From assembly GCF_008041935.1 (NCBI RefSeq), contig NZ_VKAC01000001.1, positions 248,001 to 312,000 of the forward strand: a stretch of 64,000 nt of DNA, given 5' to 3'. A program made the position numbers and the translations under genes. This document shows positions 1-64,000 of this stretch, one piece after another. Every line of letters starts with the position of its first letter. The first letter of the stretch is position 1. The notes beneath the pieces are model-generated. The model did no database searches. It saw only the letters and a list, made by a program, of their open reading frames with translations, and had not been told where the DNA came from. The DNA comes from Quadrisphaera setariae (GTDB taxonomy: Bacteria > Actinomycetota > Actinomycetes > Actinomycetales > Quadrisphaeraceae).

Positions 1-716
1 GCCTGCGTGCGCCGGTCGGCGCCCTCGGCGTCGGGCAGCCCCGCCGCCTTGGCCAGCCCGTGCGCGACGTCCACCCGGAACCCGTCCACCCCGAGGTCGA
101 ACCAGAACCGCAGCACGTCGAGCAGCTCCGCGTGCACCTGCGGGTTCGACCAGTCGAGGTCGGGCTGCTCGGGGGCGAACAGGTGCAGGTACCACTCGCC
201 GGGCTCCCCGGTGGCGGGGTCGGTCGACCGGGTCCACGCCGGGCCCCGGAAGGAGGAGTCCCAGTCGTTCGGGGGCTCTGCGCCCGGCCCGTCGTCACCG
301 TCGCGCCCCGGGCGGAACAGGTACCGCGCCCGCGCCGACTCGTCACCGTCCAGCGCCGCGCGGAACCACGGGTGGGCGTCGGAGGTGTGGTTGGGGACGA
401 CGTCGAGCAGCACGCGCATCCCCAGCGCGTGCGCCTCGTCGACGAAGGCCCGCGCCTCCTCCAGCGTCCCGTAGGCCGGGTCGACGTCGCGGTAGTCGGC
501 CACGTCGTAGCCGGCGTCGACCATCGGTGAGGGGTACCAGGGGTTCACCCACACCGCGTCCACGCCGAGCGCGGCCAGGTGCGGCAGGCGCGCGCGCAGC
601 CCCGCGAGGTCGCCGACGCCGTCGCCGTCGCCGTCCGCGAAGCTGCGCAGCAGCACCTGGTAGACGACCGCCGTCCGCCACCAGTCGCTCGCCGTGCCGG
701 TCTCCGCGCTGCTCAC
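1..716 (-). CDS. GH13 alpha-glucosidase/alpha-amylase family enzyme (3' end outside window)
   Basis: The N-terminal 238 residues of a glycoside hydrolase family 13 enzyme, which hydrolyses or transfers alpha-glucosyl units of malto- or isomalto-oligosaccharides or trehalose. The opening WWRTAVVYQVLLRSFADGDG is the usual start of alpha-glucosidases and trehalose synthases. Conserved region I reads DVVPNH (residues 105-110), and region II, GFRVDVAH (about 211-218), carries the nucleophile Asp. Regions III and IV lie beyond the window edge, so substrate specificity cannot be settled. The GTG start overlaps the TGA of the upstream glycerophosphotransferase gene by 4 bp (GTGA), indicating translational coupling. 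No signal peptide is visible, so it is probably cytoplasmic. Confidence 0.88.
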   Translation of the reverse strand, partial: MSSAETGTASDWWRTAVVYQVLLRSFADGDGDGVGDLAGLRARLPHLAALGVDAVWVNPWYPSPMVDAGYDVADYRDVDPAYGTLEEARAFVDEAHALGMRVLLDVVPNHTSDAHPWFRAALDGDESARARYLFRPGRDGDDGPGAEPPNDWDSSFRGPAWTRSTDPATGEPGEWYLHLFAPEQPDLDWSNPQVHAELLDVLRFWFDLGVDGFRVDVAHGLAKAAGLPDAEGADRRTQ

Positions 717-1831
717 GAGGCGGGGCCGAAGAAGGCGTCCAGCACCCGGTCGGTGGCCCGGCCGTCCTCCAGGGAGCACCACCGCTCGCGGAACGCCGCG
801 TACTGCCCCTGGAACGCCGAGGCGACGCCCGGCAGGTCGCCGAGGGCCTCGGCCAGCTCGTGCGGTCGCGTCAGCAGCGGCCCGGGGCCCTCGCCGCGCA
901 GGTCGAAGGTGAAGCCGCGCAGCACGTCGCGGTACCTGTCCAGGTCGTAGGCGTAGAGCACCACCGGGCGCCCGGTGACCGCGAAGTCGAACATCGAGGA
1001 GGAGTAGTCGGTGACCAGCGCGTCGGCCGCCAGGTACAGCTCGGCGACGTCGGGGTGGTTCGAGGCGTCGACCACCCGCGGGTCGCGGGACAGCGTGAGC
1101 CGGTCGGCCACGTAGTAGTGCAGCCGCAGCACGAGCACCACGTCGTCGCCGAGGGCGTCGAGCAGCTCGGGCACGTCGAAGCCCAGCGGCAGGTCGCCGG
1201 AGCCGTTCGCCTCGTCGTCGCGGTAGGTCGGGGCCAGCAGCACCGCCGTCGCCCCCTCGGGGATGCCGAGCTGGGAGCGCACGGCCGCCCGGCGCTCGCC
1301 GGCGTCGGGCGCGGAGAGCACGTCGTTGCGGGGGTAGCCGGTCTCGAGCACCTCGCCGTCGTAGGCGAACGCCTCCCGCAGCAGCCGCGTCGCCTCCGGG
1401 CTGGGTGTGACGAGGGCGTCCCAGCGGGCGATGTCGGCGTCGAGCTCGGCGAGCACGGCCTCGGAGGGCAGCGAGGCGGCGCTGCGGTGGATGCGCTTGA
1501 GCGGTGTGCCGTGCCAGGTCTGCAGGAAGCGCGGCTCGCCCTCCGGGCGCCCCGCGGGCCAGGGGTCCAGCGTCACGTGGCAGTTGGCGACGACGACGTC
1601 GGCCGCGGCCAGCGCCTCCGCGCACGCCGCGCTGCGGACCGGCACGGTCCGCACCCCTTCGGGGAAGGCGCTGGTGTGGCGGGGGTCGGCCATCCAGACG
1701 TGGTGCCACCCGGCGCCCTCGTCGAGGCCGCGGGCGAGCAGGCCCTCGTGCAGGGCGCGCGGGTTGTCGGCGTAGCGACCGTTGAAGGCGTTCCACACGA
1801 CGGTGGTGGGGCGTGGGGCTGAGGACACCAC
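713..1831 (-). CDS. CDP-glycerol glycerophosphotransferase family protein
   Basis: A protein of about 372 residues of the TagF/TagB family, which transfers glycerol- or ribitol-phosphate from a CDP-activated donor onto a cell-wall or exopolymer acceptor at the inner membrane face. Family landmarks are TWHGTPLKRI (105-114), ETGYPRNDVL, LLAPTYRD, LVLRLHYYVADR and the C-terminal nucleotide-binding segment DALVTDYSSSMFDFAV followed by RPVVLYAYDLDRYRD. The length equals a single catalytic domain without the long N-terminal extension of large TagF enzymes. The start is one of two adjacent GTG codons (1831 or 1828); the frame stays open upstream, but that part is low-complexity antisense to the divergent ATP-grasp gene. 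It is coupled to the GH13 gene, suggesting a shared role in envelope glycopolymer or sugar metabolism (inference). Confidence 0.82.
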   Translation of the reverse strand: MVSSAPRPTTVVWNAFNGRYADNPRALHEGLLARGLDEGAGWHHVWMADPRHTSAFPEGVRTVPVRSAACAEALAAADVVVANCHVTLDPWPAGRPEGEPRFLQTWHGTPLKRIHRSAASLPSEAVLAELDADIARWDALVTPSPEATRLLREAFAYDGEVLETGYPRNDVLSAPDAGERRAAVRSQLGIPEGATAVLLAPTYRDDEANGSGDLPLGFDVPELLDALGDDVVLVLRLHYYVADRLTLSRDPRVVDASNHPDVAELYLAADALVTDYSSSMFDFAVTGRPVVLYAYDLDRYRDVLRGFTFDLRGEGPGPLLTRPHELAEALGDLPGVASAFQGQYAAFRERWCSLEDGRATDRVLDAFFGPAS

Positions 1832-1909
1832 CCCGATGCTGCAGCGCCGGAGCCGATCGCGCCGGTCGAAGGTGGCGCCGGGCGCGCCGGGGCCGCCAGG
1901 ATCGGCCGC

Positions 1910-2800
1910 GTGCTGCTCCTCGTGCCCTGCGACCCCGTCGACCCCCGCCGACCCGACGAGCACTTCGCCGCCGAGGCCCGCGCCGCCCGCGAGGCGGGCG
2001 CGGCCGTGGCCCTGGTCGACCACGACGCGCTGGCCCGCGGTGACGCCGCCGAGGGCGTGCGCCGCGTCCGGCGCGCGGCCCTCGAGGACGACGACGCCGC
2101 GGACGCCGTCTACCGCGGCTGGATGCTGCGCACCGAGCACTACGACGGCCTGGCGGAGGCCCTCACCGCACGCGGCGTGCGGCTGCGGACGTCGGCCGAG
2201 CAGTACCGCCGCGCCCACGAGCTGCCCGGGTGGCTCGACGCGCTGGCGCCGGTGACGCCCCTGACGCGCTGGACCACCGGCTCCGACCTCGACGACGTCG
2301 TCGCGGCCGGCGCCGCGCTGGGGGCGGGACCCGCGGTGCTGCGCGACTGGACCAAGTCCCTCAAGCACTCCTGGGACGAGGCCGCCTTCGTGCCCGACGC
2401 CGCCGACGCCGCTGCCGTCCGGAAGGTCGCGTCGCGCTTCCTGCAGCTGCGCGGCGACGACCTCGCCGGCGGGCTGGTGCTGCGCCGCTTCGAGCGATTC
2501 ACGGGTCCGGAGACCCGCACGTGGTGGACCACCGGCCCCGGCGGCACGCGCTGCGCGCTGCTCACGCCCCACCCCGACGACGACGGCGAGGTGCACGGCG
2601 AGGTGGACCCCGACCTGTCCGCGGTGGAGCCGCTGGTGCGTGGCCTCGCGCTGCCGTTCGTGAGCGTCGACGTCGTCCTGCGGGACGACGGCGCCTGGCG
2701 CGTGGTGGAGCTGGGCGACGGCCAGGTCAGCGACCGCCCCCGCTCCACCGACGCGGTGGCCCTGGTGGCCGCCCTGCTCGCCGCCGCCCCCCGTCCATGA
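1910..2800 (+). CDS. ATP-grasp domain-containing protein (DUF4343-like)
   Basis: A 296-residue protein starting at GTG 1910. The C-terminal half looks like an ATP-grasp fold of the DUF4343 type: LRDWTKSLKHSWDEAAFV (a lysine-containing nucleotide-binding strand), GLVLRRFERF, PFVSVDVVLRDDGAWRVVELGDGQVSDRP with the acidic metal-binding E-x-G-D-G-Q, and a terminal helix. Such enzymes join a carboxylate to an amine using ATP, but the substrate here is unknown. The gene is divergent from the glycerophosphotransferase gene 78 bp away and ends inside a dispersed CCATGATCACGG element that supplies its TGA stop. It is convergent with the PmbA/TldE gene. Confidence 0.68.
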   Translation: MLLLVPCDPVDPRRPDEHFAAEARAAREAGAAVALVDHDALARGDAAEGVRRVRRAALEDDDAADAVYRGWMLRTEHYDGLAEALTARGVRLRTSAEQYRRAHELPGWLDALAPVTPLTRWTTGSDLDDVVAAGAALGAGPAVLRDWTKSLKHSWDEAAFVPDAADAAAVRKVASRFLQLRGDDLAGGLVLRRFERFTGPETRTWWTTGPGGTRCALLTPHPDDDGEVHGEVDPDLSAVEPLVRGLALPFVSVDVVLRDDGAWRVVELGDGQVSDRPRSTDAVALVAALLAAAPRP

Positions 2801-2815
2801 TCACGGTTGGGAGGG
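2795..2815. repeat. Dispersed CCRTGATCACGG element, copy 1
   Basis: CCATGATCACGG followed by TTGGGAGGG. The TGA of the ATP-grasp gene (2798-2800) lies inside the element, and the convergent PmbA gene ends one base beyond it. Related copies are at 5893, 10324, 14951, 51707, 55212 and 55243. Confidence 0.6.
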
Positions 2816-4273
2816 TCAGGTGGCGGCGCCTCCGGTGATGTTCCAGCGCGCCAGCCGCAGCGCGGGGACGACGACGCGCGCCGTGCCCGCGGCCCCGAAC
2901 GTCAGCGCGCGCGGCAGCGCCTCGGCGCCCGACCCGACCGCCACGGCCCCCGGGGCGAGCGCCTCCAGGTAGGACTGGGTGAACCGCAGCACGCCCACCG
3001 GTCCGACCACCTCGCCGTCGCGCACGAGGAACGTCCCGTTGCGCGTCAGCCCGGTCCACACCGAGCGCCTGGCCTCCGCGAGCCGCGTGTACCAGAGGTC
3101 GCACACGAGCAGCCCGTGCTCCAGACCGGCGACCAGGTCGTCGACCGAGCCACCGCCGCCGGGGGAGAGCACCGGCGCCTGCGCGACCGGCCCCCAGGTG
3201 TCGCTGGCGTCGTGGGCGCCCGCGGTCGTCGGCAGGGCGGGGAGGCCGCTGCGCGTCGCGGCCAGGGCCGCGACGGTGCGCCGGTCGGTGGTGACGGCGC
3301 GGGGCACGCCGTCGCGCACCAGCTCGGTGAGGCGTCCGGGGGTGCCCTCGGTGTCGAAGGGGAGCGCGGTCGAGCTCGGGTGGAGCGGGTCGTCCACGAG
3401 CGTGAGCGCCGGGTCGAGCTGCTGCTCGCCGAGCCGGACCCCGCTCGTCCCCTCGACGAGCCCCCGCCCGCTGAAGGTGGAGCTGAGCAGCCCGGCGACG
3501 ACGTCGAGCACCGCTGACGGCTCCAGCACCACGGGCAGCTCACCGCGCCGCAGCGGCTGGGCGGGCGCGGCCTGCGCCCGGGCGCGGCGGGCGGCTCGCG
3601 CCCCCAGCGCGGCGGCGTCGAGGTCGGCCAGTGACCGGGAGACGGCCCGGCCCACGCCGTCGGCGCGGAAGGAGGCGTCTCCCGACGGCCCGGGTGAGCC
3701 GTCGAGGCCGGACGCGGGCAGGGCGCGCGCGATGCCGTCGACCACGGCCCCCGTGGACGCGGCGCGGGCGTGCAGCCCGGCGGTGTCGGCCACCGCGCTG
3801 GTCAGCAGGGTGGTCTGCGCGTAGCCGGCGGTCTCCAGGCCACCCGCCGCTTCGACGAACGCCGCCACGAGCGCGGCGCGCTCGGCAGGGCCCGCCGCGG
3901 CGGTGGCGTCGTCGGGCCCGGCGCCGCTGGCCGCGGGGCCGGGCCCGGTCAGCCCGGGCCAGGCCGCGTCGCGCGGGCTCAGCCGCGCGGCGGCCAGCGC
4001 GGTGGAGACCAGGTCGGCGAGCGCCGTCGTCGTCGTCCTCGTGGTGGAGACGGACGCGCTGCGGCCGCCGTCGAGCGCGACGCGCAGGTGCACCGTGGTC
4101 CTGTCGTCCTCGGTGTTCTGGTGGATCCCCGAGCCGGCGAAGCGCGTGAGCGCCAGGCGGTGGTGGTCGGCGCGGGCGGTTGCCTCGACCGCCCCGCCGC
4201 CCTGGCGGCGGACCTCGTCGAGCACCCGCTCGACGACCGCGTCGAGCTGCTCGTCCGTCCCCGGGGCGCTCAT
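2816..4273 (-). CDS. TldE/PmbA-family metalloprotease-like subunit
   Basis: A 485-residue homologue of TldE (PmbA), partner of TldD in the cytoplasmic TldD/TldE protease that in E. coli trims unfolded peptides, matures microcin B17 and degrades the CcdA antitoxin. It has the expected fold markers: RFAGSGIHQN near the N terminus, the middle LPVVLEPSAVLDVVAGLLSSTFSG, the TLVDDPLHPSSTALPFDTEGTP segment and the C-terminal GLLVCDLWYTRL...WTGLTRNGTFLVRDGEVVGPV. Like other TldE subunits it lacks an HExxxH motif. The ATG start at 4273 overlaps the TGA of tldD by 4 bp (ATGA), as expected for an obligate heteromer. There is an Ala/Gly-rich low-complexity stretch around residues 115-140. Confidence 0.9.
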   Translation of the reverse strand: MSAPGTDEQLDAVVERVLDEVRRQGGGAVEATARADHHRLALTRFAGSGIHQNTEDDRTTVHLRVALDGGRSASVSTTRTTTTALADLVSTALAAARLSPRDAAWPGLTGPGPAASGAGPDDATAAAGPAERAALVAAFVEAAGGLETAGYAQTTLLTSAVADTAGLHARAASTGAVVDGIARALPASGLDGSPGPSGDASFRADGVGRAVSRSLADLDAAALGARAARRARAQAAPAQPLRRGELPVVLEPSAVLDVVAGLLSSTFSGRGLVEGTSGVRLGEQQLDPALTLVDDPLHPSSTALPFDTEGTPGRLTELVRDGVPRAVTTDRRTVAALAATRSGLPALPTTAGAHDASDTWGPVAQAPVLSPGGGGSVDDLVAGLEHGLLVCDLWYTRLAEARRSVWTGLTRNGTFLVRDGEVVGPVGVLRFTQSYLEALAPGAVAVGSGAEALPRALTFGAAGTARVVVPALRLARWNITGGAAT

Positions 4274-5841
4274 CCGCGCACCCCCACCCGCACCCCGGTG
4301 AACCGGGCGGGCGCGGCCCCGTGGCCGGTGTGCCCGACCTGGCCCGGCTGCCCCTTGCCGCAGTTGGGCGTGCCCCAGGCCCGCCACTCGCCGGGCTCGC
4401 GGCCGGCCAGCATGTCGAGGCTGTTCCAGAACACCGGGCCGGTGCCCGTGTAGGAGGGGTTGCGCAGCATCCGGCCGCGCTTGCCGGCCCTCACCTCCCA
4501 GCCGATCTCGCAGCCGAACTGGAAGTCGAGCCGCTTGTCGTCGATCGACCAGGACCGGTTGTGCTCCATGAGCACGCCGTCGTCGGTGGCGGCCACGAGC
4601 TCCTCCAGCGAGTGCGGGCCGGGCTCGAGGCCCACGTTGGTCATGCGGACCATCGGCAGGCGGCCGTAGCCGTCGGCGCGCACGGAGCCGGCGTGGTCGT
4701 ACCCGGCCAGCGCGGCGGAGTCCCGTCCGGCCAGCACGCCCGTCCAGGTCCCGTTCCGCACGGCGTCGCGCGGGGCGGCGGGCGTGCCCTCGTCGTCGTA
4801 GCCGAACGAGCCGAGCGCGCCCGGGATGGTCGGGTCGATGGTGATGTTCATGAGCTCCGAGCCGAAGCGCAGGTCGCCCAGGCGCGACAGGTCCAGCCAG
4901 GAGGTGCCGGCGTAGGCCGCCTCCCACCCGAGGATGCGGTCCAGCTCGATGGCGTGGCCGACCGACTCGTGGATCTGCAGGCTCATCTGCTCCCCGCCGA
5001 GCAGGAGGGTGGTCTCCGTGCTCGGGCACAGCGGCGCGCTGAGCAGGGCGGCGGCCTCCTCCGCGATCCGGTCGGCGTGGGCGGGCAGGTCGAGCTCGTC
5101 GACCAGCTCCCAGCCGCGGGTGCCGTACTGGCCGCGGAAGGCCGGGTAGGAGCGGCGCTGCACCTCGTGCTCGCCCAGGGCCAGGCAGTGCATGCCGGCG
5201 CCGGTCTCGCGCACGTGCTGCCCGACGCGCGCACCCTCGCTGGAGACGTAGGCGGTGCGGGTGTCCCACGCCGCGGACAGCGCCTCGGCGACGCCGATGA
5301 CGGAGCCGCCGGCCGCGCGCATCGCCTGCGTCACGCCCACGAGGAGGTCGGCCTTCTCGGCCAGCGGGACGTCGAACGGGTCGCGCGCGCAGCCGCTGGC
5401 CCAGCCGCCGCGCTGCGGCGGCACGGGCAGCAGCTCGACGCGTCGCTGACCGTGAGCTCCGGGGGAGCGGACCGCGGCGCTCGCCCGGGCGACGGCGACG
5501 GCGCGCTCACCGGTGGCCCGCGCGTCGCGCTCGCCGGTCGGGTCGGCCAGCGCGGCGAAGCCCCAGCCGTCACCGACCAGCGCGCGCACGCCGATGCCCG
5601 CCTCGGTGGTCTGGGACAGCTGGCGCAGGTCGCCGTCGCGGGCGGTCAGCGCCTCGTGGCGCCGGTCGACCACGCGCGCGTCGGCGAAGCGGGCGCCCGC
5701 GGCGAGCGCGGCCTCGACGGCCGCAGCCGCGAGGTCGAACGCCGCGGACGGGACGGCCGCGGGCGGGTCGGGGGTGGCGGTGGGCGGTGGTGTCGCCGTC
5801 GACGCGCCGGCTGTGCTGGCAGGGCTGGCTGTGCTGAGCAT
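4270..5841 (-). CDS. tldD: TldD-family metalloprotease
   Basis: A 523-residue protein carrying the zinc-binding HESVGH (residues 291-296, the HExxxH of TldD) within SLQIHESVGHAIELDRI. The conserved C-terminal cysteine region reads GTPNCGKGQPGQ, and FQFGCEIGWEV lies before it. It forms a complex with the TldE-like product of the overlapping downstream gene and acts on unstructured peptides in the cytoplasm. The Pro/Thr-rich N terminus (residues 1-33) is longer than in enterobacterial TldD; an internal start cannot be excluded because no clear Shine-Dalgarno sequence precedes ATG 5841. The 57 bp to the upstream regulator gene contain another CCRTGATCACGG element. Confidence 0.92.
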   Translation of the reverse strand: MLSTASPASTAGASTATPPPTATPDPPAAVPSAAFDLAAAAVEAALAAGARFADARVVDRRHEALTARDGDLRQLSQTTEAGIGVRALVGDGWGFAALADPTGERDARATGERAVAVARASAAVRSPGAHGQRRVELLPVPPQRGGWASGCARDPFDVPLAEKADLLVGVTQAMRAAGGSVIGVAEALSAAWDTRTAYVSSEGARVGQHVRETGAGMHCLALGEHEVQRRSYPAFRGQYGTRGWELVDELDLPAHADRIAEEAAALLSAPLCPSTETTLLLGGEQMSLQIHESVGHAIELDRILGWEAAYAGTSWLDLSRLGDLRFGSELMNITIDPTIPGALGSFGYDDEGTPAAPRDAVRNGTWTGVLAGRDSAALAGYDHAGSVRADGYGRLPMVRMTNVGLEPGPHSLEELVAATDDGVLMEHNRSWSIDDKRLDFQFGCEIGWEVRAGKRGRMLRNPSYTGTGPVFWNSLDMLAGREPGEWRAWGTPNCGKGQPGQVGHTGHGAAPARFTGVRVGVRG

Positions 5842-5892
5842 CGCCTCCCACCCTGCCCCCGACGTGTCCGGGCGGCACCCCCACCCCTCCGG

Positions 5893-5912
5893 CCGTGATC
5901 ACGGCGGGAGGG
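5893..5912. repeat. Dispersed CCRTGATCACGG element, copy 2
   Basis: CCGTGATCACGG, a perfect 12-bp palindrome, followed by CGGGAGGG. It contains the stop codon (5901-5899, minus strand) of the GAF-domain regulator. Confidence 0.6.
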
Positions 5913-7125
5913 TGGTGCAGGGGGCGGCCAGGCGGTAGGGCTGGTGCGCGAGCAGCGGGCCGAGGGCCCGGCGCAGCCGCGACAGCTCCGCCCGCACCGT
6001 GACCGTCCGGCCGGCGTCGCCGAAGACCTCCGCCGCCAGCTGCGCGGCGCTCAGCCCCTCCGGGTGCGCCGCCAGCGCCGCCACCAGCTCCGTGTGCCGC
6101 GGGGTGAGCCGGTGCTCCCACGCGCGGTCGTCGCCGGCCACCCGCAGCCGCGCCGGGCTCGAGCGCAGGTCCAGCACCACGCCGGTGGCGCTCACGCCGT
6201 CGTCATCAGTCCCCGGGGCCGCAGCGCTCGAGCGCGGGCGCAGCAGCCAGCCGCCCGGCAGCGGCTCCGCGGTCCACGCCCCCAGCGACGGCAGCCACAG
6301 CGCACCGGGCTGCAGCCCCGCCGGCAGCCACACCCGGCCGGGCACCTCCACGCCGCGCGCCGCCGCGGTGGCGCCGTCAGGCGCGACGACGACGGCGGGC
6401 CCGCCCACCCGCGCCAGCACCGGCTCCGCCACCTCGCGCAGCACCGCCAGGCGCGCGTCGGACTCCGCGCGCAGCTCGAGCTCCACCAGCCGGGCCACGG
6501 CGTCGACCAGCGAGACGGTGCTCTGGTGCACGGTGTGCGCGGGGCCCGACAGGTCCACCACGCCCAGCGGGGCGCGGGTCACCGGGTCGTGCAGGGGAGC
6601 AGCGGCGCACGTCCACGGCGTGTGCGACTCCGCGTAGTGCTCCGCGCCGAAGACGTGCACCGCCTCGCCCGTGACGATCGAGGTGCCGATGGCGTTGGTG
6701 CCCACGCTGGACTCGTCCCACGCGGACCCCTCCACGAAGCCGAGCCGGTCGGCGCGGTGGCGCACGTCCGGGCCGCCCTCGCGCCACAGGACCCGGCCCT
6801 CGTCGTCGGCGACCACCATGATCTGCCCGGCGGCCTCCGCCGCAGGCAGCAGCCGCGTGCGCAGCAGCGGCATGAGCGGCTCCAGGCCGCTGGCGGCGCG
6901 GCGCTGCGCGAGGTCACCGCCGTCCAGCGGCGGCACCTCAGCCGCCCGCCCGGGGTCGAGGCCGTTCCGCCGCGCGCGCCGCCACGAGGCGCCGATGACC
7001 GTGCGCACCGCCTGCGGCGGCCCCTCGCCCGCCAGGGCCCGCAGCCTCACGCGGTGCAGCGCCCGGGCGTGCTCGCGCGGGTCGCTGCCCGCAGGCAGGG
7101 CGCTCTGACCAGCGGCGTGCGTCAC
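5899..7125 (-). CDS. GAF-domain transcriptional regulator, AcoR-like without AAA+ domain
   Basis: A 408-residue predicted regulator. Residues about 20-230 resemble the N-terminal sensor part of acetoin-type (AcoR) activators: VIGASWRRARRNGLDP, then a GAF domain with RADRLGFVEGSAWDESSVGTNAIGTSIVTGEAVHVFGAEHYAESHTPWTCAAAPLHDPVT (read as separate blocks). The sigma-54 AAA+ module is absent. Instead the C terminus (about 345-405) is a winged helix-turn-helix, HRLTPRHTELVAALAAHPEG...AAEVFG...VTVRAELSRLRRALG. It is divergent from the monooxygenase/ADH operon across 211 bp holding three direct repeats, so it probably controls that operon in response to an alcohol- or ketone-like ligand (inference). 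GTG 7125 follows GGAGGT at unusually short spacing. Confidence 0.8.
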   Translation of the reverse strand: MTHAAGQSALPAGSDPREHARALHRVRLRALAGEGPPQAVRTVIGASWRRARRNGLDPGRAAEVPPLDGGDLAQRRAASGLEPLMPLLRTRLLPAAEAAGQIMVVADDEGRVLWREGGPDVRHRADRLGFVEGSAWDESSVGTNAIGTSIVTGEAVHVFGAEHYAESHTPWTCAAAPLHDPVTRAPLGVVDLSGPAHTVHQSTVSLVDAVARLVELELRAESDARLAVLREVAEPVLARVGGPAVVVAPDGATAAARGVEVPGRVWLPAGLQPGALWLPSLGAWTAEPLPGGWLLRPRSSAAAPGTDDDGVSATGVVLDLRSSPARLRVAGDDRAWEHRLTPRHTELVAALAAHPEGLSAAQLAAEVFGDAGRTVTVRAELSRLRRALGPLLAHQPYRLAAPCTTLPP

Positions 7126-7210
7126 GTGACCTCCGGTGCGGCCCGCCGGCTCCTCCTCGGACCGGTCGCGCGGCAGGTCCAGCGTGCGGCCGGTCGCGGT
7201 CCGCCGTCCA

Positions 7211-7248
7211 GGGGCTGCAGCCCCGGCTGCAACCCCCGCTGCAACCCC
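7211..7248. promoter_or_regulatory. Three GCTGCARCCCC direct repeats, 12-bp period (candidate operator)
   Basis: GCTGCAGCCCC at 7214-7224, GCTGCAACCCC at 7226-7236 and GCTGCAACCCC at 7238-7248 repeat with an exact 12-bp period. The first is also the right part of a 14-bp palindrome GGGGCTGCAGCCCC (7211-7224). They sit midway in the divergent region between the GAF regulator (start 7125) and the monooxygenase (start 7337), where an operator for either gene would be expected. Confidence 0.5.
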
Positions 7249-7336
7249 TGCGCGCAGCCGGCCGGCCGGAGCAGCCTCGTGGCGTCGCCGCCGGCAGCGG
7301 AGCCGGTGGCAGTCCACCAGCGGGAGGCGCTCACCG

Positions 7337-9262
7337 ATGAGCCAGACCCTCGACCGACCCGAGCTCGACCTGCGCGTGCAGACCGCACCCACCGCGCCCA
7401 CCGCCCAGCAGCGCGCCGAGGCGTGGCTCGCGGCCTTCGAGGCCGCCCTCGGCACGGCGGACGCCGACGCCGTCGCCGGCCTGTTCGCCACCGACTCCTA
7501 CTGGCGCGACCTCGTCGCGTTCACCTGGAACATCACCACCGCTGAGGGGCGCGGGCAGGTCGCCGAGCGCGTGCGGGCCACGGCGGCCCGCACCGGTGCG
7601 CGCACCTTCGCCACCAGCGAGCCGGCCACCGACGCCGCCGCACCCGACGGTCGCCCCACCGTGGAGGCGTGGATCACCTTCGAGACCGAGGTCGGACGGG
7701 GCAGGGGCCTGCTGCGGCTCGTGGAGGAGGACGACGACGGCGGCCGGCGCGACGTCGCGTGGACGCTCCTCACCACCCTCCACGAGCTCAAGGGCTTCGA
7801 GGAGCCGCTGGACGCGCGGCGCCCGCGCGGCGCCGAGCACGGCGTGCGCCGCGACCGCAGCTCGTGGAGCGAGCGCCGCCGCGACAGCCTCGAGGGCTGG
7901 GGGAAGGACCGGCAGCCGCACGTGCTGGTCATCGGCGGCGGTCAGGGCGGCATCGCGCTGGGGGCGCGGCTGCGCCAGCTGGACGTGCCCGCGCTCGTCG
8001 TCGACGCCCACGACCGCCCCGGCGACCAGTGGCGCGGGCGCTACAAGAGCCTGTGCCTGCACGACCCGGTCTGGTACGACCACCTGCCCTACCTGCCGTT
8101 CCCGCGGAACTGGCCCGTCTTCGCGCCGAAGGACAAGATCGGCGACTGGCTCGAGATGTACGTGCGCGTCATGGAGGTCGACTACTGGGGCTCCACCCGC
8201 GTCACCTCGGCCTCCCGCGACGAGGAGACCGGCACCTGGGAGGTGCGGCTCGAGCGCCGGCACCCCGGCGCTGACGGGTCTGCCGGCGAGGTCGAGCACG
8301 TCGTCCTGCACCCCACCGAGCTCGTGCTGGCCACCGGCATGTCCGGCAAGCCGAACGTGCCGGTCTTCCCCGGCGCCGAGACCTTCCGCGGCGACCAGCA
8401 CCACTCCAGCGCCCACCCCGGCCCCGACGCCTACCGCGGGAAGAAGGCCGTGATCATCGGGGCGAACAACTCCGCGCACGACATCGCCGCCGCTCTGTGG
8501 GAGCACGGCGCCGAGGTCACGGTGGTCCAGCGGTCCTCCACGCACATCGTGAGGTCCGACTCGCTCATGGAGGTCGGGCTGGGCGCGCTGTACTCCGAGG
8601 AGGCGCTCGCGAACGGCGTCACCACCGAGAAGGCCGACCTCGTGTTCGCCTCGCTGCCCTACAAGATCATGCACGAGTTCCAGATCCCGCTGTACCAGGA
8701 GATCGAGCGGCGCGACCGGGACTTCTACGACCGCCTCGAGGCCGCCGGCTTCTGGCTCGACTTCGGTGACGACGGCTCCGGCCTGTTCCTGAAGTACCTG
8801 CGCCGCGGCTCGGGCTACTACATCGACGTGGGCGCCAGCGAGCTCGTCGCCGACGGCAGCGTCACCGTGGTGCACGAGCCGGTGCGCGAGCTCGTGGAGG
8901 ACGCCGTGGTGCTCGACGACGGCACGCCGTCCGGGAAGCGCCTGCCGGCCGACCTCGTGGTCTACGCCACCGGCTACGGCTCGATGAACGGCTGGGCCGC
9001 CGACCTCATCTCCCCGGAGGTCGCCGACAGGGTCGGCAAGGTGTGGGGCCTCGGCTCGGACACCACCAAGGACCCCGGCCCGTGGGAGGGGGAGCAGCGC
9101 AACATGTGGAAGCCCACCCAGCAGGAGGGCCTGTGGTTCCACGGCGGCAACCTCCACCAGTCGCGGCACTACTCGCTGTACCTGTCGCTGCAGCTGAAGG
9201 CCCGCTACGAGGGGCTGGACACCCCCGTGCACGAGCTCGCGCCCGTGCACCACACCCGCTGA
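7337..9262 (+). CDS. FAD-dependent monooxygenase with N-terminal SnoaL-like domain
   Basis: A 641-residue flavoprotein. Residues about 22-155 look like an NTF2/SnoaL-type alpha+beta barrel (AWLAAFEAALGTADADAVAG, DSYWRDLVAFTWNITT). After a linker, a class B flavin monooxygenase follows: FAD-binding VIGGGQGG (198-205), GDQWRGRYKSLCLHDPVWYD, an NADPH-type Rossmann motif VIIGANNSAHDIAAAL and the terminal VVYATGYGSMNGW. Such enzymes use NADPH and O2 to oxygenate ketones, aldehydes or heteroatoms; the substrate cannot be read here. ATG 7337 has GGGAGG nine bases upstream. The stop shares one base with the ADH start (TGATG), so the two enzymes are probably co-translated and act in sequence on the same compound (inference). 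Confidence 0.87.
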   Translation: MSQTLDRPELDLRVQTAPTAPTAQQRAEAWLAAFEAALGTADADAVAGLFATDSYWRDLVAFTWNITTAEGRGQVAERVRATAARTGARTFATSEPATDAAAPDGRPTVEAWITFETEVGRGRGLLRLVEEDDDGGRRDVAWTLLTTLHELKGFEEPLDARRPRGAEHGVRRDRSSWSERRRDSLEGWGKDRQPHVLVIGGGQGGIALGARLRQLDVPALVVDAHDRPGDQWRGRYKSLCLHDPVWYDHLPYLPFPRNWPVFAPKDKIGDWLEMYVRVMEVDYWGSTRVTSASRDEETGTWEVRLERRHPGADGSAGEVEHVVLHPTELVLATGMSGKPNVPVFPGAETFRGDQHHSSAHPGPDAYRGKKAVIIGANNSAHDIAAALWEHGAEVTVVQRSSTHIVRSDSLMEVGLGALYSEEALANGVTTEKADLVFASLPYKIMHEFQIPLYQEIERRDRDFYDRLEAAGFWLDFGDDGSGLFLKYLRRGSGYYIDVGASELVADGSVTVVHEPVRELVEDAVVLDDGTPSGKRLPADLVVYATGYGSMNGWAADLISPEVADRVGKVWGLGSDTTKDPGPWEGEQRNMWKPTQQEGLWFHGGNLHQSRHYSLYLSLQLKARYEGLDTPVHELAPVHHTR

Positions 9263-10329
9263 TGCGCGCCGCGAGGTGGCACGCCCGGGGTGACGTGCGC
9301 GTCGAAGAGGTGCCCGAGCCGGAGCTCGTGCCCGGCTCGGTGGCCATCGACGTCGCCTGGTGCGGCATCTGCGGCACCGACCTGCACGAGTACACCGAGG
9401 GGCCGATCTTCATCCCGGCGCCGGGGCACCCGCACCCGGTCTCGGGGGAGAGCGCCCCGCTGGTCATCGGGCACGAGTTCTCCGGCACCGTGAGCGCGCT
9501 GGGCGAGGGCGTCGACGACCTGCGCGTGGGCGAGTCGGTGGTGGTGGAGCCGTACATCCTGCGCCCGGGCACCCCCACCGGGGACGACGACAGCTACCAG
9601 CTCAGTCCCGACATGAACTTCATCGGGCTCGGTGGGCGCGGAGGCGGGCTCGCCGAGCGCATCGTGGTGGAGCGGCGCTGGGTGCACCCCGTCGGCGACG
9701 TCCCCCTCGACCAGGCCGCGCTCGTCGAGCCGCTCGCGGTGGGCCACCACGCCTACCGGCGCAGCGGCGCGGGGGCCGGGGACGTGGCGCTGGTCGGGGG
9801 CGCAGGGCCGATCGGCCTGCTGCTCGCGGCGCTGCTCAAGGCCGAGGGGCTGCGGGTGCTGCTCACGGAGGTGAGCGAGGCCCGCAAGGCCAAGGCGCGC
9901 GACACCGGCGTGGCGGAGGAGGTGCTCGACCCGCGCGACGGGTCCGTGGCCGACCGGGTGCGCGAGCTCACCGGCGGGCGCGGTGCCGACGTGTGCTTCG
10001 AGTGCTCCAGCGTGCAGCCGGTGCTCGACACCCTCCTCGACGCGGTCAGGCCCGGCGGGGTGGTGGTCAACGTGTCGATCTGGGGACACCGTGCCGAGCT
10101 CGACATCCAGTCGCTCGTGCTCAAGGAGGTCGACCTGCGCGGCACCATCGGCTACGCGGGCGACCACCCGGCCACCATCCGGCTCGTGCAGGAGGGGAAG
10201 GTCGACCTGGAGCCGTTCATCACCCACCGCATCGGCCTGGACGAGCTGGTGGAGGTCGGCTACGACACCCTGCTCCACCGCACCGAGACGGCGGTGAAGA
10301 TCCTGGTCAGCCCGACCTCCCGACCGTGA
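9262..10329 (+). CDS. Zinc-type alcohol dehydrogenase, 2,3-butanediol dehydrogenase-like
   Basis: A 355-residue medium-chain dehydrogenase/reductase, presumably oxidising a secondary alcohol with NAD(P)+. Catalytic-zinc motifs are CGICGTDLHEY (Cys34/Cys37, Asp40) and GHEFSG (His71, Glu72); VVEPYI, FIGLGGRGGGLAE and the VEPLAVG segment match (R,R)-butanediol/threonine dehydrogenases. The Rossmann motif is VGGAGPIGLL. The structural-zinc lobe, normally four Cys just after VVEPYI, is replaced by a Cys-free RPGTPTGDDDSYQLSPDMN. It overlaps the monooxygenase stop by one base and ends in a CCGTGATCACAGG element followed by a perfect hairpin. With an AcoR-like regulator next door, acetoin- or diol-like substrates are plausible but unproven. 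Confidence 0.86.
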   Translation: MRAARWHARGDVRVEEVPEPELVPGSVAIDVAWCGICGTDLHEYTEGPIFIPAPGHPHPVSGESAPLVIGHEFSGTVSALGEGVDDLRVGESVVVEPYILRPGTPTGDDDSYQLSPDMNFIGLGGRGGGLAERIVVERRWVHPVGDVPLDQAALVEPLAVGHHAYRRSGAGAGDVALVGGAGPIGLLLAALLKAEGLRVLLTEVSEARKAKARDTGVAEEVLDPRDGSVADRVRELTGGRGADVCFECSSVQPVLDTLLDAVRPGGVVVNVSIWGHRAELDIQSLVLKEVDLRGTIGYAGDHPATIRLVQEGKVDLEPFITHRIGLDELVEVGYDTLLHRTETAVKILVSPTSRP

Positions 10330-10336
10330 TCACAGG
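10324..10336. repeat. Dispersed CCRTGATCACGG element, copy 3 (imperfect)
   Basis: CCGTGATCACAGG contains the TGA stop (10327-10329) of the ADH gene. Confidence 0.5.
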
Positions 10337-10367
10337 CGCTCGGCCACCTGAGCGGTGGCCGAGCGCC
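10335..10367. terminator. Bidirectional hairpin terminator between convergent genes
   Basis: A perfect 14-bp stem, GGCGCTCGGCCACC pairing with GGTGGCCGAGCGCC around the loop TGAGC, lies 6 bp after the ADH stop and 23 bp from the end of the convergent NAD(P)-binding gene. There is no T-tract, as is usual in high-GC actinomycetes. Confidence 0.75.
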
Positions 10368-10389
10368 CTGCTCGCGCGGCGGGAGGGAG

Positions 10390-11097
10390 TCAGGCGGCGG
10401 GAGCGGGCGTCAGGGACCGGGTGACGGCGGCGTCGACGGGCTCGTCGCCCGCCATGAGCTCCAGCACCGGGTCCTCCTCGGGCGGCAGCAGCGCCGGTGC
10501 GCGCAGCAGCGCCGCGACCACCGCGGCGACGTCGTCGCGGGAGACCTGACCGCGCGGCAGCGAGCGCTCCAGCGACACCGTCCCGGTGCCGGGGGAGTCC
10601 GTCAGACCGCCGGGCCGCAGCACCGCCAGCTCGAACGCACCCGACGCCGCCCGCCGCAGGAGCTCGGCCTCGGCGGCGAGCTTGGCGCGCAGGTAGGCCA
10701 CGAACACCGGGTCGACGCCGTCCGGTGTCGCGCCGTCGCGCACCGCGTCGACCCCGTAGGAGCTGACCAGCACGTACCGTCGCACGCCCTCTGCCTGCGC
10801 GGCGTCGGCCAGGAGCACCGCCGCGGCCCTGTCGACGGTGTCCTTGCGGGCCTCACCGCTGCCCGCGCCGGCACCGGCGGCGAACACGACGGCGTCGGCC
10901 CCGCGCACCGCGCTGGCCACCTCGTCGGCGCTCGCGGTCTCCAGGTCCACCACCGCGGCGCGGGCGCCGTCGGCCTCGACGTCGGCGACGTGGTCGGGGT
11001 TTCGGACCATCCCCACCACCTCGTCACCGCTCGCGGCGAGCAGGCGGACGAGGCGGTGGGCGACCTGCCCGTGGGCTCCGGCGACAGCGACGATCAC
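10390..11097 (-). CDS. NAD(P)H-binding protein, NmrA/atypical SDR family
   Basis: A 235-residue single-domain Rossmann protein. The start IVAVAGAHGQVAHRLVRLLAASG holds the atypical-SDR dinucleotide motif GxxGxxG, followed by VVGMVRNPDHV (NADP-type Arg), ADAVVFAAGAGAGSG and YVLVSSYGVDA near the usual Tyr position. The ending RGQVSRDDVAAVVAALL is typical of the YwnB/NmrA-like family. The function is probably an NADPH-dependent reductase or redox sensor; the substrate is unknown. GTG 11097 is chosen because it immediately precedes the nucleotide-binding strand. It faces the ADH gene across a strong hairpin, so it is not part of that operon. Confidence 0.78.
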   Translation of the reverse strand: MIVAVAGAHGQVAHRLVRLLAASGDEVVGMVRNPDHVADVEADGARAAVVDLETASADEVASAVRGADAVVFAAGAGAGSGEARKDTVDRAAAVLLADAAQAEGVRRYVLVSSYGVDAVRDGATPDGVDPVFVAYLRAKLAAEAELLRRAASGAFELAVLRPGGLTDSPGTGTVSLERSLPRGQVSRDDVAAVVAALLRAPALLPPEEDPVLELMAGDEPVDAAVTRSLTPAPAA

Positions 11098-11144
11098 GCC
11101 GTCCACCCTGCCCCGCCCCCGGCGGACCCGCCTCTCGGGGGCGC

Positions 11145-12083
11145 TCAGGGGGAGGTGCTGCGCTCGCTGTCGAGCAGGGCGGCCCAGTCGCCGAAGCGCG
11201 GGACGTCCTCGACCTGCAGACCTGCCGGGTCGTGTCCCACCAGCGTGCTCACCTCGCCGCTGAGCACGTGCACGCGCTCCCCGCTGACCGTGCCGTCGGG
11301 CGTGAAGCGGTACGTCTCCGTGGTGGTCGGTGCATGGTCCGGGGGGCGCCGGTCGTCGTCGTAGCCGGTGACCTCCACCTCCCGGAGCAGCAGCCGGTGC
11401 TCCGGCCAGCCCGGCTCGGAGGTCGGGACCGCCCACATGTGGCGCAGCGAGGGGCGCTGGTGGCGGTCGAGGCGGGTGACGACCACCTCGCGCCCGCGGT
11501 CGCGCACCTCGAGGACGCTCGTGGGCGCGTCTGGCGCGTCCGGCGAGCCCACCAGCACCGTCACCGGCTCGCCGGCGTCGAACCTGCCGCGCGCACCGGC
11601 GGTGCTCAACGGCTCGCCGCTGGGCCGGCCGCGCTCCAGGTCCCAGGCGCGGTGCTGCACGGCCAGCGTCGGAGGCCCCGAAGGGGCTGCGGGGGTCGCC
11701 GGGGCCGCAGCCGCCAGGGGGGCTGCGACCTGCGGCACCGTCGCTGCTGGCCCGGACTCGGACCGGGCCAGCTCCTGCCTCACCCGCGCCCGGACCTCGG
11801 CCTCCGCCGCGGCGCGCCCCCGCGCCCGCGCCGCCGCCGCTCGGCGCCGAGGCCGCGCCACGGCCGCGCTCGTGCGCACGGCCACCAGGCACAGGACCCC
11901 CGCCGCGGCCACGGCGTCGAGCGGCCGTCCCCGCACCAGCTCGGCGGCTCCCAGCGCCAGCAGCACCGCCCCCACCACCCAGGCCGTCCGCCCGGTCGCG
12001 GACACGAGGGAGCACCACCGGCTCCAGGTGGAGGCGAGCGCTGCGCCCAGCGGGTGGGCGGGGGTGCTGGCCGGGCTGGTCAT
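11145..12083 (-). CDS. Hypothetical membrane protein
   Basis: About 312 residues from ATG 12083 (GAGGA four bases upstream; a GTG at 12149 is a possible longer start). Two hydrophobic segments near the N terminus (AWVVGAVLLALGAAELV and AVAAAGVLCLVAVRTSAAVA) suggest a two-helix anchor. They are followed by an Arg/Ala-rich helix (about 85-120), an Ala/Pro linker and a soluble C-terminal part of about 170 residues with no family I recognise. The C-terminal half reads like a beta-rich domain (PVTVLVGSPD, EVVVTRLDR, TTETYRFTPDGTVSGERVHVL). An array of 11-bp direct repeats lies about 80 bp upstream and may place it under an OmpR/PhoP-type response regulator. Confidence 0.6.
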   Translation of the reverse strand: MTSPASTPAHPLGAALASTWSRWCSLVSATGRTAWVVGAVLLALGAAELVRGRPLDAVAAAGVLCLVAVRTSAAVARPRRRAAAARARGRAAAEAEVRARVRQELARSESGPAATVPQVAAPLAAAAPATPAAPSGPPTLAVQHRAWDLERGRPSGEPLSTAGARGRFDAGEPVTVLVGSPDAPDAPTSVLEVRDRGREVVVTRLDRHQRPSLRHMWAVPTSEPGWPEHRLLLREVEVTGYDDDRRPPDHAPTTTETYRFTPDGTVSGERVHVLSGEVSTLVGHDPAGLQVEDVPRFGDWAALLDSERSTSP

Positions 12084-12162
12084 GGGTCCTCGTGGGCGGC
12101 GTGCGACGGAGGCGCGACCCGGCGGGCAGCGCTCCCACGAACCTGCCACCCGAGATCACCGA

Positions 12163-12206
12163 GAACAACCAAGCGCAGGTCAAGGGCGGGTCAAGCGGTG
12201 GTCAAG
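12163..12206 (-). promoter_or_regulatory. Four 11-bp direct repeats CTTGACC-N4 (PhoP/OmpR-type box candidate)
   Basis: On the minus strand the units CTTGACCACCG, CTTGACCCGCC, CTTGACCTGCG and CTTGGTTGTTC follow one another with an exact 11-bp period (12206 down to 12163). A near-match CTTCACC lies just upstream (12216-12210), one base out of phase. The 7+4 architecture matches the 11-nt direct-repeat units bound by Streptomyces PhoP (GTTCACC type). Each unit also contains TTGAC, so one may double as a -35 element for the membrane protein gene. Confidence 0.5.
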
Positions 12207-12266
12207 AAGGGTGAAGAGGTGGTGTGGTGGAGGGCGTCGAGGTCGTCGGCGGACCCGGTGCCGCCC

Positions 12267-14342
12267 TCAGGCCAGGGCCCGCAGGAAGGCCTCCGCCACC
12301 GGCACCGCGGTGGTGCCGCCGCTGGTGCCGTTCTCCACGAGCACCGCGAAGGCCAGGTCGCCCTGGAAGCCGATCACCCACGCGTGCGTGGGCGGTGCAT
12401 CCCCGGAGCCGTACTCAGCGGTGCCGGTCTTGGCGTGCACGGGGGCGCCGGGCACGTCGGCCAGGGCGCTGGCCGTGCCGGACGTCGCGACCCGCCGCAT
12501 GAGGTCGCTGACGACGGCGAGGCGTGCGGCGTCCGGCTGCGGCTGCGCCGCGGAGGTGCTGGCCGAGGCGCTGGTCGATCCACTGGCCGACGCGCTGGCC
12601 GACGGATCGGCTGACGGACCGGCCGAGGCGGGGGCGGGGTCGAGCACGAGGCGGGGCGCCGTCCAGCTGCCGCGCGCGATCGTGGAGGCGGCCACGGCCA
12701 TCGCCGCCGGACTGGCCAGCACCGTGCCCTGGCCGATGGTGGCCGCGGCGCGGGCCACGGGGTCGTCGTCGGCGGGCACGTCGCCGGTGAAGGCGTCCAC
12801 GCCGAGCCCGGCGTCCCAGCCGCCCCCGATCCCCACCGCGGCGGCGGCGTCGGGCAGGTCGCTCGCGCCCAACCGGTCCGACAGCCCCACGAAGGCCGTG
12901 TTGCACGACTGCGCGAAGTCGACGGCGAACGGCACGTCTCCCAGGGCCTCGCCCTCGAAGTTGCGGAAGCTGCGCCCGTCCACGGTCGCGGTCGCCGGGC
13001 AGGGCACGGCCTGGTCGGGCGTCAGCCCCGTGGTCAGCAGCGCGGTCGTGCTGACCGCCTTGAAGGTGGACCCGGGCGGGTACCGCCCGTCCAGGGCGCG
13101 GTCGGCCCCCGTCGTGGGGGTGTTCGCCACGGCGAGGAGGTCACCGCTGGGCACGTCCACCGCGACCAGCGCCGCGGCCGGCTGGGCGTCCTTGCTCGTC
13201 GCGGTGGCCAGCGCCGCGTCGGCGGCCTGCTGCACGCGGGCGTCCAGCGACAGCTGCACCGGCTGCCCCGCCACCGGGTCGGAGGTGAACAGCGACCTCG
13301 GCCCACCCTGCTCCGCGTCCTGCGCTGCACCCTTGACGGCGACCGCCTGCACCGCGGTCCCGGCGGTGCCGGCGAGGCGCTCGTCGTAGGTGCGCTGCAG
13401 CCCCGACAGGCCGGTGGTGTCACCGTCGGCGATGCGCCCGCTGCTGGCGTCGACCAGCTCCTGCGTGGCCTGCCCGACCCTGCCCAGCAGCGCGCGGGCG
13501 AACGCCGGGGTGGGCGCCAGCGGCAGCGACGCCTCCCGGAAGACCGTGCCCGGCAGCGGCTTGAGCTGCGCGCTGATCGCGTCGTAGTCGGCGCGCCGCA
13601 GCGTGATGACCTGGACGAAGGCATCGGGGGAGGCGCTGGTGACCCGCTGGGCGAGATCGTCGCCGTTGACGTCGAGCAGCCCGGCCAGCTGAGCGGCCAG
13701 GCCCGCGGGGTCGGTCGTGCGGCTCGGCTGCACCCCGACGTCCACGACGGGGGAGTCGGCGACGATCGCGGCGCCGTCGCGGCCCAGCACCTGGCCGCGC
13801 TGCGCCGGCGTGCGCTGCACCGCGAGCCGCTCGCCGGCCGTCAGGCTCGGCTCCACCACCGCCGGCGCGAAGACCGCGCCCCACGTCCCCGCGCCGGAGG
13901 CGACGGGTCGCAGCGGCACCTCGGTCGCGTAGGCCCACCCCTGGCCCACCGGCCAGCTGACCGCCAGCCTCGCGGTGGCCGCCTCGCCGTCGCGCTGGAC
14001 CGAGCTCACCGACACCCGCGGGCGCAGGCCGTCCATCCCCTCCAGGGTGGTGGTGAGCACCTCCGGTGCGGCGGCGTCGGGCGCGCCGGCGTCGTCCACC
14101 AGCCGCGCACCGCCGAGGTCGCCCGCGGTGATCCCCGCTGCCAGCGCCGCCGCGGCCGCCCGGGCGGCGTCGTCGCGGTCCCGCTCGCGGCCCTGCCAGA
14201 CCACCGCCGTGACCGCGCCACCGGCCGCGAGGGCCACGGCCACCCCGGACGCGACCAGCACGGTGGTCCGTCGCGGGCTCCGAGGACCCCGGCGGCCTCG
14301 CTCAGGGCGGGCGGCGGGGGCTGCGGCTCGTCGTCCGGGCAC
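12267..14342 (-). CDS. Class B penicillin-binding protein with MecA_N-type (NTF2-like) domain
   Basis: A 691-residue D,D-transpeptidase that cross-links peptidoglycan outside the membrane. Order: basic N terminus; one membrane helix (about 28-49, VLVASGVAVALAAGGAVTAVVW); an NTF2/MecA_N-like domain (about 55-165); a dimerisation domain; then the transpeptidase with active-site STFK (425-428), SCN (479-481) and KTG (638-640). A Ser/Ala-rich linker of about 30 residues (574-603) interrupts the transpeptidase before the KTG motif; its DNA is visibly repetitive around 12550-12620. The domain set resembles the PBP-lipo/Rv2864c type, but no lipobox Cys is present. The start is GTG 14342. It is divergent from the SRPBCC gene and has no partner morphogene nearby. 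Confidence 0.92.
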   Translation of the reverse strand: MPGRRAAAPAARPERGRRGPRSPRRTTVLVASGVAVALAAGGAVTAVVWQGRERDRDDAARAAAAALAAGITAGDLGGARLVDDAGAPDAAAPEVLTTTLEGMDGLRPRVSVSSVQRDGEAATARLAVSWPVGQGWAYATEVPLRPVASGAGTWGAVFAPAVVEPSLTAGERLAVQRTPAQRGQVLGRDGAAIVADSPVVDVGVQPSRTTDPAGLAAQLAGLLDVNGDDLAQRVTSASPDAFVQVITLRRADYDAISAQLKPLPGTVFREASLPLAPTPAFARALLGRVGQATQELVDASSGRIADGDTTGLSGLQRTYDERLAGTAGTAVQAVAVKGAAQDAEQGGPRSLFTSDPVAGQPVQLSLDARVQQAADAALATATSKDAQPAAALVAVDVPSGDLLAVANTPTTGADRALDGRYPPGSTFKAVSTTALLTTGLTPDQAVPCPATATVDGRSFRNFEGEALGDVPFAVDFAQSCNTAFVGLSDRLGASDLPDAAAAVGIGGGWDAGLGVDAFTGDVPADDDPVARAAATIGQGTVLASPAAMAVAASTIARGSWTAPRLVLDPAPASAGPSADPSASASASGSTSASASTSAAQPQPDAARLAVVSDLMRRVATSGTASALADVPGAPVHAKTGTAEYGSGDAPPTHAWVIGFQGDLAFAVLVENGTSGGTTAVPVAEAFLRALA

Positions 14343-14432
14343 CCTGCGCAGTCAACCGGACCGGGCCGTCCCGCACGCCGGTAACGGCAGGACCCGCACG
14401 TGTGGGCCGGCACCGACGGGGTAGAGATCGGC

Positions 14433-14897
14433 ATGACCACCGTGACCAAGAGCATCGACGTCGACGTCCCCGTGCGCCGGGCCTACGACCAGTGGACGCA
14501 GTTCGAGTCCTTCCCCGCCTTCATGGGCGGGGTCGAGTCGATCCGCCAGGTCGACGACACGCACACCCACTGGACCACGAAGGTCGGTGGCGTCGAGCGC
14601 GAGTTCGACACCGTCATCACCGAGCAGCACCCCGACGAGCGCGTCGCGTGGAAGTCCACCGACGGCCCGACGCACGCCGGTGTCGTCACCTTCCACCGCC
14701 TCGGAGACTCCCAGACCCGCGTCACCGTGCAGATGGACTGGGAGCCCGAGGGCCTCGTGGAGAAGGTCGGCTCGGCGTTCAACGTCGACGACCACCAGGT
14801 CCAGGCCGACCTCAAGAAGTTCAAGACCTTCATCGAGGAGCAGGGCGCGCCCACCGGCGCCTGGCGCGGTGACGTCCCCGCGGGCAACGAGAGCTGA
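14433..14897 (+). CDS. SRPBCC family protein (polyketide cyclase/dehydrase-like)
   Basis: A 154-residue START/Bet v1-like single domain: MTTVTKSIDVDVPVRRAYDQ, FESFPAFMGGVESI, TVITEQHPDERVAWKS, GVVTFHRLG and a long C-terminal helix (VQADLKKFKTFIEEQG). Proteins of this family bind hydrophobic ligands in a deep pocket, and the small actinobacterial members are mostly uncharacterised. It is monocistronic: a strong hairpin follows the stop within 20 bp. The last 16 residues extend past the domain. No catalytic assignment is made. Confidence 0.85.
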   Translation: MTTVTKSIDVDVPVRRAYDQWTQFESFPAFMGGVESIRQVDDTHTHWTTKVGGVEREFDTVITEQHPDERVAWKSTDGPTHAGVVTFHRLGDSQTRVTVQMDWEPEGLVEKVGSAFNVDDHQVQADLKKFKTFIEEQGAPTGAWRGDVPAGNES

Positions 14898-14913
14898 GCC
14901 GACGACGCACGTC

Positions 14914-14949
14914 CGGAGGGCCGGTCCCGCTGCGGGGACCGGCCCTCCG
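14914..14949 (+). terminator. Hairpin terminator after SRPBCC gene
   Basis: A 15-bp perfect stem (CGGAGGGCCGGTCCC with its complement) around the loop GCTGCG, 16 bp after the stop codon. No T-tract. Confidence 0.8.
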
Positions 14950-14950
14950 C

Positions 14951-14962
14951 CCATGATCACCG
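14951..14962. repeat. Dispersed CCRTGATCACGG element, copy 4 (imperfect)
   Basis: CCATGATCACCG directly after the terminator hairpin, in the leader of the exonuclease III gene. Confidence 0.45.
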
Positions 14963-14981
14963 CGTGAGGCAGGATCGGCGG

Positions 14982-15812
14982 GTGCCCCTCAGCCTCGCCA
15001 CCGTGAACGTCAACGGCATCCGGGCCGCGGTCCGCCGCGGCATGCCCGCCTGGCTCGAGCAGCGCCGGCCCGACGTGCTGGCCCTGCAGGAGGTCCGCGC
15101 CGACGACGCCACCCTCACCGGTCTCCTGGAGGACTCCCTCGGTGGGGGCTGGCACGTGGCGCACGTCGAGCCGACCGACGCCGGCAGCAAGGGGCGCGCG
15201 GGCGTCGCCGTGGCGACCCGCCTGCCCGTCCGCGGGTCGCGCACCACCCTCGACGCGCGGTTCGACGGCACCGGCCGCTGGGTGGAGCTGGACGTCGAGA
15301 CCCCCGCCAGCCCCACCGGCCTCCTCACCGTCGTGTCCGTCTACGTCCACTCCGGCGAGGCGGGCACCCCCAAGCAGGACGACAAGATGGCCTTCCTCGA
15401 CGCCGCCGGTGCGCGGATGACCGCGCTCCACGCCGCAGCGGCGGCCGGTGGCCCCCAGGCCGTGGTGTGCGGCGACCTCAACATCGCCCACACCGAGCGC
15501 GACATCAAGAACTGGAAGGGCAACCTCAAGAAGGCGGGCTTCCTGCCCGAGGAGCGGGCCCACCTCGACGGCTGGTCCGCGCAGGGGTGGGTGGACGTCG
15601 CCCGCCAGCTCGCGGGTCCCGTCGACGGCCCCTACTCCTGGTGGAGCTGGCGCGGGCAGGCCTTCGACCGCGACACCGGCTGGCGCATCGACGCCCAGTG
15701 GGCCACCCCCGGCCTGGCCGAGCGCGCGACCTCCTGCGAGGTGGACCGGGCCGCCACCTACGCGGAGCGCTTCAGCGACCACGCGCCCGTCGTCGCCGTG
15801 TACGGCGGCTGA
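14982..15812 (+). CDS. xth: Exodeoxyribonuclease III
   Basis: A 276-residue Mg2+-dependent AP endonuclease/3'-exonuclease of base-excision repair (EEP superfamily). Motifs in order: ATVNVNGIRAA (metal-binding Asn), DVLALQEVRAD (catalytic Glu), VSVYVHSGEAGTPKQDDKMAFLD, GDLNIAHTERDIKNWKGN (catalytic Asp/Asn) and the terminal SDHAPVVAVY (catalytic His). GTG 14982 is chosen over the in-frame GTG 14964 because AGGA sits seven bases before it and the next residues begin the first beta-strand. The length matches XthA. Confidence 0.94.
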   Translation: MPLSLATVNVNGIRAAVRRGMPAWLEQRRPDVLALQEVRADDATLTGLLEDSLGGGWHVAHVEPTDAGSKGRAGVAVATRLPVRGSRTTLDARFDGTGRWVELDVETPASPTGLLTVVSVYVHSGEAGTPKQDDKMAFLDAAGARMTALHAAAAAGGPQAVVCGDLNIAHTERDIKNWKGNLKKAGFLPEERAHLDGWSAQGWVDVARQLAGPVDGPYSWWSWRGQAFDRDTGWRIDAQWATPGLAERATSCEVDRAATYAERFSDHAPVVAVYGG

Positions 15813-15897
15813 CCCCGCGATGACCCGCAGGGGGGACACCGGGCGCCTCCACCCCGCCGACCTGGTCGGTCGCCGGGCGTGGCGGCCCGTCCGGGGC

Positions 15898-15903
15898 TAC
15901 CGT
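15898..15903 (+). promoter_or_regulatory. -10 element TACCGT (leaderless transcript candidate)
   Basis: TACCGT lies seven bases before ATG 15911 and no Shine-Dalgarno sequence is present. This matches the TAnnnT-plus-6-to-8-nt pattern of leaderless genes seen repeatedly in this window. Confidence 0.4.
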
Positions 15904-15910
15904 CGTCCGC

Positions 15911-16336
15911 ATGCCTGAGCAGGCAGCGCGGGGTGGGCTGGCGCCGGTCACCCTGCTGGCCGGTGGAGCGCCGGTCGCCGAGCTGACCATGGCGCGCGTG
16001 CCGGCGTCCGTCGGCCACGTGCGCCTCCTCGTGGACGACGCCCTGTCCGACCACGGCGTCACCGACAGGTCCCTCATCGACGCCGCCGTGCTGCTCGCCT
16101 CCGAGCTCGCCACCGACGGCGTCCGCCACGGCGCCGGGGAGGACCTCCGCGTGGAGCTCTCCCTCGGGCCGCGCCGCGTGCAGCTCACCGTCACCACCGC
16201 CGCGGAGCGGCGCCCCGGTGAGCCGGTGCCCGCGATCGCCGGGCACAGCGAGCAGCTGCTGGACATGCTCACCAGCGCGTGGGACGTTCGCTGCGGTGCA
16301 GGTCAGCGCGTGGCCTGGTACCGCCTCGACCGCTGA
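15911..16336 (+). CDS. ATP-binding (HATPase_c) anti-sigma-factor-like protein
   Basis: A 141-residue protein resembling the GHKL ATPase domain of RsbW-type kinases: VRLLVDDALSDHGV, the N-box helix IDAAVLLASELATDGVRHG and the strand LRVELSLGPRRVQLTVTTA. The usual N-box ExxTNAxxH is ExxTDGxxH, with the metal-chelating Asn replaced by Asp, and no DxGxG (G1) motif follows. The last part (HSEQLLDMLTSAWDVRCGAGQRVAWYRL) keeps the final helix and strand of regulators such as Streptomyces RsbW-like proteins. It may be a catalytically weakened anti-sigma or anti-anti-sigma binding protein (inference). No sigma factor gene is adjacent. Confidence 0.65.
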   Translation: MPEQAARGGLAPVTLLAGGAPVAELTMARVPASVGHVRLLVDDALSDHGVTDRSLIDAAVLLASELATDGVRHGAGEDLRVELSLGPRRVQLTVTTAAERRPGEPVPAIAGHSEQLLDMLTSAWDVRCGAGQRVAWYRLDR

Positions 16337-16411
16337 GGCACCTCTCCCGCAAGGGACGGATGCCGCCCGACCGGGTGGCGCTCGCAGCACGTGGACGGTT
16401 GGGTGACCCGG

Positions 16412-18274
16412 GTGTGCGGACTCTCCGGTGAGCTCAGGTTCGACGGCGCCGCGGCCGACGCGGGCGCGGTGCGGTGCATGTCGGAGGTGCTGGCGCCCCG
16501 CGGTCCCGACGGGCAGGGCGAGTGGGCGCGCGGCCCGGTGGCCCTCGCGCACCGCCGCTTGGCGATCATCGACCTGTCCGAGGCCGGTGCGCAGCCCATG
16601 CTCGACGGCGAGGACGGCGACGAGCTCGTCGCCGTCTTCAACGGCTGCATCTACAACTACCCGCAGCTGCGCGAGGAGCTGAGCGGCAAGGGCCACCGCT
16701 TCCGCTCCACCTCCGACACCGAGGTGATCCTCAAGGCCTACCGCCAGTGGGGCGACGACTTCGTCGACCACCTGGTGGGGATGTTCGCCGTCGTCCTCCA
16801 CGAGCCGCGCACCGGACGCGTGGTCATGGCCCGCGACCGGCTGGGCATCAAGCCGCTCTACCTCGCCGAGAGCCGCGGTGCCGTCAGGTTCGCCTCCAGC
16901 CTGCCGGCGCTCGTCGAGGCCGGTCGCCGCGACGGCACCCTCGACACCTCCATCGACCCGGTGGCGCTGCACCACTACCTGAGCTGGCACGCCGTCGTCC
17001 CCGCCCCGCGCACCGTGCTGCGCGGCGTGCGCAAGCTGCCGCCCGCCACCGTGCGCGTCTACGAGCCCGGGTGCGGCGCCGACGGCTTCCGCGACCGCGT
17101 CTACTGGCAGCCCACCTACGAGCGCGACTCCGCTAAGGCGGGCTGGTCCGCGCGCGACTGGGAGGACGCCGTGGAGGAGGCGCTGCGCACCGCCGTCCGC
17201 CGCCGCCTCGTCGCCGACGTGCCCGTCGGGGTGCTGCTCTCGGGAGGGCTCGACTCCAGCCTCATCGTCGGCCTGCTCGCCGAGGAGGGGCAGACCGGCC
17301 TGGCCACCTTCTCCATCGGCTTCGACGCCGCCGGTGGTCGCGAGGGCGACGAGTTCCAGTACTCGGACGTCATCGCTGCGCACTACGGCACGGACCACCA
17401 CAAGATCGCCGTCGACAGCCCGTCCCTCGTCGACGCGCTCGGGCACGCCATCGGCGCGATGAGCGAGCCGATGGTCAGCCACGACGTCGTCGCCTTCGAC
17501 CTGCTCTGCCAGCAGGTGGCGCGGGAGATCCGCGTGGTGCAGTCCGGCCAGGGCGCTGACGAGGTCTTCGCCGGCTACCACTGGTACCCGCCGATGGCGC
17601 AGGTGCCGGCCGCGCCGGGGGGTGGGTTCGACGTCGACGCCGCCACGGACAGCTACGCCCGCGCGTTCTTCGACCGGGGACCCGACGGACCCGGAGGGAT
17701 GTCGTGGCTGGTCGGCGACGGCGTCCTCGAGGGGATGCTCGCCGAGGGCGGGTCCGACGCCTCCCGCGCCTTCGTGGCGGCGCACCTCGGCCGGCCCGGC
17801 GCGGCCACCGCCGTCGACGCCGCCCTGCGCCTCGACACCGAGGTCATGCTCGTCGACGACCCGGTCAAGCGGGTCGACAACACCTCCATGGCGTGGGGCC
17901 TGGAGGCCCGCGTGCCCTTCCTCGACCAGGACCTCGTCACCCTCGCCGCCCAGGTGCCGCCCGAGCTCAAGCTCGCCGACGGCGGCAAGGGGATCCTCAA
18001 GGCCATCGGGCGGCGCACCATCCCGACCGAGGTCATCGACAGGCCCAAGGGCTACTTCCCCGTCCCCGCGCTCACGCACCTGGAGGGCGGCGTGCTCGAC
18101 CTCGTGCGCGACGCCCTCACGAGCGACGCCGCCCGCGACCGGGGCCTGTTCCGGCCGCAGGCCGTGGAGGAGCTCCTCGCCGCCCCCAACGCGGAGCTGA
18201 CGCCCCTGAAGGGCAACCGCCTGTGGCAGCTGGGGCTGCTGGAGCTCTGGCTGCAGAAGCACGGGGTGCGCTGA
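16412..18274 (+). CDS. asnO: N-acetylglutaminylglutamine amidotransferase (asparagine synthase family)
   Basis: A 620-residue glutamine-dependent amidotransferase that amidates the C terminus of N-acetylglutaminylglutamine, the last step to the osmolyte NAGGN. The N-terminal class II glutaminase begins MCGLSG, so Cys2 must be the exposed nucleophile. This fixes the start at GTG 16412 rather than upstream in-frame codons. Further glutaminase blocks are [21 protein letters not shown] and [12 protein letters not shown] (the NGC variant seen in this subfamily). The synthetase domain has the PP-loop [10 protein letters not shown] (about 274-283), [15 protein letters not shown] and [19 protein letters not shown]. 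The stop overlaps the start of the NAGGN synthetase gene (TGATG). Confidence 0.9.
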
Positions 18275-20061
18275 TGGGGGTCCCCTCCGTGCGGCGGCAC
18301 CGCCCCGTGGCCGGCCTGCGCGGGCGCCCGCGCGGCGGCGGCCACCCCCGGCACGGCCTCGACCCCGACGTCGTCCTCGACATGGGGTGGGGCCGGCTGG
18401 TGTTCGGCAGCACCTTCGACGACCCGGCCGGCGTGCTCGACGCCCTGCGCGACGAGGCCAGCGGCAAGCGCGACATCGCCTGCTACGTGCCCGACCCGCA
18501 GGTGCTCGTGGGCACCTCCCCCCACGAGCTGTTCGTGGACCCCTCCTACACCTACCGGCTCGACCTGCACACCTACCGCCAGCGCCGCGACGCCGTCCGC
18601 GACGTCGAGGTGCGCACCGTGCAGGCCCGGGAGGAGCTCGAGCAGGTCAACCGCATCTACGCGCGGGCCCGCATGGTCGAGGCCGACGTCGACACGATGT
18701 GGGCCAACCAGCGCACCCGCACCTTCACCCACCTCGTGGCGCTCGACCAGCGCACCCTGGGATCCGGCGCCGACGGAGGAGCCCACGCGGCGCCCAAGGT
18801 GGTGGGCACCGTGACCGGCGTCGACCACGTCCTCGCCTTCGGAGACCCCGAGGGCGGGTCCAGCCTGTGGTGCCTCGCGGTCGACCCGGACGCCGCACCG
18901 CCGGGGACGGGCGAGGCGCTCGTGCGCCGCCTGGCCGAGCGCTACGCGGCCCGCGGCCGGGCGCACCTCGACCTGTCGGTGCTGCACTCCAACTCCGGCG
19001 CCATCGCCCTCTACCGCAAGCTCGGCTTCTCGCCCACCTCCGCGGTGTGCGTCAAGCGCAAGAACCCCATCAACCAGGCGCTGTACTCCCCGGTCCCGGC
19101 GGGCCTGGACGACGTCAACCCCTACGCGCGGATCATCGCCGACGAGGCGCTGCGCCGAGGGCTGCGGGTGGAGGTCACCGACGCGCCGTCGGGGGAGCTG
19201 CGGATCTCCTCCGGCGCGCGCAGCGTGCTGACCCGGGAGTCGCTGTCCGAGCTCACCAGCGCCGTCGCCATGAGCCGCTGCGACGACAAGCGCGTCACCT
19301 CCCGGCTGCTGTCCCGCGCCGGCCTGGCGGTGCCCCGGGCGGTCGAGGTCACCGGAGCCGCCGCCGGACCCGACGACGACCTCGGCGCAGCCCGCGCCCT
19401 GCTCGCCGAGGTCGGCGACGTCGTCGTCAAGCCCGCCCGGGGGGAGCAGGGCCGCGGCATCACCGTGGGCGTCGCCGACGACGACGCGCTGGCCGCCGCC
19501 GTGCGCCGCGCGCTGACCTTCTGCCCGGACGTCGTGGTGGAGCAGCGCGTGGACGGCGAGGACCTCCGCGTCGTCGTCATCGACCACGAGGTGGTGGCCG
19601 CCGCGGTGCGCCGACCGGCGCAGGTGGTGGGCAACGGGCGCGACACCATCACCGACCTCGTGCGCCGCCACTCCAAGCGCCGCGCGCAGGCCACCGGCGG
19701 GGAGAGCACCGTGCCGCTCGACGAGACCACCGAGGCCGTGGTCGCCGACGCCGGGTACCGCATGGACGACGTCCTGCCCCGGGGCGAGGTGCTCGCGGTG
19801 CGGCGCACCGCCAACCTCCACACCGGAGGCACCATCGAGGACGTCACCGACCGCCTCCACCCCGTCGTCGCCGAGGCGGCGCGCCGCGCGAGCAGGGTCA
19901 TCGGCATCCCCGTGACCGGCCTGGACTTCCTCGTGCCGGACGTCGAGGGCGACCAGTACGTGATCATCGAGGCGAACGAGCGGCCGGGGCTGGCCAACCA
20001 CGAGCCCCAGCCCACCGCGGAGCGCTTCGTGGACCTGCTGTTCCCCGAGACCCGCCGCTGA
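18274..20061 (+). CDS. ngg: N-acetylglutaminylglutamine synthetase (GNAT/ATP-grasp fusion)
   Basis: A 595-residue two-domain enzyme. A GNAT acetyltransferase (about 90-280, with [23 protein letters not shown] and [18 protein letters not shown] in separate blocks) acetylates glutamine. An ATP-grasp ligase (about 320-595, with [51 protein letters not shown] and [21 protein letters not shown]) then adds a second glutamine. The product is the dipeptide used by the overlapping amidotransferase gene. This arrangement matches the rhizobial and Pseudomonas osmoprotectant pathway. The first 35 residues are Arg/Gly-rich, so a later start is possible, but ATG 18274 gives tight coupling (TGATG). A GC-rich hairpin follows. 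Confidence 0.9.
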
Positions 20062-20091
20062 CCCCGCCCGCGCCCGGGCAGGACGGCCCCC

Positions 20092-20117
20092 CGCGTCCGG
20101 GTGAGCGTCCGGACGCG
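20092..20117 (+). terminator. Weak hairpin after NAGGN synthetase gene
   Basis: A 9-bp stem CGCGTCCGG/CCGGACGCG around an 8-nt loop, 31 bp past the stop. An alternative 12-bp palindrome (GCGTCCGGACGC) overlaps it. It may separate ngg from the chemoreceptor gene. Confidence 0.4.
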
Positions 20118-20189
20118 CGCTCAGGTGGGTCCCGGAGGTGCCGAAGCCAAGGGTCGACGACCCTCGACGCACCACCGGGAGACCCTCTG

Positions 20190-21788
20190 ATGCGCAGCCG
20201 CCTGCACGACACGAGCATCACGACCAGGCTCGTCGCGGCCTTCACCGTGATCACCGTGGTCTTCGTGGCGCTCGGCGCGCTGTGCGCCGTCTCCCTCGAC
20301 CGCGCGCAGCAGCGGCTCACGGAGGTCGCCGAGGGCAACGTGCGCGCCCTCACCTCCATCGGCCGCGTCTACGCCGACCACGTGGCCCTGGCGCGAGACC
20401 TGGAGGCGCTCAACGTGGCCGTGGCGCGCGAGGGCCAGCGCCCCGGTGGCACGTCGCTGGCCCTGGAGTCGGTGCAGAAGAGCGAGACCGCCCTCGCCGA
20501 CCAGTGGAAGGACTACCTGGCCACCGGGCCCGCGGCCGACCGCGTGACGGTGGCCACCGTCGGGCACACCCTCGACGCCTGGACCGTGACGCGCCCGCCG
20601 GTCCTGGAGGCGGCCGCCGCCGGTGACCTGACCACCACCTCCGAGCGCCTGCAGGCCACGCGCGCGCTCATCGGCATGGTCGGCCAGTTCGTGCTGCAGC
20701 TGCAGCAGGTCGAGCTGGAGCAGGCGGCCGCGGAGCACGCGGCGGGCGCCTCCGAGACCTCCTGGGCGCGCTGGGCGGTGGTGGTCGTCTCGGCGCTGGC
20801 CGTCCTGGCGGCGGTCGGCATGGTCGTGGTGCTCACGCGCAGCATCGGGCGTCCGCTCGCCCGGGTCCTCGAGGTGGTCCAGGGCCTGGCGCAGGGGCGG
20901 CTCGACCAGCGCACCGGCATCGCCAGCAAGGACGAGGTGGGTCGCCTGGCCGTGGCCACCGACGCCTCCGTCGACCAGCTGGCCGGCGTGGTGCGCAGCA
21001 TCACCCAGCGCGCCGACGCCCTCTCGGCGACCTCCGCCGAGCTGGCCGGCGTGGCGGGCCAGCTCTCCGCCGGGGCGCAGGAGTCCTCCGCGCAGGCCCA
21101 GGTGGTGGCCGGGGCCTCGGAGGAGATCTCCGCCTCGATGGGGACCATCGCCGCTGCGGGCGAGGAGATGACCTCCGCCATCGGGGAGATCGCCTCCTCG
21201 ACGGCCACCGCCGCCCAGACCGCCGCCGACGCGGTGGCCACCGCGGAGCAGGCCGACGCGATCCTGCGGCGCCTGGGCACCTCGAGCCGCGAGATCGGTG
21301 AGGTGGTCAAGCTCATCACCTCCATCGCGGAGCAGACCAACCTGCTGGCGCTGAACGCGACGATCGAGGCCGCCCGCGCCGGGGAGGCCGGCAAGGGCTT
21401 CGCGGTGGTGGCCGGCGAGGTGAAGGACCTCGCCGGGCAGACCGCCCGCGCCACCGAGCAGATCGTGTCCCGGGTGCAGGCGACCCAGGCCGACGCCGTG
21501 GACGCGACCGCGGCGATCCAGCAGATCAGCGAGGTCATCGGGCGGATCGACGCCCTGCAGGCCACCGTCGCCTCGGCGGTGGAGGAGCAGTCGGCCACGA
21601 CGGCCGAGATGGTCCGCTCGGTCAACGAGGTGTCCTCGGGCACGCGCGAGATCAGCGCCGGCATCGGCGGTGTCGCCAGCGGGGCGGCGCGCACCACCAG
21701 CAGCGCGGAGGCCGCGACGCGCACCGCTGAGGAGCTGGCCGGCACCGCCGAGGAGATGCGCCGCGCGGTGTCCACGTTCACCCTCTGA
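20190..21788 (+). CDS. Methyl-accepting chemotaxis protein
   Basis: A 532-residue transmembrane chemoreceptor. TM1 is at about 10-33 ([20 protein letters not shown]), followed by a periplasmic-side four-helix-bundle sensor of about 150 residues. TM2 at about 190-212 ([20 protein letters not shown]) leads into a HAMP domain ([20 protein letters not shown]) and a coiled-coil signalling domain with the hairpin tip [18 protein letters not shown] (about 379-396) that contacts CheA/CheW. There is no C-terminal CheR/CheB tether pentapeptide. ATG 20190 is preceded by GGGAGA. It sits between the NAGGN synthetase gene and the NAGGN-associated peptidase gene, so an osmolarity- or osmolyte-related ligand is possible (inference). 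No other chemotaxis genes are in the window. Confidence 0.92.
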
Positions 21789-21790
21789 CG

Positions 21791-21830
21791 GCTCAGGACG
21801 CCTCAGGACGCCTCAGGACGGCTCAGGACG
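21791..21830. repeat. 10-bp tandem repeat, four copies of SCTCAGGACG
   Basis: GCTCAGGACG, CCTCAGGACG, CCTCAGGACG and GCTCAGGACG follow with exact 10-bp period directly after the chemoreceptor stop codon. A fifth, diverged unit (GCTCTGGAGC) follows. Confidence 0.8.
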
Positions 21831-21871
21831 GCTCTGGAGCCGTTCAGCGCGACGCGGGAGGCCTGCGGTCC

Positions 21872-21877
21872 TAGCGT
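21872..21877 (+). promoter_or_regulatory. -10 element TAGCGT (leaderless transcript candidate)
   Basis: TAGCGT ends eight bases before GTG 21886, with no Shine-Dalgarno sequence between. The M42 peptidase gene may therefore have its own leaderless promoter. Confidence 0.4.
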
Positions 21878-21885
21878 GATCGGCC

Positions 21886-23100
21886 GTGACCGCTGCACCT
21901 CCGCCGTCCGCCCCGACCGTCGACCAGAACGCCGACCAGCCCCGTGACCTGCCGGTCGACGAGGACTACCTGCGCTCCACGATGGTCGACCTGCTGCTCA
22001 CCCCGAGCCCGTCAGGTCGCACCGATGCGGTGATGCAGCTCGTGGGAGACCGCATCTCGGCGCTCGGGCTGCCGTTCGACCTGACCCGCCGCGGCCTGCT
22101 GCGCGCGCGCCTGGGCACCGGCAGCACGGTGCGGCGCGCCGTCGTCGTCCACGCCGACACCATCGGGTGCATGGTCAAGCGCCTCAAGGAGAACGGGCGC
22201 CTGGAGGTGGTGCCGGTCGGCACGCACAGCGCGCGGTTCTCCGAGGGCGCCCACGTCACGGTGATGACCGACGACCCCGACTGCGTCTACACCGGCACCG
22301 TGCTGCCGCTGCTGAGCGCCGGGCACGCCTTCGGCGACGACATCGACACCCAGGGCGTCGGCTGGCACCAGGTGGAGGTCCGCATCGACGAGCCCGTCAC
22401 CGACCTCGCCGGGCTGGCGGCGCTGGGGATCCAGGTCGGCGACTTCGTGGCCCTCGACGCCGACCCGCGCATCACGCCGGGCGGCTTCGTGAAGAGCCGC
22501 CACCTCGACGACAAGGCCGGGCTCGCCGCCTGCCTCACCGCGCTCAAGGCGCTGGCCGACGCCGGCGTCCAGCCGCGGGTCACCGCGCAGCTGCTCGTGA
22601 CCATCGGCGAGGAGGTCGGCTTCGGCGCCACGCACGGCCTCGACCCCGACATCTCCGAGCTGGTCGCCGTCGACAACGCCGTGGTGGCCGCTGGGCAGGC
22701 GAGCTCGGAGCGCACGGTCAACGTCGGGATGATGGACATGACCGGCCCGTTCGACTACCACCTGTCGCGCCGGCTGCTGGCCCTCGCCGCCGAGCACGAC
22801 GTGCCCGCGCACCGCGACGTCTACCGCCACTACCGCTCCGACGCCGCCCCCGCGCTGGAGGCGGGCATCGAGGCGCGGGCCGCGCTCATCGGTGCCGGCG
22901 TCGACTCTGGGCACGGTCACGAGCGCACGCACCTGGAGGGGCTGGTGGCGCTGACGCGGCTGCTGGTGCTCTACCTGCAGACCGACCTCGTCTTCGCCGA
23001 CTGGGACCGGCGTGCCGCCGGCCCGCTGGAGGAGTTTCCCTCGGAGTCGGTGCAGCCGGCGCCGCGCGAGCCCGCCCGCGAGGACGCCACCGGCGCCTGA
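21886..23100 (+). CDS. M42-family metallopeptidase, NAGGN-system type
   Basis: A 404-residue zinc aminopeptidase-like protein. Metal-binding landmarks of family M42 are present in order: VVVHADTIGCMVK (His), SRHLDDKAGLAACL (bridging Asp), VTIGEEVGFGATHG (catalytic Glu pair), ELVAVDNAVV (Asp) and DSGHGHERTHLEGL (His). Members of this subfamily are commonly encoded next to NAGGN synthesis genes and are presumed to break down or turn over the osmolyte. Only the chemoreceptor gene separates it here from the synthetase gene. The N- and C-terminal tails (1-25 and 380-404) are low-complexity. It is cytoplasmic, with no signal peptide. Confidence 0.85.
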   Translation: MTAAPPPSAPTVDQNADQPRDLPVDEDYLRSTMVDLLLTPSPSGRTDAVMQLVGDRISALGLPFDLTRRGLLRARLGTGSTVRRAVVVHADTIGCMVKRLKENGRLEVVPVGTHSARFSEGAHVTVMTDDPDCVYTGTVLPLLSAGHAFGDDIDTQGVGWHQVEVRIDEPVTDLAGLAALGIQVGDFVALDADPRITPGGFVKSRHLDDKAGLAACLTALKALADAGVQPRVTAQLLVTIGEEVGFGATHGLDPDISELVAVDNAVVAAGQASSERTVNVGMMDMTGPFDYHLSRRLLALAAEHDVPAHRDVYRHYRSDAAPALEAGIEARAALIGAGVDSGHGHERTHLEGLVALTRLLVLYLQTDLVFADWDRRAAGPLEEFPSESVQPAPREPAREDATGA

Positions 23101-23129
23101 CCCCGGTCCTCCCGCACCGCCCCCTCTGC

Positions 23130-23232
23130 CCACTTTCCTCAGCAAGTGCGGATCCTGCTCCCTCCCTTTCCGCACTTGCCGCGGCAAGTGCGCTTCTGCC
23201 GGACCTGTTGCCGCACTTTCCGGGGCAAGTGC
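23130..23232. repeat. Triplet-palindrome cluster A (three 20-bp near-palindromes)
   Basis: Copies start at 23130 (CCACTTTCCTCAGCAAGTGC), 23172 (GCACTTGCCGCGGCAAGTGC, a perfect palindrome) and 23213 (GCACTTTCCGGGGCAAGTGC); spacing is 42 then 41 bp. By the asymmetric base pair (TTTCC/GGCAA), copies 1 and 3 read opposite to clusters B, C and D. It fills most of the 262-bp gap upstream of the nuclease gene; nothing else is recognisable there. Confidence 0.9.
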
Positions 23233-23362
23233 AGAGAGGGTGAGGCGGAGGACGACGACTGCGAGCACGTCGTCCGCCCACAGGGCCGGTCCGCGGCCCT
23301 GACGTCCACAGGCGCAGCTGCGAGGGCGCGGTGCTCAGCGCCGGAGCGGACACCGTTCGCGC

Positions 23363-24253
23363 ATGCCGAAGAAGCGCCCCTGGCCCGACGAGCTCCCTGA
23401 CGTCTTCCGCGTCTCCGACGCGCTCGAACAGGGAGCCCTCACCCCGAGCCAGTTGCGCGACCCCAGGCTGCGCCGCCTCTTCCACGGGGTCTGCGCACCG
23501 CGGTCCGTCCCCGTCGACCACGCCCTGCGCTGCCGCGGGGCAGCCCTCGTCGTCCCGCCGTCGGCGCGGCTCACGGGGACCTCGCTCGCGACCGTCGCTG
23601 GAGCACCGCTCGCCGAGACCTGGGACGACGTCGAATGGGTCGTCCCGCACAGCGACTGGCGCACCGGCCCCCGCGGAACCGTGCTGCGCGCGGCGTCGCG
23701 CGGTCCGCTCGGTGACACGACGTGGCGCGGTGTGCCCACGGCGTCACGTGAACGCATGGGTTTCGACCTCGCGGCGAGGTGCGGCCTCGAGCTGGGGACC
23801 GCTCGGCTCGACGTCGTCGTCCGCGCACGTCTGCTGGACCTCGACCTCTTCAAGGCCTGGCTCCTGACGCGGCACGACGACGGCGTCGTCACCGCCCGCG
23901 CGGCCGCCGACCTGTGCGACCCCCGAGCGGAGTCGATCCCCGAGTCCCGCTGCCGTGTGCGCCTCACGCGCGCCGGGTTCGCGGTGGAGCCGCAGGTCGA
24001 CGTCTTCGACAGCAGCGGCGTGTTCGTCGGGCGGGTGGACCTGGCGCTGATCGAGTGGAAGATCGCCGTCGAGTACGAGGGCAAGTGGCGCACGCTCGTG
24101 GAGGGACAGCTCACCGCTGACCGGCTGCGCCTCGACGCTCTGCGCCACGCCGGGTGGAAGGTCGTCCACATCACGGCGGAGCGGATGAAGGGGCGCGGCG
24201 AGGTCGAGGACGCCGTCCGCCGCGCCGTTGCTGAGCGCATCGCCGGCGTCTGA
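23363..24253 (+). CDS. Vsr/DUF559-like endonuclease-domain protein with AbiEi-type N terminus
   Basis: A 296-residue orphan protein of a type widespread in actinomycetes. The N-terminal part (about 12-60, VSDALEQGALTPSQLRDPRLRRLFHG) resembles the winged helix of AbiEi-like antitoxin-domain proteins. The C-terminal part (about 190-290) looks like a PD-(D/E)xK/Vsr-fold nuclease: ESRCRVRLTRAGF, GRVDLALIEWKIAVEYEGKW with Asp about 226 and the Glu-Tyr-Glu, and DALRHAGWKVVHITAERM. The biological role of these proteins is unknown. By eye it has more A/T-ending codons than its neighbours. It is flanked by triplet-palindrome clusters on both sides (130 bp upstream, 20 bp downstream), the reason it is highlighted in the findings. 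Confidence 0.75.
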   Translation: MPKKRPWPDELPDVFRVSDALEQGALTPSQLRDPRLRRLFHGVCAPRSVPVDHALRCRGAALVVPPSARLTGTSLATVAGAPLAETWDDVEWVVPHSDWRTGPRGTVLRAASRGPLGDTTWRGVPTASRERMGFDLAARCGLELGTARLDVVVRARLLDLDLFKAWLLTRHDDGVVTARAAADLCDPRAESIPESRCRVRLTRAGFAVEPQVDVFDSSGVFVGRVDLALIEWKIAVEYEGKWRTLVEGQLTADRLRLDALRHAGWKVVHITAERMKGRGEVEDAVRRAVAERIAGV

Positions 24254-24273
24254 CTCCCGTCCCCCCCGGCGGC

Positions 24274-24376
24274 GCACTTGCCGAGGAAAGTGCGCCAAAA
24301 CCTGCCCTCCTTCTCGCACTTGCCGGGGAAAGTGCGAGAAGGAGGGGCTGAAAGGAGCACTCGCCGCGGAAAGTGC
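24274..24376. repeat. Triplet-palindrome cluster B
   Basis: Copies start at 24274 (GCACTTGCCGAGGAAAGTGC), 24316 (GCACTTGCCGGGGAAAGTGC) and 24357 (GCACTCGCCGCGGAAAGTGC); spacing is 42 then 41 bp. It occupies the gap between the convergent nuclease and galK genes. Confidence 0.92.
24305..24346. terminator. Extended hairpin centred on the middle copy of cluster B
   Basis: The middle palindrome is extended outward to a 17-bp perfect stem (24305-24321 with 24330-24346) with an 8-nt loop. It lies between the 3' ends of the nuclease gene (+) and galK (-), so it can terminate transcription from both sides. Confidence 0.6.
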
Positions 24377-24396
24377 GGGAAGAGCTGGGGAGGGTG

Positions 24397-25734
24397 TCAG
24401 CGCAGGCGGGACGCTCCGGGGGAGGCCAGCGCCCGCAGGAACGCCGGCTCGGGGTGGCCCGCCTCCAGCGCCGCCGCCCGCACCGCAGACGCCACGGCCT
24501 CCTCGGTGCCGGCGCGCACGAGGGCCACCGCCGACCCGCCGAACCCGCCGCCGGTCATCCGGGCGCCCAGCGCGCCGGCGGCCTCCGCCGCCGAGCAGAC
24601 CACGTCGAGCTCGGGGCAGGAGATCTCGTAGTCGTCGCGCATCGACGCGTGCGACGCGGACAGCACCGGGCCGACGTCGTCGATGCACGCCACCGCGCCC
24701 ACGCCGCTGACCCCCACGCAGCTGCCCTGGGCCGCCGACGTGAGGAGCGACACCACCTGGTGCACCCGGGCGGTCTCGCTGATGACGTGGCGGGTGCGGC
24801 GCACCAGCTCCTCGACGCGGTCAGCGCCCTCTCCGGCCTCGGCCGCGGCCGTGCGCAGCCGGTCCAGCACCGCCTCGGCGCCCTCCGCGGTGCCCCCGGC
24901 CTCCGTCACGGCCTCGGCCAGCAGCCCGTGCCCGAGCAGCTCCGCTGCCCGCTCCGAGGCCGCGCGCCGGGAGCCGTACTCGCCGTCGGCGTGGCGGTGG
25001 GGGGCGCGGGTGTCCATGACGAGCAGCGCCCGGCCGTGCTCGGCCAGCGGCAGCGGCACCTGGGTCACCGCCCCGGTGGCGCTGTCGAGCCTCAGCGCGT
25101 GCTCAGCGGTGCACCGCAGCGACGCCGCCTGGTCCATGCCACCGGTGGAGGCGCGGGCCACCTCGTTCTCGGCCCGCACGCACGCCGCGGCCAGCTCGGC
25201 GCGGAACGCGTCGGCGGAGGTCTCGCCCAGCGAGCCCAGGTCCGCCACGGCCAGGGCGACCACGCACTCCAGCGCCGCCGAGCTCGACAGCCCCGCGCCC
25301 AGGGGGACGGTCGAGACGACGGCGGCGTCCACACCGCCGACGGCGTGCCCGGCCTGCGCCAGCGCCCACAGCACCCCGGCCACGTAGGCGGCCCAGCCCT
25401 CGGGCGCGCCGGGGCCGACGTCGGACAGGTGCCCCTGCCAGACGCTGGGCTCCCCGCCCAGGTCGGCTGCCGAGACCACCCGCACCACGCCGTCCTGGCG
25501 GGCCCGCACCGCGGCGACCGTGCTGTGCGGCAGCGCCAGCGGCAGCACCGGACCGCCGTTGTAGTCGAGGTGCTCGCCGATGAGGTTGACCCGCCCGGGC
25601 GCGGACCACACGCCGTCGGCCTGGCCCTCCCAGTGCCCGGCGAACAGCGCCACCGCCGCGTCGGCCGCGGCCGACGCGGGCGCCGCCTCCAGCCAGGTCG
25701 GCGCGCCCTGCGCCGTCGTCGGCGTCGTCGTCAC
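24397..25734 (-). CDS. galK: Galactokinase
   Basis: A 445-residue GHMP kinase that phosphorylates galactose to galactose 1-phosphate (Leloir pathway). The galactokinase signature is GRVNLIGEHLDYNGG (HLDY instead of the usual HTDY), the phosphate-binding motif is VPLGAGLSSSAALE, and the C-terminal motif is GARMTGGGFGGSAVAL. It is somewhat longer than E. coli GalK because of an N-terminal extension of about 40 residues. The GTG start at 25734 overlaps the TGA of galT by 4 bp (GTGA), so the pair is translationally coupled. The 3' end faces a triplet-palindrome cluster. Confidence 0.93.
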   Translation of the reverse strand: MTTTPTTAQGAPTWLEAAPASAAADAAVALFAGHWEGQADGVWSAPGRVNLIGEHLDYNGGPVLPLALPHSTVAAVRARQDGVVRVVSAADLGGEPSVWQGHLSDVGPGAPEGWAAYVAGVLWALAQAGHAVGGVDAAVVSTVPLGAGLSSSAALECVVALAVADLGSLGETSADAFRAELAAACVRAENEVARASTGGMDQAASLRCTAEHALRLDSATGAVTQVPLPLAEHGRALLVMDTRAPHRHADGEYGSRRAASERAAELLGHGLLAEAVTEAGGTAEGAEAVLDRLRTAAAEAGEGADRVEELVRRTRHVISETARVHQVVSLLTSAAQGSCVGVSGVGAVACIDDVGPVLSASHASMRDDYEISCPELDVVCSAAEAAGALGARMTGGGFGGSAVALVRAGTEEAVASAVRAAALEAGHPEPAFLRALASPGASRLR

Positions 25735-26870
25735 GAAGCCACCTCCCGCAGCCGGTCGGCGATCCGCTCCGGCGTCGTGTCGTTGATCCAGGCGCCGGCC
25801 CCGGACTCCGAGCCGGCGAGGTACTTCAGCTTGCCGGGCTGGCGCAGCACGGAGAAGGCCTGCAGGTGCAGCCTGCCCAGGTCGCGGTCGGCGCCGAGCG
25901 GCGCCTGGTGCCAGCCGGCGATGTACGGCAGCGCGTCCACCCCGTCGAAGTACCGGTCCAGCCGCTTGAGCATCTCCGAGTACACCTGCGCCAGCTCGTC
26001 GCGCTCGCCGGCGTCCAGCGCCGCGAGGTCGGGCACGTCGCGGTGCGGCGCCAGGTGGAACTCGACGGGCCAGCGCGCGGCGGCCGGCACGTACGCCGTC
26101 CAGTGCTCCCCGCGCAGCACGACCCGGGTGCCCGCGCGCTGCTCGGCGGCCAGCACGTCGGCCAGCAGCGACGTGCCGTGCGCGGCGCGGTGGCGCTGGG
26201 CCTGCACGAGCAGCTGGGAGGTGCGCGGGGTGGGCGCGGGGTAGGCGTAGATCTGCCCGTGGGGGTGCTGCAGCGTCACCCCGATCTCCTTGCCGCGGTT
26301 CTCGAAGACGAACACCTCGCCGCCCTCGCGCACGCCGGCCAGCGACGACAGCTCCGCCGTCCGGTCGGCCCACGCCTCCACCACGGTCCGCACGCGCGAG
26401 ACGGGGAGGGAGGCGAAGGTCGCGGAGTGGTCCGCGGTGAAGCAGACCACCTCGCAGCGCCCGACGGCCGGGCGCACCGGCCACAGCGCCTCGCCGTCCA
26501 CGAGCGACTCCGCCTGCGAGGCCAGGTCCGTGCCCGCCCCGGCGTAGGAGGGGAACCGGTTGGCGAAGACGACCACGTCGTAGTCGGCCTCGGGCACCTC
26601 GCCGGGCTCCTTGCCCGGGCGCGCCGGGCACAGGGGGCACAGGTCGGCCGGGGGCATGAAGGTGCGGTCCTGGCGGTGGGCGGCGTGCGCGACCCACTCG
26701 CCGGTCAGCACGTCCCACCGCATCGTCGAGGTGGTGGCCACCGCCGGCAGGTCGCGGGTGTCGACGGCGGAGCGCGCATTCGCGCCGGAGACCCACGGCT
26801 CGGTGTCGTCGAAGTAGTGGATGGGCCGGCCGTCGGCCATCTGCCGGTCGGTGCGCCGCACGTGCGCCAT
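25731..26870 (-). CDS. galT: Galactose-1-phosphate uridylyltransferase
   Basis: A 379-residue HIT-superfamily enzyme transferring UMP from UDP-glucose to galactose 1-phosphate. Diagnostic sites are the zinc cysteines CPLCPA, VFENRGKEIGVTLQHPHGQIYAYP with the catalytic HPHGQ (HxHxQ), and RWPVEFHLAPHRDVPDL. ATG 26870 has AGGAGG six bases upstream. It is the first gene of galTK; a promoter with a likely DeoR-type operator lies 95-155 bp upstream. No galE is present nearby. Confidence 0.95.
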   Translation of the reverse strand: MAHVRRTDRQMADGRPIHYFDDTEPWVSGANARSAVDTRDLPAVATTSTMRWDVLTGEWVAHAAHRQDRTFMPPADLCPLCPARPGKEPGEVPEADYDVVVFANRFPSYAGAGTDLASQAESLVDGEALWPVRPAVGRCEVVCFTADHSATFASLPVSRVRTVVEAWADRTAELSSLAGVREGGEVFVFENRGKEIGVTLQHPHGQIYAYPAPTPRTSQLLVQAQRHRAAHGTSLLADVLAAEQRAGTRVVLRGEHWTAYVPAAARWPVEFHLAPHRDVPDLAALDAGERDELAQVYSEMLKRLDRYFDGVDALPYIAGWHQAPLGADRDLGRLHLQAFSVLRQPGKLKYLAGSESGAGAWINDTTPERIADRLREVAS

Positions 26871-26963
26871 CGACGTCCTCCTGGTGCTGGGGCCTGTGCT
26901 CTCAGCTGTCGCTGCGCAGCGCCGCGGCCGCTGGTGGGCGGCGGCTCCGCCGGCCCGCGGAGC

Positions 26964-27023
26964 ACGCTACTCGCGAGGTGGGGCTGTGCGGAAGTGTTCG
27001 CAAGTGTGTTGTTCTGTTGGTTC
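26964..27023 (-). promoter_or_regulatory. galTK promoter with GAACN-repeat operator
   Basis: On the minus strand a -10 TAGCGT (26969-26964) lies 18 bp after a -35-like TTCCGC (26993-26988). Overlapping and just upstream of the -35 are GAACC (27023), GAACA (27014) and GAACA (26999), direct repeats of the kind used by DeoR-family repressors. The neighbouring DeoR protein is the obvious candidate regulator. Confidence 0.5.
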
Positions 27024-27091
27024 TTGTGAGGTGTGCCCCGGGCTCCGCTGGCACCTCCGGCAGCGGTCGGGGACGACGACGAGCGCCGCCG

Positions 27092-29034
<1,943 letters not shown>

Positions 29035-29048
29035 GGGGCCGCGTCCTG

Positions 29049-29651
29049 GTGACGACGACGAGGTCGGCGGGCGGCGCGGTCGCCCCCGGGGGCGCCGAGG
29101 CGCTGACCGGCGTCTTCACCGTCGTCCCGGCCGCGGGTGAGGTCCTCATCGGCGTGGCCATCGCCGTGCCGCAGCCGTGGGCCGCGGAGCTGGAGGCCTG
29201 GCGCCGCAGCTTCGGGGACCCCCTGGGCGCCACCGTCCCCGCGCACGTGACGCTCGTCCCGCCGACGGCCGTGCGGCGCGCTGACCTGCCGGCGGTGCGC
29301 GAGCACCTGGCGCGGGCCACCGCCGCCGGCGGGCCGTTCCGCGTGGAGCTGGACGGCACCGACAGCTTCCGCCCGGTGACCCCGGTGGTCTACGTGCGCC
29401 TGGCCGCGGGCGCGCACGAGTGCACCGCCCTGGAGGACAGGGTGCGCAGCGGGGTGCTGGGCACGCAGCGGCGCTTCCCGTTCCACCCGCACGTGACGGT
29501 GGCCCAGCAGCTGGACGACGCGGTGCTCGACGAGGCGAGCGCCCAGCTGTCGGGGTACGACGCGTCCTTCGAGGTCTGCGAGGTCGACCTGTACGAGCTC
29601 GGCACCGACGGCCGCTGGCGATCGGTGCAGACCTTCCGCCTGGGCGGCTGA
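29049..29651 (+). CDS. 2'-5' RNA ligase / 2H phosphoesterase family protein
   Basis: A 200-residue 2H-phosphoesterase-superfamily protein with the two HxT motifs in symmetrical context: PAHVTLVPPT and HPHVTVAQQL. Bacterial members (ThpR/LigT-like) act on 2',5' or cyclic phosphodiester bonds in RNA or nucleotides; the natural substrate is unknown. The first 28 residues are Ala/Gly/Thr-rich, and an internal GTG in GVAIAVPQPWAAEL is an alternative start. It lies 14 bp after trpS, probably in one transcript. Confidence 0.8.
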   Translation: MTTTRSAGGAVAPGGAEALTGVFTVVPAAGEVLIGVAIAVPQPWAAELEAWRRSFGDPLGATVPAHVTLVPPTAVRRADLPAVREHLARATAAGGPFRVELDGTDSFRPVTPVVYVRLAAGAHECTALEDRVRSGVLGTQRRFPFHPHVTVAQQLDDAVLDEASAQLSGYDASFEVCEVDLYELGTDGRWRSVQTFRLGG

Positions 29652-29755
29652 CACGGGCGGCTGGCGCTCGGCGGGCGCGCGGCCCGGGGGTGCGCCACGA
29701 TCGGCGGCGTGATCGACGCGCCCGCCGCTGCCCGCCCCCGCCGCCGGGGCGCCTG

Positions 29756-30871
29756 ATGGGCGCGGTGCTGGGCCTCTGGCAGAAGTACCAGGCCAGCCAC
29801 CTGGGACGGGCGCTGGCGCACTACGGCCGCGAGCGCGGGCAGATCCTCGCCGGCGGCCTGGCGTACGTGGCGCTGTTCTCGCTCTCGGCGATCCTCGTGC
29901 TGCTCTTCACCATCTCGGGGCGGGTGCTGGCGGCCAACCCGGCGCTGCTGGACACCGTCGTCAGCACCATCAACGGCTACGTCCCCAACCTCCTCGGTGA
30001 CCCGGACAGAGGCGCCGCGCTCGACCCGCAGTCGCTGCTCAACACCAACGCCCTGTCCACCACGGGCGCCATCACCCTCGTCATCGCGCTGCTGGCGGGC
30101 ACGGGCTGGATCGACGCGCTGCGCGAGGGCGTGCGCGCCATGTTCGGCGTCGCCACCGACCAGCACGCCATCTGGTGGCAGAAGGCGCGCGACCTGGGGA
30201 TGCTCATCACCCTCGGGCTGGCGGTGCTGAGCTCAGCGGTCGCCTCCATCGCGGTGAACGCCGCAGCGCCGTGGCTGCTGGGCCTGGTCGGCCTCCAGGA
30301 GAGCGGTCTGTCCAAGGCCGTCCTCTACGTGCTGGGCATCGGCATCGTCTTCGCCGCGGACTGGGTGATCTTCGTCATCCTCCTGCGCGTGCTGAGCCGC
30401 CTGGCCATCCCGTGGCGGCACCTGCGCTCGGCGGCGCTGCTGGGGGCTGCGCTGTTCGGCGTCCTGAAGATCCTCGCCGGACAGGGCCTGAGCTTCCTCA
30501 CCGGCACGTCGAACCCGCTGCTCACCACGGCCGGCGTCATCGCCGGCCTGCTGGTCTGGCTCAACATCCTCTTCCGCGTGGTGCTCACCACGGCGGCGTG
30601 GGCGGCCACCGACCCGGTGGTGGTCGCGCACCTCACCGCAGACCAGGGCGCCCCCGTGCTGGGGCCCCCGGTCGGTCCCGCCGCCGACGCCGCGCTGGCC
30701 CGCGCGTCGCTGCCGCACCACATCCCCTCCCACGGCGAGCGCGCCGCTGACCGCGTGCAGGTGGCGGCCGGCGTGGTGCTCGGAGCGTCGGTGGCCACCG
30801 GGGCCGCGCTTCTCCTGGGCGGTGCCAGGGGCGTGATCGGCGCGGTGCGACCCCCGAAGCGGAACCCCTGA
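29756..30871 (+). CDS. YihY/BrkB-family inner-membrane protein
   Basis: A 371-residue polytopic membrane protein. About six hydrophobic helices are visible (GGLAYVALFSLSAILVLLF, AITLVIALLAGTGWI, MLITLGLAVLSSAVASIAV, VLYVLGIGIVFAADWVIF, LRSAALLGAALFGVLKILAG, AGVIAGLLVWLNILFRVVL). The family motif region is RERGQILAGGLAYVALFSL. YihY proteins were once thought to be ribonuclease BN; their function is uncertain, with transport or envelope roles proposed. A seventh hydrophobic stretch (VAAGVVLGASVATGAALLLG) is near the C terminus. ATG 29756 was chosen because the preceding frame is low-complexity. Confidence 0.85.
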   Translation: MGAVLGLWQKYQASHLGRALAHYGRERGQILAGGLAYVALFSLSAILVLLFTISGRVLAANPALLDTVVSTINGYVPNLLGDPDRGAALDPQSLLNTNALSTTGAITLVIALLAGTGWIDALREGVRAMFGVATDQHAIWWQKARDLGMLITLGLAVLSSAVASIAVNAAAPWLLGLVGLQESGLSKAVLYVLGIGIVFAADWVIFVILLRVLSRLAIPWRHLRSAALLGAALFGVLKILAGQGLSFLTGTSNPLLTTAGVIAGLLVWLNILFRVVLTTAAWAATDPVVVAHLTADQGAPVLGPPVGPAADAALARASLPHHIPSHGERAADRVQVAAGVVLGASVATGAALLLGGARGVIGAVRPPKRNP

Positions 30872-30888
30872 GGACCACCCGGTCGGGC

Positions 30889-30894
30889 TAGGGT
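30889..30894 (+). promoter_or_regulatory. -10 element TAGGGT (leaderless transcript candidate)
   Basis: TAGGGT lies six bases before GTG 30901 of the GCS2/ATP-grasp fusion gene, with no Shine-Dalgarno sequence between. Confidence 0.45.
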
Positions 30895-30900
30895 GCGCCC

Positions 30901-33426
30901 GTGGCCTCCGCGCTGACGCTCGGTGCCGAGGAGGAGCTGCACCTCATCGACCTCGAGACGCTGCAGCTCTCGGCCCGAGCCCCCCAGGTCCTCTCCCGCC
31001 TGCCCCGCGAGGGGTACTCCGCCGAGATCCAGCGCACCACGGTGGAGACGAACACCGAGGTGGTGGACTCCCTCGACGGTCTGCGCGCCGAGCTGCTGCG
31101 GCTGCGGGCCCAGCTGGTGGAGGTCGCCGCGCGCGAGGGCCTGGGCGTGGCCGCCGTGGGCACCGCGCCCCGGTCGACGTTCGCCGACTTCGAGCTGACC
31201 GCCACCGGCCGGTACGGCCGCATGCAGGAGCAGTACCGGCTCCTCGTGGACGAGCAGCTCATCTGCGGGACGCAGGTGCACGTGGGCGTGGCCGACCGCG
31301 ACCTCGCCGTCGACATCGCCCAGCGGGTGGCCCCCGACCTGCCCGTGCTGCTGGCCCTGTCGGCGAGCTCCCCGTACTGGAACGGGCAGGACACCGGCTA
31401 CGCCAGCATCCGCACCACGGTGTGGCAGCGCTGGCCCACCGCCGGCGCCACCGGGCCGCTGGCCTCGGCCGCCGAGTACGACGCGCTCCTGGCCGACCTC
31501 ATCGGCTCCGGCGTCATGGCCGACGCGAAGATGGCCTACTTCGACGTCAGGCCCTCGGCGCACGCCCCCACCCTGGAGCTGCGCGTCTGCGACGCCTGCC
31601 CCCTCGTGGACGACGCCGTGCTCATCGCCGGCCTGTTCCGCGCTCTGGTCCGCGAGGCCGAGACCTCCGTGGAGCAGGGCGTCCCCCGTCGCGACAGGCC
31701 CGCCCCGCTGCACCGCGCCGCCATCTGGCAGGCGGCTCGCGGCGGGCTGCGCGGGCGCCTGCTGGACAGGTCCGAGCACCCGCAGCCCGCACCCGCCGCG
31801 GACGTCGTGCGGGCGCTCGTGGAACGCCTGGCGCCGGTCCTCGACGAGCTGGGCGACGGTGAGCAGGTCCGGTCCCTGGCTGAGCGGGCCCTGGCCCGCG
31901 GCAACTCCGCCGACCGCCAGCGCGCCGCGCTGGCCGAGGACGGCGACCTCGACGACGTCGTCAGGCTCGTCGTGGAGGAGACCCACGGCCCCGCCGGAGG
32001 CCGCCCGCCCAGCACCGAGGCGCTCCACCGCTACCGGGTGCGGGCCGGGGACGAGGCGGTGGCCTCCTCCGCGGAGCCCCGGCCCTTGTACGCACCGGTG
32101 CTCACCGCGTTGGAGGACCTCGGCCCGGAGGAGCTGCGGCGCCGCGAGCGCGCCCGCGACGCCTGGACCGACGCCGCGGGCCTGCGCTTCCGCGTGGGCG
32201 GGCAGGAGCGCCGCTTCGCCGTCGACCTCGTGCCCCGCGTCCTGGGGCGGCACGAGTGGGCGCAGCTGCGCGCCGGCCTGGAGCAGCGCGCCGTGGCCCT
32301 CGAGAGGTTCCTGCGCGACGTCTACGGCGCCCAGCGCGTCCTCGCCGACGGCCTGCTGCCCGCCTCCGCCGTGGTCGGCGCCCCCGGCTGGCGCGAGGAG
32401 GGCCGCCGCATCCCGTCGACGGCCGTGCGGGCCACCGTCATCGGCTTCGACCTCGTGCGCGGGGAGGACGGCGGCTGGCGCGTCCTGGAGGACAACCTGC
32501 GCGACCCCAGCGGCGCCGCCTTCGCGGTGGCCGCCCGCGACCTGCTCGACGCCGTGGTGCCCGAGGTCCCGCGCCCCGAGGGCCTGGCCGCGCCCGCCGC
32601 CTACTACGAGCGCCTGCGCGCGACCCTGCTCGCGCACGCCCGCCCCGGCACGCGCGCCGCGCTGCTCTCCAGCGGTCCCGGCTCCGGCGCCTGGTACGAG
32701 CACCAGGCCCTGGCCAGCGGCGCGGGCCTGCTGCTGCTCGGGGCGGGAGACCTCGACGTCGTCGGCGGCCGCGTCCTCGCGACCTCGCCCCACCGGCGGC
32801 CCGAGCACGTCGGCGCGGTGTACCTGCGCCTCGACGGCGACCTCGCCGACCTCGTCGACGGCGCCGGGCGCCCCGTCGGCGCGATGCTGCTCGACGCGGC
32901 CGCCTCCGGCGCCGTCGTCCTGGCCAACGCGCCCGGCAACGGCGTCGCCGACGACAAGGCCGTCTACCGCGCCGTCCCCGAGCTCATCGGCTACTACCTG
33001 TCCGAGCGCCAGCTCATCGAGCAGGTGCCCACCTACCTCCTCGCCGACGAGGGCGAGCGCCGCGCCGCGCTGGAGCGCATCGGCGAGCTCGTCACCAAGC
33101 CCGTCGACGGGCACGGCGGCTCCGGGGTGATGATCGGCCCCGCCGCCAGCGCCGCCGAGGTGGTCGCGCGGCGCGCCGAGGTGGCCGCCGCCCCGCAGCG
33201 GTGGGTGGCGCAGGAGCTCGTGCAGCTCTCCTCCCTGCCCTCGCTCGCCGGCGGCGAGCTCGTGCCCCGCCACGTCGACCTGCGGGTCTTCGCGCACGTG
33301 GTCGGCGACGGCCGCGGCGACGCCCGCGTGGCCGACGTCGCGCTGACCCGCGTGGCCCCCGAGGGCAACCTGGTGGTCAACTCCTCCCGCGGGGGCGGCG
33401 CCAAGGACACCTGGCTGCTCACGTGA
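30901..33426 (+). CDS. Carboxylate-amine ligase (GCS2) fused to circularly permuted type 2 ATP-grasp domain
   Basis: An 841-residue two-enzyme fusion. Residues about 1-370 are a YbdK-type glutamate-cysteine ligase-like domain: LGAEEELHLIDLETLQLS, EIQRTTVETNTEVV, GTQVHVGVADR, ASSPYWNGQDTGYASIRTTV and APTLELRVCDACP. Residues about 385-841 are a circularly permuted ATP-grasp: RATVIGFDLVRGEDGGWRVL, NAPGNGVADDKAVYRAVPEL, LVTKPVDGHGGSGVMIGP, HVDLRVFAHVV and NSSRGGGAKDTWLL. Both halves form ATP-dependent amide bonds, suggesting assembly of a small peptide-like metabolite, but the substrates are unknown. The gene pair often beside permuted ATP-grasp genes (alpha-E, transglutaminase) is not here. The stop overlaps the S9 peptidase start (GTGA). 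Confidence 0.86.
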   Translation: MASALTLGAEEELHLIDLETLQLSARAPQVLSRLPREGYSAEIQRTTVETNTEVVDSLDGLRAELLRLRAQLVEVAAREGLGVAAVGTAPRSTFADFELTATGRYGRMQEQYRLLVDEQLICGTQVHVGVADRDLAVDIAQRVAPDLPVLLALSASSPYWNGQDTGYASIRTTVWQRWPTAGATGPLASAAEYDALLADLIGSGVMADAKMAYFDVRPSAHAPTLELRVCDACPLVDDAVLIAGLFRALVREAETSVEQGVPRRDRPAPLHRAAIWQAARGGLRGRLLDRSEHPQPAPAADVVRALVERLAPVLDELGDGEQVRSLAERALARGNSADRQRAALAEDGDLDDVVRLVVEETHGPAGGRPPSTEALHRYRVRAGDEAVASSAEPRPLYAPVLTALEDLGPEELRRRERARDAWTDAAGLRFRVGGQERRFAVDLVPRVLGRHEWAQLRAGLEQRAVALERFLRDVYGAQRVLADGLLPASAVVGAPGWREEGRRIPSTAVRATVIGFDLVRGEDGGWRVLEDNLRDPSGAAFAVAARDLLDAVVPEVPRPEGLAAPAAYYERLRATLLAHARPGTRAALLSSGPGSGAWYEHQALASGAGLLLLGAGDLDVVGGRVLATSPHRRPEHVGAVYLRLDGDLADLVDGAGRPVGAMLLDAAASGAVVLANAPGNGVADDKAVYRAVPELIGYYLSERQLIEQVPTYLLADEGERRAALERIGELVTKPVDGHGGSGVMIGPAASAAEVVARRAEVAAAPQRWVAQELVQLSSLPSLAGGELVPRHVDLRVFAHVVGDGRGDARVADVALTRVAPEGNLVVNSSRGGGAKDTWLLT

Positions 33427-35387
33427 CGGGCCAGAGCACCACGACGACGGAGGAGGTGGCGCCGGTGGAGGGCACCGCGGTGGCCAGCAGCGCGGTCGAG
33501 CGGGCCGTGGCGCTCGCGGACGACCTCGTCGGCGCCTGGGGCAGCTGGAGCCCGGTGATGACCCCGGACGCGCGCCGGGTGGCGTTCGTCTCGGACAGGT
33601 CCGGCACCCCGCAGGTGTGGGTGCAGGAGGTGGTCACCGGCCTGCCCGAGTCCGCCGCGCTGCCGCGCGCCCACCACCTGCCGCTGGGCACCCCCGACCC
33701 GGTGGTCGGCCTCAACTGGGCCGCCGACGGCCGCTGGCTCGGTGTGGAGGTCGCCACCGGCGGTGGGGTGCGCACCGAGGTGTGGGTGGTGCGTCCCGAC
33801 GGCAGCGACGCCCGCCGCATCGCCGGCGGCGCCGAGGCCGAGCACGCCGCGCTCGGCCCGTGGACCCGCAGCGGCCACCGCCTCGTGGTCACCCTGCCGT
33901 CCGCCGGGGCGGGTCGGCCCACCCGCTCGTTCCTCGCCGACCCCGCCACCGGTCGCCTGGACCCGCTCGCCGAGGGCGCCAACACCACCGTGCTGGACGT
34001 CTCGCTCGAGGAGCGCTTCCTCGTGCTCAAGGACGGCGAGCGCGGGCACCAGTTCTGCGTGGCCGTCGACAGGCTGGAGGACTCCCACTTCCCGCTCCTG
34101 CAGCCGGGCGCCACGGGCTCCACGGACCGCGCGGTGCTGCGCCCCGCCCCCGAGGGCGACTCCGGCCCGCTGTGGGTGTACCTGGCCTCCGACGTCGGTC
34201 TGGCGCGCCGCCAGCTCATCGGCCTGGCGCTCGGCCCGCACGGCTTCAAGGGCGAGCCGCGGGCGCTGGCGGTCCGCGACGACGCCGAGCTGGAGGGCCT
34301 GGACGCCGACGACGCCGGCCGCCTGCTGCTGCTCGTGTGGAACTGCGCCGGGCGCAGCGAGCTGGAGCTGTTCGACACCTCCACGCACGAGCGCACCCCC
34401 ATCACCGGCATGCCCGGGCAGGTCGCCGCCGACCCGGTGCTCTCCCGCGACGGCTCCTCGGTGGTGCTCGGGGTGGAGGGACCGCGCCGCCCCCGCGAGC
34501 TGTGGCACGTCGATGTGGCCACCGGCGCGTGGTCGCGCATCACCCACGCCCCCGAGCTGCCGGAGTCCGCGCTCGTCGAGCCGGAGCTGGTGCGCTTCCC
34601 CGGCAGGGACGGGCTGGCGCTGACGGGGTGGCTCTACCGGCCGCACCCCTCGTCGTCGTCCTCCGCGGGCTCGGGGGGCCCGGGGCCGGCGGCCCTGTGG
34701 CTGCACGGCGGCCCGGAGGCCCAGGAGCGCCCCACCTTCAACCCCCAGCACCAGGCCCTGGCGGCCGCGGGGATCGCCGTGCTCGCCCCGAACGTCCGCG
34801 GCTCGTCGGGGTTCGGGCGGGAGTTCGTCCACGCCGACGACGTCGAGAAGCGCTGGGACGCCTTCGCCGACGTGCTCGCCGCCGCCGACCACCTCGTCGA
34901 GACCGGGGTGGCCGACCCGGCGCGCATCGCGGTGACGGGCCGCTCCTACGGCGGCTACCTGGTGCTGGCGTCGCTGGCGTTCACCCCCGGCGTCTTCGCC
35001 GCCGGGGTCGACGTGTGCGGCATGAGCGACCTCACCACCTTCTACCGCGACACCGAGCCCTGGATCGGCGCCGTCGCCGTGACCAAGTACGGCCACCCCG
35101 AGCGCGACCGGGCCCTGCTGGAGGCGCTGTCCCCGCTGCGCGCCGTGGACGACGTCGACGCTCCGCTGCTCGTCGTCCACGGCGAGCACGACACCAACGT
35201 GCCCATCGGCGAGGCCCACCAGGTGGTCGCCGCGCTGCGCGAGAGGGCGGAGGTGGACGAGTCCGCGCCGCCGGTGGAGTACCTGGAGCTGGCGGGTGAG
35301 GGTCACGACTACCGCCGCGCCGACTCCCGCCGCGCCCTGCACGCCGCGGTGGTGCGGTTCCTCGCCGAGCACCTCGGCCCCCTCTGA
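33423..35387 (+). CDS. S9-family prolyl oligopeptidase-like serine peptidase
   Basis: A 654-residue peptidase. The N-terminal two-thirds form a beta-propeller (WSPVMTPDARRVAFVSDRSG, GLNWAADGRWLGVEV and similar WD-like repeats). The C-terminal alpha/beta hydrolase has the oxyanion region LWLHGGPEAQERP, the nucleophile GRSYGGY, the acid in VHGEHDTNVPIGEAHQ and the His in GEGHDYRR. It cleaves short peptides or acyl-peptides in the cytoplasm (no signal peptide). GTG 33423 overlaps the stop of the peptide-ligase fusion gene, so the two are co-translated; this may make it the degrading or processing partner of that ligase's product (inference). Its 3' end faces cluster C. Confidence 0.9.
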   Translation: MTGQSTTTTEEVAPVEGTAVASSAVERAVALADDLVGAWGSWSPVMTPDARRVAFVSDRSGTPQVWVQEVVTGLPESAALPRAHHLPLGTPDPVVGLNWAADGRWLGVEVATGGGVRTEVWVVRPDGSDARRIAGGAEAEHAALGPWTRSGHRLVVTLPSAGAGRPTRSFLADPATGRLDPLAEGANTTVLDVSLEERFLVLKDGERGHQFCVAVDRLEDSHFPLLQPGATGSTDRAVLRPAPEGDSGPLWVYLASDVGLARRQLIGLALGPHGFKGEPRALAVRDDAELEGLDADDAGRLLLLVWNCAGRSELELFDTSTHERTPITGMPGQVAADPVLSRDGSSVVLGVEGPRRPRELWHVDVATGAWSRITHAPELPESALVEPELVRFPGRDGLALTGWLYRPHPSSSSSAGSGGPGPAALWLHGGPEAQERPTFNPQHQALAAAGIAVLAPNVRGSSGFGREFVHADDVEKRWDAFADVLAAADHLVETGVADPARIAVTGRSYGGYLVLASLAFTPGVFAAGVDVCGMSDLTTFYRDTEPWIGAVAVTKYGHPERDRALLEALSPLRAVDDVDAPLLVVHGEHDTNVPIGEAHQVVAALRERAEVDESAPPVEYLELAGEGHDYRRADSRRALHAAVVRFLAEHLGPL

Positions 35388-35416
35388 CCCGGCGGCCCGC
35401 TCTCCCATCCCTTCTT

Positions 35417-35519
35417 GCACTTGCCGCGGAAAGTGCGACACACGCACCTGCCCTTCTCGCACTTGCTGCGGAAAGTGCGCCATCAAGGGCCAGGGAAGGG
35501 CACTTGCCGCGGAAAGTGC
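35417..35519. repeat. Triplet-palindrome cluster C
   Basis: Copies start at 35417 (GCACTTGCCGCGGAAAGTGC), 35459 (GCACTTGCTGCGGAAAGTGC) and 35500 (GCACTTGCCGCGGAAAGTGC); spacing is 42 then 41 bp. It is located between the convergent S9 peptidase gene and sdhB, on the peptidase side of the sdh terminator. Confidence 0.92.
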
Positions 35520-35546
35520 GGCCGGGGGAGGGCCGGACGACGACGA

Positions 35547-35585
35547 AGGGCCGCGCCCCTCCGACGAGCGGAGGGGCGCGGCCCT
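35547..35585 (-). terminator. Terminator of the sdhCDAB operon
   Basis: A perfect 17-bp stem (AGGGCCGCGCCCCTCCG with its complement) around the loop ACGAG, 27 bp beyond the sdhB stop on the minus strand. It can also stop transcription from the convergent peptidase gene. Confidence 0.85.
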
Positions 35586-35612
35586 GACGTGCGTGCCCTG
35601 CCGGGCGGGGCG

Positions 35613-36371
35613 TCAGACCTTGCGGGTCAGCAGCGCCTGCTTCACCTCGGCGATCGCCTTGGTGACCTGGATGCCGCGCGGGCACGCCTCGGAGCAGTTG
35701 AAGGTGGTGCGGCAGCGCCACACGCCCTCGCGGTCGTTGAGGACCTCCAGGCGCAGGTCAGCGCCCTCGTCGCGGCTGTCGAAGATGAAGCGGTGCGCGT
35801 TGACGATCGCGGCCGGGCCGAAGTACTGCCCGTCGGTCCAGAACACCGGGCAGCTCGACGTGCACGCCGCGCACAGGATGCACTTGGTGGTGTCGTCGAA
35901 GCGCTCGCGGTCGTGGGCGGACTGCAGGCGCTCCTTCGTCGGCTCGTGCCCGGAGGTGATGAGGAAGGGCATCACCTCGCGGTAGGACTGGAAGAACGGC
36001 TCCATGTCCACCACGAGGTCCTTCTCCACCGGCAGGCCCTTGATGGGCTCCACGGTGATGGGCTTGCTCGGGTCGAGGTCCTTGAGCAGCGACTTGCACG
36101 CCAGGCGGTTGACGCCGTTGATGCGCATCGCGTCGGAGCCGCACACGCCGTGCGCGCAGGAGCGGCGGAAGGTCAGCGACCCGTCCTGCTCCCACTTGAC
36201 CTTGTGGAGGGCGTCGAGGATGCGGTCGGTGCCGTGCACCTGGACCTTGTAGTCCTCCCAGTGCGGGGCCTCGTCGCGCTCGGGGTCGTAGCGGCGGATG
36301 CGCACCGTGACCTCGAAGCTCGGGATGGCGCCCACCTTCGCCTCGGGCGCCGCGTCGGTCTCTCGAGCCAT
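35613..36371 (-). CDS. sdhB: Succinate dehydrogenase iron-sulfur subunit
   Basis: A 252-residue subunit passing electrons from FAD to quinone. The [2Fe-2S] site is RRSCAHGVCGSDAMRING with LACKSL (Cys72, Cys77, Cys92; Asp in the third position, as in several SdhB proteins). The [4Fe-4S] site is CILCAACTSSCP and the [3Fe-4S] site CRTTFNCSEACPRGI. It is the last gene of sdhCDAB, 5 bp after sdhA. Its ATG at 36371 has no strong Shine-Dalgarno sequence (GAGCACC precedes it), so it may depend on coupling to sdhA. A strong terminator follows. Confidence 0.97.
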   Translation of the reverse strand: MARETDAAPEAKVGAIPSFEVTVRIRRYDPERDEAPHWEDYKVQVHGTDRILDALHKVKWEQDGSLTFRRSCAHGVCGSDAMRINGVNRLACKSLLKDLDPSKPITVEPIKGLPVEKDLVVDMEPFFQSYREVMPFLITSGHEPTKERLQSAHDRERFDDTTKCILCAACTSSCPVFWTDGQYFGPAAIVNAHRFIFDSRDEGADLRLEVLNDREGVWRCRTTFNCSEACPRGIQVTKAIAEVKQALLTRKV

Positions 36372-36376
36372 GGTGC

Positions 36377-38143
36377 TCAGTACTTCCGTTCCATCGGCTG
36401 GTAGCGGGTGGTGACGACCGGCTTGGTGTCCAGCCGCACGCCCTCGTGGCCGTTCTCGTCGACCGCGCGGTACGCCATCGTGTGGCGCATGTGGTTGGCG
36501 TCGTCGCGGTTGGGGTAGTCCTCGCGGAAGTGCCCGCCGCGGCTCTCCGTGCGGTGCAGCGCACCCGCGCAGATGACGTTGGCCAGCTCCAGCAGGAAGC
36601 CCAGCTCGACGGCCTCGAGCAGGTCGGTGTTGTACCGCTGGCCCTTGTCCTGGACCCGGACGCGGCCGTAGCGCTCGCGCAGGGCGTCGATGTCAGCCAT
36701 GGCCTGCTTCAGCGTGGTCTCGGTGCGGAAGACCTGGGCGTTGGCGTCCATGGTCTCCTGCAGCTCGCGGCGCAGGACGGAGACGTTCTCGGTGCCGGTC
36801 GAGGAGCGCAGCCCCTCGACCATCGCGACGACGTCGGCCTCGGGGTTCTCCGGGAGGTCGGCGAAGGTCTCGGTGGCCAGCGCGTGCTTGGCCGCTGCGA
36901 TGCCCGCGCGCTTGCCGAAGACGTTGATGTCGAGCAGCGAGTTGGTGCCCAGGCGGTTGGACCCGTGCACCGACACGCAGGCCACCTCGCCAGCGGCGAA
37001 CAGGCCCGGCACGGCGGTGTCGTTGTCGGCCAGCACCTGCGACGTGACGTCGGTCGGGACGCCGCCCATGGCGTAGTGGGCGGTCGGGTAGACCGGGACC
37101 GGCTCCGTGTAGGGCTCCACGCCCAGGTACGTACGGGCGAACTCGGTGATGTCCGGGAGCTTGGCGTCGATGTGCGCCGGCTCCAGGTGCGTCAGGTCGA
37201 GCAGCACGTAGTCCTTGTTGGGGCCTGCGCCGCGGCCCTCGCGCACCTCGTTGGCCATGGACCGGGCCACGATGTCGCGAGGGGCGAGGTCCTTGATGGT
37301 GGGGGCGTAGCGCTCCATGAAGCGCTCGCCCTCGCCGTTGCGCAGGATGCCGCCCTCGCCGCGGGCCGCCTCGCTCAGCAGGATGCCGAGGCCGGCCAGG
37401 CCCGTCGGGTGGAACTGGAAGAACTCCATGTCCTCCAGGGGCAGGCCGCGCCGGTAGGCGATGCCCATGCCGTCACCGGTGAGGGTGTGGGCGTTGGAGG
37501 TGGTCTTGTAGACCTTCCCGGCGCCGCCGGTGGCCAGCACCACGGACTTGGCGCGGAAGACGTGGATGGTGCCGGTGGCCAGCTCGTAGGACACGACGCC
37601 CGCGGTGGTGCGCACGCCGTCGACGTCCGTGAGGAGCAGGTCCAGCACGTAGAACTCGTTGAAGAACTCCACCTCGTGCTTGACGCACTGCTGGTAGAGC
37701 GTCTGGAGGATCATGTGGCCGGTGCGGTCGGCCGCGTAGCAGGAGCGGCGCACGGCGGCCTCGCCGTGGTTGCGGGTGTGCCCGCCGAAGCGGCGCTGGT
37801 CGATGCGGCCCTCGGGGGTGCGGTTGAACGGCAGCCCCATCTTCTCGAGGTCGAGGACGGCGTCGATGGCCTCCTTGCACATCACCTCGGCGGCGTCCTG
37901 GTCGACGAGGTAGTCGCCGCCCTTGACCGTGTCGAAGGTGTGCCACTCCCAGTTGTCCTCCTCGACGTTGGCGAGGGCGGCGCACATGCCGCCCTGCGCC
38001 GCGCCGGTGTGGGAGCGGGTGGGGTAGAGCTTGGTGAGCACGGCGGTGCGGGCGCGCTGGCCCGACTCGATCGCCGCGCGCATGCCGGCACCGCCGGCAC
38101 CGACGATGACGACGTCGTAGCTGTGGAACTGCACCTCAGCCAT
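36377..38143 (-). CDS. sdhA: Succinate dehydrogenase flavoprotein subunit
   Basis: A 588-residue catalytic subunit of complex II. The FAD-binding motif is VVIVGAGGAGMRAAI. The covalent-FAD His is in RSHTGAAQGGM (His45), with HTGAAQGG as in other SdhA. Active-site and capping segments are NRTPEGRIDQRRFGGHTRNHGE (read in two parts), QFHPTGLAG, HYAMGGVPTDV and GSNRLGTNSLLD. The C-terminal ESRGGHFREDYPNRDD matches the family end. ATG 38143 follows a GAGGAGGACC-type Shine-Dalgarno sequence. Together with sdhB and two membrane anchors it forms a canonical complex II. Confidence 0.97.
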   Translation of the reverse strand: MAEVQFHSYDVVIVGAGGAGMRAAIESGQRARTAVLTKLYPTRSHTGAAQGGMCAALANVEEDNWEWHTFDTVKGGDYLVDQDAAEVMCKEAIDAVLDLEKMGLPFNRTPEGRIDQRRFGGHTRNHGEAAVRRSCYAADRTGHMILQTLYQQCVKHEVEFFNEFYVLDLLLTDVDGVRTTAGVVSYELATGTIHVFRAKSVVLATGGAGKVYKTTSNAHTLTGDGMGIAYRRGLPLEDMEFFQFHPTGLAGLGILLSEAARGEGGILRNGEGERFMERYAPTIKDLAPRDIVARSMANEVREGRGAGPNKDYVLLDLTHLEPAHIDAKLPDITEFARTYLGVEPYTEPVPVYPTAHYAMGGVPTDVTSQVLADNDTAVPGLFAAGEVACVSVHGSNRLGTNSLLDINVFGKRAGIAAAKHALATETFADLPENPEADVVAMVEGLRSSTGTENVSVLRRELQETMDANAQVFRTETTLKQAMADIDALRERYGRVRVQDKGQRYNTDLLEAVELGFLLELANVICAGALHRTESRGGHFREDYPNRDDANHMRHTMAYRAVDENGHEGVRLDTKPVVTTRYQPMERKY

Positions 38144-38167
38144 GGGGGGTCCTCCTCGAGCCGGTGG

Positions 38168-38650
38168 TCAGCGGGCGGGGCAGAAGCTGGGCAGGTCCGC
38201 CGGGTCGATCCCCGCCGCGGTCGGGCAGGGGTCGAAGGTGAAGATGACCAGCGTGCCCAGCACCACCGTGAGGGTGAAGGCCAGGTAGAGCGCCATCTTC
38301 AGCCAGAAGCGCGTGCCGTTGCGCTCGGCGTAGTCGTTGATGATCGTTCGGACGCCGTTGGTGCCGTGCAGCATCGCCAGCCACAGCATCGCCAGGTCCC
38401 AGACCTGCCAGAAGGGCGAGGCCCACTTGCCCGCCACGAAGGCGAAGTCGACCTGGTGGATGCCGTCGCCGAGGACGAGGTTCACCAGCAGGTGGCCGAG
38501 GATGAGGACGACGAGCAGGACGCCGCTCATGCGCATGAAGAGCCACGCGTAGAGCTCGAAGTTGGTCTTGGTCGGCTTGCTGCGCCGGTACGGCGAGCGC
38601 GGGGCGTCGATCGCCTCGGCGGGGCCGGGGGTGGACTGGACGGCGGTCAT
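38168..38650 (-). CDS. sdhD: Succinate dehydrogenase membrane anchor subunit D
   Basis: A 160-residue hydrophobic subunit with three predicted membrane helices (WLFMRMSGVLLVVLILGHLLV, a second around AMLWLAMLHGTNGV, and LYLAFTLTVVLGTLVIF). GHLLVNLVLG carries the likely haem/quinone-side His, and HGTNGVRTIINDYAER is the conserved SdhD segment. The N-terminal 30 residues are hydrophilic and Pro-rich. It lies between sdhC (15 bp upstream) and sdhA, in the usual C-D-A-B order. Confidence 0.93.
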   Translation of the reverse strand: MTAVQSTPGPAEAIDAPRSPYRRSKPTKTNFELYAWLFMRMSGVLLVVLILGHLLVNLVLGDGIHQVDFAFVAGKWASPFWQVWDLAMLWLAMLHGTNGVRTIINDYAERNGTRFWLKMALYLAFTLTVVLGTLVIFTFDPCPTAAGIDPADLPSFCPAR

Positions 38651-38665
38651 CGCGGTGCCCCTCTC

Positions 38666-39073
38666 TCAGCCGTGGACCGGGGAGAAGATGATCATCATGT
38701 GCCGGACCATGAACGGCACGAACAGCAGCACCCACACCGCGATGACGCCCCAGAAGAGCTGGCGGTGGTAGCGGGGGCCCTTCGACCAGAAGTCGATGAG
38801 CATCACGCGGATGCCGTTGAAGGCGTGGAACAGGACGGCGGCGACGAGGCCGGCCTCGCCCATGCCCACGACCGGGTTCTTGTAGCTGCCGATCACGGCG
38901 TTGTACGCCTCGGGCGAGACGTTCACCAGCGCCGTGTCCAGCACGTGCACCAGCAGGAAGATGAAGATCAGCACACCGGTGATGCGGTGGCCGACCCACG
39001 ACCACATGCCCTCGCGGCCCCGGTAGAGGGTGCCGGTGGGCCCTGAGACCGTCGGCATCAGCGTGCGTGCCAC
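38666..39073 (-). CDS. sdhC: Succinate dehydrogenase cytochrome b556 subunit
   Basis: A 135-residue anchor with three membrane helices (GHRITGVLIFIFLLVHVLDTAL, AGLVAAVLFHAFNGIRVMLI, WGVIAVWVLLFVPFMVRHMM). The first contains the family's haem-region SWVGHRITGV and the second a conserved His (LFHAFNGIR). The start is taken as GTG 39073 because GGGAGG lies eight bases upstream; an ATG five codons later is the alternative. It is the first gene of the operon, preceded by a 232-bp non-coding region with a -10-like TAGGCT. Confidence 0.92.
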   Translation of the reverse strand: MARTLMPTVSGPTGTLYRGREGMWSWVGHRITGVLIFIFLLVHVLDTALVNVSPEAYNAVIGSYKNPVVGMGEAGLVAAVLFHAFNGIRVMLIDFWSKGPRYHRQLFWGVIAVWVLLFVPFMVRHMMIIFSPVHG

Positions 39074-39221
39074 GGAGTGCGCCTCCCTGTGTCCCTGTGA
39101 ACGGCAGAGGCCCCCGTCGGGCGAGGGTCTGCGTGAACTGGTGTCGGCGCCCCGCGCGGTCCGTCCTGGGTGGTGGCTGGTGCCCCACCGGGAGCGGGCC
39201 GTGACTGCGGCGTCGGTCGCG

Positions 39222-39227
39222 AGCCTA
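39222..39227 (-). promoter_or_regulatory. -10-like TAGGCT upstream of sdhC
   Basis: TAGGCT on the minus strand about 150 bp before sdhC gives a long untranslated leader. No clear -35 is seen. Apart from the sdh and manC 5' regions, the 232-bp gap holds nothing I can identify. Confidence 0.35.
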
Positions 39228-39305
39228 GCCCTGCGGGGTGGTCGCGCTCCCCGGACGGCGCGCTGAGGTGACCTACGCCTCACGCCGTTGTGCCAGGCTG
39301 GCGGC

Positions 39306-40487
39306 GTGACAGCCAGTGACGCCCCCCTGAGCCCGTCCGAGGCCGGCGCCGGCCGGCCGGTCCGGTCGGGCGGCCGGATCGAGGGCTTCGCCGCCGTCGT
39401 GCCCGCCGGCGGCGCCGGCACGCGCCTGTGGCCGCTCTCCCGCGCCGGCGCCCCCAAGTTCCTCCACGACCTGACCGGCTCGGGGCGCTCGCTGCTGCAG
39501 GCCACGTGGGACCGCCTCGAGCCGCTGGCCGGCGCCGACCACCTCCTGCTCGTGACGGGGCGCGCCCACGCCGCGGCCGTGCGCGCCGCCCTGCCGGACC
39601 TGCGGGACGGCAACCTCCTGCTCGAGCCCTCCGCGCGCGACTCCATGGCCGCGATCGGGCTGGCGGCCGCGGTGCTGGAGCACCGCGAGGGCCCGGGCGC
39701 GGTGCTCGGTTCGTTCGCGGCCGACCACGTCATCGACGACGACGAGGCGTTCGGCGACGCCGTCGCCCAGGCCGTCGCCACGGCCCGCGCCGGCGAGGTC
39801 GTGACGATCGGCATCTCGCCCACCGGCCCGGCCACCCAGTTCGGCTACATCCGCAGCTCGGCGCCGCTGTCCGTGCCCGGCGCCCCGGACGCGCTGCGCG
39901 TGGCGGAGTTCGTGGAGAAGCCCGACGCGGCCACCGCCGCCGGGTACGTCGCCACCGGCGACTACCGGTGGAACGCCGGCATGTTCGTCGTGGGCGCGGG
40001 CGTCCTGCTCGGCCATCTGCACGGCCAGCTCCCCGCCCTGGCGGACGGGCTGCGCGAGATCGCCGCCGCCTGGGACTCGCCCTCGCGCGAGCAGGTGCTC
40101 GACGCCGTCTGGCCCTCCCTGGTGAAGATCGCCATCGACCACGCCATCGCCGAGCCGGTGGCCGCCGCCGGCGGCGTCGCCGTGGTCCCGGGGTCCTTCG
40201 GATGGGACGACGTCGGCGACTGGGACTCCCTGGCCTCGCTCGTCCCCGGGGCCGCCTCGCAGGTCGCGGTCCTCGGCGACGACGCCGCCGTGCTCGGCCT
40301 GGCCGCCTCCGGCCTGGTCGTGGCCGGCAGCGGGGTGCCCGGGCGGACCGTGTCCGTGCTGGGCGTGCCCGACGTCGTCGTGGTCGACACTCCCGACGCC
40401 CTCCTCGTCACCACGCGTGAGCACGCGCAGTCCGTCAAGGGCCTCGTGGGCGCGTGGCGCGAGCGCGAGCGCGACGACCTCGTCTGA
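39306..40487 (+). CDS. manC: Mannose-1-phosphate guanylyltransferase
   Basis: A 393-residue nucleotidyltransferase making GDP-mannose from mannose 1-phosphate and GTP for glycan synthesis. The signature VVPAGGAGTRLWPLSRAGAPKFL contains the activation Arg and the Lys. FAADHVI is the metal site, FVEKPDAATAAGYVATGDYRWNAGMFV contains the sugar-binding EKP, and FGWDDVGDWDSL is the family's FxWxDxGxW motif. A C-terminal isomerase domain is lacking. The N-terminal 25 residues are extra. GTG 39306 is preceded by CAGGCT at six bases, resembling the leaderless pattern. The gene is divergent from sdhC. Confidence 0.92.
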   Translation: MTASDAPLSPSEAGAGRPVRSGGRIEGFAAVVPAGGAGTRLWPLSRAGAPKFLHDLTGSGRSLLQATWDRLEPLAGADHLLLVTGRAHAAAVRAALPDLRDGNLLLEPSARDSMAAIGLAAAVLEHREGPGAVLGSFAADHVIDDDEAFGDAVAQAVATARAGEVVTIGISPTGPATQFGYIRSSAPLSVPGAPDALRVAEFVEKPDAATAAGYVATGDYRWNAGMFVVGAGVLLGHLHGQLPALADGLREIAAAWDSPSREQVLDAVWPSLVKIAIDHAIAEPVAAAGGVAVVPGSFGWDDVGDWDSLASLVPGAASQVAVLGDDAAVLGLAASGLVVAGSGVPGRTVSVLGVPDVVVVDTPDALLVTTREHAQSVKGLVGAWRERERDDLV

Positions 40488-40505
40488 TGCGCGCATGATC
40501 CTGCG

Positions 40506-41726
40506 GTGACCTACCACGTCCGCCGGTCCCCGGAGCGCGAGCCGGAACGGCCCCGCTCCCTGACCGAGCTCCTGGCGCCGCGCCTGGAGGCCCTGGTGGC
40601 CTTCCGACGGGACGTCCACGCCCACCCCGAGACGGCGCACGCCGAGCACCGGACCACCGCCAAGGTGGCCGAGCGGCTCACCGCCGCGGGACTGGAGCCG
40701 CGCCTGCTGCCCGGCACCGGGCTGGTCTGCGACGTGGGGGCCGGCCCGCGCACCGTGGCGCTGCGGGCCGACCTCGACGCGCTGCCGCTGGCCGACGAGA
40801 CCTCCAGCCCCTGGTGCTCGACGGTGCCCGGGGTGGCGCACGCCTGCGGGCACGACCTCCACACCACCGCGGTGCTCGGCGCCGGGCTCGTGCTGGCCGA
40901 CCTCGCGCGCGCCGGGCACCTGCCGGGCCGGGTGCGGCTGCTGTTCCAGCCCGCCGAGGAGGTCACGCCCGGCGGTGCGCTGGGCGTCGTGGCAGCCGGG
41001 GCGCTGGACGGCGTGGAGCGCATCTTCGCCGTCCACTGCGACCCCCACACCGACGTCGGCAGGGTGGGCCTGCGCGTGGGCGCCATCACCTCCGCGTTCG
41101 ACCAGGTCAAGGTGGAGCTGCACGGCCCTGGTGGCCACACCTCCCGGCCGCACCTCACCGGTGACCTCGTCTTCGCCCTCGCCAAGGTGGTCACCGAGGT
41201 GCCGGCCGTGATGTCCCGCCGGCTCGACCCCCGCGCCGGCGTCTCCCTGGTGTGGGGCCGCGTCAGCGCCGGCGGCGCCGCGAACGCCATCCCGCGGGTG
41301 GGCGTGGCGGAGGGCACGCTGCGCTGCGTGCGCCAGGACGCCTGGAAGGACGCCGGGGACCTCCTGCCGGAGGTGGTGCGCGAGGTGGTCGCGCCCTACG
41401 GGCTGCGCGCCGACGTCGACCTGCAGCGCGGCGTGCCGCCCGTGGTCAACGAGGCCGTGAGCACCGGCCTGCTGCAGCGGGCCGCCGAGGAGCAGCTGGG
41501 GGAGGGCGCCGCCGTCCCCACCGACCAGAGCCTGGGCGGGGAGGACTTCGCCTGGTACCTCCAGCACGTGCCCGGCGCCATGGCCCGGCTGGGCACCCGC
41601 ACGCCGGGCGGGCCCACGCACGACCTGCACCGGGGCGACTTCGAGGCCGACGAGCGGGCCGTCGCCCACGGCGCGCGCCTGCTCGCAGGGGCGGCGCTCG
41701 AGGCGCTCCGCCTTCCGCCGGCGTGA
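40506..41726 (+). CDS. M20-family amidohydrolase (HipO-like)
   Basis: A 406-residue metal-dependent amidohydrolase of the hippurate/N-acetylamino-acid/IAA-conjugate hydrolase type. Motifs: FRRDVHAHPETAHAEHRTT, VALRADLDALPLADE, HACGHDLHTTAVLGA (metal His/Asp), LLFQPAEEVTPGGALG (catalytic and metal Glu), HGPGGHTSRPHLTGD (lid His) and SLGGEDFAWYLQHVPGAM near the C terminus. It deacylates an N-acyl amino compound in the cytoplasm; the substrate is unknown. It lies 18 bp after manC. A 15-bp hairpin follows its stop. Similar genes often sit beside BMP-type nucleoside transporters in actinomycetes. Confidence 0.9.
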   Translation: MTYHVRRSPEREPERPRSLTELLAPRLEALVAFRRDVHAHPETAHAEHRTTAKVAERLTAAGLEPRLLPGTGLVCDVGAGPRTVALRADLDALPLADETSSPWCSTVPGVAHACGHDLHTTAVLGAGLVLADLARAGHLPGRVRLLFQPAEEVTPGGALGVVAAGALDGVERIFAVHCDPHTDVGRVGLRVGAITSAFDQVKVELHGPGGHTSRPHLTGDLVFALAKVVTEVPAVMSRRLDPRAGVSLVWGRVSAGGAANAIPRVGVAEGTLRCVRQDAWKDAGDLLPEVVREVVAPYGLRADVDLQRGVPPVVNEAVSTGLLQRAAEEQLGEGAAVPTDQSLGGEDFAWYLQHVPGAMARLGTRTPGGPTHDLHRGDFEADERAVAHGARLLAGAALEALRLPPA

Positions 41727-41767
41727 CGGCGTGACCGTGTGACCTCCCATCGCGACGGGCCGTCGCC

Positions 41768-41809
41768 GGTCGATCACCGGCCGTAGCCCGATGGGGCCGG
41801 TGATCGACC
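41768..41809 (+). terminator. Hairpin terminator after amidohydrolase gene
   Basis: GGTCGATCACCGGCC pairs perfectly with GGCCGGTGATCGACC (15 bp) around a 12-nt loop, 41 bp past the stop. Confidence 0.7.
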
Positions 41810-41891
41810 ACGACCGGGGTGCGCGGCCCGCGCGGGTCACGGAACGGCATCGATCGCGACCCGGCCCTCGTCCCCCGGCGGGGACGGCGCC

Positions 41892-42012
41892 TAGCCTCGC
41901 CCCGACGTCGCCCGAGGGCGCGGACAGCACCCCTGCCCGCTCTCAGCGGACGCCGCGACCGCGGCGACCCGGGCCGGACCAGGGCGCTCGGCGCCCTGCG
42001 CCTGCTGGAGGA
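41892..42012 (+). promoter_or_regulatory. Promoter and leader of the nucleoside transporter operon
   Basis: A -10-like TAGCCT (41892-41897) begins a leader of about 120 nt. The leader contains an 8-bp hairpin CAGGGCGC-TCG-GCGCCCTG (41980-41998) that ends nine bases before the GGAGGA ribosome site (42007-42012). No known riboswitch fold is recognisable. Confidence 0.4.
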
Positions 42013-42020
42013 ACCCCCAC

Positions 42021-43115
42021 GTGAAGAAGATCCTTGGCACCGTCGCCGCCGTCGGCGCCCTGGCGCTGGTGGCCGCGTGCGGCCAGGCCCCGACGACCTC
42101 CGGCGAGGGCTCCTCGAGCACCGCCAGCGCGTCCGGCTCCGGCTCGAGCATCAAGGGCTGCATCGTCTCCGACGGCGGCGGGTTCAAGGACCAGTCCTTC
42201 AACCAGTCCGGCCTGGAGGGCCTGGAGAAGGCCCAGTCCGAGGACGGCATCCAGATCGCCCAGGTCGAGTCGAAGTCCGACGCCGACTACGCGCCGAACA
42301 TCCAGTCGCTGGTCACCCAGAACTGCAACCTCATCATCGCCTCGGGCTTCCTCCTGGCCGACGCGCTCGGCCAGGCCGCGGACGCCAACAAGGACCTGCA
42401 GTTCGCCATCGTCGACTCCACCGTCGAGCCGGCCCGCGACAACGTCAAGCCGCTCCTGTTCGACACCGCGCAGGCCGCCTACCTGGCCGGCTACGTGGCG
42501 GCGGGCACGTCCAAGACCGGCACCGTGGCCACCTACGGCGGCATCCAGATCCCGTCGGTGACGATCTTCATGGACGGCTTCAGCGACGGCGTCGCGAAGT
42601 ACAACCAGGACAAGGGCAAGAGCGTCAAGGTGCTCGGCTGGGACAAGGCCGCCCAGACCGGCTCCTTCACCGGCGACTTCACCGACGCCACCAAGGGCCG
42701 CAACACCACCCAGAACTTCATCGACCAGGGCGCCGACATCGTCCTGCCGGTGGCGGGCCCGGTGGGCGCCGGCACGCTGGCCGCGGCCAAGGCCGCGAAC
42801 GACGGCGGCAAGGACGTCAAGGTCATCTGGGTCGACTCCGACGGCTACAACACCCAGCCCGACTACCGGAACATCATCCTCACCACGGTGGTCAAGCAGA
42901 TCGGCACCGCCGTGCAGGCCGCGGTGAAGTCCGAGGTCGACGGCTCCTTCTCCAGCCAGCCCTACGTGGGGACCCTCGAGAACGGCGGCGTCTCGCTCGC
43001 GCCGTTCCACGACCTCGACTCCCAGGTCCCCCAGGAGCTCAAGGACGAGGTGAAGGCCCTGCAGGAGCAGATCACCAGCGGCGCCATCAAGGTGGAGTCC
43101 AAGTCCACCCCGTGA
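42021..43115 (+). CDS. BMP-family nucleoside-binding lipoprotein
   Basis: A 364-residue substrate-binding lipoprotein of an ABC importer (BmpA/Med family, type I periplasmic-binding fold). Signal peptide and lipobox are MKKILGTVAAVGALALVAAC, with Cys20 lipidated; a Ser/Thr-rich tether of about 23 residues follows. Family segments are VSDGGGFKDQSFNQSGLEGL, NIQSLVTQNCNLIIASGFLL, FDTAQAAYLAGYVA, FIDQGADIVLPVAGPVGAG and WVDSDGYNTQPDY. These proteins bind purine and pyrimidine nucleosides; the downstream permeases, cdd, deoA and add agree with that. GTG 42021 has GGAGGA eight bases upstream. Two stacked hairpins follow, so it may be expressed above the membrane subunits. Confidence 0.93.
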   Translation: MKKILGTVAAVGALALVAACGQAPTTSGEGSSSTASASGSGSSIKGCIVSDGGGFKDQSFNQSGLEGLEKAQSEDGIQIAQVESKSDADYAPNIQSLVTQNCNLIIASGFLLADALGQAADANKDLQFAIVDSTVEPARDNVKPLLFDTAQAAYLAGYVAAGTSKTGTVATYGGIQIPSVTIFMDGFSDGVAKYNQDKGKSVKVLGWDKAAQTGSFTGDFTDATKGRNTTQNFIDQGADIVLPVAGPVGAGTLAAAKAANDGGKDVKVIWVDSDGYNTQPDYRNIILTTVVKQIGTAVQAAVKSEVDGSFSSQPYVGTLENGGVSLAPFHDLDSQVPQELKDEVKALQEQITSGAIKVESKSTP

Positions 43116-43120
43116 CGTGC

Positions 43121-43184
43121 CGCTGACGCCGCCTCGACGGCGTCAGCGCTCGGGCCCCTCGGTAGCGTGCCGGGGGGCCCGAGC
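43121..43184 (+). terminator. Tandem hairpins between lipoprotein and ATPase genes
   Basis: The first hairpin is an 11-bp perfect stem CGCTGACGCCG (43121-43131) with 43138-43148. The second has 15-bp arms 43148-43162 and 43170-43184 (one T-G pair) around the 7-nt loop TAGCGTG, itself a -10-like sequence. They probably attenuate read-through and may carry a secondary promoter. Confidence 0.65.
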
Positions 43185-43257
43185 ACGTCTGAGGTGAGCC
43201 GGCGCGTCAGCCGGCGCGTCAGCCGGACCCGCTGCAGCCACGGAAGGAGGTGCGGGC

Positions 43258-44862
43258 GTGGAGCTCGCGCTCGAGGGGATCACCAAGCGCTTCGGGGCGC
43301 TGGTCGCCAACGACGGCATCGACCTGGTGGTGGCCCCCGGTGAGGTGCACTGCCTGCTCGGCGAGAACGGCGCCGGCAAGAGCACCCTCATGAACGTCAT
43401 CTACGGGCTCTACCGCCCGGACGCCGGCCGGATCCTCGTGGACGGCCGGCCGCTGGAGCTGACCGGCCCCGGCGACGCCATGGCCGCTGGCATCGGCATG
43501 GTCCACCAGCACTTCATGCTGGTGCCGGTCTTCACCGTCGCGGAGAACGTGGTGCTCGGCCACGAGCCCACGCGCGGCCCCAGGGGCGTCGGGCTGCTGG
43601 ACCTGGACAGCGCCCGCCGCCGGGTCCGCGAGCTGTCCGACCGGTACGGCCTCGCGGTCGACCCAGACGCCGTCGTGGAGGACCTCCCCGTGGGCGTCCA
43701 GCAGCGCGTGGAGATCCTCAAGGCCCTCGTGCGCGACGCGGAGGTGCTCATCCTCGACGAGCCCACCGCGGTCCTCACCCCGCAGGAGACCGACGAGCTC
43801 ATCGCGATCATGCGCCAGCTCACGGCCGCGGGGACCTCCATCGTCTTCATCACGCACAAGCTGCGCGAGGTGCGCGCCATCGCCGACCGCATCACGGTCA
43901 TCCGGCGCGGGAAGGTGGTCGGTTCCGCCGACCCCACGGCCCCCGAGAACGAGCTGGCGGCGCTCATGGTGGGCCGCAGCGTCTCCCTCGGCGTGGCCAA
44001 GGCGCCCGCCACCCCGGGAGAGGTGACGGTCAAGGTCCGCGACCTCGTGGTGCGCGACCACGCCGGCGCGCGCGCCGTCGACGGCGTCGACCTCGACATC
44101 GCCCGCGGTGAGGTGCTCGCCGTCGCCGGGGTGCAGGGCAACGGCCAGACCGAGCTCACCGAGGCGATCGTCGGGCTGCAGGACGACCTCGCCGGGTCCA
44201 TCACGCTGGGCGGCACCGAGCTGGTGGGCCTGAACACCCGCCAGGTGCTCGACGCCGGGGTCGGCTTCGTCCCCGAGGACCGCACCCACGACGGCCTGGT
44301 CGGCTCCTTCTCCATCGAGGAGAACCTCGTGCTCGACCGCCACCGCGGCGCGCCGTTCGCCAAGGGGCCGGCCCTGGACCGCGGCGCGCTGCGCTCCAAC
44401 GCCGAGCAGCTCATCGGCGCCTTCGACGTGCGCGCCTCGGGCCCCGCCGTGGCGGCGGGCACGCTGTCGGGCGGCAACCAGCAGAAGGTGGTGCTCGCCC
44501 GCGAGCTGAGCCGCCCGCTGCAGCTGTTCATCGCCTCCCAGCCCACCCGCGGCCTGGACGTCGGCTCCATCGAGTTCGTCCACCAGCGGATCATCGCCGA
44601 GCGCGACTCCGGCACCCCGGTGCTCATCGTCTCCACCGAGCTCGACGAGGTGCTCGCCCTGGCCGACCGCATCGCGGTGATGTACCGCGGTCGGGTGGTG
44701 GGCGTGGTGGCAGCCGACGCCCACGAGAACCTCCGCGACGTGCTGGGGCTGATGATGGCCGGGGTCCCCGAGGCGGAGGCCGTGGCGCAGGCCGCGGCGC
44801 ACCCCAGCGAGGTGGAGGTCGCGGCTGCGGAGGCCGGCGACGACCCGGTGGCCACGACGTGA
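43258..44862 (+). CDS. Nucleoside ABC transporter ATP-binding protein (two-domain)
   Basis: A 534-residue tandem ATPase of the RbsA/NupA type, energising nucleoside uptake with the two permeases. Domain 1 has Walker A GENGAGKS (35-42), a degenerate signature LPVGVQQRVEILKAL and Walker B VLILDEPTAVLTPQE. Domain 2 has a degenerate Walker A (GVQGNGQTEL, no GKS/T), an intact signature LSGGNQQKVVLARE and a modified Walker B LFIASQPTRGLDVG, as usual in this family. This implies one competent and one degenerate site. GTG 43258 follows GGAAGGAGG. The C-terminal 25 residues are an Ala/Glu-rich tail. Confidence 0.94.
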   Translation: MELALEGITKRFGALVANDGIDLVVAPGEVHCLLGENGAGKSTLMNVIYGLYRPDAGRILVDGRPLELTGPGDAMAAGIGMVHQHFMLVPVFTVAENVVLGHEPTRGPRGVGLLDLDSARRRVRELSDRYGLAVDPDAVVEDLPVGVQQRVEILKALVRDAEVLILDEPTAVLTPQETDELIAIMRQLTAAGTSIVFITHKLREVRAIADRITVIRRGKVVGSADPTAPENELAALMVGRSVSLGVAKAPATPGEVTVKVRDLVVRDHAGARAVDGVDLDIARGEVLAVAGVQGNGQTELTEAIVGLQDDLAGSITLGGTELVGLNTRQVLDAGVGFVPEDRTHDGLVGSFSIEENLVLDRHRGAPFAKGPALDRGALRSNAEQLIGAFDVRASGPAVAAGTLSGGNQQKVVLARELSRPLQLFIASQPTRGLDVGSIEFVHQRIIAERDSGTPVLIVSTELDEVLALADRIAVMYRGRVVGVVAADAHENLRDVLGLMMAGVPEAEAVAQAAAHPSEVEVAAAEAGDDPVATT

Positions 44863-44914
44863 CCGCCACCACCGCCACCACGACGCATCCGTCGACGATC
44901 GAGAGGACCGACCG

Positions 44915-46117
44915 GTGAAGGCCTGGCTGGAAGACGTCAGGCGCAGCAGCTGGCTGGTGTCGCTGCTCGCCATCGTCGTCGCCTTCGTGCTCGGCGGGGT
45001 GCTCATCGCCCTGACCGACGCCGACACGCAGAACGCGATGGGCTACTTCTTCGCCCGTCCGACCGACGCCATCACCTCGGGGTGGCGCGCGGCCACCGAG
45101 GCTTACGGGGCGATGCTCCGCGGGGCGGTCTACGACCCGCAGGGCAGCACCACCGTGCGCCAGTTCCGGCCCATCACCGAGACGCTGACGGTGGCGACGC
45201 CGCTCATCGCCGCGGGCCTCGGGGTGGCCGTGGCCTTCCGCGTGGGCCTGTTCAACATCGGCGCCCAGGGCCAGCTCATCATCGGCGTCGTCCTCGCCGG
45301 GCTGGTCGGCTTCCGGCTGCACCTGCCGCCGGGCATCCACCTCGTCGTGGCCGTGCTCGCCGCGCTCGTCGGCGGCGCGCTGTGGGGCGGGCTGGTCGGC
45401 CTGCTGCGCGCCCGCACCGGGGCGCCCGAGGTGATCACCACGATCATGCTCAACTACGTCGCCCTGTACCTGCTGGCGTACCTGCTCACCACGAGCACCT
45501 TCCAGCGCGCCGGCGCGTCCAACCCCATCAGCCCGCCGGTGGACGACTCCGCGGCCTTCCCGCTGCTGCTGGGCGACAGCTTCCGGCTGCACCTGGGCTT
45601 CCTCGTGGTGCTCGTGGCCGCCGCCGTCGTGTGGTGGCTGGTGGAGCGCAGCACGCTCGGCTTCCGCTGGCGCGCCGTGGGGGCCAACCCGGCCGCCGCG
45701 CGCACCGCCGGCATGAGCGTGCCCGCCGCCTACGTGGGCGTCATGGTGGCCGCCGGCGCGCTGGCGGGCCTGGCCGGCGCCGCCCAGCTGCTCGGCACGG
45801 AGAAGTCCCTCACCGGCGGCATCGCCGGCTCCATCGGCCCGGACGCCATCACCGTGGCGCTGCTCGGGCGATCGCGCCCCTTCGGCGTGGTGCTGGCGGG
45901 CCTGCTGTTCGGCGCGCTGCGCGCCGGCGGCGTGCTCATGCAGGCGCAGACCGGCACCCCCATCGACATCGTCCTCGTGGTGCAGTCGGTGATCGTCCTG
46001 CTCATCGCGGCCCCGCCGCTGGTGCGGGCGATCTTCCGCCTCGAGACCAAGCGCCGCCGCGGCGCCGGGACCGACGCCGCCGCACCCACCGCCGAGCGCC
46101 AGGGAGCCGCCGCGTGA
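44915..46117 (+). CDS. Nucleoside ABC transporter permease 1
   Basis: A 400-residue membrane subunit (BPD_transp_2 family). Eight to ten hydrophobic helices are visible, including SLLAIVVAFVLGGVLIAL, PLIAAGLGVAVAFRVGLFNI, FLVVLVAAAVVWWLV and AGALAGLAGAAQLLG. The coupling segment GFRWRAVGANPAAARTAGMS contacts the ATPase. FNIGAQGQLIIG and TGAPEVITTIMLNYVALYLL are characteristic of nucleoside/BMP permeases. GTG 44915 is preceded by GAGAGGA. Its stop overlaps the next permease start (GTGA). Confidence 0.93.
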   Translation: MKAWLEDVRRSSWLVSLLAIVVAFVLGGVLIALTDADTQNAMGYFFARPTDAITSGWRAATEAYGAMLRGAVYDPQGSTTVRQFRPITETLTVATPLIAAGLGVAVAFRVGLFNIGAQGQLIIGVVLAGLVGFRLHLPPGIHLVVAVLAALVGGALWGGLVGLLRARTGAPEVITTIMLNYVALYLLAYLLTTSTFQRAGASNPISPPVDDSAAFPLLLGDSFRLHLGFLVVLVAAAVVWWLVERSTLGFRWRAVGANPAAARTAGMSVPAAYVGVMVAAGALAGLAGAAQLLGTEKSLTGGIAGSIGPDAITVALLGRSRPFGVVLAGLLFGALRAGGVLMQAQTGTPIDIVLVVQSVIVLLIAAPPLVRAIFRLETKRRRGAGTDAAAPTAERQGAAA

Positions 46118-47406
46118 GCACCGCCGCACCCGTCGACCCCACCCCCCGCCCGGCGCAGCAGGCGCCCGCGCCGGCGCCGGAGCGCACCAGCGCCCGGCCC
46201 GTGTGGGTCATGGCCGTCTTCGCCGCGCTGGCGCTGCTGCTCTTCGGCGGCTTCGGGCCGGCCGGCAGCTCCTCCTTCGCCCTGTCCGGCGGGGGAGCGG
46301 CGGTCGAGCTGCCCGACCTGCCGCTGCCGGGCCGCCCCACCGGCTGGCTCGTGGGCCTGCTATGCGTGGCGCTCGTCGTCGTCGTCGAGCTCGCCCGCAG
46401 GGCGGGGCGGCCGGCTCCGCGCTGGACGGTGCCGGCGTTCGCGCTGCTGTGGGTGGTCGGCTTCCTCGTCTGGGTGGTCGCCGGGCAGCGCATCAGCCTG
46501 GTCGGCCTGCTCGGCGGAGGTCTCGTGCTGGCCGTGCCGCTGGTGTTCGGGGCGCTGTCCGGCGTCGTGTCCGAGCGCGCCGGCGTGGTCAACATCGCCA
46601 TCGAGGGACAGCTGCTGGCCGGCGCGTTCCTGTCCGCCGTCGTGGCCAGCGCCACGCAGAACGCGTGGCTGGGGCTCGTCGCCGCTCCGCTGGCCGGCGT
46701 GCTCGTCGGGCTGCTCCTGGCGATCTTCGCCATCCGCTACCTCGTCGACCAGATCATCGTGGGCGTCGTGCTGAACGTGCTGGTGCTGGGCCTCACCAAC
46801 TACCTGTTCAGCACGGTGCTGTCTGCCGACCGCGCCCTCAACACCCCGCCCGGGCTCGGGCCGGTGGCGGTCCCGCTGCTGTCCGACATCCCGGTGCTCG
46901 GGCCGGTGCTGTTCAACCAGTCGGTGATCGTCTACCTCATGTACGCCGCCGTGGTGGCGGTGCACGTCGCGCTGTTCCGCACCCGGTGGGGCCTGCGGGT
47001 GCGCGCCGTGGGCGAGCACCCGCGCGCAGCGGACACGGTGGGCATCAACGTCAACCGCACCCGGTTCGTCAACGTGCTCATCGCGGGTGCGCTGGCGGGC
47101 CTCGGCGGCGCGATGCTCACCCTCGGCGCCAGCCTCGCCTTCGGGCAGAACATGAGTGCGGGGAAGGGCTACATCGCCCTCGCCGCCATGATCTTCGGGC
47201 GGTACTCGCCGAAGGGCGCGCTCGCCGCGGCGCTGCTGTTCGGCCTGGCCACCAACCTGCAGGACATCCTCAGCTCCATCTCCACGCCGGTGCCGAGCCA
47301 GTTCCTGCTCATGGCCCCCTACCTGGCGACGGTGCTCGCCGTGGCAGGGCTCGTCGGCCGGGTGCGCGCCCCCGCCGCCGACGGCCAGCCCTACGTCAAG
47401 CAGTGA
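46114..47406 (+). CDS. Nucleoside ABC transporter permease 2
   Basis: A 430-residue second membrane subunit (BPD_transp_2). Residues about 1-125 are an extension with three extra hydrophobic helices after a Pro/Ala-rich start. The conserved permease follows: SGVVSERAGVVNIAIEGQLL, IRYLVDQIIVGVVLNVLVLG, TRWGLRVRAVGEHPRAADTVGI (ATPase coupling helix), GALAGLGGAMLTLGAS and MSAGKGYIALAAMIFGRYSP. GTG 46114 is chosen because it overlaps the upstream stop (GTGA) and has AGGGAG upstream. It is followed after 22 bp by cdd. Confidence 0.93.
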   Translation: MSTAAPVDPTPRPAQQAPAPAPERTSARPVWVMAVFAALALLLFGGFGPAGSSSFALSGGGAAVELPDLPLPGRPTGWLVGLLCVALVVVVELARRAGRPAPRWTVPAFALLWVVGFLVWVVAGQRISLVGLLGGGLVLAVPLVFGALSGVVSERAGVVNIAIEGQLLAGAFLSAVVASATQNAWLGLVAAPLAGVLVGLLLAIFAIRYLVDQIIVGVVLNVLVLGLTNYLFSTVLSADRALNTPPGLGPVAVPLLSDIPVLGPVLFNQSVIVYLMYAAVVAVHVALFRTRWGLRVRAVGEHPRAADTVGINVNRTRFVNVLIAGALAGLGGAMLTLGASLAFGQNMSAGKGYIALAAMIFGRYSPKGALAAALLFGLATNLQDILSSISTPVPSQFLLMAPYLATVLAVAGLVGRVRAPAADGQPYVKQ

Positions 47407-47428
47407 CCGACAGGTGAGGAGCGCTCTC

Positions 47429-47833
47429 GTGCAGGCTCAGGACGTCGACTGGGACGGGCTGCTCGCCGCCGCCCGCGAGGTGCAGCAGCGGGCCTACGCG
47501 CCCTACTCGCGCTTCCACGTGGGCGCGGCGGCGCTGGTGGACGACGGGCGCGTGGTGACCGGGTGCAACGTCGAGAACGCCGGGTACGGCGTGACGCTGT
47601 GCGCCGAGTGCGGGCTGGTGTCGTCGCTGGTGGCCGGCGGCGGTGGCCGCCTGGTCGCGTTCACCTGCGTGGGAGGCGACGACGCGCGGCTGATCATGCC
47701 GTGCGGGCGCTGCCGCCAGCTGCTCTACGAGCACGGCGGGCGGTCACTGCTCGTCTCGACGCCGGAGGGCGTGCAGACCATGGCCGAGGTGCTGCCGCAG
47801 GGCTTCGGCCCCGAGGAGCTGGAGCGCGGCTGA
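47429..47833 (+). CDS. cdd: Cytidine deaminase
   Basis: A 134-residue homotetrameric-type zinc deaminase converting cytidine and deoxycytidine to uridine and deoxyuridine. Substrate binding and zinc site: YAPYSRFHVGAAALVDDGRV, GCNVENAGYGVTLCAECGLV (Cys ligand and catalytic Glu) and MPCGRCRQLLYEH (PCxxC ligands). GTG 47429 is favoured over the in-frame GTG 47414 because GAGGAG lies eight to nine bases before it. It lies directly downstream of the nucleoside permeases, linking uptake to deamination. A large palindrome follows. Confidence 0.94.
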   Translation: MQAQDVDWDGLLAAAREVQQRAYAPYSRFHVGAAALVDDGRVVTGCNVENAGYGVTLCAECGLVSSLVAGGGGRLVAFTCVGGDDARLIMPCGRCRQLLYEHGGRSLLVSTPEGVQTMAEVLPQGFGPEELERG

Positions 47834-47846
47834 CCGCCGTCGTCGT

Positions 47847-47921
47847 CCTCCCGGACCGCAGCCGGGCGCCCGGCTGCGGTCCGGGAGGGTGTCGGAACCG
47901 CAGCCGGGCGCTCGGTTGCGG
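47847..47921. terminator. 42-bp perfect palindrome plus a degenerate second copy
   Basis: Positions 47847-47888 are a perfect palindrome (21-bp arms, no loop) with the core CCGCAGCCGGGC/GCCCGGCTGCGG. At 47898-47921 the same core recurs with two changes that leave G-T pairs. They lie between cdd and deoA and can form two stable hairpins acting as terminator or attenuator. Confidence 0.7.
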
Positions 47922-47944
47922 GACGCCCGGCCGGCGGTGGCAGG

Positions 47945-49267
47945 GTGAGCCGCGTGAGCGAGCAGACCGCGCAGAAGACCGAGCCCCACGACGCCGTCGA
48001 GGTCATCGCCGCCAAGCGCGACCGCCACGAGCTCACCGACTCGCAGATCGACTGGGTGGTCGACGCCTTCACCCGCGGCGTGGTGGCCGACGAGCAGATG
48101 AGCGCGCTGGCCATGGCCGTCCTGCTCAACGGCATGGACCGCCGTGAGATCTCCCGGTGGACCGCCGCGATGATCGCCAGCGGGGAGCGCCTCGACTTCT
48201 CCGGCCTGAGCCGGCCGACGGCCGACAAGCACTCCACCGGCGGCGTCGGCGACAAGATCACGCTGCCGCTGGCGCCGCTGGTGGCGGCGTGCGGCGTGGC
48301 CGTGCCGCAGCTGTCCGGCCGGGGCCTCGGCCACACCGGCGGCACCCTCGACAAGCTCGAGGCCATCCCCGGCTGGCGCGCGGCGCTGACCAACGACGAG
48401 ATGCTCGCGCAGCTCGAGGACGTCGGCGCGGTCATCTGCGCCGCCGGCTCCGGCCTGGCCCCCGCTGACAAGAAGCTCTACGCGCTGCGCGACGTCACCG
48501 GCACGGTGGAGGCGATCCCGCTCATCGCCAGCTCCATCATGAGCAAGAAGATCGCCGAGGGGACCGGGGCGCTGGTGCTCGACGTGAAGGTCGGCACGGG
48601 CGCGTTCATGAAGACCCGTGAGGACGCCGAGGAGCTCGCGCGGACCATGGTCGACCTCGGCACCGACGCCGGGGTGCGCACGGTGGCGCTGCTCACGGAG
48701 ATGTCCACGCCGCTGGGCCTGACCGCCGGCAACGCCCTGGAGGTCCGCGAGTCCGTGGAGGTGCTCGCCGGCGGCGGCCCGCGCGACGTCGTCGACCTCA
48801 CCCTGGCCCTGGCCCGCGAGATGCTCGCCGCGGCCGGTCGCGGGGACGTCGACCCGGCCGACGCCCTCGCCGACGGCCGCGCCATGGACGTGTGGCGGCG
48901 GATGATCGCCGCGCAGGGCGGAGACCCGTCCGCCGAGCTGCCCGTGGCGCGCCACACCCACGAGGTGCGCGCGGGCGCCGACGGCACCCTGACCCGCCTG
49001 GACGCCATGGCCGTGGGACTGGCCGCCTGGCGCCTCGGCGCCGGGCGGGCCCGCGCGGGGGAGTCCGTGCAGGCCGGGGCCGGTGTGGAGCTCCGCGCCA
49101 AGCCCGGTGACGCCGTCCGCGCCGGGGACGTGCTGGCCGTGCTGCACACCGACACCCCGGAGCGCTTCGAGCGGGCGCTGGCGGCGCTCGAGGGTGGCTG
49201 GGACGTGGGCCCCGCAGGGGCAGCGGCGACCTCGGCCGTCGACGTCGTCCTCGGCCGCACCGGCTGA
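47945..49267 (+). CDS. deoA: Thymidine (pyrimidine-nucleoside) phosphorylase
   Basis: A 440-residue dimeric phosphorylase splitting (deoxy)uridine or thymidine to base and (deoxy)ribose 1-phosphate. The phosphate-binding family signature reads SGRGLGHTGGTLDKLEAIPG, and KHSTGGVGDKITLPLAPLVA precedes it. VGTGAFMKTREDAEELARTM and the C-terminal barrel-sandwich GAGVELRAKPGDAVRAGDVLAV complete the fold. GTG 47945 is used; GTG 47954 is equally plausible and would sit seven bases after a CAGGGT -10-like sequence. It acts after Cdd on deoxyuridine, feeding deoxyribose 1-phosphate towards DeoC encoded 10 kb downstream. Confidence 0.95.
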   Translation: MSRVSEQTAQKTEPHDAVEVIAAKRDRHELTDSQIDWVVDAFTRGVVADEQMSALAMAVLLNGMDRREISRWTAAMIASGERLDFSGLSRPTADKHSTGGVGDKITLPLAPLVAACGVAVPQLSGRGLGHTGGTLDKLEAIPGWRAALTNDEMLAQLEDVGAVICAAGSGLAPADKKLYALRDVTGTVEAIPLIASSIMSKKIAEGTGALVLDVKVGTGAFMKTREDAEELARTMVDLGTDAGVRTVALLTEMSTPLGLTAGNALEVRESVEVLAGGGPRDVVDLTLALAREMLAAAGRGDVDPADALADGRAMDVWRRMIAAQGGDPSAELPVARHTHEVRAGADGTLTRLDAMAVGLAAWRLGAGRARAGESVQAGAGVELRAKPGDAVRAGDVLAVLHTDTPERFERALAALEGGWDVGPAGAAATSAVDVVLGRTG

Positions 49268-49280
49268 CCCCCGCCGCTTC

Positions 49281-49339
49281 TCTGGATAGATATTCAGATG
49301 GCGCAAGAACTTGTCGAGGCGGTGGTCGCCGCTTAGCCT
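49281..49339 (+). promoter_or_regulatory. Promoter with AT-rich dyad upstream of the BKACE gene
   Basis: -35 TTGTCG (49311-49316) and -10 TAGCCT (49334-49339) are separated by 17 bp. An AT-rich imperfect dyad TCTGGATAGATATTCAGA (49281-49298, 14 of 18 symmetrical) ends 12 bp before the -35, a position typical of activator sites. It stands out against the surrounding GC content. Confidence 0.6.
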
Positions 49340-49390
49340 CGGGTCATCGAGGCGGTCCAGCGAGGGGCCGCCGCGCTCCGAGGAGGCAGA

Positions 49391-50338
49391 GTGGCCACCG
49401 CCCTCGACAGGTACGCCGACGCCGCACCCAGCTGGGACGGCCCGGTGGTCATCGAGTCGCACATCAACGGCGTGCGCAGCAAGGAGATGAACCCGAACAC
49501 CCCGACCAGCTACGACGAGATCGCCGAGGACGCGATCCGCTGCTGGGAGGCCGGCGCCGGGGCGATCCACGCGCACAACACGAGCTTCGACCTGCTGGGG
49601 CGGGACGCCCACAAGGACTACCTGCGCACCTGGCAGAAGGTGCTCGACCGGCACCCGGACATCACCTGGTACCCCACCACCTGCAACAACCTGCGCCTGC
49701 TGCCCGGCGAGCACGGCCTGGAGCACGTGGCCCTGCTCAACGACGACGGTGGCGCGAAGGTCGCCTGCCTCGACACCGGCTACACGCTGTTCGCCACCGA
49801 GCAGGACGACGAGGGCTACCTGAGCGGCCCCACCTTCGGCTTCGACCTCGCGCAGACCGCGGGGCAGGTGAGGATGCTGCGCGAACGCGGCATCCCCATG
49901 GTCTTCGGCGTCTACGAGCCGGGGCACCTGCGGCACGCGATGCACTACGTCAACAGGGGCCTCACCACGCCGGGATCGATGTGGGACTTCTACCTCATCG
50001 GCGACTACGGCCTCACCGCCATGGAGCCGATCGCCACAAACGGCGTGCCGCCGACGCTGGAGTCGCTGTACTTCTACCTGCACCTCATCGAGCAGGCGAG
50101 GGTCGAGCACCCCTGGTACATCTCCATCTGGGGCCAAGGCGCCCTGGACGACACGAGCGTGCTGCGCCGCGCCATCGAGCTGGGCGGCCACATCAAGACC
50201 GGGCTGGAGCTCTTCTACGACCCGGCGCGCAACCCCACCAACCTCGAGCTGCTGCAGCAGGCGCAGGAGATCGCCCGGGAGGTCGGGCGGCCGATCGCCA
50301 CCCACGAGGAGGCCCGGGCGCTGTACCACCTCACCTGA
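49391..50338 (+). CDS. BKACE-family beta-keto acid cleavage enzyme (DUF849)
   Basis: A 315-residue TIM-barrel protein of the family founded by 3-keto-5-aminohexanoate cleavage enzyme, which splits a beta-keto acid with acetyl-CoA in a zinc-dependent Claisen-type reaction. Landmarks: SHINGVRSKEMNPNTPTSYDEIA, AGAGAIHAHNTSFD (zinc His60, His62), WYPTTCNNLRLL and GVYEPGHLRHAMHYVNRG. GGHIKTGLELFYDP resembles the end of the barrel where the active-site Arg/Glu lie in relatives. HAHN replaces the common HxHxR, so the substrate may differ. GTG 49391 has AGGAGG nearby. It has its own promoter and interrupts the deoA-add order, so it is likely an accessory insertion. Confidence 0.82.
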   Translation: MATALDRYADAAPSWDGPVVIESHINGVRSKEMNPNTPTSYDEIAEDAIRCWEAGAGAIHAHNTSFDLLGRDAHKDYLRTWQKVLDRHPDITWYPTTCNNLRLLPGEHGLEHVALLNDDGGAKVACLDTGYTLFATEQDDEGYLSGPTFGFDLAQTAGQVRMLRERGIPMVFGVYEPGHLRHAMHYVNRGLTTPGSMWDFYLIGDYGLTAMEPIATNGVPPTLESLYFYLHLIEQARVEHPWYISIWGQGALDDTSVLRRAIELGGHIKTGLELFYDPARNPTNLELLQQAQEIAREVGRPIATHEEARALYHLT

Positions 50339-50357
50339 CCGGGCCGGCCCACCTGAC

Positions 50358-50363
50358 TAGCCT
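50358..50363 (+). promoter_or_regulatory. -10 element TAGCCT (leaderless transcript candidate)
   Basis: TAGCCT lies seven bases before GTG 50371, 19 bp after the BKACE stop, with no Shine-Dalgarno sequence. It may drive the small acidic gene and add. Confidence 0.45.
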
Positions 50364-50370
50364 GGCGGGC

Positions 50371-50553
50371 GTGAGCGAGACCGACCCCGCCGACCTGGCC
50401 GACCAGCTGCGCCCCGCCGTCCCCGACGAGGACGACGCGGCCGCGGACCTGGACCGCCCCATCGGGGACGTCGAGGCCTCCGAGGCCGACGTCGTCGAGC
50501 AGCGCCTCGTGGTCCCGGACCTCGCAGAGGACGACGACGAGGAGACCCGCTGA
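50371..50553 (+). CDS. Small acidic hypothetical protein
   Basis: A 60-residue protein starting VSETDPADLADQLRPAVPDE and rich in Asp/Glu (about one-third of residues), with a VEQRLVVPDLAEDDDEETR C terminus. It has no transmembrane segment or cysteine. Its stop overlaps the add start (TGATG), so it is likely translated and may chiefly act as a leader coupling add translation, or encode a small acidic partner protein (inference). I do not recognise a family. Confidence 0.6.
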   Translation: MSETDPADLADQLRPAVPDEDDAAADLDRPIGDVEASEADVVEQRLVVPDLAEDDDEETR

Positions 50554-51650
50554 TGAGCGACCTGCACGAGCCGACGACCGACCTGCGGGGGCGGCTCGCC
50601 CGGGCGCCGAAGGTGGTGCTGCACGACCACCTCGACGGCGGCCTGCGCGCCTCCACCCTGCTGGAGCTGGCCGACGAGATCGGCCACGAGCTGCCCGAGA
50701 GCACCCCCGAGGCCCTGGCCGCGTGGGTGCAGCGCCAGGCCGACTCCGGCTCCCTGGCCGCCTTCCTCGAGCCGTTCTCGCACACCACCGCGGTGCTGCA
50801 GACGCCCCACGCCCTTGAGCGGGTGGCGCGCGAGAGCGTGCTCGACCTGGCCGCGGACGGCGTCGTCGTCATGGAGAGCCGGTTCGCGCCGGAGCTGTCC
50901 ACCGCAGGTGGCCTGAGCATCGAGGAGGTCCTCGACGCCGTGCTCGCCGGCCTGCACGCCGGTGCCGCGGAGGCCGCCGACGCCGGGCGCCCGATCCGCG
51001 TCGGCGCGATCGTCTGCGCGATGCGCCAGGCCGACAGGTCGCTGGAGGCGGCCCGGGCCGCGCTGTCGCGGCGCGACGCGGGCGTGGTCGGCTTCGACAT
51101 CGCCGGTCTGGAGATCGGCTTCCCGGCCACCGACCACGCGGACGCGTTCGCGCTGCTGCGCGAGAACCTCCTGCCCTTCACCGTGCACGCGGGCGAGGCC
51201 GTCGGGCCGGAGTCGGTGGCGCAGGCCCTGGCCGTGGGCGCGAGCCGCCTCGGGCACGGCGTGCGGGTGCTCGAGGACGTCACCGTGGGGGGTGACGACG
51301 CGTCTGCGCGTCCGCACCTCGGTCGGGTCGCGTCCTACGTGCGCGACCGGCAGGTGCCGCTGGAGGTGTGCCCGCGGTCCAACACGCAGACCGGCACCTC
51401 GCCGTCGATCGCCGGCCACCAGGTCACCGCGCTGCGCGACCTCGGCTTCACCATCACCCTGAGCAGCGACGACCGGCTCTGGACCGGCACCACGCTCACC
51501 GACGAGATGGTGCTCCTGGCGGAGGAGGCCGGCTGGGGCTGGGACGACTTCCGCCAGGTCACCCTCGACGCCCTCGACGCGGCGTTCATCGGCCAGGACG
51601 AGCGGATGGCGCTGCTGGAGCACGTCGTCCTGCCCGGCTGGGCCGACTGA
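50553..51650 (+). CDS. add: Adenosine deaminase
   Basis: A 365-residue zinc amidohydrolase-fold enzyme converting (deoxy)adenosine to (deoxy)inosine. Motifs: KVVLHDHLDGGLRAS (metal His24, His26), GFDIAGLEIGFPA, PFTVHAGEAVGPES (His, Glu), LGHGVRVLED, EVCPRSNTQTG and the C-terminal ITLSSDDRLWTGTTLTDEM (metal and catalytic Asp pair). ATG 50553 overlaps the stop of the preceding small gene. It completes the set cdd-deoA-add for nucleosides taken up by the transporter. A 23-bp hairpin follows. Confidence 0.95.
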   Translation: MSDLHEPTTDLRGRLARAPKVVLHDHLDGGLRASTLLELADEIGHELPESTPEALAAWVQRQADSGSLAAFLEPFSHTTAVLQTPHALERVARESVLDLAADGVVVMESRFAPELSTAGGLSIEEVLDAVLAGLHAGAAEAADAGRPIRVGAIVCAMRQADRSLEAARAALSRRDAGVVGFDIAGLEIGFPATDHADAFALLRENLLPFTVHAGEAVGPESVAQALAVGASRLGHGVRVLEDVTVGGDDASARPHLGRVASYVRDRQVPLEVCPRSNTQTGTSPSIAGHQVTALRDLGFTITLSSDDRLWTGTTLTDEMVLLAEEAGWGWDDFRQVTLDALDAAFIGQDERMALLEHVVLPGWAD

Positions 51651-51666
51651 CCCCGCACCCCCGTCG

Positions 51667-51716
51667 GTGATCATGGGCGTCCGCCACCCCTGCGGGTGGC
51701 GGACGCCCATGATCAC
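51667..51716 (+). terminator. 23-bp hairpin after add, made of inverted CATGATCAC elements
   Basis: 51667-51689 pairs perfectly with 51694-51716 around a CTGC loop, 16 bp past the add stop. The outer ends of both arms are copies of the GTGATCATGG/CCATGATCAC element found elsewhere; G-rich GGTGGGGGAGGG follows. Confidence 0.85.
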
Positions 51717-51718
51717 GG
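51707..51718. repeat. Dispersed CCRTGATCACGG element, copy 5
   Basis: CCATGATCACGG at the base of the add terminator; an inverted partial copy (GTGATCATGG) is at 51667-51676. Confidence 0.55.
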
Positions 51719-51766
51719 TGGGGGAGGGTTCCGGGGTGTCGGTGGCCGGTGCCACCCTGCTGACGC

Positions 51767-52240
51767 ATGAGCGACGACGACGTCCAGACGAACCCCGGCA
51801 GCACCCCGAGGTCCACCCTCGCCTCCGGCGACCCGATGGACACCCCGGCCACCAGCACGACGAGCGCCAGGCTCGAGCTCGTCTTCATCGGCGTCTCCGA
51901 CGTCGACCGCGCCAAGCACTTCTACGCCGAGGTGCTCGGCTGGGGCTGCGACCACGACCAGCGCGTCACCGACGGGCTGCGCTTCCTGCAGGTCACGCCG
52001 CCCGGCTCGGCGTGCTCCTTCGCCTTCGGCGAGGGCGTCACGCCCATGCGGCCGGGCGAGCAGAAGGGCCTGCAGGCGGTCGTCGACGACGCCGACGCCG
52101 CCCGCGCCGACCTGCTGGCGCGCGGCGTGGAGTGCACCGAGGTCGACGAGATGGCGTGGGGCCGGTTCGTCTTCTTCAACGACCCCGACGGCAACGCCTG
52201 GGTGCTGCAGCAGCTCCCCGCCCCCTCCCCGGCGGCGTGA
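51767..52240 (+). CDS. VOC family (glyoxalase-like) protein
   Basis: A 157-residue protein with one vicinal-oxygen-chelate domain (about 35-150): ARLELVFIGVSDVDRAKHFY, EVLGWGCDHDQR, LRFLQVTPPGSACSFAFGEG, GLQAVVDDADAARADLLARG and FVFFNDPDGNAWVLQQL. Two beta-alpha-beta-beta-beta units are recognisable. Metal ligands are not obvious, so it may be a binding protein (dimeric drug- or metabolite-sequestering type) instead of an enzyme. The first 33 residues are a Ser/Thr/Asp-rich extension, and a start at the internal ATG (MDTPATSTTS) is possible. Confidence 0.83.
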   Translation: MSDDDVQTNPGSTPRSTLASGDPMDTPATSTTSARLELVFIGVSDVDRAKHFYAEVLGWGCDHDQRVTDGLRFLQVTPPGSACSFAFGEGVTPMRPGEQKGLQAVVDDADAARADLLARGVECTEVDEMAWGRFVFFNDPDGNAWVLQQLPAPSPAA

Positions 52241-52256
52241 GGCCCGCGCCTCGACC

Positions 52257-52262
52257 TAGCCT
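52257..52262 (+). promoter_or_regulatory. -10 element TAGCCT (leaderless transcript candidate)
   Basis: TAGCCT lies six bases before GTG 52269 of cofG, with no Shine-Dalgarno sequence. Confidence 0.45.
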
Positions 52263-52268
52263 CGTGCG

Positions 52269-53561
52269 GTGAGCACCACCCTGCCGGACCCGACGCTGCC
52301 GCCGAGCGACCGATCCGTGGCCGACGCGCTGAGCAGCGCCGAGACCGGAGCGACCCTCGAGCCGGACCAGGCCGAGGTGCTGCTCGCCGCCCGCGGTCTC
52401 GGCCCGGGCGAGCCGCTCGACAGGCTGCTGCGGCTCGCCTCCGCGGTGCGCGACGCCGGGCTCGCCGCGGCCGGGCGCCCCGGCGTCGTCACGTACTCGC
52501 GCAAGGTCTTCGTCCCCCTCACCACGCTGTGCCGCGACCGGTGCCACTACTGCACCTTCGTCGACACCCCCCTGCAGCTGGCGCGCGCCGGCCGTGCCCC
52601 CTTCATGACCGAGGACGAGGTCCTCGCGCTCACCCGCGACGGTGCCGCGCTGGAGTGCAAGGAGGCGCTCTTCACCCTCGGCGACCGCCCGGAGGCCCGC
52701 TGGCCCGAGGCGCAGCAGTGGCTGGACGCGCACGGCTTCGGCTCCACGCTGGCGTACGTGCGCCACCTCGCCGTCCGCGTGCGCGAGGAGACGGGGATGC
52801 TGCCCCACCTCAACCCGGGTGTCATGACCGCTGACGAGCTCGCCGACCTGCGCCCGGTCGCGGCGTCGATGGGCATGATGCTCGAGACCACCAGCCGCGA
52901 CCTCTTCGAGCGTCGCGGCGCCGCCCACTACGGGAGCCCCGACAAGGACCCGGCCGTGCGGCTGCAGGTCCTCGAGGACGCCGGCGCCGCCGCCGTCCCC
53001 TTCACCACCGGTGTGCTGCTGGGCATCGGGGAGACCCCCGCCGACCGCGTCGAGTCGCTGCTGGCGGTCGTTGACGTCGCACGGCGGCACGGCCACGTTC
53101 GCGAGGCGATCGTGCAGAACTTCCGCGCCAAGCCGCGCACCGCCATGCGCGGCGAACCCGACCTGGCCCTGCAGGAGTACGCGGCCGCGCTCGCCGTCGC
53201 CCGGCTCCTGCTCGGCGCGGACGTGCGCGTGCAGGCGCCGCCCAACCTCTCCGACCCGGCCGAGCTGGCGCTGCTGCTGCGCGCCGGCGTGGACGACTGG
53301 GGCGGCGTCAGCCCGCTGACGCCCGACCACGTCAACCCCGAGCGGCCCTGGCCGCACCTGGACGACCTCGCCCGCTGGTCCGCCGAGTGCGGCTTCGAGC
53401 TGCGCGAGCGCCTCGCGCTGCAGCCCGAGCACGCCCTCGACGCGCAGCGCTGGCTCGACCCGGCCGTGCGCCCGGCCGTCTCGGCGCTCGCAGGCCCCGA
53501 CGGGCTGGCGGTGCAGGGCCGCCGTCCGGTCGGCCTCGCCCCTCGCCGTCCCGCCGCCTGA
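52269..53561 (+). CDS. cofG: 7,8-didemethyl-8-hydroxy-5-deazariboflavin synthase subunit CofG
   Basis: A 430-residue radical-SAM enzyme that works with CofH to make FO, the chromophore of coenzyme F420. The [4Fe-4S] motif is CRDRCHYC (Cys88, Cys92, Cys95) after YSRKVFVPLTTL, with YC-T-F as in CofG. CKEALFTLGDRPE, ETGMLPHLNPGVMT, TTGVLLGIGETPADR, QNFRAKPRTAM and the C-terminal GVDDWGGVSPLTPDHVNPE are family hallmarks. In many actinomycetes CofG and CofH are fused as FbiC; here CofG is separate and the only CofH-like gene nearby (55249-56484) lacks the radical-SAM cysteines. The length is 30-60 residues above stand-alone CofG because of N- and C-terminal tails. Confidence 0.93.
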   Translation: MSTTLPDPTLPPSDRSVADALSSAETGATLEPDQAEVLLAARGLGPGEPLDRLLRLASAVRDAGLAAAGRPGVVTYSRKVFVPLTTLCRDRCHYCTFVDTPLQLARAGRAPFMTEDEVLALTRDGAALECKEALFTLGDRPEARWPEAQQWLDAHGFGSTLAYVRHLAVRVREETGMLPHLNPGVMTADELADLRPVAASMGMMLETTSRDLFERRGAAHYGSPDKDPAVRLQVLEDAGAAAVPFTTGVLLGIGETPADRVESLLAVVDVARRHGHVREAIVQNFRAKPRTAMRGEPDLALQEYAAALAVARLLLGADVRVQAPPNLSDPAELALLLRAGVDDWGGVSPLTPDHVNPERPWPHLDDLARWSAECGFELRERLALQPEHALDAQRWLDPAVRPAVSALAGPDGLAVQGRRPVGLAPRRPAA

Positions 53562-53575
53562 GCCCCCTCCCTTCC

Positions 53576-53678
53576 GCACTTGCTGCGGAAAGTGCTCCAT
53601 GCGCGCCGCAGGAGCTGCACTTGCCGCGGAAAGCGTGACAAGGCCTTGCGTCGGAAGCGCACTTGCCGCGGAAAGTGC
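53576..53678. repeat. Triplet-palindrome cluster D
   Basis: Copies start at 53576 (GCACTTGCTGCGGAAAGTGC), 53617 (GCACTTGCCGCGGAAAGCGT, right arm degenerate) and 53659 (GCACTTGCCGCGGAAAGTGC); spacing is 41 then 42 bp. It fills the gap between convergent cofG and monooxygenase genes. Confidence 0.9.
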
Positions 53679-53692
53679 GACAAGGATGGGGG

Positions 53693-55246
53693 TCAGCTCG
53701 CGGCGTCGTGGGCGTCGCGGGCGCCGTAGGCCGCGGGGTCGAAGCGGGCGTTCCTCGCCCGGAACTCCGCCGCCGACGCGGGCCACAGCAGCGCCAGCCG
53801 CCCGCTGCGGTCGTCGCGGTACCAGCTCGAGCAGCCGCCGTCGTCCCAGACCGTGCCGGCGGCCATCGCGTCGACGTCGTGCAGGTAGGCGGCCTCGGTC
53901 GCCTCGTCGACCTCCAGCGGCGCCGCCCCCGCTCCCAGCCGCCGCAGGTGCTCCAGCGCCCCGAGCACGTGCTCGACCTGCGCCTCCAGCACGTCGATCG
54001 CGGAGGAGTGGCCGAGCACCGCGTGCGGCCCGCCCAGCAGGAAGAGGTTGGGGAAGCCGGGAACGGCCGTGGACGCGTACGCCGCCATCCCGCCCGCCCA
54101 GCGCTGAGCCAGCGTCCGGCCGCCGCGTCCGTGCAACCGCTCGGCGATCGGCGGCCGCGTGGTGGTGAAGCCCGTGGCCAGGACCAGCGCGTCGAGGTCG
54201 TGGCGCGCGCCGGAGCCCGCCACCGCCGTCCGCCCGTCCACGCGCGCCAGCGCGCTGGGCTCCAGGCGCACGTCGGAGCGCAGCAGCGCGGGGTAGAAGT
54301 CGTCGGAGAGCAGCACCCGCTTGCACCCCACCTCGTAGGTCGGCGTCAGCACGCGGCGCAGCGGTCCGTCCGGCACCTGGGAGGCCAGGTGCTCCAGGGC
54401 CCGTGCGCGCAGCGCGTCGAGCGCGGGGCGCTGGCGGCGGCGGGCGGCGATGCCGGCGTCGAGCTCGGCCAGCAGGCCTGCCCGCAGCACCTGCACCGCA
54501 GCGGGGTCGCGCTGCAGCGCGGCCCGCTCCTCCGCCGGGACCTCGGCGTCGCGGCGCGGCACCACCCAGGGCGCGGTCCGCTGGAAGACCACGACCTGCG
54601 CGGCGGCCCCCGCCAGCTGCGGCACCACCTGCACCGCCGAGGCTCCCGTGCCCACCACGCCCACGCGGAGCCCGCGCACGTCCACCTCGGAGCCCCAGCG
54701 CGCGGTGTGCACCACCGGACCCTCGAAGCGCTCCAGCCCCGGCACATCGGGGGTGCGCGGCTCGGCGAGCCGGCCCACCGCGGTGACGAGCACTCGCGCG
54801 CTGACGCGCAGCTCGCCGTCGGGCGTCGCGGCGGTCACGTGCCAGCGGCCACCTCCGTCGACACCGTCGTCGTCGTGCCAGGTGGCGTCACGGACGTCGG
54901 CGCGCAGCCGCAGGTGCGGTGCGAGGCCCTCCTCGCGGGCGCTGGTGCGCAGGTACTCCAGCACCTGGTCGCCGCGCGCGTAGCGGTGCGTCCACGCCGG
55001 CTGCGGTCGGAACGTGTAGGCGTACAGCGGCGCGGGGACGTCGCACGCGACGCCGGGGTAGGTGTTGTCGCGCCAGGTGCCGCCGACGTCGCGGCCGCGC
55101 TCGAGCACCACGAAGCTCTCGCGGCCCCGGCGGCGCAGCTGGATGGCGCTCGCAAGGCCCGCCACCCCGGCGCCGATGACGGCGACGTCGACGGTCAGGT
55201 GTTCGCAGCTCCCATGATCACGGTCGGGTCTGTTCGCAACTCCCAT
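53693..55246 (-). CDS. Baeyer-Villiger-type flavin monooxygenase
   Basis: A 517-residue class B flavoprotein monooxygenase. FAD motif VAVIGAGVAGLASAIQLRRRG is followed by VGGTWRDNTYPGVACDVPAPLYAY. The BVMO-type fingerprint is FEGPVVHTARWG (FxGxxxHxxxW, with Gly for the usual Pro). The NADPH Rossmann motif is VGVVGTGASAVQVVPQL, and the late LVLATGFTTTRPP completes the fold. It probably inserts oxygen next to a carbonyl. The start is uncertain: ATG 55246 lies 2 bp after the stop of the upstream CofH-like gene and is used here. That makes the first 17 or so residues (MGVANRPDRDHGSCEHL) translated repeat sequence; a CTG at 55198 with GGGAG ten bases upstream would give a more usual N terminus. 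Confidence 0.83.
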   Translation of the reverse strand: MGVANRPDRDHGSCEHLTVDVAVIGAGVAGLASAIQLRRRGRESFVVLERGRDVGGTWRDNTYPGVACDVPAPLYAYTFRPQPAWTHRYARGDQVLEYLRTSAREEGLAPHLRLRADVRDATWHDDDGVDGGGRWHVTAATPDGELRVSARVLVTAVGRLAEPRTPDVPGLERFEGPVVHTARWGSEVDVRGLRVGVVGTGASAVQVVPQLAGAAAQVVVFQRTAPWVVPRRDAEVPAEERAALQRDPAAVQVLRAGLLAELDAGIAARRRQRPALDALRARALEHLASQVPDGPLRRVLTPTYEVGCKRVLLSDDFYPALLRSDVRLEPSALARVDGRTAVAGSGARHDLDALVLATGFTTTRPPIAERLHGRGGRTLAQRWAGGMAAYASTAVPGFPNLFLLGGPHAVLGHSSAIDVLEAQVEHVLGALEHLRRLGAGAAPLEVDEATEAAYLHDVDAMAAGTVWDDGGCSSWYRDDRSGRLALLWPASAAEFRARNARFDPAAYGARDAHDAAS

Positions 55247-55254
55247 GATCACGG
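55201..55254. repeat. Direct repeat of a 23-bp unit ending in CCATGATCACGG (copies 6 and 7)
   Basis: 55201-55223 and 55232-55254 are identical except for one base (GTTCGCAGCTCCC versus GTTCGCAACTCCC, each followed by ATGATCACGG). The second copy contains the stop of the CofH-like gene and ATG 55246 of the monooxygenase gene on the minus strand. Confidence 0.8.
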
Positions 55255-56484
55255 AGGGGGGAGGGGGAGGCGGCGGTCCGGGGGGACGTCGGCGTAGGTG
55301 GTGGTCCGCTGGCGCGGCGTGCGTCCCAGCTCCTGGGCGACGACGACGACGTCGGCCGCGGTGAGCTGCAGCCCCGCCTCCGCGCCCGCGTCGGGCGCCA
55401 CCGCGCCGTCGAGCAGCAGGCCGCCGAGGTCGTCGGCGCCGCCGTCGAGCAGCTGCCCCACCAGCGGGGACGCAGCGCCGCCGAGCTTGGTCCACGCCAC
55501 CTGCAGGTGGTCGATGCCGCCCGGGCCGCCGCTGCCCACCAGGAGCCTCGCCACGGCGTGCAGGGCCCGGGTCTCGCGCGCGGACGGTCCCGGCGTGCGG
55601 CGCGGCAGGCCCGCGGGCAGCCGGTCGGGCAGGGGAGCCGTCAGCGCCGGCACCCACGGCATGAGGATGAGCTCGGTGAAGCCGCCGGTGCGCCGCTGCA
55701 CCTCCTGCAGCCGCCGCAGGTGCGCCACCTGCTGCCGGTGCGTCTCGAGGTGGCCGTAGACGAGCGTGGCGGTGGAGCGCAGGCCCACCTCGTGCGCGGT
55801 GGTGATGAGGTCCACCCACTGCTGGGAGGTGAGGTCGGGGCCGCCCGGCGGCGCCAGGGCGGGGCGCAGCGCGTCGTCCAGCACGCGCGCGCCGGTGCCC
55901 GGCACGGACCCGAGCCCGGCCTCGCGGGCGGCGGTCAGCCACTCCCGCGGCGTGCGGCCCGAGCGCGTGGCGGCGTCGAGCACCTCGGCCGGGCGGAACG
56001 CGTGCAGGTGCAGCTGCGGCGCCCGCTCGTGCAGGGCGCGGACCAGGTCGAGGTAGCCGTCGTCCACCCCGTCCCGGCCGCCCGCCACGGCCACCCCACC
56101 TGCCGGGGACGGCGGCAGCGGGCCCTGCACGCACAGCTCCGTGGCGCCCAGCGCCACCGCCTCGTCGACGAGGGCGTCGCGCAGCTCCGCCTGCGGCGAG
56201 CCGGGCGGACCGGCCACCGCCGCCGTCGTGAGGTTGCGGTTGACCACGAACGTCAGGTCACCGTCGGCGCCGCCCTCGCCAGGCCCAGCCCGGCCGCCGG
56301 CGGCGGCCAGGACGTTCGCGCGCCGCGCCTCGGCCAGGCCGGCGAGCGCGTCGAGGTAGGGGTCGTCCGTGGCGAGGAGCTGCACCCAGTCGTCGTCGTC
56401 GAGGGAGCCGGGGTCGACGATGGCGAGGGCCAGCAGCTCCTCGACCGGCCGCGCCCGCTGCTGCCGGTGGGGCCGGCGGCTCAC
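55249..56484 (-). CDS. CofH-like protein lacking the radical-SAM cysteine motif
   Basis: A 411-residue protein clearly related to FO synthase subunit CofH along its C-terminal two-thirds: GATELCVQG, LHLHAFRPAEVLDAA, GSVPGTGARVLDDALRPAL, TAHEVGLRSTATLVYGHLET, QRRTGGFTELILMPWVPA, HLQVAWTKLGG, DGGADDLGGLLLDG and LGRTPRQRTTTY. The N-terminal VNRNLTT also matches, but the next 25 or so residues that should hold CxxxCxxC are missing; the chain goes straight to AVAGPPGSPQAELRDALVDE. No cysteine cluster exists, so SAM cleavage is impossible. The frame is intact, so this is an in-frame loss, not a frameshift. GTG 56484 overlaps the M13 peptidase stop (GTGA). It may be a non-catalytic subunit or decaying gene. 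Confidence 0.82.
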   Translation of the reverse strand: MSRRPHRQQRARPVEELLALAIVDPGSLDDDDWVQLLATDDPYLDALAGLAEARRANVLAAAGGRAGPGEGGADGDLTFVVNRNLTTAAVAGPPGSPQAELRDALVDEAVALGATELCVQGPLPPSPAGGVAVAGGRDGVDDGYLDLVRALHERAPQLHLHAFRPAEVLDAATRSGRTPREWLTAAREAGLGSVPGTGARVLDDALRPALAPPGGPDLTSQQWVDLITTAHEVGLRSTATLVYGHLETHRQQVAHLRRLQEVQRRTGGFTELILMPWVPALTAPLPDRLPAGLPRRTPGPSARETRALHAVARLLVGSGGPGGIDHLQVAWTKLGGAASPLVGQLLDGGADDLGGLLLDGAVAPDAGAEAGLQLTAADVVVVAQELGRTPRQRTTTYADVPPDRRLPLPPP

Positions 56485-58541
56485 CAGATGCGCACCCGCT
56501 GCTCCAGCGGCGTGAACAGGGCGTCGCCCTCGACCACTCCGAACGCCTCGTGGAAGGCGTCGAGGTTGGTCACCACCGCGTTGCAGCGCAGGTCGGCGGG
56601 GGAGTGCGGGTCGATCGCCAGGCGGCGGCGGACCTCCGCCTCGCGGGTCCTGGTGCGCCACACCTGCGCCCACCCGATGAGCACCCGCTGGACGGCGGTG
56701 AGCCCGTCGAGCTCCGGGCCGTCCTCCAGCCCCGCCGACTCCAGCGCGATCCGGTACGCCTTCAGCGCGATCGTCAGGCCGCCGAGGTCGCCGATGTTCT
56801 CGCCGACGGTGAGCTCGCCGTTGACCTTCGCGTCCGGCGCCTCACGGGGCGACAGCGCCGCGTACTGCGCGATGAGCGCGCCGGCACGGCGCTCGAACTC
56901 CTCGCGGTCGGACGGCTGCCACCAGTCGACGAGGTTGCCGGAGCCGTCGTACTTGGAGCCCTGGTCGTCGAAGCCGTGGCCGATCTCGTGCCCGATCACC
57001 GCGCCGATGCCGCCGTAGTTGGCGGCGTCGTCGGCGTCGGCGTCGAAGAACGGGGGCTGCAGGATCGCCGCGGGGAAGACGATCTCGTTCATCACCGGGT
57101 GGTAGTACGCGTTGACGGTCTGCGGCGTCATGAGCCACTCCGACCTGTCGATCGGCTGCCCGATCTTGGCCAGCTCGAAAGCGGTCTCCCACTCCCCGGT
57201 GCGCCGCACGGTGCCGACGAGGTCCTCGCCGTCGACGACGAGGGAGGAGTAGTCCTTCCACCGGTCCGGGTAGCCGATCTTGGGGGTGAACGCCTCGAGC
57301 TTGGCCAGGGCCTTCTCGCGGGTCTCCGGGCCCATCCAGTCCAGCGTCGAGATCGACCGGCGGTAGGCCTCGACGAGGTTGGCCACCAGCTCGACCATGC
57401 GCTCCTTCGAGCGCGGCGGGAAGTGCCGCTCCACGTAGAGCTGGCCCACGGCCTCTCCGAGGGTCCCCTCCACGAACGAGACGCCCCGGCGCCAGCGCTC
57501 GCGCAGCTGCGGGGTGCCCGACAGCGTGCGGCCGGAGAAGTCGAACTGCTCCTCCACGAGGTCCGCCGACAGGTACGGCGCCAGGCCGCGCACCAGGCGC
57601 ACCGACAGCCACGCCTGCCACTGCTCCAGCGGGCGCTCCTCGAACAGGGCCGCCGCGCCGGTGACGAACGACGGCTGGCGCACCACCACCTCGTCGAGCG
57701 CGTGGGCGCTCACGCCGGCCAGACGGCTCGTCGGCTCTCCGCCCTCGTCGTCGAGGTCGAGCAGCGCCGCGCGCCACGCCTCCCAGTCGAGGCCGGGGGC
57801 GCTGGCCACCAGCGCGTCCCACGTCATGAGCGTGTACGTCTTGTGCGCGTCGCGGCGCGAGACCCGGTCCCAGCTGACCGCGGCCAGCGCGGTCTCCAGG
57901 TCGAGCACGGTGGCCCCGAGGGGCTCCAGCCCGGCGAGCGCGCACAGCCTGTCGAGGTGCTCGACGTACTTCCCGCGCACCTCGGCGTGCTCGTCGAGGC
58001 GGTAGTACGCCTCGTCCGGCAGCCCGAGGCCCGCCTGCTCGGCGTAGACGACGTAGCGGGAGGAGTCCTTCGCGTCGGGGGAGACGTAGGCGGCCACCAG
58101 CGCCACCAGCCCCTCGCGCTGGTAGCGGCCCACGAGGGCGGCCAGCGCCGAGCGGTCGGCGACGGCGGCCACCTCGGCCAGCAGCGGCTCCAGCGGGGAC
58201 GCGCCGAGGGACTCGACGCGCTCGACGTCCATGAACGCGCGGTAGGCCCGGCCGACCTGCCCCAGCGAGCCTCCCGATTCCAGCCCGGTGGTCGCGGCGG
58301 GGGCGCTCGCCGCCGCCTCCTCGACGATCGCGCGGACCTGCTCCTCGGCGGCGTCGAACAGCGCGCGGAACGCGCCGTCGGAGGACCGGTCCGCGGGGAT
58401 CTCGTGCGCCGCGAGCCAGGCGCCGTTGACGTGGCCGAACAGGTCGTCCTGGGGGCGGACGGACGCGTCGACGTGGGCGAGGTCGAGGCCCGAGCGCACC
58501 GGGGCCTGAGCCGCGGGGGGCGTCGTCGGAGAGGTGGCCAT
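56481..58541 (-). CDS. M13-family zinc metallopeptidase (neprilysin/PepO-like)
   Basis: A 686-residue peptidase. The zinc site is VIGHEIGHGFDDQG (His518, Glu519, His522), the downstream Glu ligand is in ENIGDLGGLT, and NAYYHPVMNEIVFPAAILQPP is the substrate-binding segment upstream. An N-terminal M13 alpha-helical lobe (about 20-430) begins DLAHVDASVRPQDDLFGHVNGAWL. The C-terminal FGVVEGDALFTPLEQRVRIW ends with the family's Arg-x-Trp-type tail. It degrades oligopeptides. No signal peptide or membrane helix is present, so it is cytoplasmic or exported by other means. ATG 58541; the -10-like region is shared with the divergent gene. Downstream genes overlap or abut it. Confidence 0.94.
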   Translation of the reverse strand: MATSPTTPPAAQAPVRSGLDLAHVDASVRPQDDLFGHVNGAWLAAHEIPADRSSDGAFRALFDAAEEQVRAIVEEAAASAPAATTGLESGGSLGQVGRAYRAFMDVERVESLGASPLEPLLAEVAAVADRSALAALVGRYQREGLVALVAAYVSPDAKDSSRYVVYAEQAGLGLPDEAYYRLDEHAEVRGKYVEHLDRLCALAGLEPLGATVLDLETALAAVSWDRVSRRDAHKTYTLMTWDALVASAPGLDWEAWRAALLDLDDEGGEPTSRLAGVSAHALDEVVVRQPSFVTGAAALFEERPLEQWQAWLSVRLVRGLAPYLSADLVEEQFDFSGRTLSGTPQLRERWRRGVSFVEGTLGEAVGQLYVERHFPPRSKERMVELVANLVEAYRRSISTLDWMGPETREKALAKLEAFTPKIGYPDRWKDYSSLVVDGEDLVGTVRRTGEWETAFELAKIGQPIDRSEWLMTPQTVNAYYHPVMNEIVFPAAILQPPFFDADADDAANYGGIGAVIGHEIGHGFDDQGSKYDGSGNLVDWWQPSDREEFERRAGALIAQYAALSPREAPDAKVNGELTVGENIGDLGGLTIALKAYRIALESAGLEDGPELDGLTAVQRVLIGWAQVWRTRTREAEVRRRLAIDPHSPADLRCNAVVTNLDAFHEAFGVVEGDALFTPLEQRVRIW

Positions 58542-58554
58542 GCCCCATCCTCCC

Positions 58555-58560
58555 TACTCT
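58555..58560 (+). promoter_or_regulatory. -10 element TACTCT (leaderless transcript candidate)
   Basis: TACTCT lies seven bases before GTG 58568. The 26-bp divergent gap to the M13 gene must hold both 5' ends. Confidence 0.4.
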
Positions 58561-58567
58561 CACGAGC

Positions 58568-59698
58568 GTGACGCAGGAGGCCCCGTCCGAGCGCCCGGCC
58601 GAGCCCACGGGCCAGGCCCGCGACGGCGCCGACGAGCAGGGCCCCGAGCACCCGGGGCACGAGCCGGAGCACCACCACGCCCAGCACCACGCCCAGCACC
58701 GTGCGCCAGGACCCTGGCGGGAGCAGCGCGGCTCCTTCAAGCACGCGGCCGTGATCATCGCCGTGGCCACCGCCATGGTCTCGCTCTTCGCGCTGAGCTA
58801 CATCGACGCCCTCGGCCGCCCCGTGGCCCGCGCCCTGCCCGTGGCGGTCGTCGGCGACGCCACCGGCTCGCCCTTCCTCGAGGAGCTGGAGCGCGCCACC
58901 TCCCACGGCCTCGAGCTGCGCCAGGTGGACAGCGCCGCCCAGGGCGAGCGGCTCGTGCAGCTGCAGGAGGTCTACGCGGTCATCGCCCCCGGCGAGACCT
59001 CCGCCCAGGGCCGCGAGCAGGTGAGGATGGAGCTGTCGAGCGCGTCCGGGGCGTCGGCGGCCCGCGTCCTCACCCAGGCCGCGCTGACCGCGGAGAGCTC
59101 CTCCGGCGTGGAGCTGTCCACCACCGACCTGCACCCGCTGCCGTCCTCGGACCCCTCCGGGCTCGCCTCGTTCTACCTGACCATCACCGCGACCATCCTC
59201 GGCTTCGTCACCACCTTCCAGCTGCGCGCGCACGCCAGCCCGCTGACGCTGCGGGGCTGGGCCGTGGTGGCGGGCTCGCTGGTGGTGCTGGGCTCCCTCG
59301 TCCTGGCGACGCTCGCCATCGCCGTGCTCGACGTGCCGCTGCCGTTCTGGGAGACGTGGTGGGCGCTCGCGCTGCAGGTGCTCACGGCGTCCTCGTTCGC
59401 GGCGCTGATGAGCGTGCTCGTGGGCCGCTGGGCGATCCTGCCCACCTGGGCGCTGTTCATCCTCCTCGGCAACACCTCCTCCGGGGGCGCCGTCGCCCCG
59501 GGGCTGCTGCCGGAGCCGTTCAGCACCCTCTCGCGGGTGCTGCCCTCGGGCGCCCTCGTCTCCGCGCTGAGGGCGGCGGCGTACTTCAACGACACCCAGC
59601 GCTGGGAGCCGCGCCTGGTGCTGCTGGCCTGGGCGGTGACGACGACGACGGCCCTCGTGCTCGTCTGCCGCGCCCGCCGCACGAGCCCCGCCCCCTGA
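58568..59698 (+). CDS. Membrane protein, ABC-2/DUF3533-like
   Basis: A 376-residue integral membrane protein. A His/Pro-rich cytoplasmic tail (about 30-50, GHEPEHHHAQHHAQH) precedes TM1 (AAVIIAVATAMVSLFALSYI). An extracytoplasmic domain of about 120 residues with the ABC-2-type pattern LPVAVVGDATGSPFLEELE follows. Four or five C-terminal helices (FYLTITATILGFVTTFQL, AVVAGSLVVLGSLVLATLAIAV, WWALALQVLTASSFAALMSVL, WALFILLGNTSSGGAV, LVLLAWAVTTTTALVLV) complete it. This is the YhgE/DUF3533 architecture; function unknown, possibly export. The His-rich segment could bind metal. No ATPase is adjacent. Confidence 0.75.
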   Translation: MTQEAPSERPAEPTGQARDGADEQGPEHPGHEPEHHHAQHHAQHRAPGPWREQRGSFKHAAVIIAVATAMVSLFALSYIDALGRPVARALPVAVVGDATGSPFLEELERATSHGLELRQVDSAAQGERLVQLQEVYAVIAPGETSAQGREQVRMELSSASGASAARVLTQAALTAESSSGVELSTTDLHPLPSSDPSGLASFYLTITATILGFVTTFQLRAHASPLTLRGWAVVAGSLVVLGSLVLATLAIAVLDVPLPFWETWWALALQVLTASSFAALMSVLVGRWAILPTWALFILLGNTSSGGAVAPGLLPEPFSTLSRVLPSGALVSALRAAAYFNDTQRWEPRLVLLAWAVTTTTALVLVCRARRTSPAP

Positions 59699-59770
59699 CC
59701 CCGGCCCCCTCACCCGGCCCCCGACCCCTGACCCCTGACCCCTGCGAGGGCCTGCGGGCAGGATGGCCCC

Positions 59771-60496
59771 ATGAGCACGGAGAGCAGCACCGCCGGCACC
59801 CCAGAGGGCACGACGACGACGTGGACGGCGGCGCAGGTGGCCCGCCTCGTCGACCACACCCTGCTCAAGCCCGAGGCGACCCCCGCCGACGTCGCGGCCC
59901 TGCTCGCCGACGCCCGCCGCCTGGGCGTGCTCGCGGTCTGCGTCTCGCCGTCCTTCCTCCCCCTGGCGCAGACCGCGGGTGAGGGCTCGACGGACGGCCT
60001 CGTCGTGGCGACCGTCTGCGGCTTCCCCTCCGGCAAGCACGCCAGCGAGGTCAAGGCGGCCGAGGCCGCCGCCGCGGTGGCCGCCGGCGCGGACGAGGTC
60101 GACATGGTCATCGACGTCGGCGCGGCCCTGTCGGGCGACGTCGACGCCGTCCGCGCCGACATCGCCGCGGTGCGCGCCGCCGTCCCCGCACCGGGGGTGC
60201 TCAAGGTCATCGTCGAGAGCGCCGCCCTGCCCGACGACGTGCTCGTCGCGGTGTGCCGCGCCGCGGAGGAGGCCGGGGCCGACTTCGTGAAGACCTCCAC
60301 CGGCTTCCACCCCACGGGCGGCGCCAGCGTGCACGCGGTCGAGGTCATGCGCGCCACCGTCGGCGGGCGCCTGGGCATCAAGGCCTCCGGAGGCATCCGC
60401 ACCGCCGAGGCCGCGGTCGCCCTGCTCGAGGCGGGCGCCACCCGCCTGGGCCTGTCCGGGACGGCGGCGGTGCTGGACGGCCTCCCGCAGGGCTGA
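59771..60496 (+). CDS. deoC: Deoxyribose-phosphate aldolase
   Basis: A 241-residue class I aldolase cleaving deoxyribose 5-phosphate to acetaldehyde and glyceraldehyde 3-phosphate. [14 protein letters not shown] is the opening strand. [48 protein letters not shown] (active-site Lys) and [15 protein letters not shown] with the Schiff-base Lys174 follow. [26 protein letters not shown] is the phosphate-binding end. The first 25 residues are a Thr/Ser-rich extension. It closes the deoxynucleoside pathway started by DeoA. The upstream 72 bp contain GACCCCT repeats and a CAGGAT at eight bases before ATG. Confidence 0.95.
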
Positions 60497-60524
60497 GCCG
60501 CGCTGGCCCGCCGGCCCGCGCGGC
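60497..60524. terminator. Hairpin between convergent deoC and GGDEF gene
   Basis: GCCGCGC-T-GGCC pairs with GGCC-C-GCGCGGC around CGCC (11 bp with one mismatch), starting right after the deoC stop. Confidence 0.6.
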
Positions 60525-60534
60525 GGCCGACGCG

Positions 60535-61605
60535 TCAGCCGACGGCGGCGGGGCGGGCGCCGGAGCGCCCGTCCCCGCGCTGCGCCTTCACCGCGTACAT
60601 GGCGGCGTCGGCGCGGCGCAGCAGCTCCTCGCCCGGCAGCGGCGCGTCGGTCGCAGCCGTGCCCGTGCTCACCCCGAGCGCCAGGACCAGGCCGTCGACC
60701 TCGACGGCCTCGTCCAGGCACGTCCGCACCCGCGCTGCGACCGCCTCGACGGCCCGTGCGTCGGGCGCCCCGCCCAGGACCACCACGAACTCGTCGCCGC
60801 CGGTGCGCCCCACCTGAGCGTCCGGACCGGCTGCGTCCTGGAGGCGCCGGGCGACCTCCACGAGCACCCGGTCACCCACGTCGTGCCCGTGCTGGTCGTT
60901 CACGGGCTTGAACCCGTCGAGGTCGCAGAAGACCACCGCGGCCAGCGACCCGGTCCCGGCCTCGGCGCACGCAGCGGCCAGGGCGTCGGCCGTGCCGCGG
61001 CGTCCCAGGAGGCCCGTGAGCGGGTCGTGCCGGGCCGCGTGCAGCAGCTCGGCGTGGCGGGCGTGCTGCGTGGCCTCCAGCGCCGCGTGGGCGCGCTCGC
61101 GCTGGCGGGCGAGGATCGCGATGTTGGCCAGCACCAGGCACGCCAGGCCGAGGGCGGCCAGCTGCTCGGCGGGGCCGTGCACAGCGGGCAGGACCCCGGC
61201 GGAGGTCCCGGCCGTCGCGGCCGCTGACAGCACCAGCGCGCCGACCCCTCCGGCCTCGAGGGCGCGGCGCCACCGCCAGTCCACGTGCACGCCGGCCACC
61301 AGCAGGCACACCAGCGGCACGAGCGTCGGCAGCGCGCAGGAGGCCAGGGCGGCGCTGCCGAGCAGCTGGCCGAAGACCACCCGGCGCGCCGTCCGCTCGT
61401 GGAGGTCCCCACCGGCGAGCCACCGCTGGGCGGCGTCGTGCCGCAGCCCCATGAAGGCCGCCCACAGCGCCACCTGCACCGGCCACGGCCACGCGCCCGA
61501 GGACGAGCCCGCCACCGCCAGGGCGACGACCAGCACGAGCAGCCCGGCGCCGGAGACGCTGAGGAGCACGCGAGAGGGCCGCTGCAGCGCGGCCCCGCTG
61601 CTCAC
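60535..61605 (-). CDS. Membrane GGDEF diguanylate cyclase (no I-site)
   Basis: A 356-residue protein with about six membrane helices (residues 10-185, including VLLSVSGAGLLVLVVALAVAG and LAALGLACLVLANIAIL) and a C-terminal GGDEF domain (about 200-350). HDPLTGLLGRRGTADAL and VVFCDLDGFKPVNDQHGHDVGD precede an intact GGDEF (269-273), so c-di-GMP synthesis is expected. The allosteric RxxD site is absent (QDAAGPDAQ instead), suggesting no product inhibition. GTG 61605 overlaps the stop of the upstream GGDEF gene (GTGA). No sensory domain beyond the membrane block is visible. Confidence 0.92.
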   Translation of the reverse strand: MSSGAALQRPSRVLLSVSGAGLLVLVVALAVAGSSSGAWPWPVQVALWAAFMGLRHDAAQRWLAGGDLHERTARRVVFGQLLGSAALASCALPTLVPLVCLLVAGVHVDWRWRRALEAGGVGALVLSAAATAGTSAGVLPAVHGPAEQLAALGLACLVLANIAILARQRERAHAALEATQHARHAELLHAARHDPLTGLLGRRGTADALAAACAEAGTGSLAAVVFCDLDGFKPVNDQHGHDVGDRVLVEVARRLQDAAGPDAQVGRTGGDEFVVVLGGAPDARAVEAVAARVRTCLDEAVEVDGLVLALGVSTGTAATDAPLPGEELLRRADAAMYAVKAQRGDGRSGARPAAVG

Positions 61606-62678
61606 CGGTCGGCCATCTGGCCGCGTCCTGCACGACCGGACCGCTTCACGGCGTACATCGCCGCGTCGGCCGCGGTCAGGAGCGCGTCGGGGTCGCACGG
61701 GGCCTCCGTCGTGACGACGCCGGTGCTGGCACCCACCGACACCCTGGAGCCGTCGGCCAGCTCGACCTCGCGAGCCACCTCGGCGCGCACGCGCCGCGCG
61801 ACGTCCTCGGCTGCACCGGCGTCGGGCAGACCCGGCAGCACCAGCACGAACTCGTCACCACCGGTGCGGGCCACCGCGTCGCCGTCGCGCGCGCACGCCA
61901 GCAGGCGCCGGGCCACGACGGAGAGCAGCTCGTCGCCCGCGGCGTGGCCGTGCACGTCGTTGATCGGCTTGAAGCCGTCCAGGTCCACGAAGACCACGGC
62001 CGTCACCGCCACCGGGTCAGCGGACGCGGCCGCTCGCCGCAGCGGTCCCTCCAGGCCGCGGCGACCGAGCAGCCCGGTCAGGGAGTCGTGCAGCGCGGCG
62101 TGCTCCAGCACCTCCAGGTGCTCGCGGCGCTCGGCGTCCAGCGACGCGGCCGCCCGAGCCGCGCGGCGGGAGACGTCGAAGGTGTTGGCCACGGTGGGGG
62201 TCGTCAGCGCCAGGAGGGCCACGGCGAGGAGCGCTGCAGACGGGGTGGAGACCACGCCGTCCACCCAGCCGAGCGCCTGTGCGCCCAGCGTCGCCGCGGA
62301 GGTGACCAGCACCACGGCGCCGCACTCCACGAGCCGGCGTCCCGTCGGGTGCAGCAGCACGGCGTACACGGCCGCCGTCGTGGCGGCCGCCGGCACCAGG
62401 GCGCTCAGCCCCAGCACCGCCAGCATCCCGCTGAGGCAGGTGCACGCGGCGATGAGCGAGACCAGTCCGCCGAGGCCCGCGGAGCGCTGCTCGAGCGCCA
62501 GCCGCACCGGCGGCGAGGCGGTCAGGCCCAGGCCGGCGCCGAAGGCCGCAGCTGCTGGCAGGGGCACCGAGGCGCCCAGCTGGTCGGCGGCGGCGGCCAG
62601 CGCCAGCGCCGCCGCGGCGACGCCCAGCACCGGTCCCAGCAGCGACAGCGGCCAGCGGACGGCGTGCGGCAGCAGCAC
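61602..62678 (-). CDS. Membrane GGDEF diguanylate cyclase (I-site present)
   Basis: A 358-residue paralogue of the downstream gene with the same layout: six or so N-terminal membrane helices (LSLLGPVLGVAAAALALAAA, LVSLIAACTCLSGMLAVLGL, LALTTPTVA region) and a GGDEF domain. HDSLTGLLGRRGLEGPL and VVFVDLDGFKPINDVHGHAAGD precede GGDEF (273-277). An RDGD (RxxD) lies five residues before GGDEF, so this one should be feedback-inhibited. GTG 62678 is preferred over 62684 because GGGAGG lies five bases before it; the earlier GTG overlaps that Shine-Dalgarno sequence. The pair looks like a local duplication. Confidence 0.92.
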   Translation of the reverse strand: MLLPHAVRWPLSLLGPVLGVAAAALALAAAADQLGASVPLPAAAAFGAGLGLTASPPVRLALEQRSAGLGGLVSLIAACTCLSGMLAVLGLSALVPAAATTAAVYAVLLHPTGRRLVECGAVVLVTSAATLGAQALGWVDGVVSTPSAALLAVALLALTTPTVANTFDVSRRAARAAASLDAERREHLEVLEHAALHDSLTGLLGRRGLEGPLRRAAASADPVAVTAVVFVDLDGFKPINDVHGHAAGDELLSVVARRLLACARDGDAVARTGGDEFVLVLPGLPDAGAAEDVARRVRAEVAREVELADGSRVSVGASTGVVTTEAPCDPDALLTAADAAMYAVKRSGRAGRGQMADR

Positions 62679-62741
62679 GGCCACCTCCCGTCGTCGACCT
62701 CACCGGCCCGGCGCAGCGCCGAGCTCCGAGAGGACGATCGG

Positions 62742-62779
62742 CACGTGAGGGCTGCGGCTGGAGCCGCAGCCCTCACGTG
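62742..62779 (-). terminator. Hairpin terminator downstream of phosphohexomutase gene
   Basis: CACGTGAGGGCTGCGGC pairs perfectly over 17 bp around TGGA; it starts 2 bp after the mutase stop on the minus strand. Confidence 0.85.
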
Positions 62780-62780
62780 G

Positions 62781-64000
62781 TCACAGGGCCAGCAGGTCCC
62801 TCACGGCCGCGCCGAGGTCACCGAGCTGCCCGTCCGCCAGCGCACGCGCCGACCCCAGGTCCGAGCCCGCGACCGGCACGACCACCTCGAGGTAGCACTT
62901 GAGCTTCGGCTCGGTGCCGCTCGGGCGGACCACCACGCGGCCCCCGCCGTGCAGGGTCCAGCGCAGGCCGTCGGTGGCGGGCACGCCGGTGGTCTCGGGA
63001 GACCCCTCCGACAGGTCGTCGACGCGCTCCACGACCCTTCCCGCCAGCTCGGCCGGGGGCTGCTCGCGCAGCCGCGCCATCGCCGCGTCGATGAGCGAGA
63101 GGTCCTCCACCCGGAAGGACACCTGCCCGGTGGCGTGCACGCCGTGCGCGAGCGCCAGGTCGTCGAGGACGTCGAGCAGGGTGCGCCCCTGCGCCTGCAG
63201 CTGCGCGGCCAGCGCCGCGACCACCACGGCGGCCGAGACGCCGTCCTTGTCGCGCACCAGCTGCGGCGCCACGCAGTAGCCGATGGCCTCCTCGTACCCG
63301 AAGACCAGGCGGGGCGCCCGGGAGATCCACTTGAAGCCCGTCAGCGTCTCCGCGTGCCCCAGGCGGTGGGCCGCGGCGATGCGTCCCAGCAGGCTCGAGG
63401 AGACCAGCGAGCACGCCAGCACGGCGTCGCCGTCGTGTCTGCGCAGGTCCCGCCCACCTGCCAGTCCGCCGGAGGCGACGTGCTCGCCGAGCACCGCGCC
63501 CAGCTCGTCACCGGTGAGGGCGCGCCAGCCCCCCTCGCGGGAGGCGTCCGGGACGGCGACGGCGCAGCGGTCCGCGTCGGGGTCGACGGCGATGACGAGG
63601 TGCGCGTCGCGGCGGCGCGCGAGCGCCAGCGCGAGGTCGAGCACGCCCGGCTCCTCGGGGTTCGGGAACGCCGTGGTCGGGAAGGCCGGGTCCGGGTCGG
63701 CCTGCTCGGGGACGACGGCGACGTCGGTCACGCCCGCCCGCCGCAGGGCCTCGATGACGACCGCGCCGCCGACCCCGTGCACGGGGGTCAGCACCACGCG
63801 CAGCGCCGAGCGGTGCCCGTCGGAGGGCGGCGGACCGGGCAGCGCCGAAGCGCCGTTGAGGTACGCCTCGAGCACGTCGCCGCCGAGCACCGACCAGCCC
63901 TTCTCCGCGCGGGGCACCTCGCGGGCGGGCGGCTGGGCGGCGATGTCGGCGGCGATCTGCGCGTCGGCCGGCGGGACGATCTGCGCGCCGCGCCCGGGGG
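62781..64000 (-). CDS. Phosphomannomutase/phosphoglucomutase family protein (5' end outside window)
   Basis: The C-terminal 406 residues of an alpha-D-phosphohexomutase; the reading frame continues past 64000 with GAQIVPPADAQIAADIAAQ. The metal-binding loop is DPDADRCAVAVP, sugar-binding GYEEAIGYCV takes the place of GEESGH, and the phosphate-binding loop is VRPSGTEPKLKCYLE. The active-site Ser loop lies outside the window. Next to nucleoside catabolic genes, such enzymes in actinomycetes may convert (deoxy)ribose 1-phosphate to the 5-phosphate (the missing phosphopentomutase step between DeoA and DeoC); it could equally supply mannose 1-phosphate to ManC. Confidence 0.92.
   Translation of the reverse strand, partial: PGRGAQIVPPADAQIAADIAAQPPAREVPRAEKGWSVLGGDVLEAYLNGASALPGPPPSDGHRSALRVVLTPVHGVGGAVVIEALRRAGVTDVAVVPEQADPDPAFPTTAFPNPEEPGVLDLALALARRRDAHLVIAVDPDADRCAVAVPDASREGGWRALTGDELGAVLGEHVASGGLAGGRDLRRHDGDAVLACSLVSSSLLGRIAAAHRLGHAETLTGFKWISRAPRLVFGYEEAIGYCVAPQLVRDKDGVSAAVVVAALAAQLQAQGRTLLDVLDDLALAHGVHATGQVSFRVEDLSLIDAAMARLREQPPAELAGRVVERVDDLSEGSPETTGVPATDGLRWTLHGGGRVVVRPSGTEPKLKCYLEVVVPVAGSDLGSARALADGQLGDLGAAVRDLLAL

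What the first reader, a model, noticed from the sequence alone, without database searches (positions are those of the whole stretch)
23130..24376. Orphan Vsr/DUF559-like nuclease gene bracketed by two triplet-palindrome clusters
The nuclease gene (23363-24253) is the only gene in the window with a cluster on each side. By the asymmetric base pair, copies 1 and 3 of cluster A read opposite to cluster B, giving inverted flanks. REP palindromes flanking RAYT transposase genes, with solitary REPs elsewhere, are a known parallel; clusters C and D would be the solitary copies. Inference: the nuclease and its palindromes may be a two-part system, with the protein recognising, spreading or cutting at the palindromes. 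The AbiEi-like N terminus could supply DNA binding.
Basis: partly seen in the sequence, partly recalled or inferred. Interest (0 to 1): 0.78.

Follow-up and report, generated by a model that had tools for sequence, protein, structure and literature searches.

The report
Nuclease with its own mobile palindromes
A little-studied family of bacterial DNA-cutting enzymes is usually bracketed by its own private set of short palindromes, copies of which are scattered through the same genome, which looks like a new, unrelated counterpart of the REP/RAYT system of mobile repeats.

Summary
Window gene 23363-24253 encodes an AbiEi-like N-terminal half fused to a Vsr/EDxHD-like nuclease domain. It lies between two triplets of a 20-bp palindrome spaced 41/42 nt (12 copies in the window, 0.09 expected).

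At score 20 or more, a shared repeat lies on both sides of 61 of 107 non-redundant homologues and 35 of 40 distant ones, against 5 of 311 neighbouring ORFs and 1 of 30 TetR genes. Repeat sequences are private to groups of close nucleases, but the 41/42-nt spacing recurs. For three repeats counted, scattered copies are abundant only with the matching nuclease. At one syntenic locus, nuclease types A and C replace each other, and palindrome abundance shifts with them. Some scattered copies are present or absent at matching sites of sister species.

Against: 40 of 107 homologues, mostly one Pseudonocardiaceae branch, lack flanking repeats. One species has a split type-C gene but the most type-C copies (172), and also many copies of a further repeat without a matching nuclease found. 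Binding, cutting and movement are untested.

Best reading: a nuclease-plus-palindrome element that works like a REPtron but uses an unrelated enzyme.

The parts
23363..24253 (+). nuclease gene, 296 aa: AbiEi-like N-terminal half fused to a Vsr/EDxHD-like nuclease domain
   Evidence: ORF; Pfam PF18741 E 7.8e-5 but below its cut-off; AlphaFold model pLDDT 93.1; fold matches
23363..23920 (+). N-terminal half (aa 1-186), AbiEi-like, presumed DNA binding
   Evidence: 6y8q AbiEi antitoxin Z 8.2, rmsd 5.8, 175 aligned, model residues 4-186; 1zel Rv2827c Z 6.5 and Foldseek E 7e-4
23921..24250 (+). C-terminal nuclease domain (aa 187-296); conserved E194, D226, E237, D/E239, G240 (catalytic role inferred from Vsr-like enzymes, recalled)
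   Evidence: 3r3p I-Bth0305I Z 10.6, rmsd 2.6, 96 aligned; 1cw0 Vsr Z 8.5, rmsd 2.4, 99 aligned; profile hit to 3r3p E 0.0009; residues
23130..23232 (.). palindrome cluster A (23130-23149, 23172-23191, 23213-23232), upstream of the gene
24274..24376 (.). palindrome cluster B (24274-24293, 24316-24335, 24357-24376), 20 nt after the stop codon
35417..35519 (.). solitary palindrome cluster C (three copies)
   Evidence: the site differs from G001 and G002 by about 3 kb
53576..53678 (.). solitary palindrome cluster D (three copies); absent at the matching site of G001
47858..47919 (.). solitary pair of the type-C palindrome (47858-47877, 47900-47919), which flanks the nuclease found at the window gene's locus in G003 and G005

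Best explanation
The gene and its two palindrome arrays form one unit, and the solitary arrays elsewhere are non-autonomous copies of its ends. Inferred mechanism: the AbiEi-like half binds the ~20-bp palindromes, probably as dimers on one face of the double helix, since 41-42 bp is about four turns. The Vsr/EDxHD-like domain makes a break at or beside an array or a target, and repair copies the array to a new site, mostly near gene ends where it does little harm. Protein and palindrome change together, so each close lineage has a private pair. Shown: the association, the private matching, the recurrent spacing, copy number tied to the matching nuclease for most repeats counted, presence/absence and unit-number differences between species, and conserved active-site-like residues. 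Inferred: binding, cutting, the break-and-copy route, and that the nuclease is what moves the arrays.
For: Shared repeat on both sides at score 20 or more: 61 of 107 non-redundant and 35 of 40 distant homologues, against 5 of 311 ORFs, 1 of 30 TetR genes and 2 of 138 window segments. Layout: in 99 positives (score 19 or more) the shared repeat ends a median 113 nt before the start codon and begins a median 12 nt after the stop. Spacing: 41 or 42 is the best offset in 28 of the 49 positives that have a direct repeat inside a flank, against 1 of 22 such negatives (some positives are close relatives). Repeats match between loci in 25 of 25 pairs at 80% protein identity or more, but in 9 of 1928 pairs below. 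Private copies: 191-324 in five Amycolatopsis, at most 7 in 22 other genomes; 71-110 in four Rhodococcus/Prescottella, 0-2 in 23 others. Swap at one locus: type A 81/47/103 in G000-G002 against 0/5/0 in G003-G005; type C 172 and 78 in G003 and G005 against 31/32/27/15 in G000, G001, G002 and G004. Presence/absence: cluster D against G001; Amycolatopsis sites 1-3. Copy number changes in whole units. The only solved chain found by profile is homing endonuclease I-Bth0305I.
Against: 40 of 107 homologues lack flanking repeats although the active-site-like residues are intact, so the nuclease can persist without arrays. G003 has the most type-C copies (172), but its gene is split by about 1.1 kb. 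G003 also has 81 hits of a further repeat (short pattern; background 7-17 in nine genomes) with no matching nuclease found at its matches examined. Type-C copies persist in four species without a type-C nuclease found. A. regifaucium keeps 263 copies although the repeats beside its nuclease have almost decayed (score 13). No target-site duplication was seen by eye at the junctions read; direction (gain or loss) is unproven, though site 2 is occupied in one of five species. In Prescottella the sites comparable in the blocks read are shared and differ only in copy number. The window protein has R at position 243, where 44 of 63 positives have H. No second close copy of the gene was found in G000.
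Confidence: 0.6

Rival explanations
1. The palindromes are operators: the AbiEi-like half represses its own gene and a regulon, and the arrays are regulatory sites.
For: AbiEi and Rv2827c bind 23-bp inverted repeats in their own promoters (PMC7319586, passages); in 90 of 99 positives the shared repeat lies 40-200 nt before the start codon.
Against: An array also follows the stop codon closely (within 50 nt in 83 of 99). Of 30 clusters in G000, 14 lie between convergent genes, 15 between co-directional ones and 1 between divergent ones, against 38/80/23 gene pairs (crude gene finder). TetR genes, a family known for autoregulation (recalled), rarely show shared flanks: 1 of 30. Sites are present or absent between sister species.
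Confidence: 0.12
2. A domesticated host or defence function: the arrays hold or guide the nuclease (for example as self-marks or DNA bridging sites), and spreading is incidental.
For: Nuclease gene kept in syntenic loci in five Amycolatopsis and five Rhodococcus/Prescottella; active-site-like residues kept even in homologues without arrays; besides AbiEi models, PADLOC models PDC-S37 and mREase_II match 8 and 7 of 27 members, and PDC-M15A and DpdF one each.
Against: Replacement of palindrome sequence between close relatives, presence/absence of solitary arrays and unit-number changes look like mobile repeats; the neighbours tested are metabolic (Peptidase_M42, galactokinase, GalT).
Confidence: 0.16
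3. The palindromes are transcription terminators or RNA hairpins at gene ends; the nuclease neighbours them by accident.
For: Most clusters lie after gene ends and some palindromes have long arms.
Against: Species-limited sequences, recurring 41/42-nt spacing and regular bracketing of one gene family against controls.
Confidence: 0.05
4. The gene is a homing gene that inserts into pre-existing host arrays, so the flanks are halves of its target.
For: Closest solved relative is the homing endonuclease I-Bth0305I, said to dimerise on nearly 60 bp of DNA (PMC3943268, passages); two palindromes 41/42 nt apart span 61-62 bp.
Against: One close nuclease copy among tens to hundreds of arrays in the genomes looked at; intact palindromes on both sides; for three repeats arrays abundant only with the matching nuclease.
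Confidence: 0.06

Closest known systems
REP elements with RAYT (TnpA-REP) transposases: REPtrons
   Same: Gene flanked by palindromes, with many solitary copies in the same genome; palindromes and proteins co-vary; solitary copies favour gene ends (PMC2817692 and PMC3733652, passages).
   Different: RAYTs are HUH tyrosine transposases acting on single-stranded REPs (abstract of PMC8266576). This protein is a Vsr/EDxHD-like nuclease with an AbiEi-like half, and the helical spacing points to double-stranded sites (inference).
TIRtrons (tyrosine transposases flanked by long inverted repeats)
   Same: Gene between inverted repeats, some of which form a dispersed family (PMC3733652, passages).
   Different: Again a tyrosine HUH enzyme; no 41/42-nt arrays in the passages read.
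EDxHD homing endonuclease I-Bth0305I
   Same: Closest solved structure of the nuclease domain by fold (Z 10.6) and the only one by profile (E 0.0009).
   Different: Described among intron-associated, phage-type homing enzymes, with no dispersed palindromes in the passages read (PMC3943268); the window gene is free-standing between ordinary genes.
AbiEi / Rv2827c type IV antitoxins
   Same: N-terminal half resembles AbiEi (6y8q Z 8.2, rmsd 5.8); AbiEi proteins bind inverted repeats (PMC7319586, passages).
   Different: A nuclease domain follows; no AbiEii toxin among the neighbours tested; arrays lie on both sides and are dispersed.

Membership tests
REP/RAYT REPtron | gene flanked on both sides by the palindrome | tested here: met
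   window gene; family:
REP/RAYT REPtron | many solitary copies in the same genome | tested here: met
REP/RAYT REPtron | HUH tyrosine transposase of the IS200/IS605 group | tested here: not met
   Vsr/EDxHD-like and AbiEi-like folds; Pfam PF18741 in 24 and DUF559 in 14 of 27 members
REP/RAYT REPtron | GTAG or CGTC tag beside the palindrome | tested here: not met
   GTAG within 8 nt of 2 of 68 palindromes, CGTC of 4 of 68
Homing endonuclease (EDxHD) | EDxHD/Vsr-like catalytic domain | tested here: met
   fold and profile; the window protein has R where 44 of 63 positives have H at 243
Homing endonuclease (EDxHD) | gene lies in an intron, intein or the cut gene | tested here: not met
   free-standing ORF between a Peptidase_M42 gene and a galactokinase gene
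Homing endonuclease (EDxHD) | cuts the allele that lacks it | not testable with these tools
   needs an enzyme assay
AbiE type IV toxin-antitoxin | AbiEi fold | tested here: met
   6y8q Z 8.2, rmsd 5.8 over 175 residues; AbiEi PADLOC model in up to 13 of 27 homologues, but not in the window protein
AbiE type IV toxin-antitoxin | adjacent AbiEii toxin gene | tested here: not met
   the adjoining genes are Peptidase_M42 and galactokinase
Vsr mismatch endonuclease | partner cytosine methylase (Dcm) and T:G repair | not tested
   -

The most novel reading that the evidence does not exclude
A widespread actinomycete class of two-part selfish elements in which an AbiEi-Vsr-like nuclease spreads its own private, helically phased palindrome arrays by break and copy, with switches of nuclease and palindrome at the same locus. 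It would be an independent reinvention of the REP/RAYT strategy with a non-transposase enzyme acting on double-stranded DNA.
Probability: 0.5. Interest if true: 0.92.

Novelty: categorically new. Interest (0 to 1): 0.86.

Why it matters
Relatives of this nuclease are common in the order searched (76 of 99 genomes at E 0.001) and the family libraries searched give them no tested role. This gives many of them a concrete partner, a private DNA array, and so a testable function. It would explain families of intergenic palindromes in high-GC genomes, show that a REP-like way of life arose from an unrelated nuclease, and offer many natural pairs of protein and DNA site for studying how recognition changes.

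Tried and rejected
Laying the whole genome in the Python box was not available; copies were counted with the genome search instead. Rfam gave only microRNA models below their gathering scores: chance. A strict perfect-palindrome scan missed many flank repeats, so a repeat-sharing test replaced it. Autocorrelation of inverted 14-mers gave no clear peak. NCBIfam matched 1 of 27 members. The further Quadrisphaera repeat (CCCGCGACGATCAMG, up to 1 mismatch) gave 70, 81 and 46 hits in G002, G003 and G004 against 7-17 in nine others; nucleases flanked by it were found in G002 and G004 (L261, L264, L248), but not at the G003 matches examined (L257 has another repeat; the C2 gene has type C; L334 has none). 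Target-site duplications were looked for by eye at a few junctions and not found. Literature: ten searches listed no paper that I recognised as linking this nuclease family to dispersed palindromes; the library lacks most subscription journals. Papers seen: passages of PMC3710099, PMC7319586, PMC3733652, PMC12915292, PMC3943268, PMC2587704 and PMC2817692; abstract and outline of PMC8266576; the others as search listings only.

Limits of the counts: the 80 loci are the best 80 of 447; 78 were testable. The 107 genes overlap the sets, and the split G003 gene entered the tree as its longer fragment only. The 40 loci were taken by hand down the listing without looking at flanks, not drawn at random; four of the positives are weak (L231, L256, L267, L268). 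Control ORFs reach 19 in 7 and 18 in 12 of 311. The five control hits at 20 or more are direct repeats that I take, unchecked, to be coding paralogues. The chaining only looked at 39-44 nt, so '41 or 42' means none at 39, 40, 43 or 44. The gene finder is crude and scored window clusters B and D as co-directional, although the gene after B is a galactokinase on the minus strand and the sequence around D reads as two facing stop codons.

Full report
What is in the window. The ORF 23363-24253 lies between two triplets of a 20-bp palindrome, with two further solitary triplets at 35417-35519 and 53576-53678 (12 copies, 0.09 expected). Its neighbours are a Peptidase_M42 gene and a galactokinase gene. 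The AlphaFold model is confident (pLDDT 93.1). Its C-terminal 110 residues match the homing endonuclease I-Bth0305I (Z 10.6, rmsd 2.6, 96 aligned) and Vsr (Z 8.5, rmsd 2.4, 99 aligned). Its N-terminal half matches the AbiEi antitoxin 6y8q more loosely (Z 8.2, rmsd 5.8, 175 aligned). Foldseek's best hit is the AbiEi-like Rv2827c (E 7e-4). A profile of 16 homologues finds only I-Bth0305I among solved chains (E 0.0009). Pfam gives MTES_1575 in 24 of 27 and DUF559 in 14 of 27 members; in the window protein the MTES_1575 match is below the curated cut-off.

The palindromes are a genome-wide family: 81 places with up to one mismatch and no control hit. In 30 clusters read in the window genome (21 pairs, 8 triplets, 1 quadruplet) all 40 neighbour distances are 41 or 42 nt (which could have seen 39-44).

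Is the bracketing regular? I compared 500 nt upstream with 500 nt downstream of each homologue by local alignment, in both orientations. First set: 27 of 30 usable loci share a repeat at score 22 or more (one further locus lay at a contig end). One of the three misses is the split gene of G003, whose two outer flanks do carry a common repeat when read by eye. Named set: 39 of 78 at score 20 or more, against 5 of 311 ORFs from the same loci. Merged and non-redundant: 61 of 107 at 20 or more, 63 at 19 or more. Forty more distant homologues: 35 of 40 at 20 or more, four of the positives at 19 or more being weak. TetR genes from the same group of genomes: 1 of 30. Sliding segments of the window: 2 of 138. 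On the tree of 107 (63 yes, 4 weak, 40 no) positives are spread throughout; most negatives sit together, one Pseudonocardiaceae branch being 24 negative of 25.

Private pairs. Repeats of two loci resemble each other in 25 of 25 pairs whose proteins are at least 80% identical, and in 9 of 1928 other pairs. What stays is layout (in 99 positives, median 113 nt before the start and 12 nt after the stop) and, in many, spacing: the best offset is 41 or 42 nt in 28 of 49 positives that have a direct repeat inside a flank, against 1 of 22 such negatives (some of the 49 are close relatives). About 41.5 bp is four helical turns, so sites on one face of double-stranded DNA are a reasonable inference.

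Solitary copies mostly follow the nuclease. The Amycolatopsis repeat has 261, 263, 279, 324 and 191 copies in five species and at most 7 in 22 other genomes, including three Amycolatopsis whose closest homologue is 52-53% identical. The Rhodococcus/Prescottella repeat has 110, 97, 89 and 71 copies in four genomes and 0-2 in 23 others. Within Quadrisphaera one locus carries a type-A nuclease in G000-G002 and a type-C nuclease in G003 and G005 (61% identity; adjoining DNA 75-82% identical). Type-A palindromes number 81, 47, 103, 0, 5, 0 in G000-G005 and type-C palindromes 31, 32, 27, 172, 15, 78, with 0-2 type-C hits in six outgroup genomes. The window itself holds a solitary type-C pair at 47858-47919.

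Signs of movement. Cluster D is absent at the matching site of G001, where the facing stop codons are only a few bases apart. In five Amycolatopsis species a solitary element is present only in A. regifaucium at site 2 and absent only from A. orientalis at site 3; at site 1 it is present in three, absent from A. azurea, and not seen in A. pittospori, where other sequence lies. Orthologous arrays differ by whole units: 4, 2 and 3 copies at one Quadrisphaera site, and 3 against 2 in Prescottella. I found no target-site duplication by eye. Clusters avoid divergent intergenic regions: 1 of 30, against 23 of 141 gene pairs (crude).

Results against. Forty of 107 homologues have no flanking repeat, yet E194, D226, E237 and G240 are kept in all 40, so the nuclease probably has a use without arrays there. 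In the 63 positives E194 and G240 are kept in all, D226 in 62 and E237 in 59. G003, with 172 type-C copies, has a nuclease split by about 1.1 kb. G003 also has 81 hits of a further repeat (short pattern, background 7-17) although none of its nuclease matches examined is flanked by it; a lost gene, a gap in the draft or a foreign nuclease are possible, and so is that arrays persist or spread without it. A. regifaucium keeps 263 copies with almost decayed flanks. The Prescottella sites compared are stable apart from unit number.

Reading. The gene and its arrays behave like one element with many non-autonomous derivatives. AbiEi proteins bind 23-bp inverted repeats (PMC7319586, passages) and I-Bth0305I is described as dimerising on nearly 60 bp (PMC3943268, passages); a palindrome pair here spans 61-62 bp. 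I infer binding by the N-terminal half, a break by the nuclease domain, and copying by repair. It works like a REPtron (RAYT genes flanked by inverted REPs, PMC2817692, passages) but is not one, because the enzyme is not an HUH transposase and the palindromes lack the GTAG/CGTC tags (2 and 4 of 68). Ten literature searches listed no report that I recognised of such a pair in the open library (listed under Tried and rejected).

Noticed in passing
window 47858-47919: Solitary pair of another palindrome (GCAGCCGGGCGCCCGGCTGC type, 42 nt apart) of the kind that flanks the nuclease at the window gene's locus in two other Quadrisphaera species.
   Followed up: yes
L002 (G000:C11), 1486-2370: A second nuclease of the same genome (57% identical) has its own, different array on both sides (GGCACTCTCCCGCGCCAGTGCCG).
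   Followed up: partly
L248, L261, L264: Further nuclease paralogues in Quadrisphaera with another repeat (CGCGACGATCAMG), spaced 32-33 nt in L248 and L264 instead of 41/42; an inverted solitary pair lies in G002 (L144, about 1200-1256) beside the site of window cluster C.
   Followed up: partly
L150 (G003), 9228-11159: The nuclease at the window gene's locus is split by about 1.1 kb of other DNA in Quadrisphaera sp. INWT6; I did not identify the insert.
   Followed up: no
L281-L284 block (Amycolatopsis orientalis), site 5: Four-copy array of another repeat (CCCGCAGTTAGCGGGCTAAACGCG), resembling the flanks of nuclease L136, at a site where a sister species holds the TCCTCTGGATGCGG element.
   Followed up: no
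L079, L084, L086, L091, L096, L098 and relatives: Amycolatopsis branch of ~319-aa homologues with intact active-site-like residues but no flanking repeats: possibly a domesticated form.
   Followed up: partly
window 35396-35451 against L145 and L144: About 3 kb of other sequence at the site of cluster C in G001 and G002, with palindrome pairs at or near its edge; possibly rearrangement between arrays.
   Followed up: no
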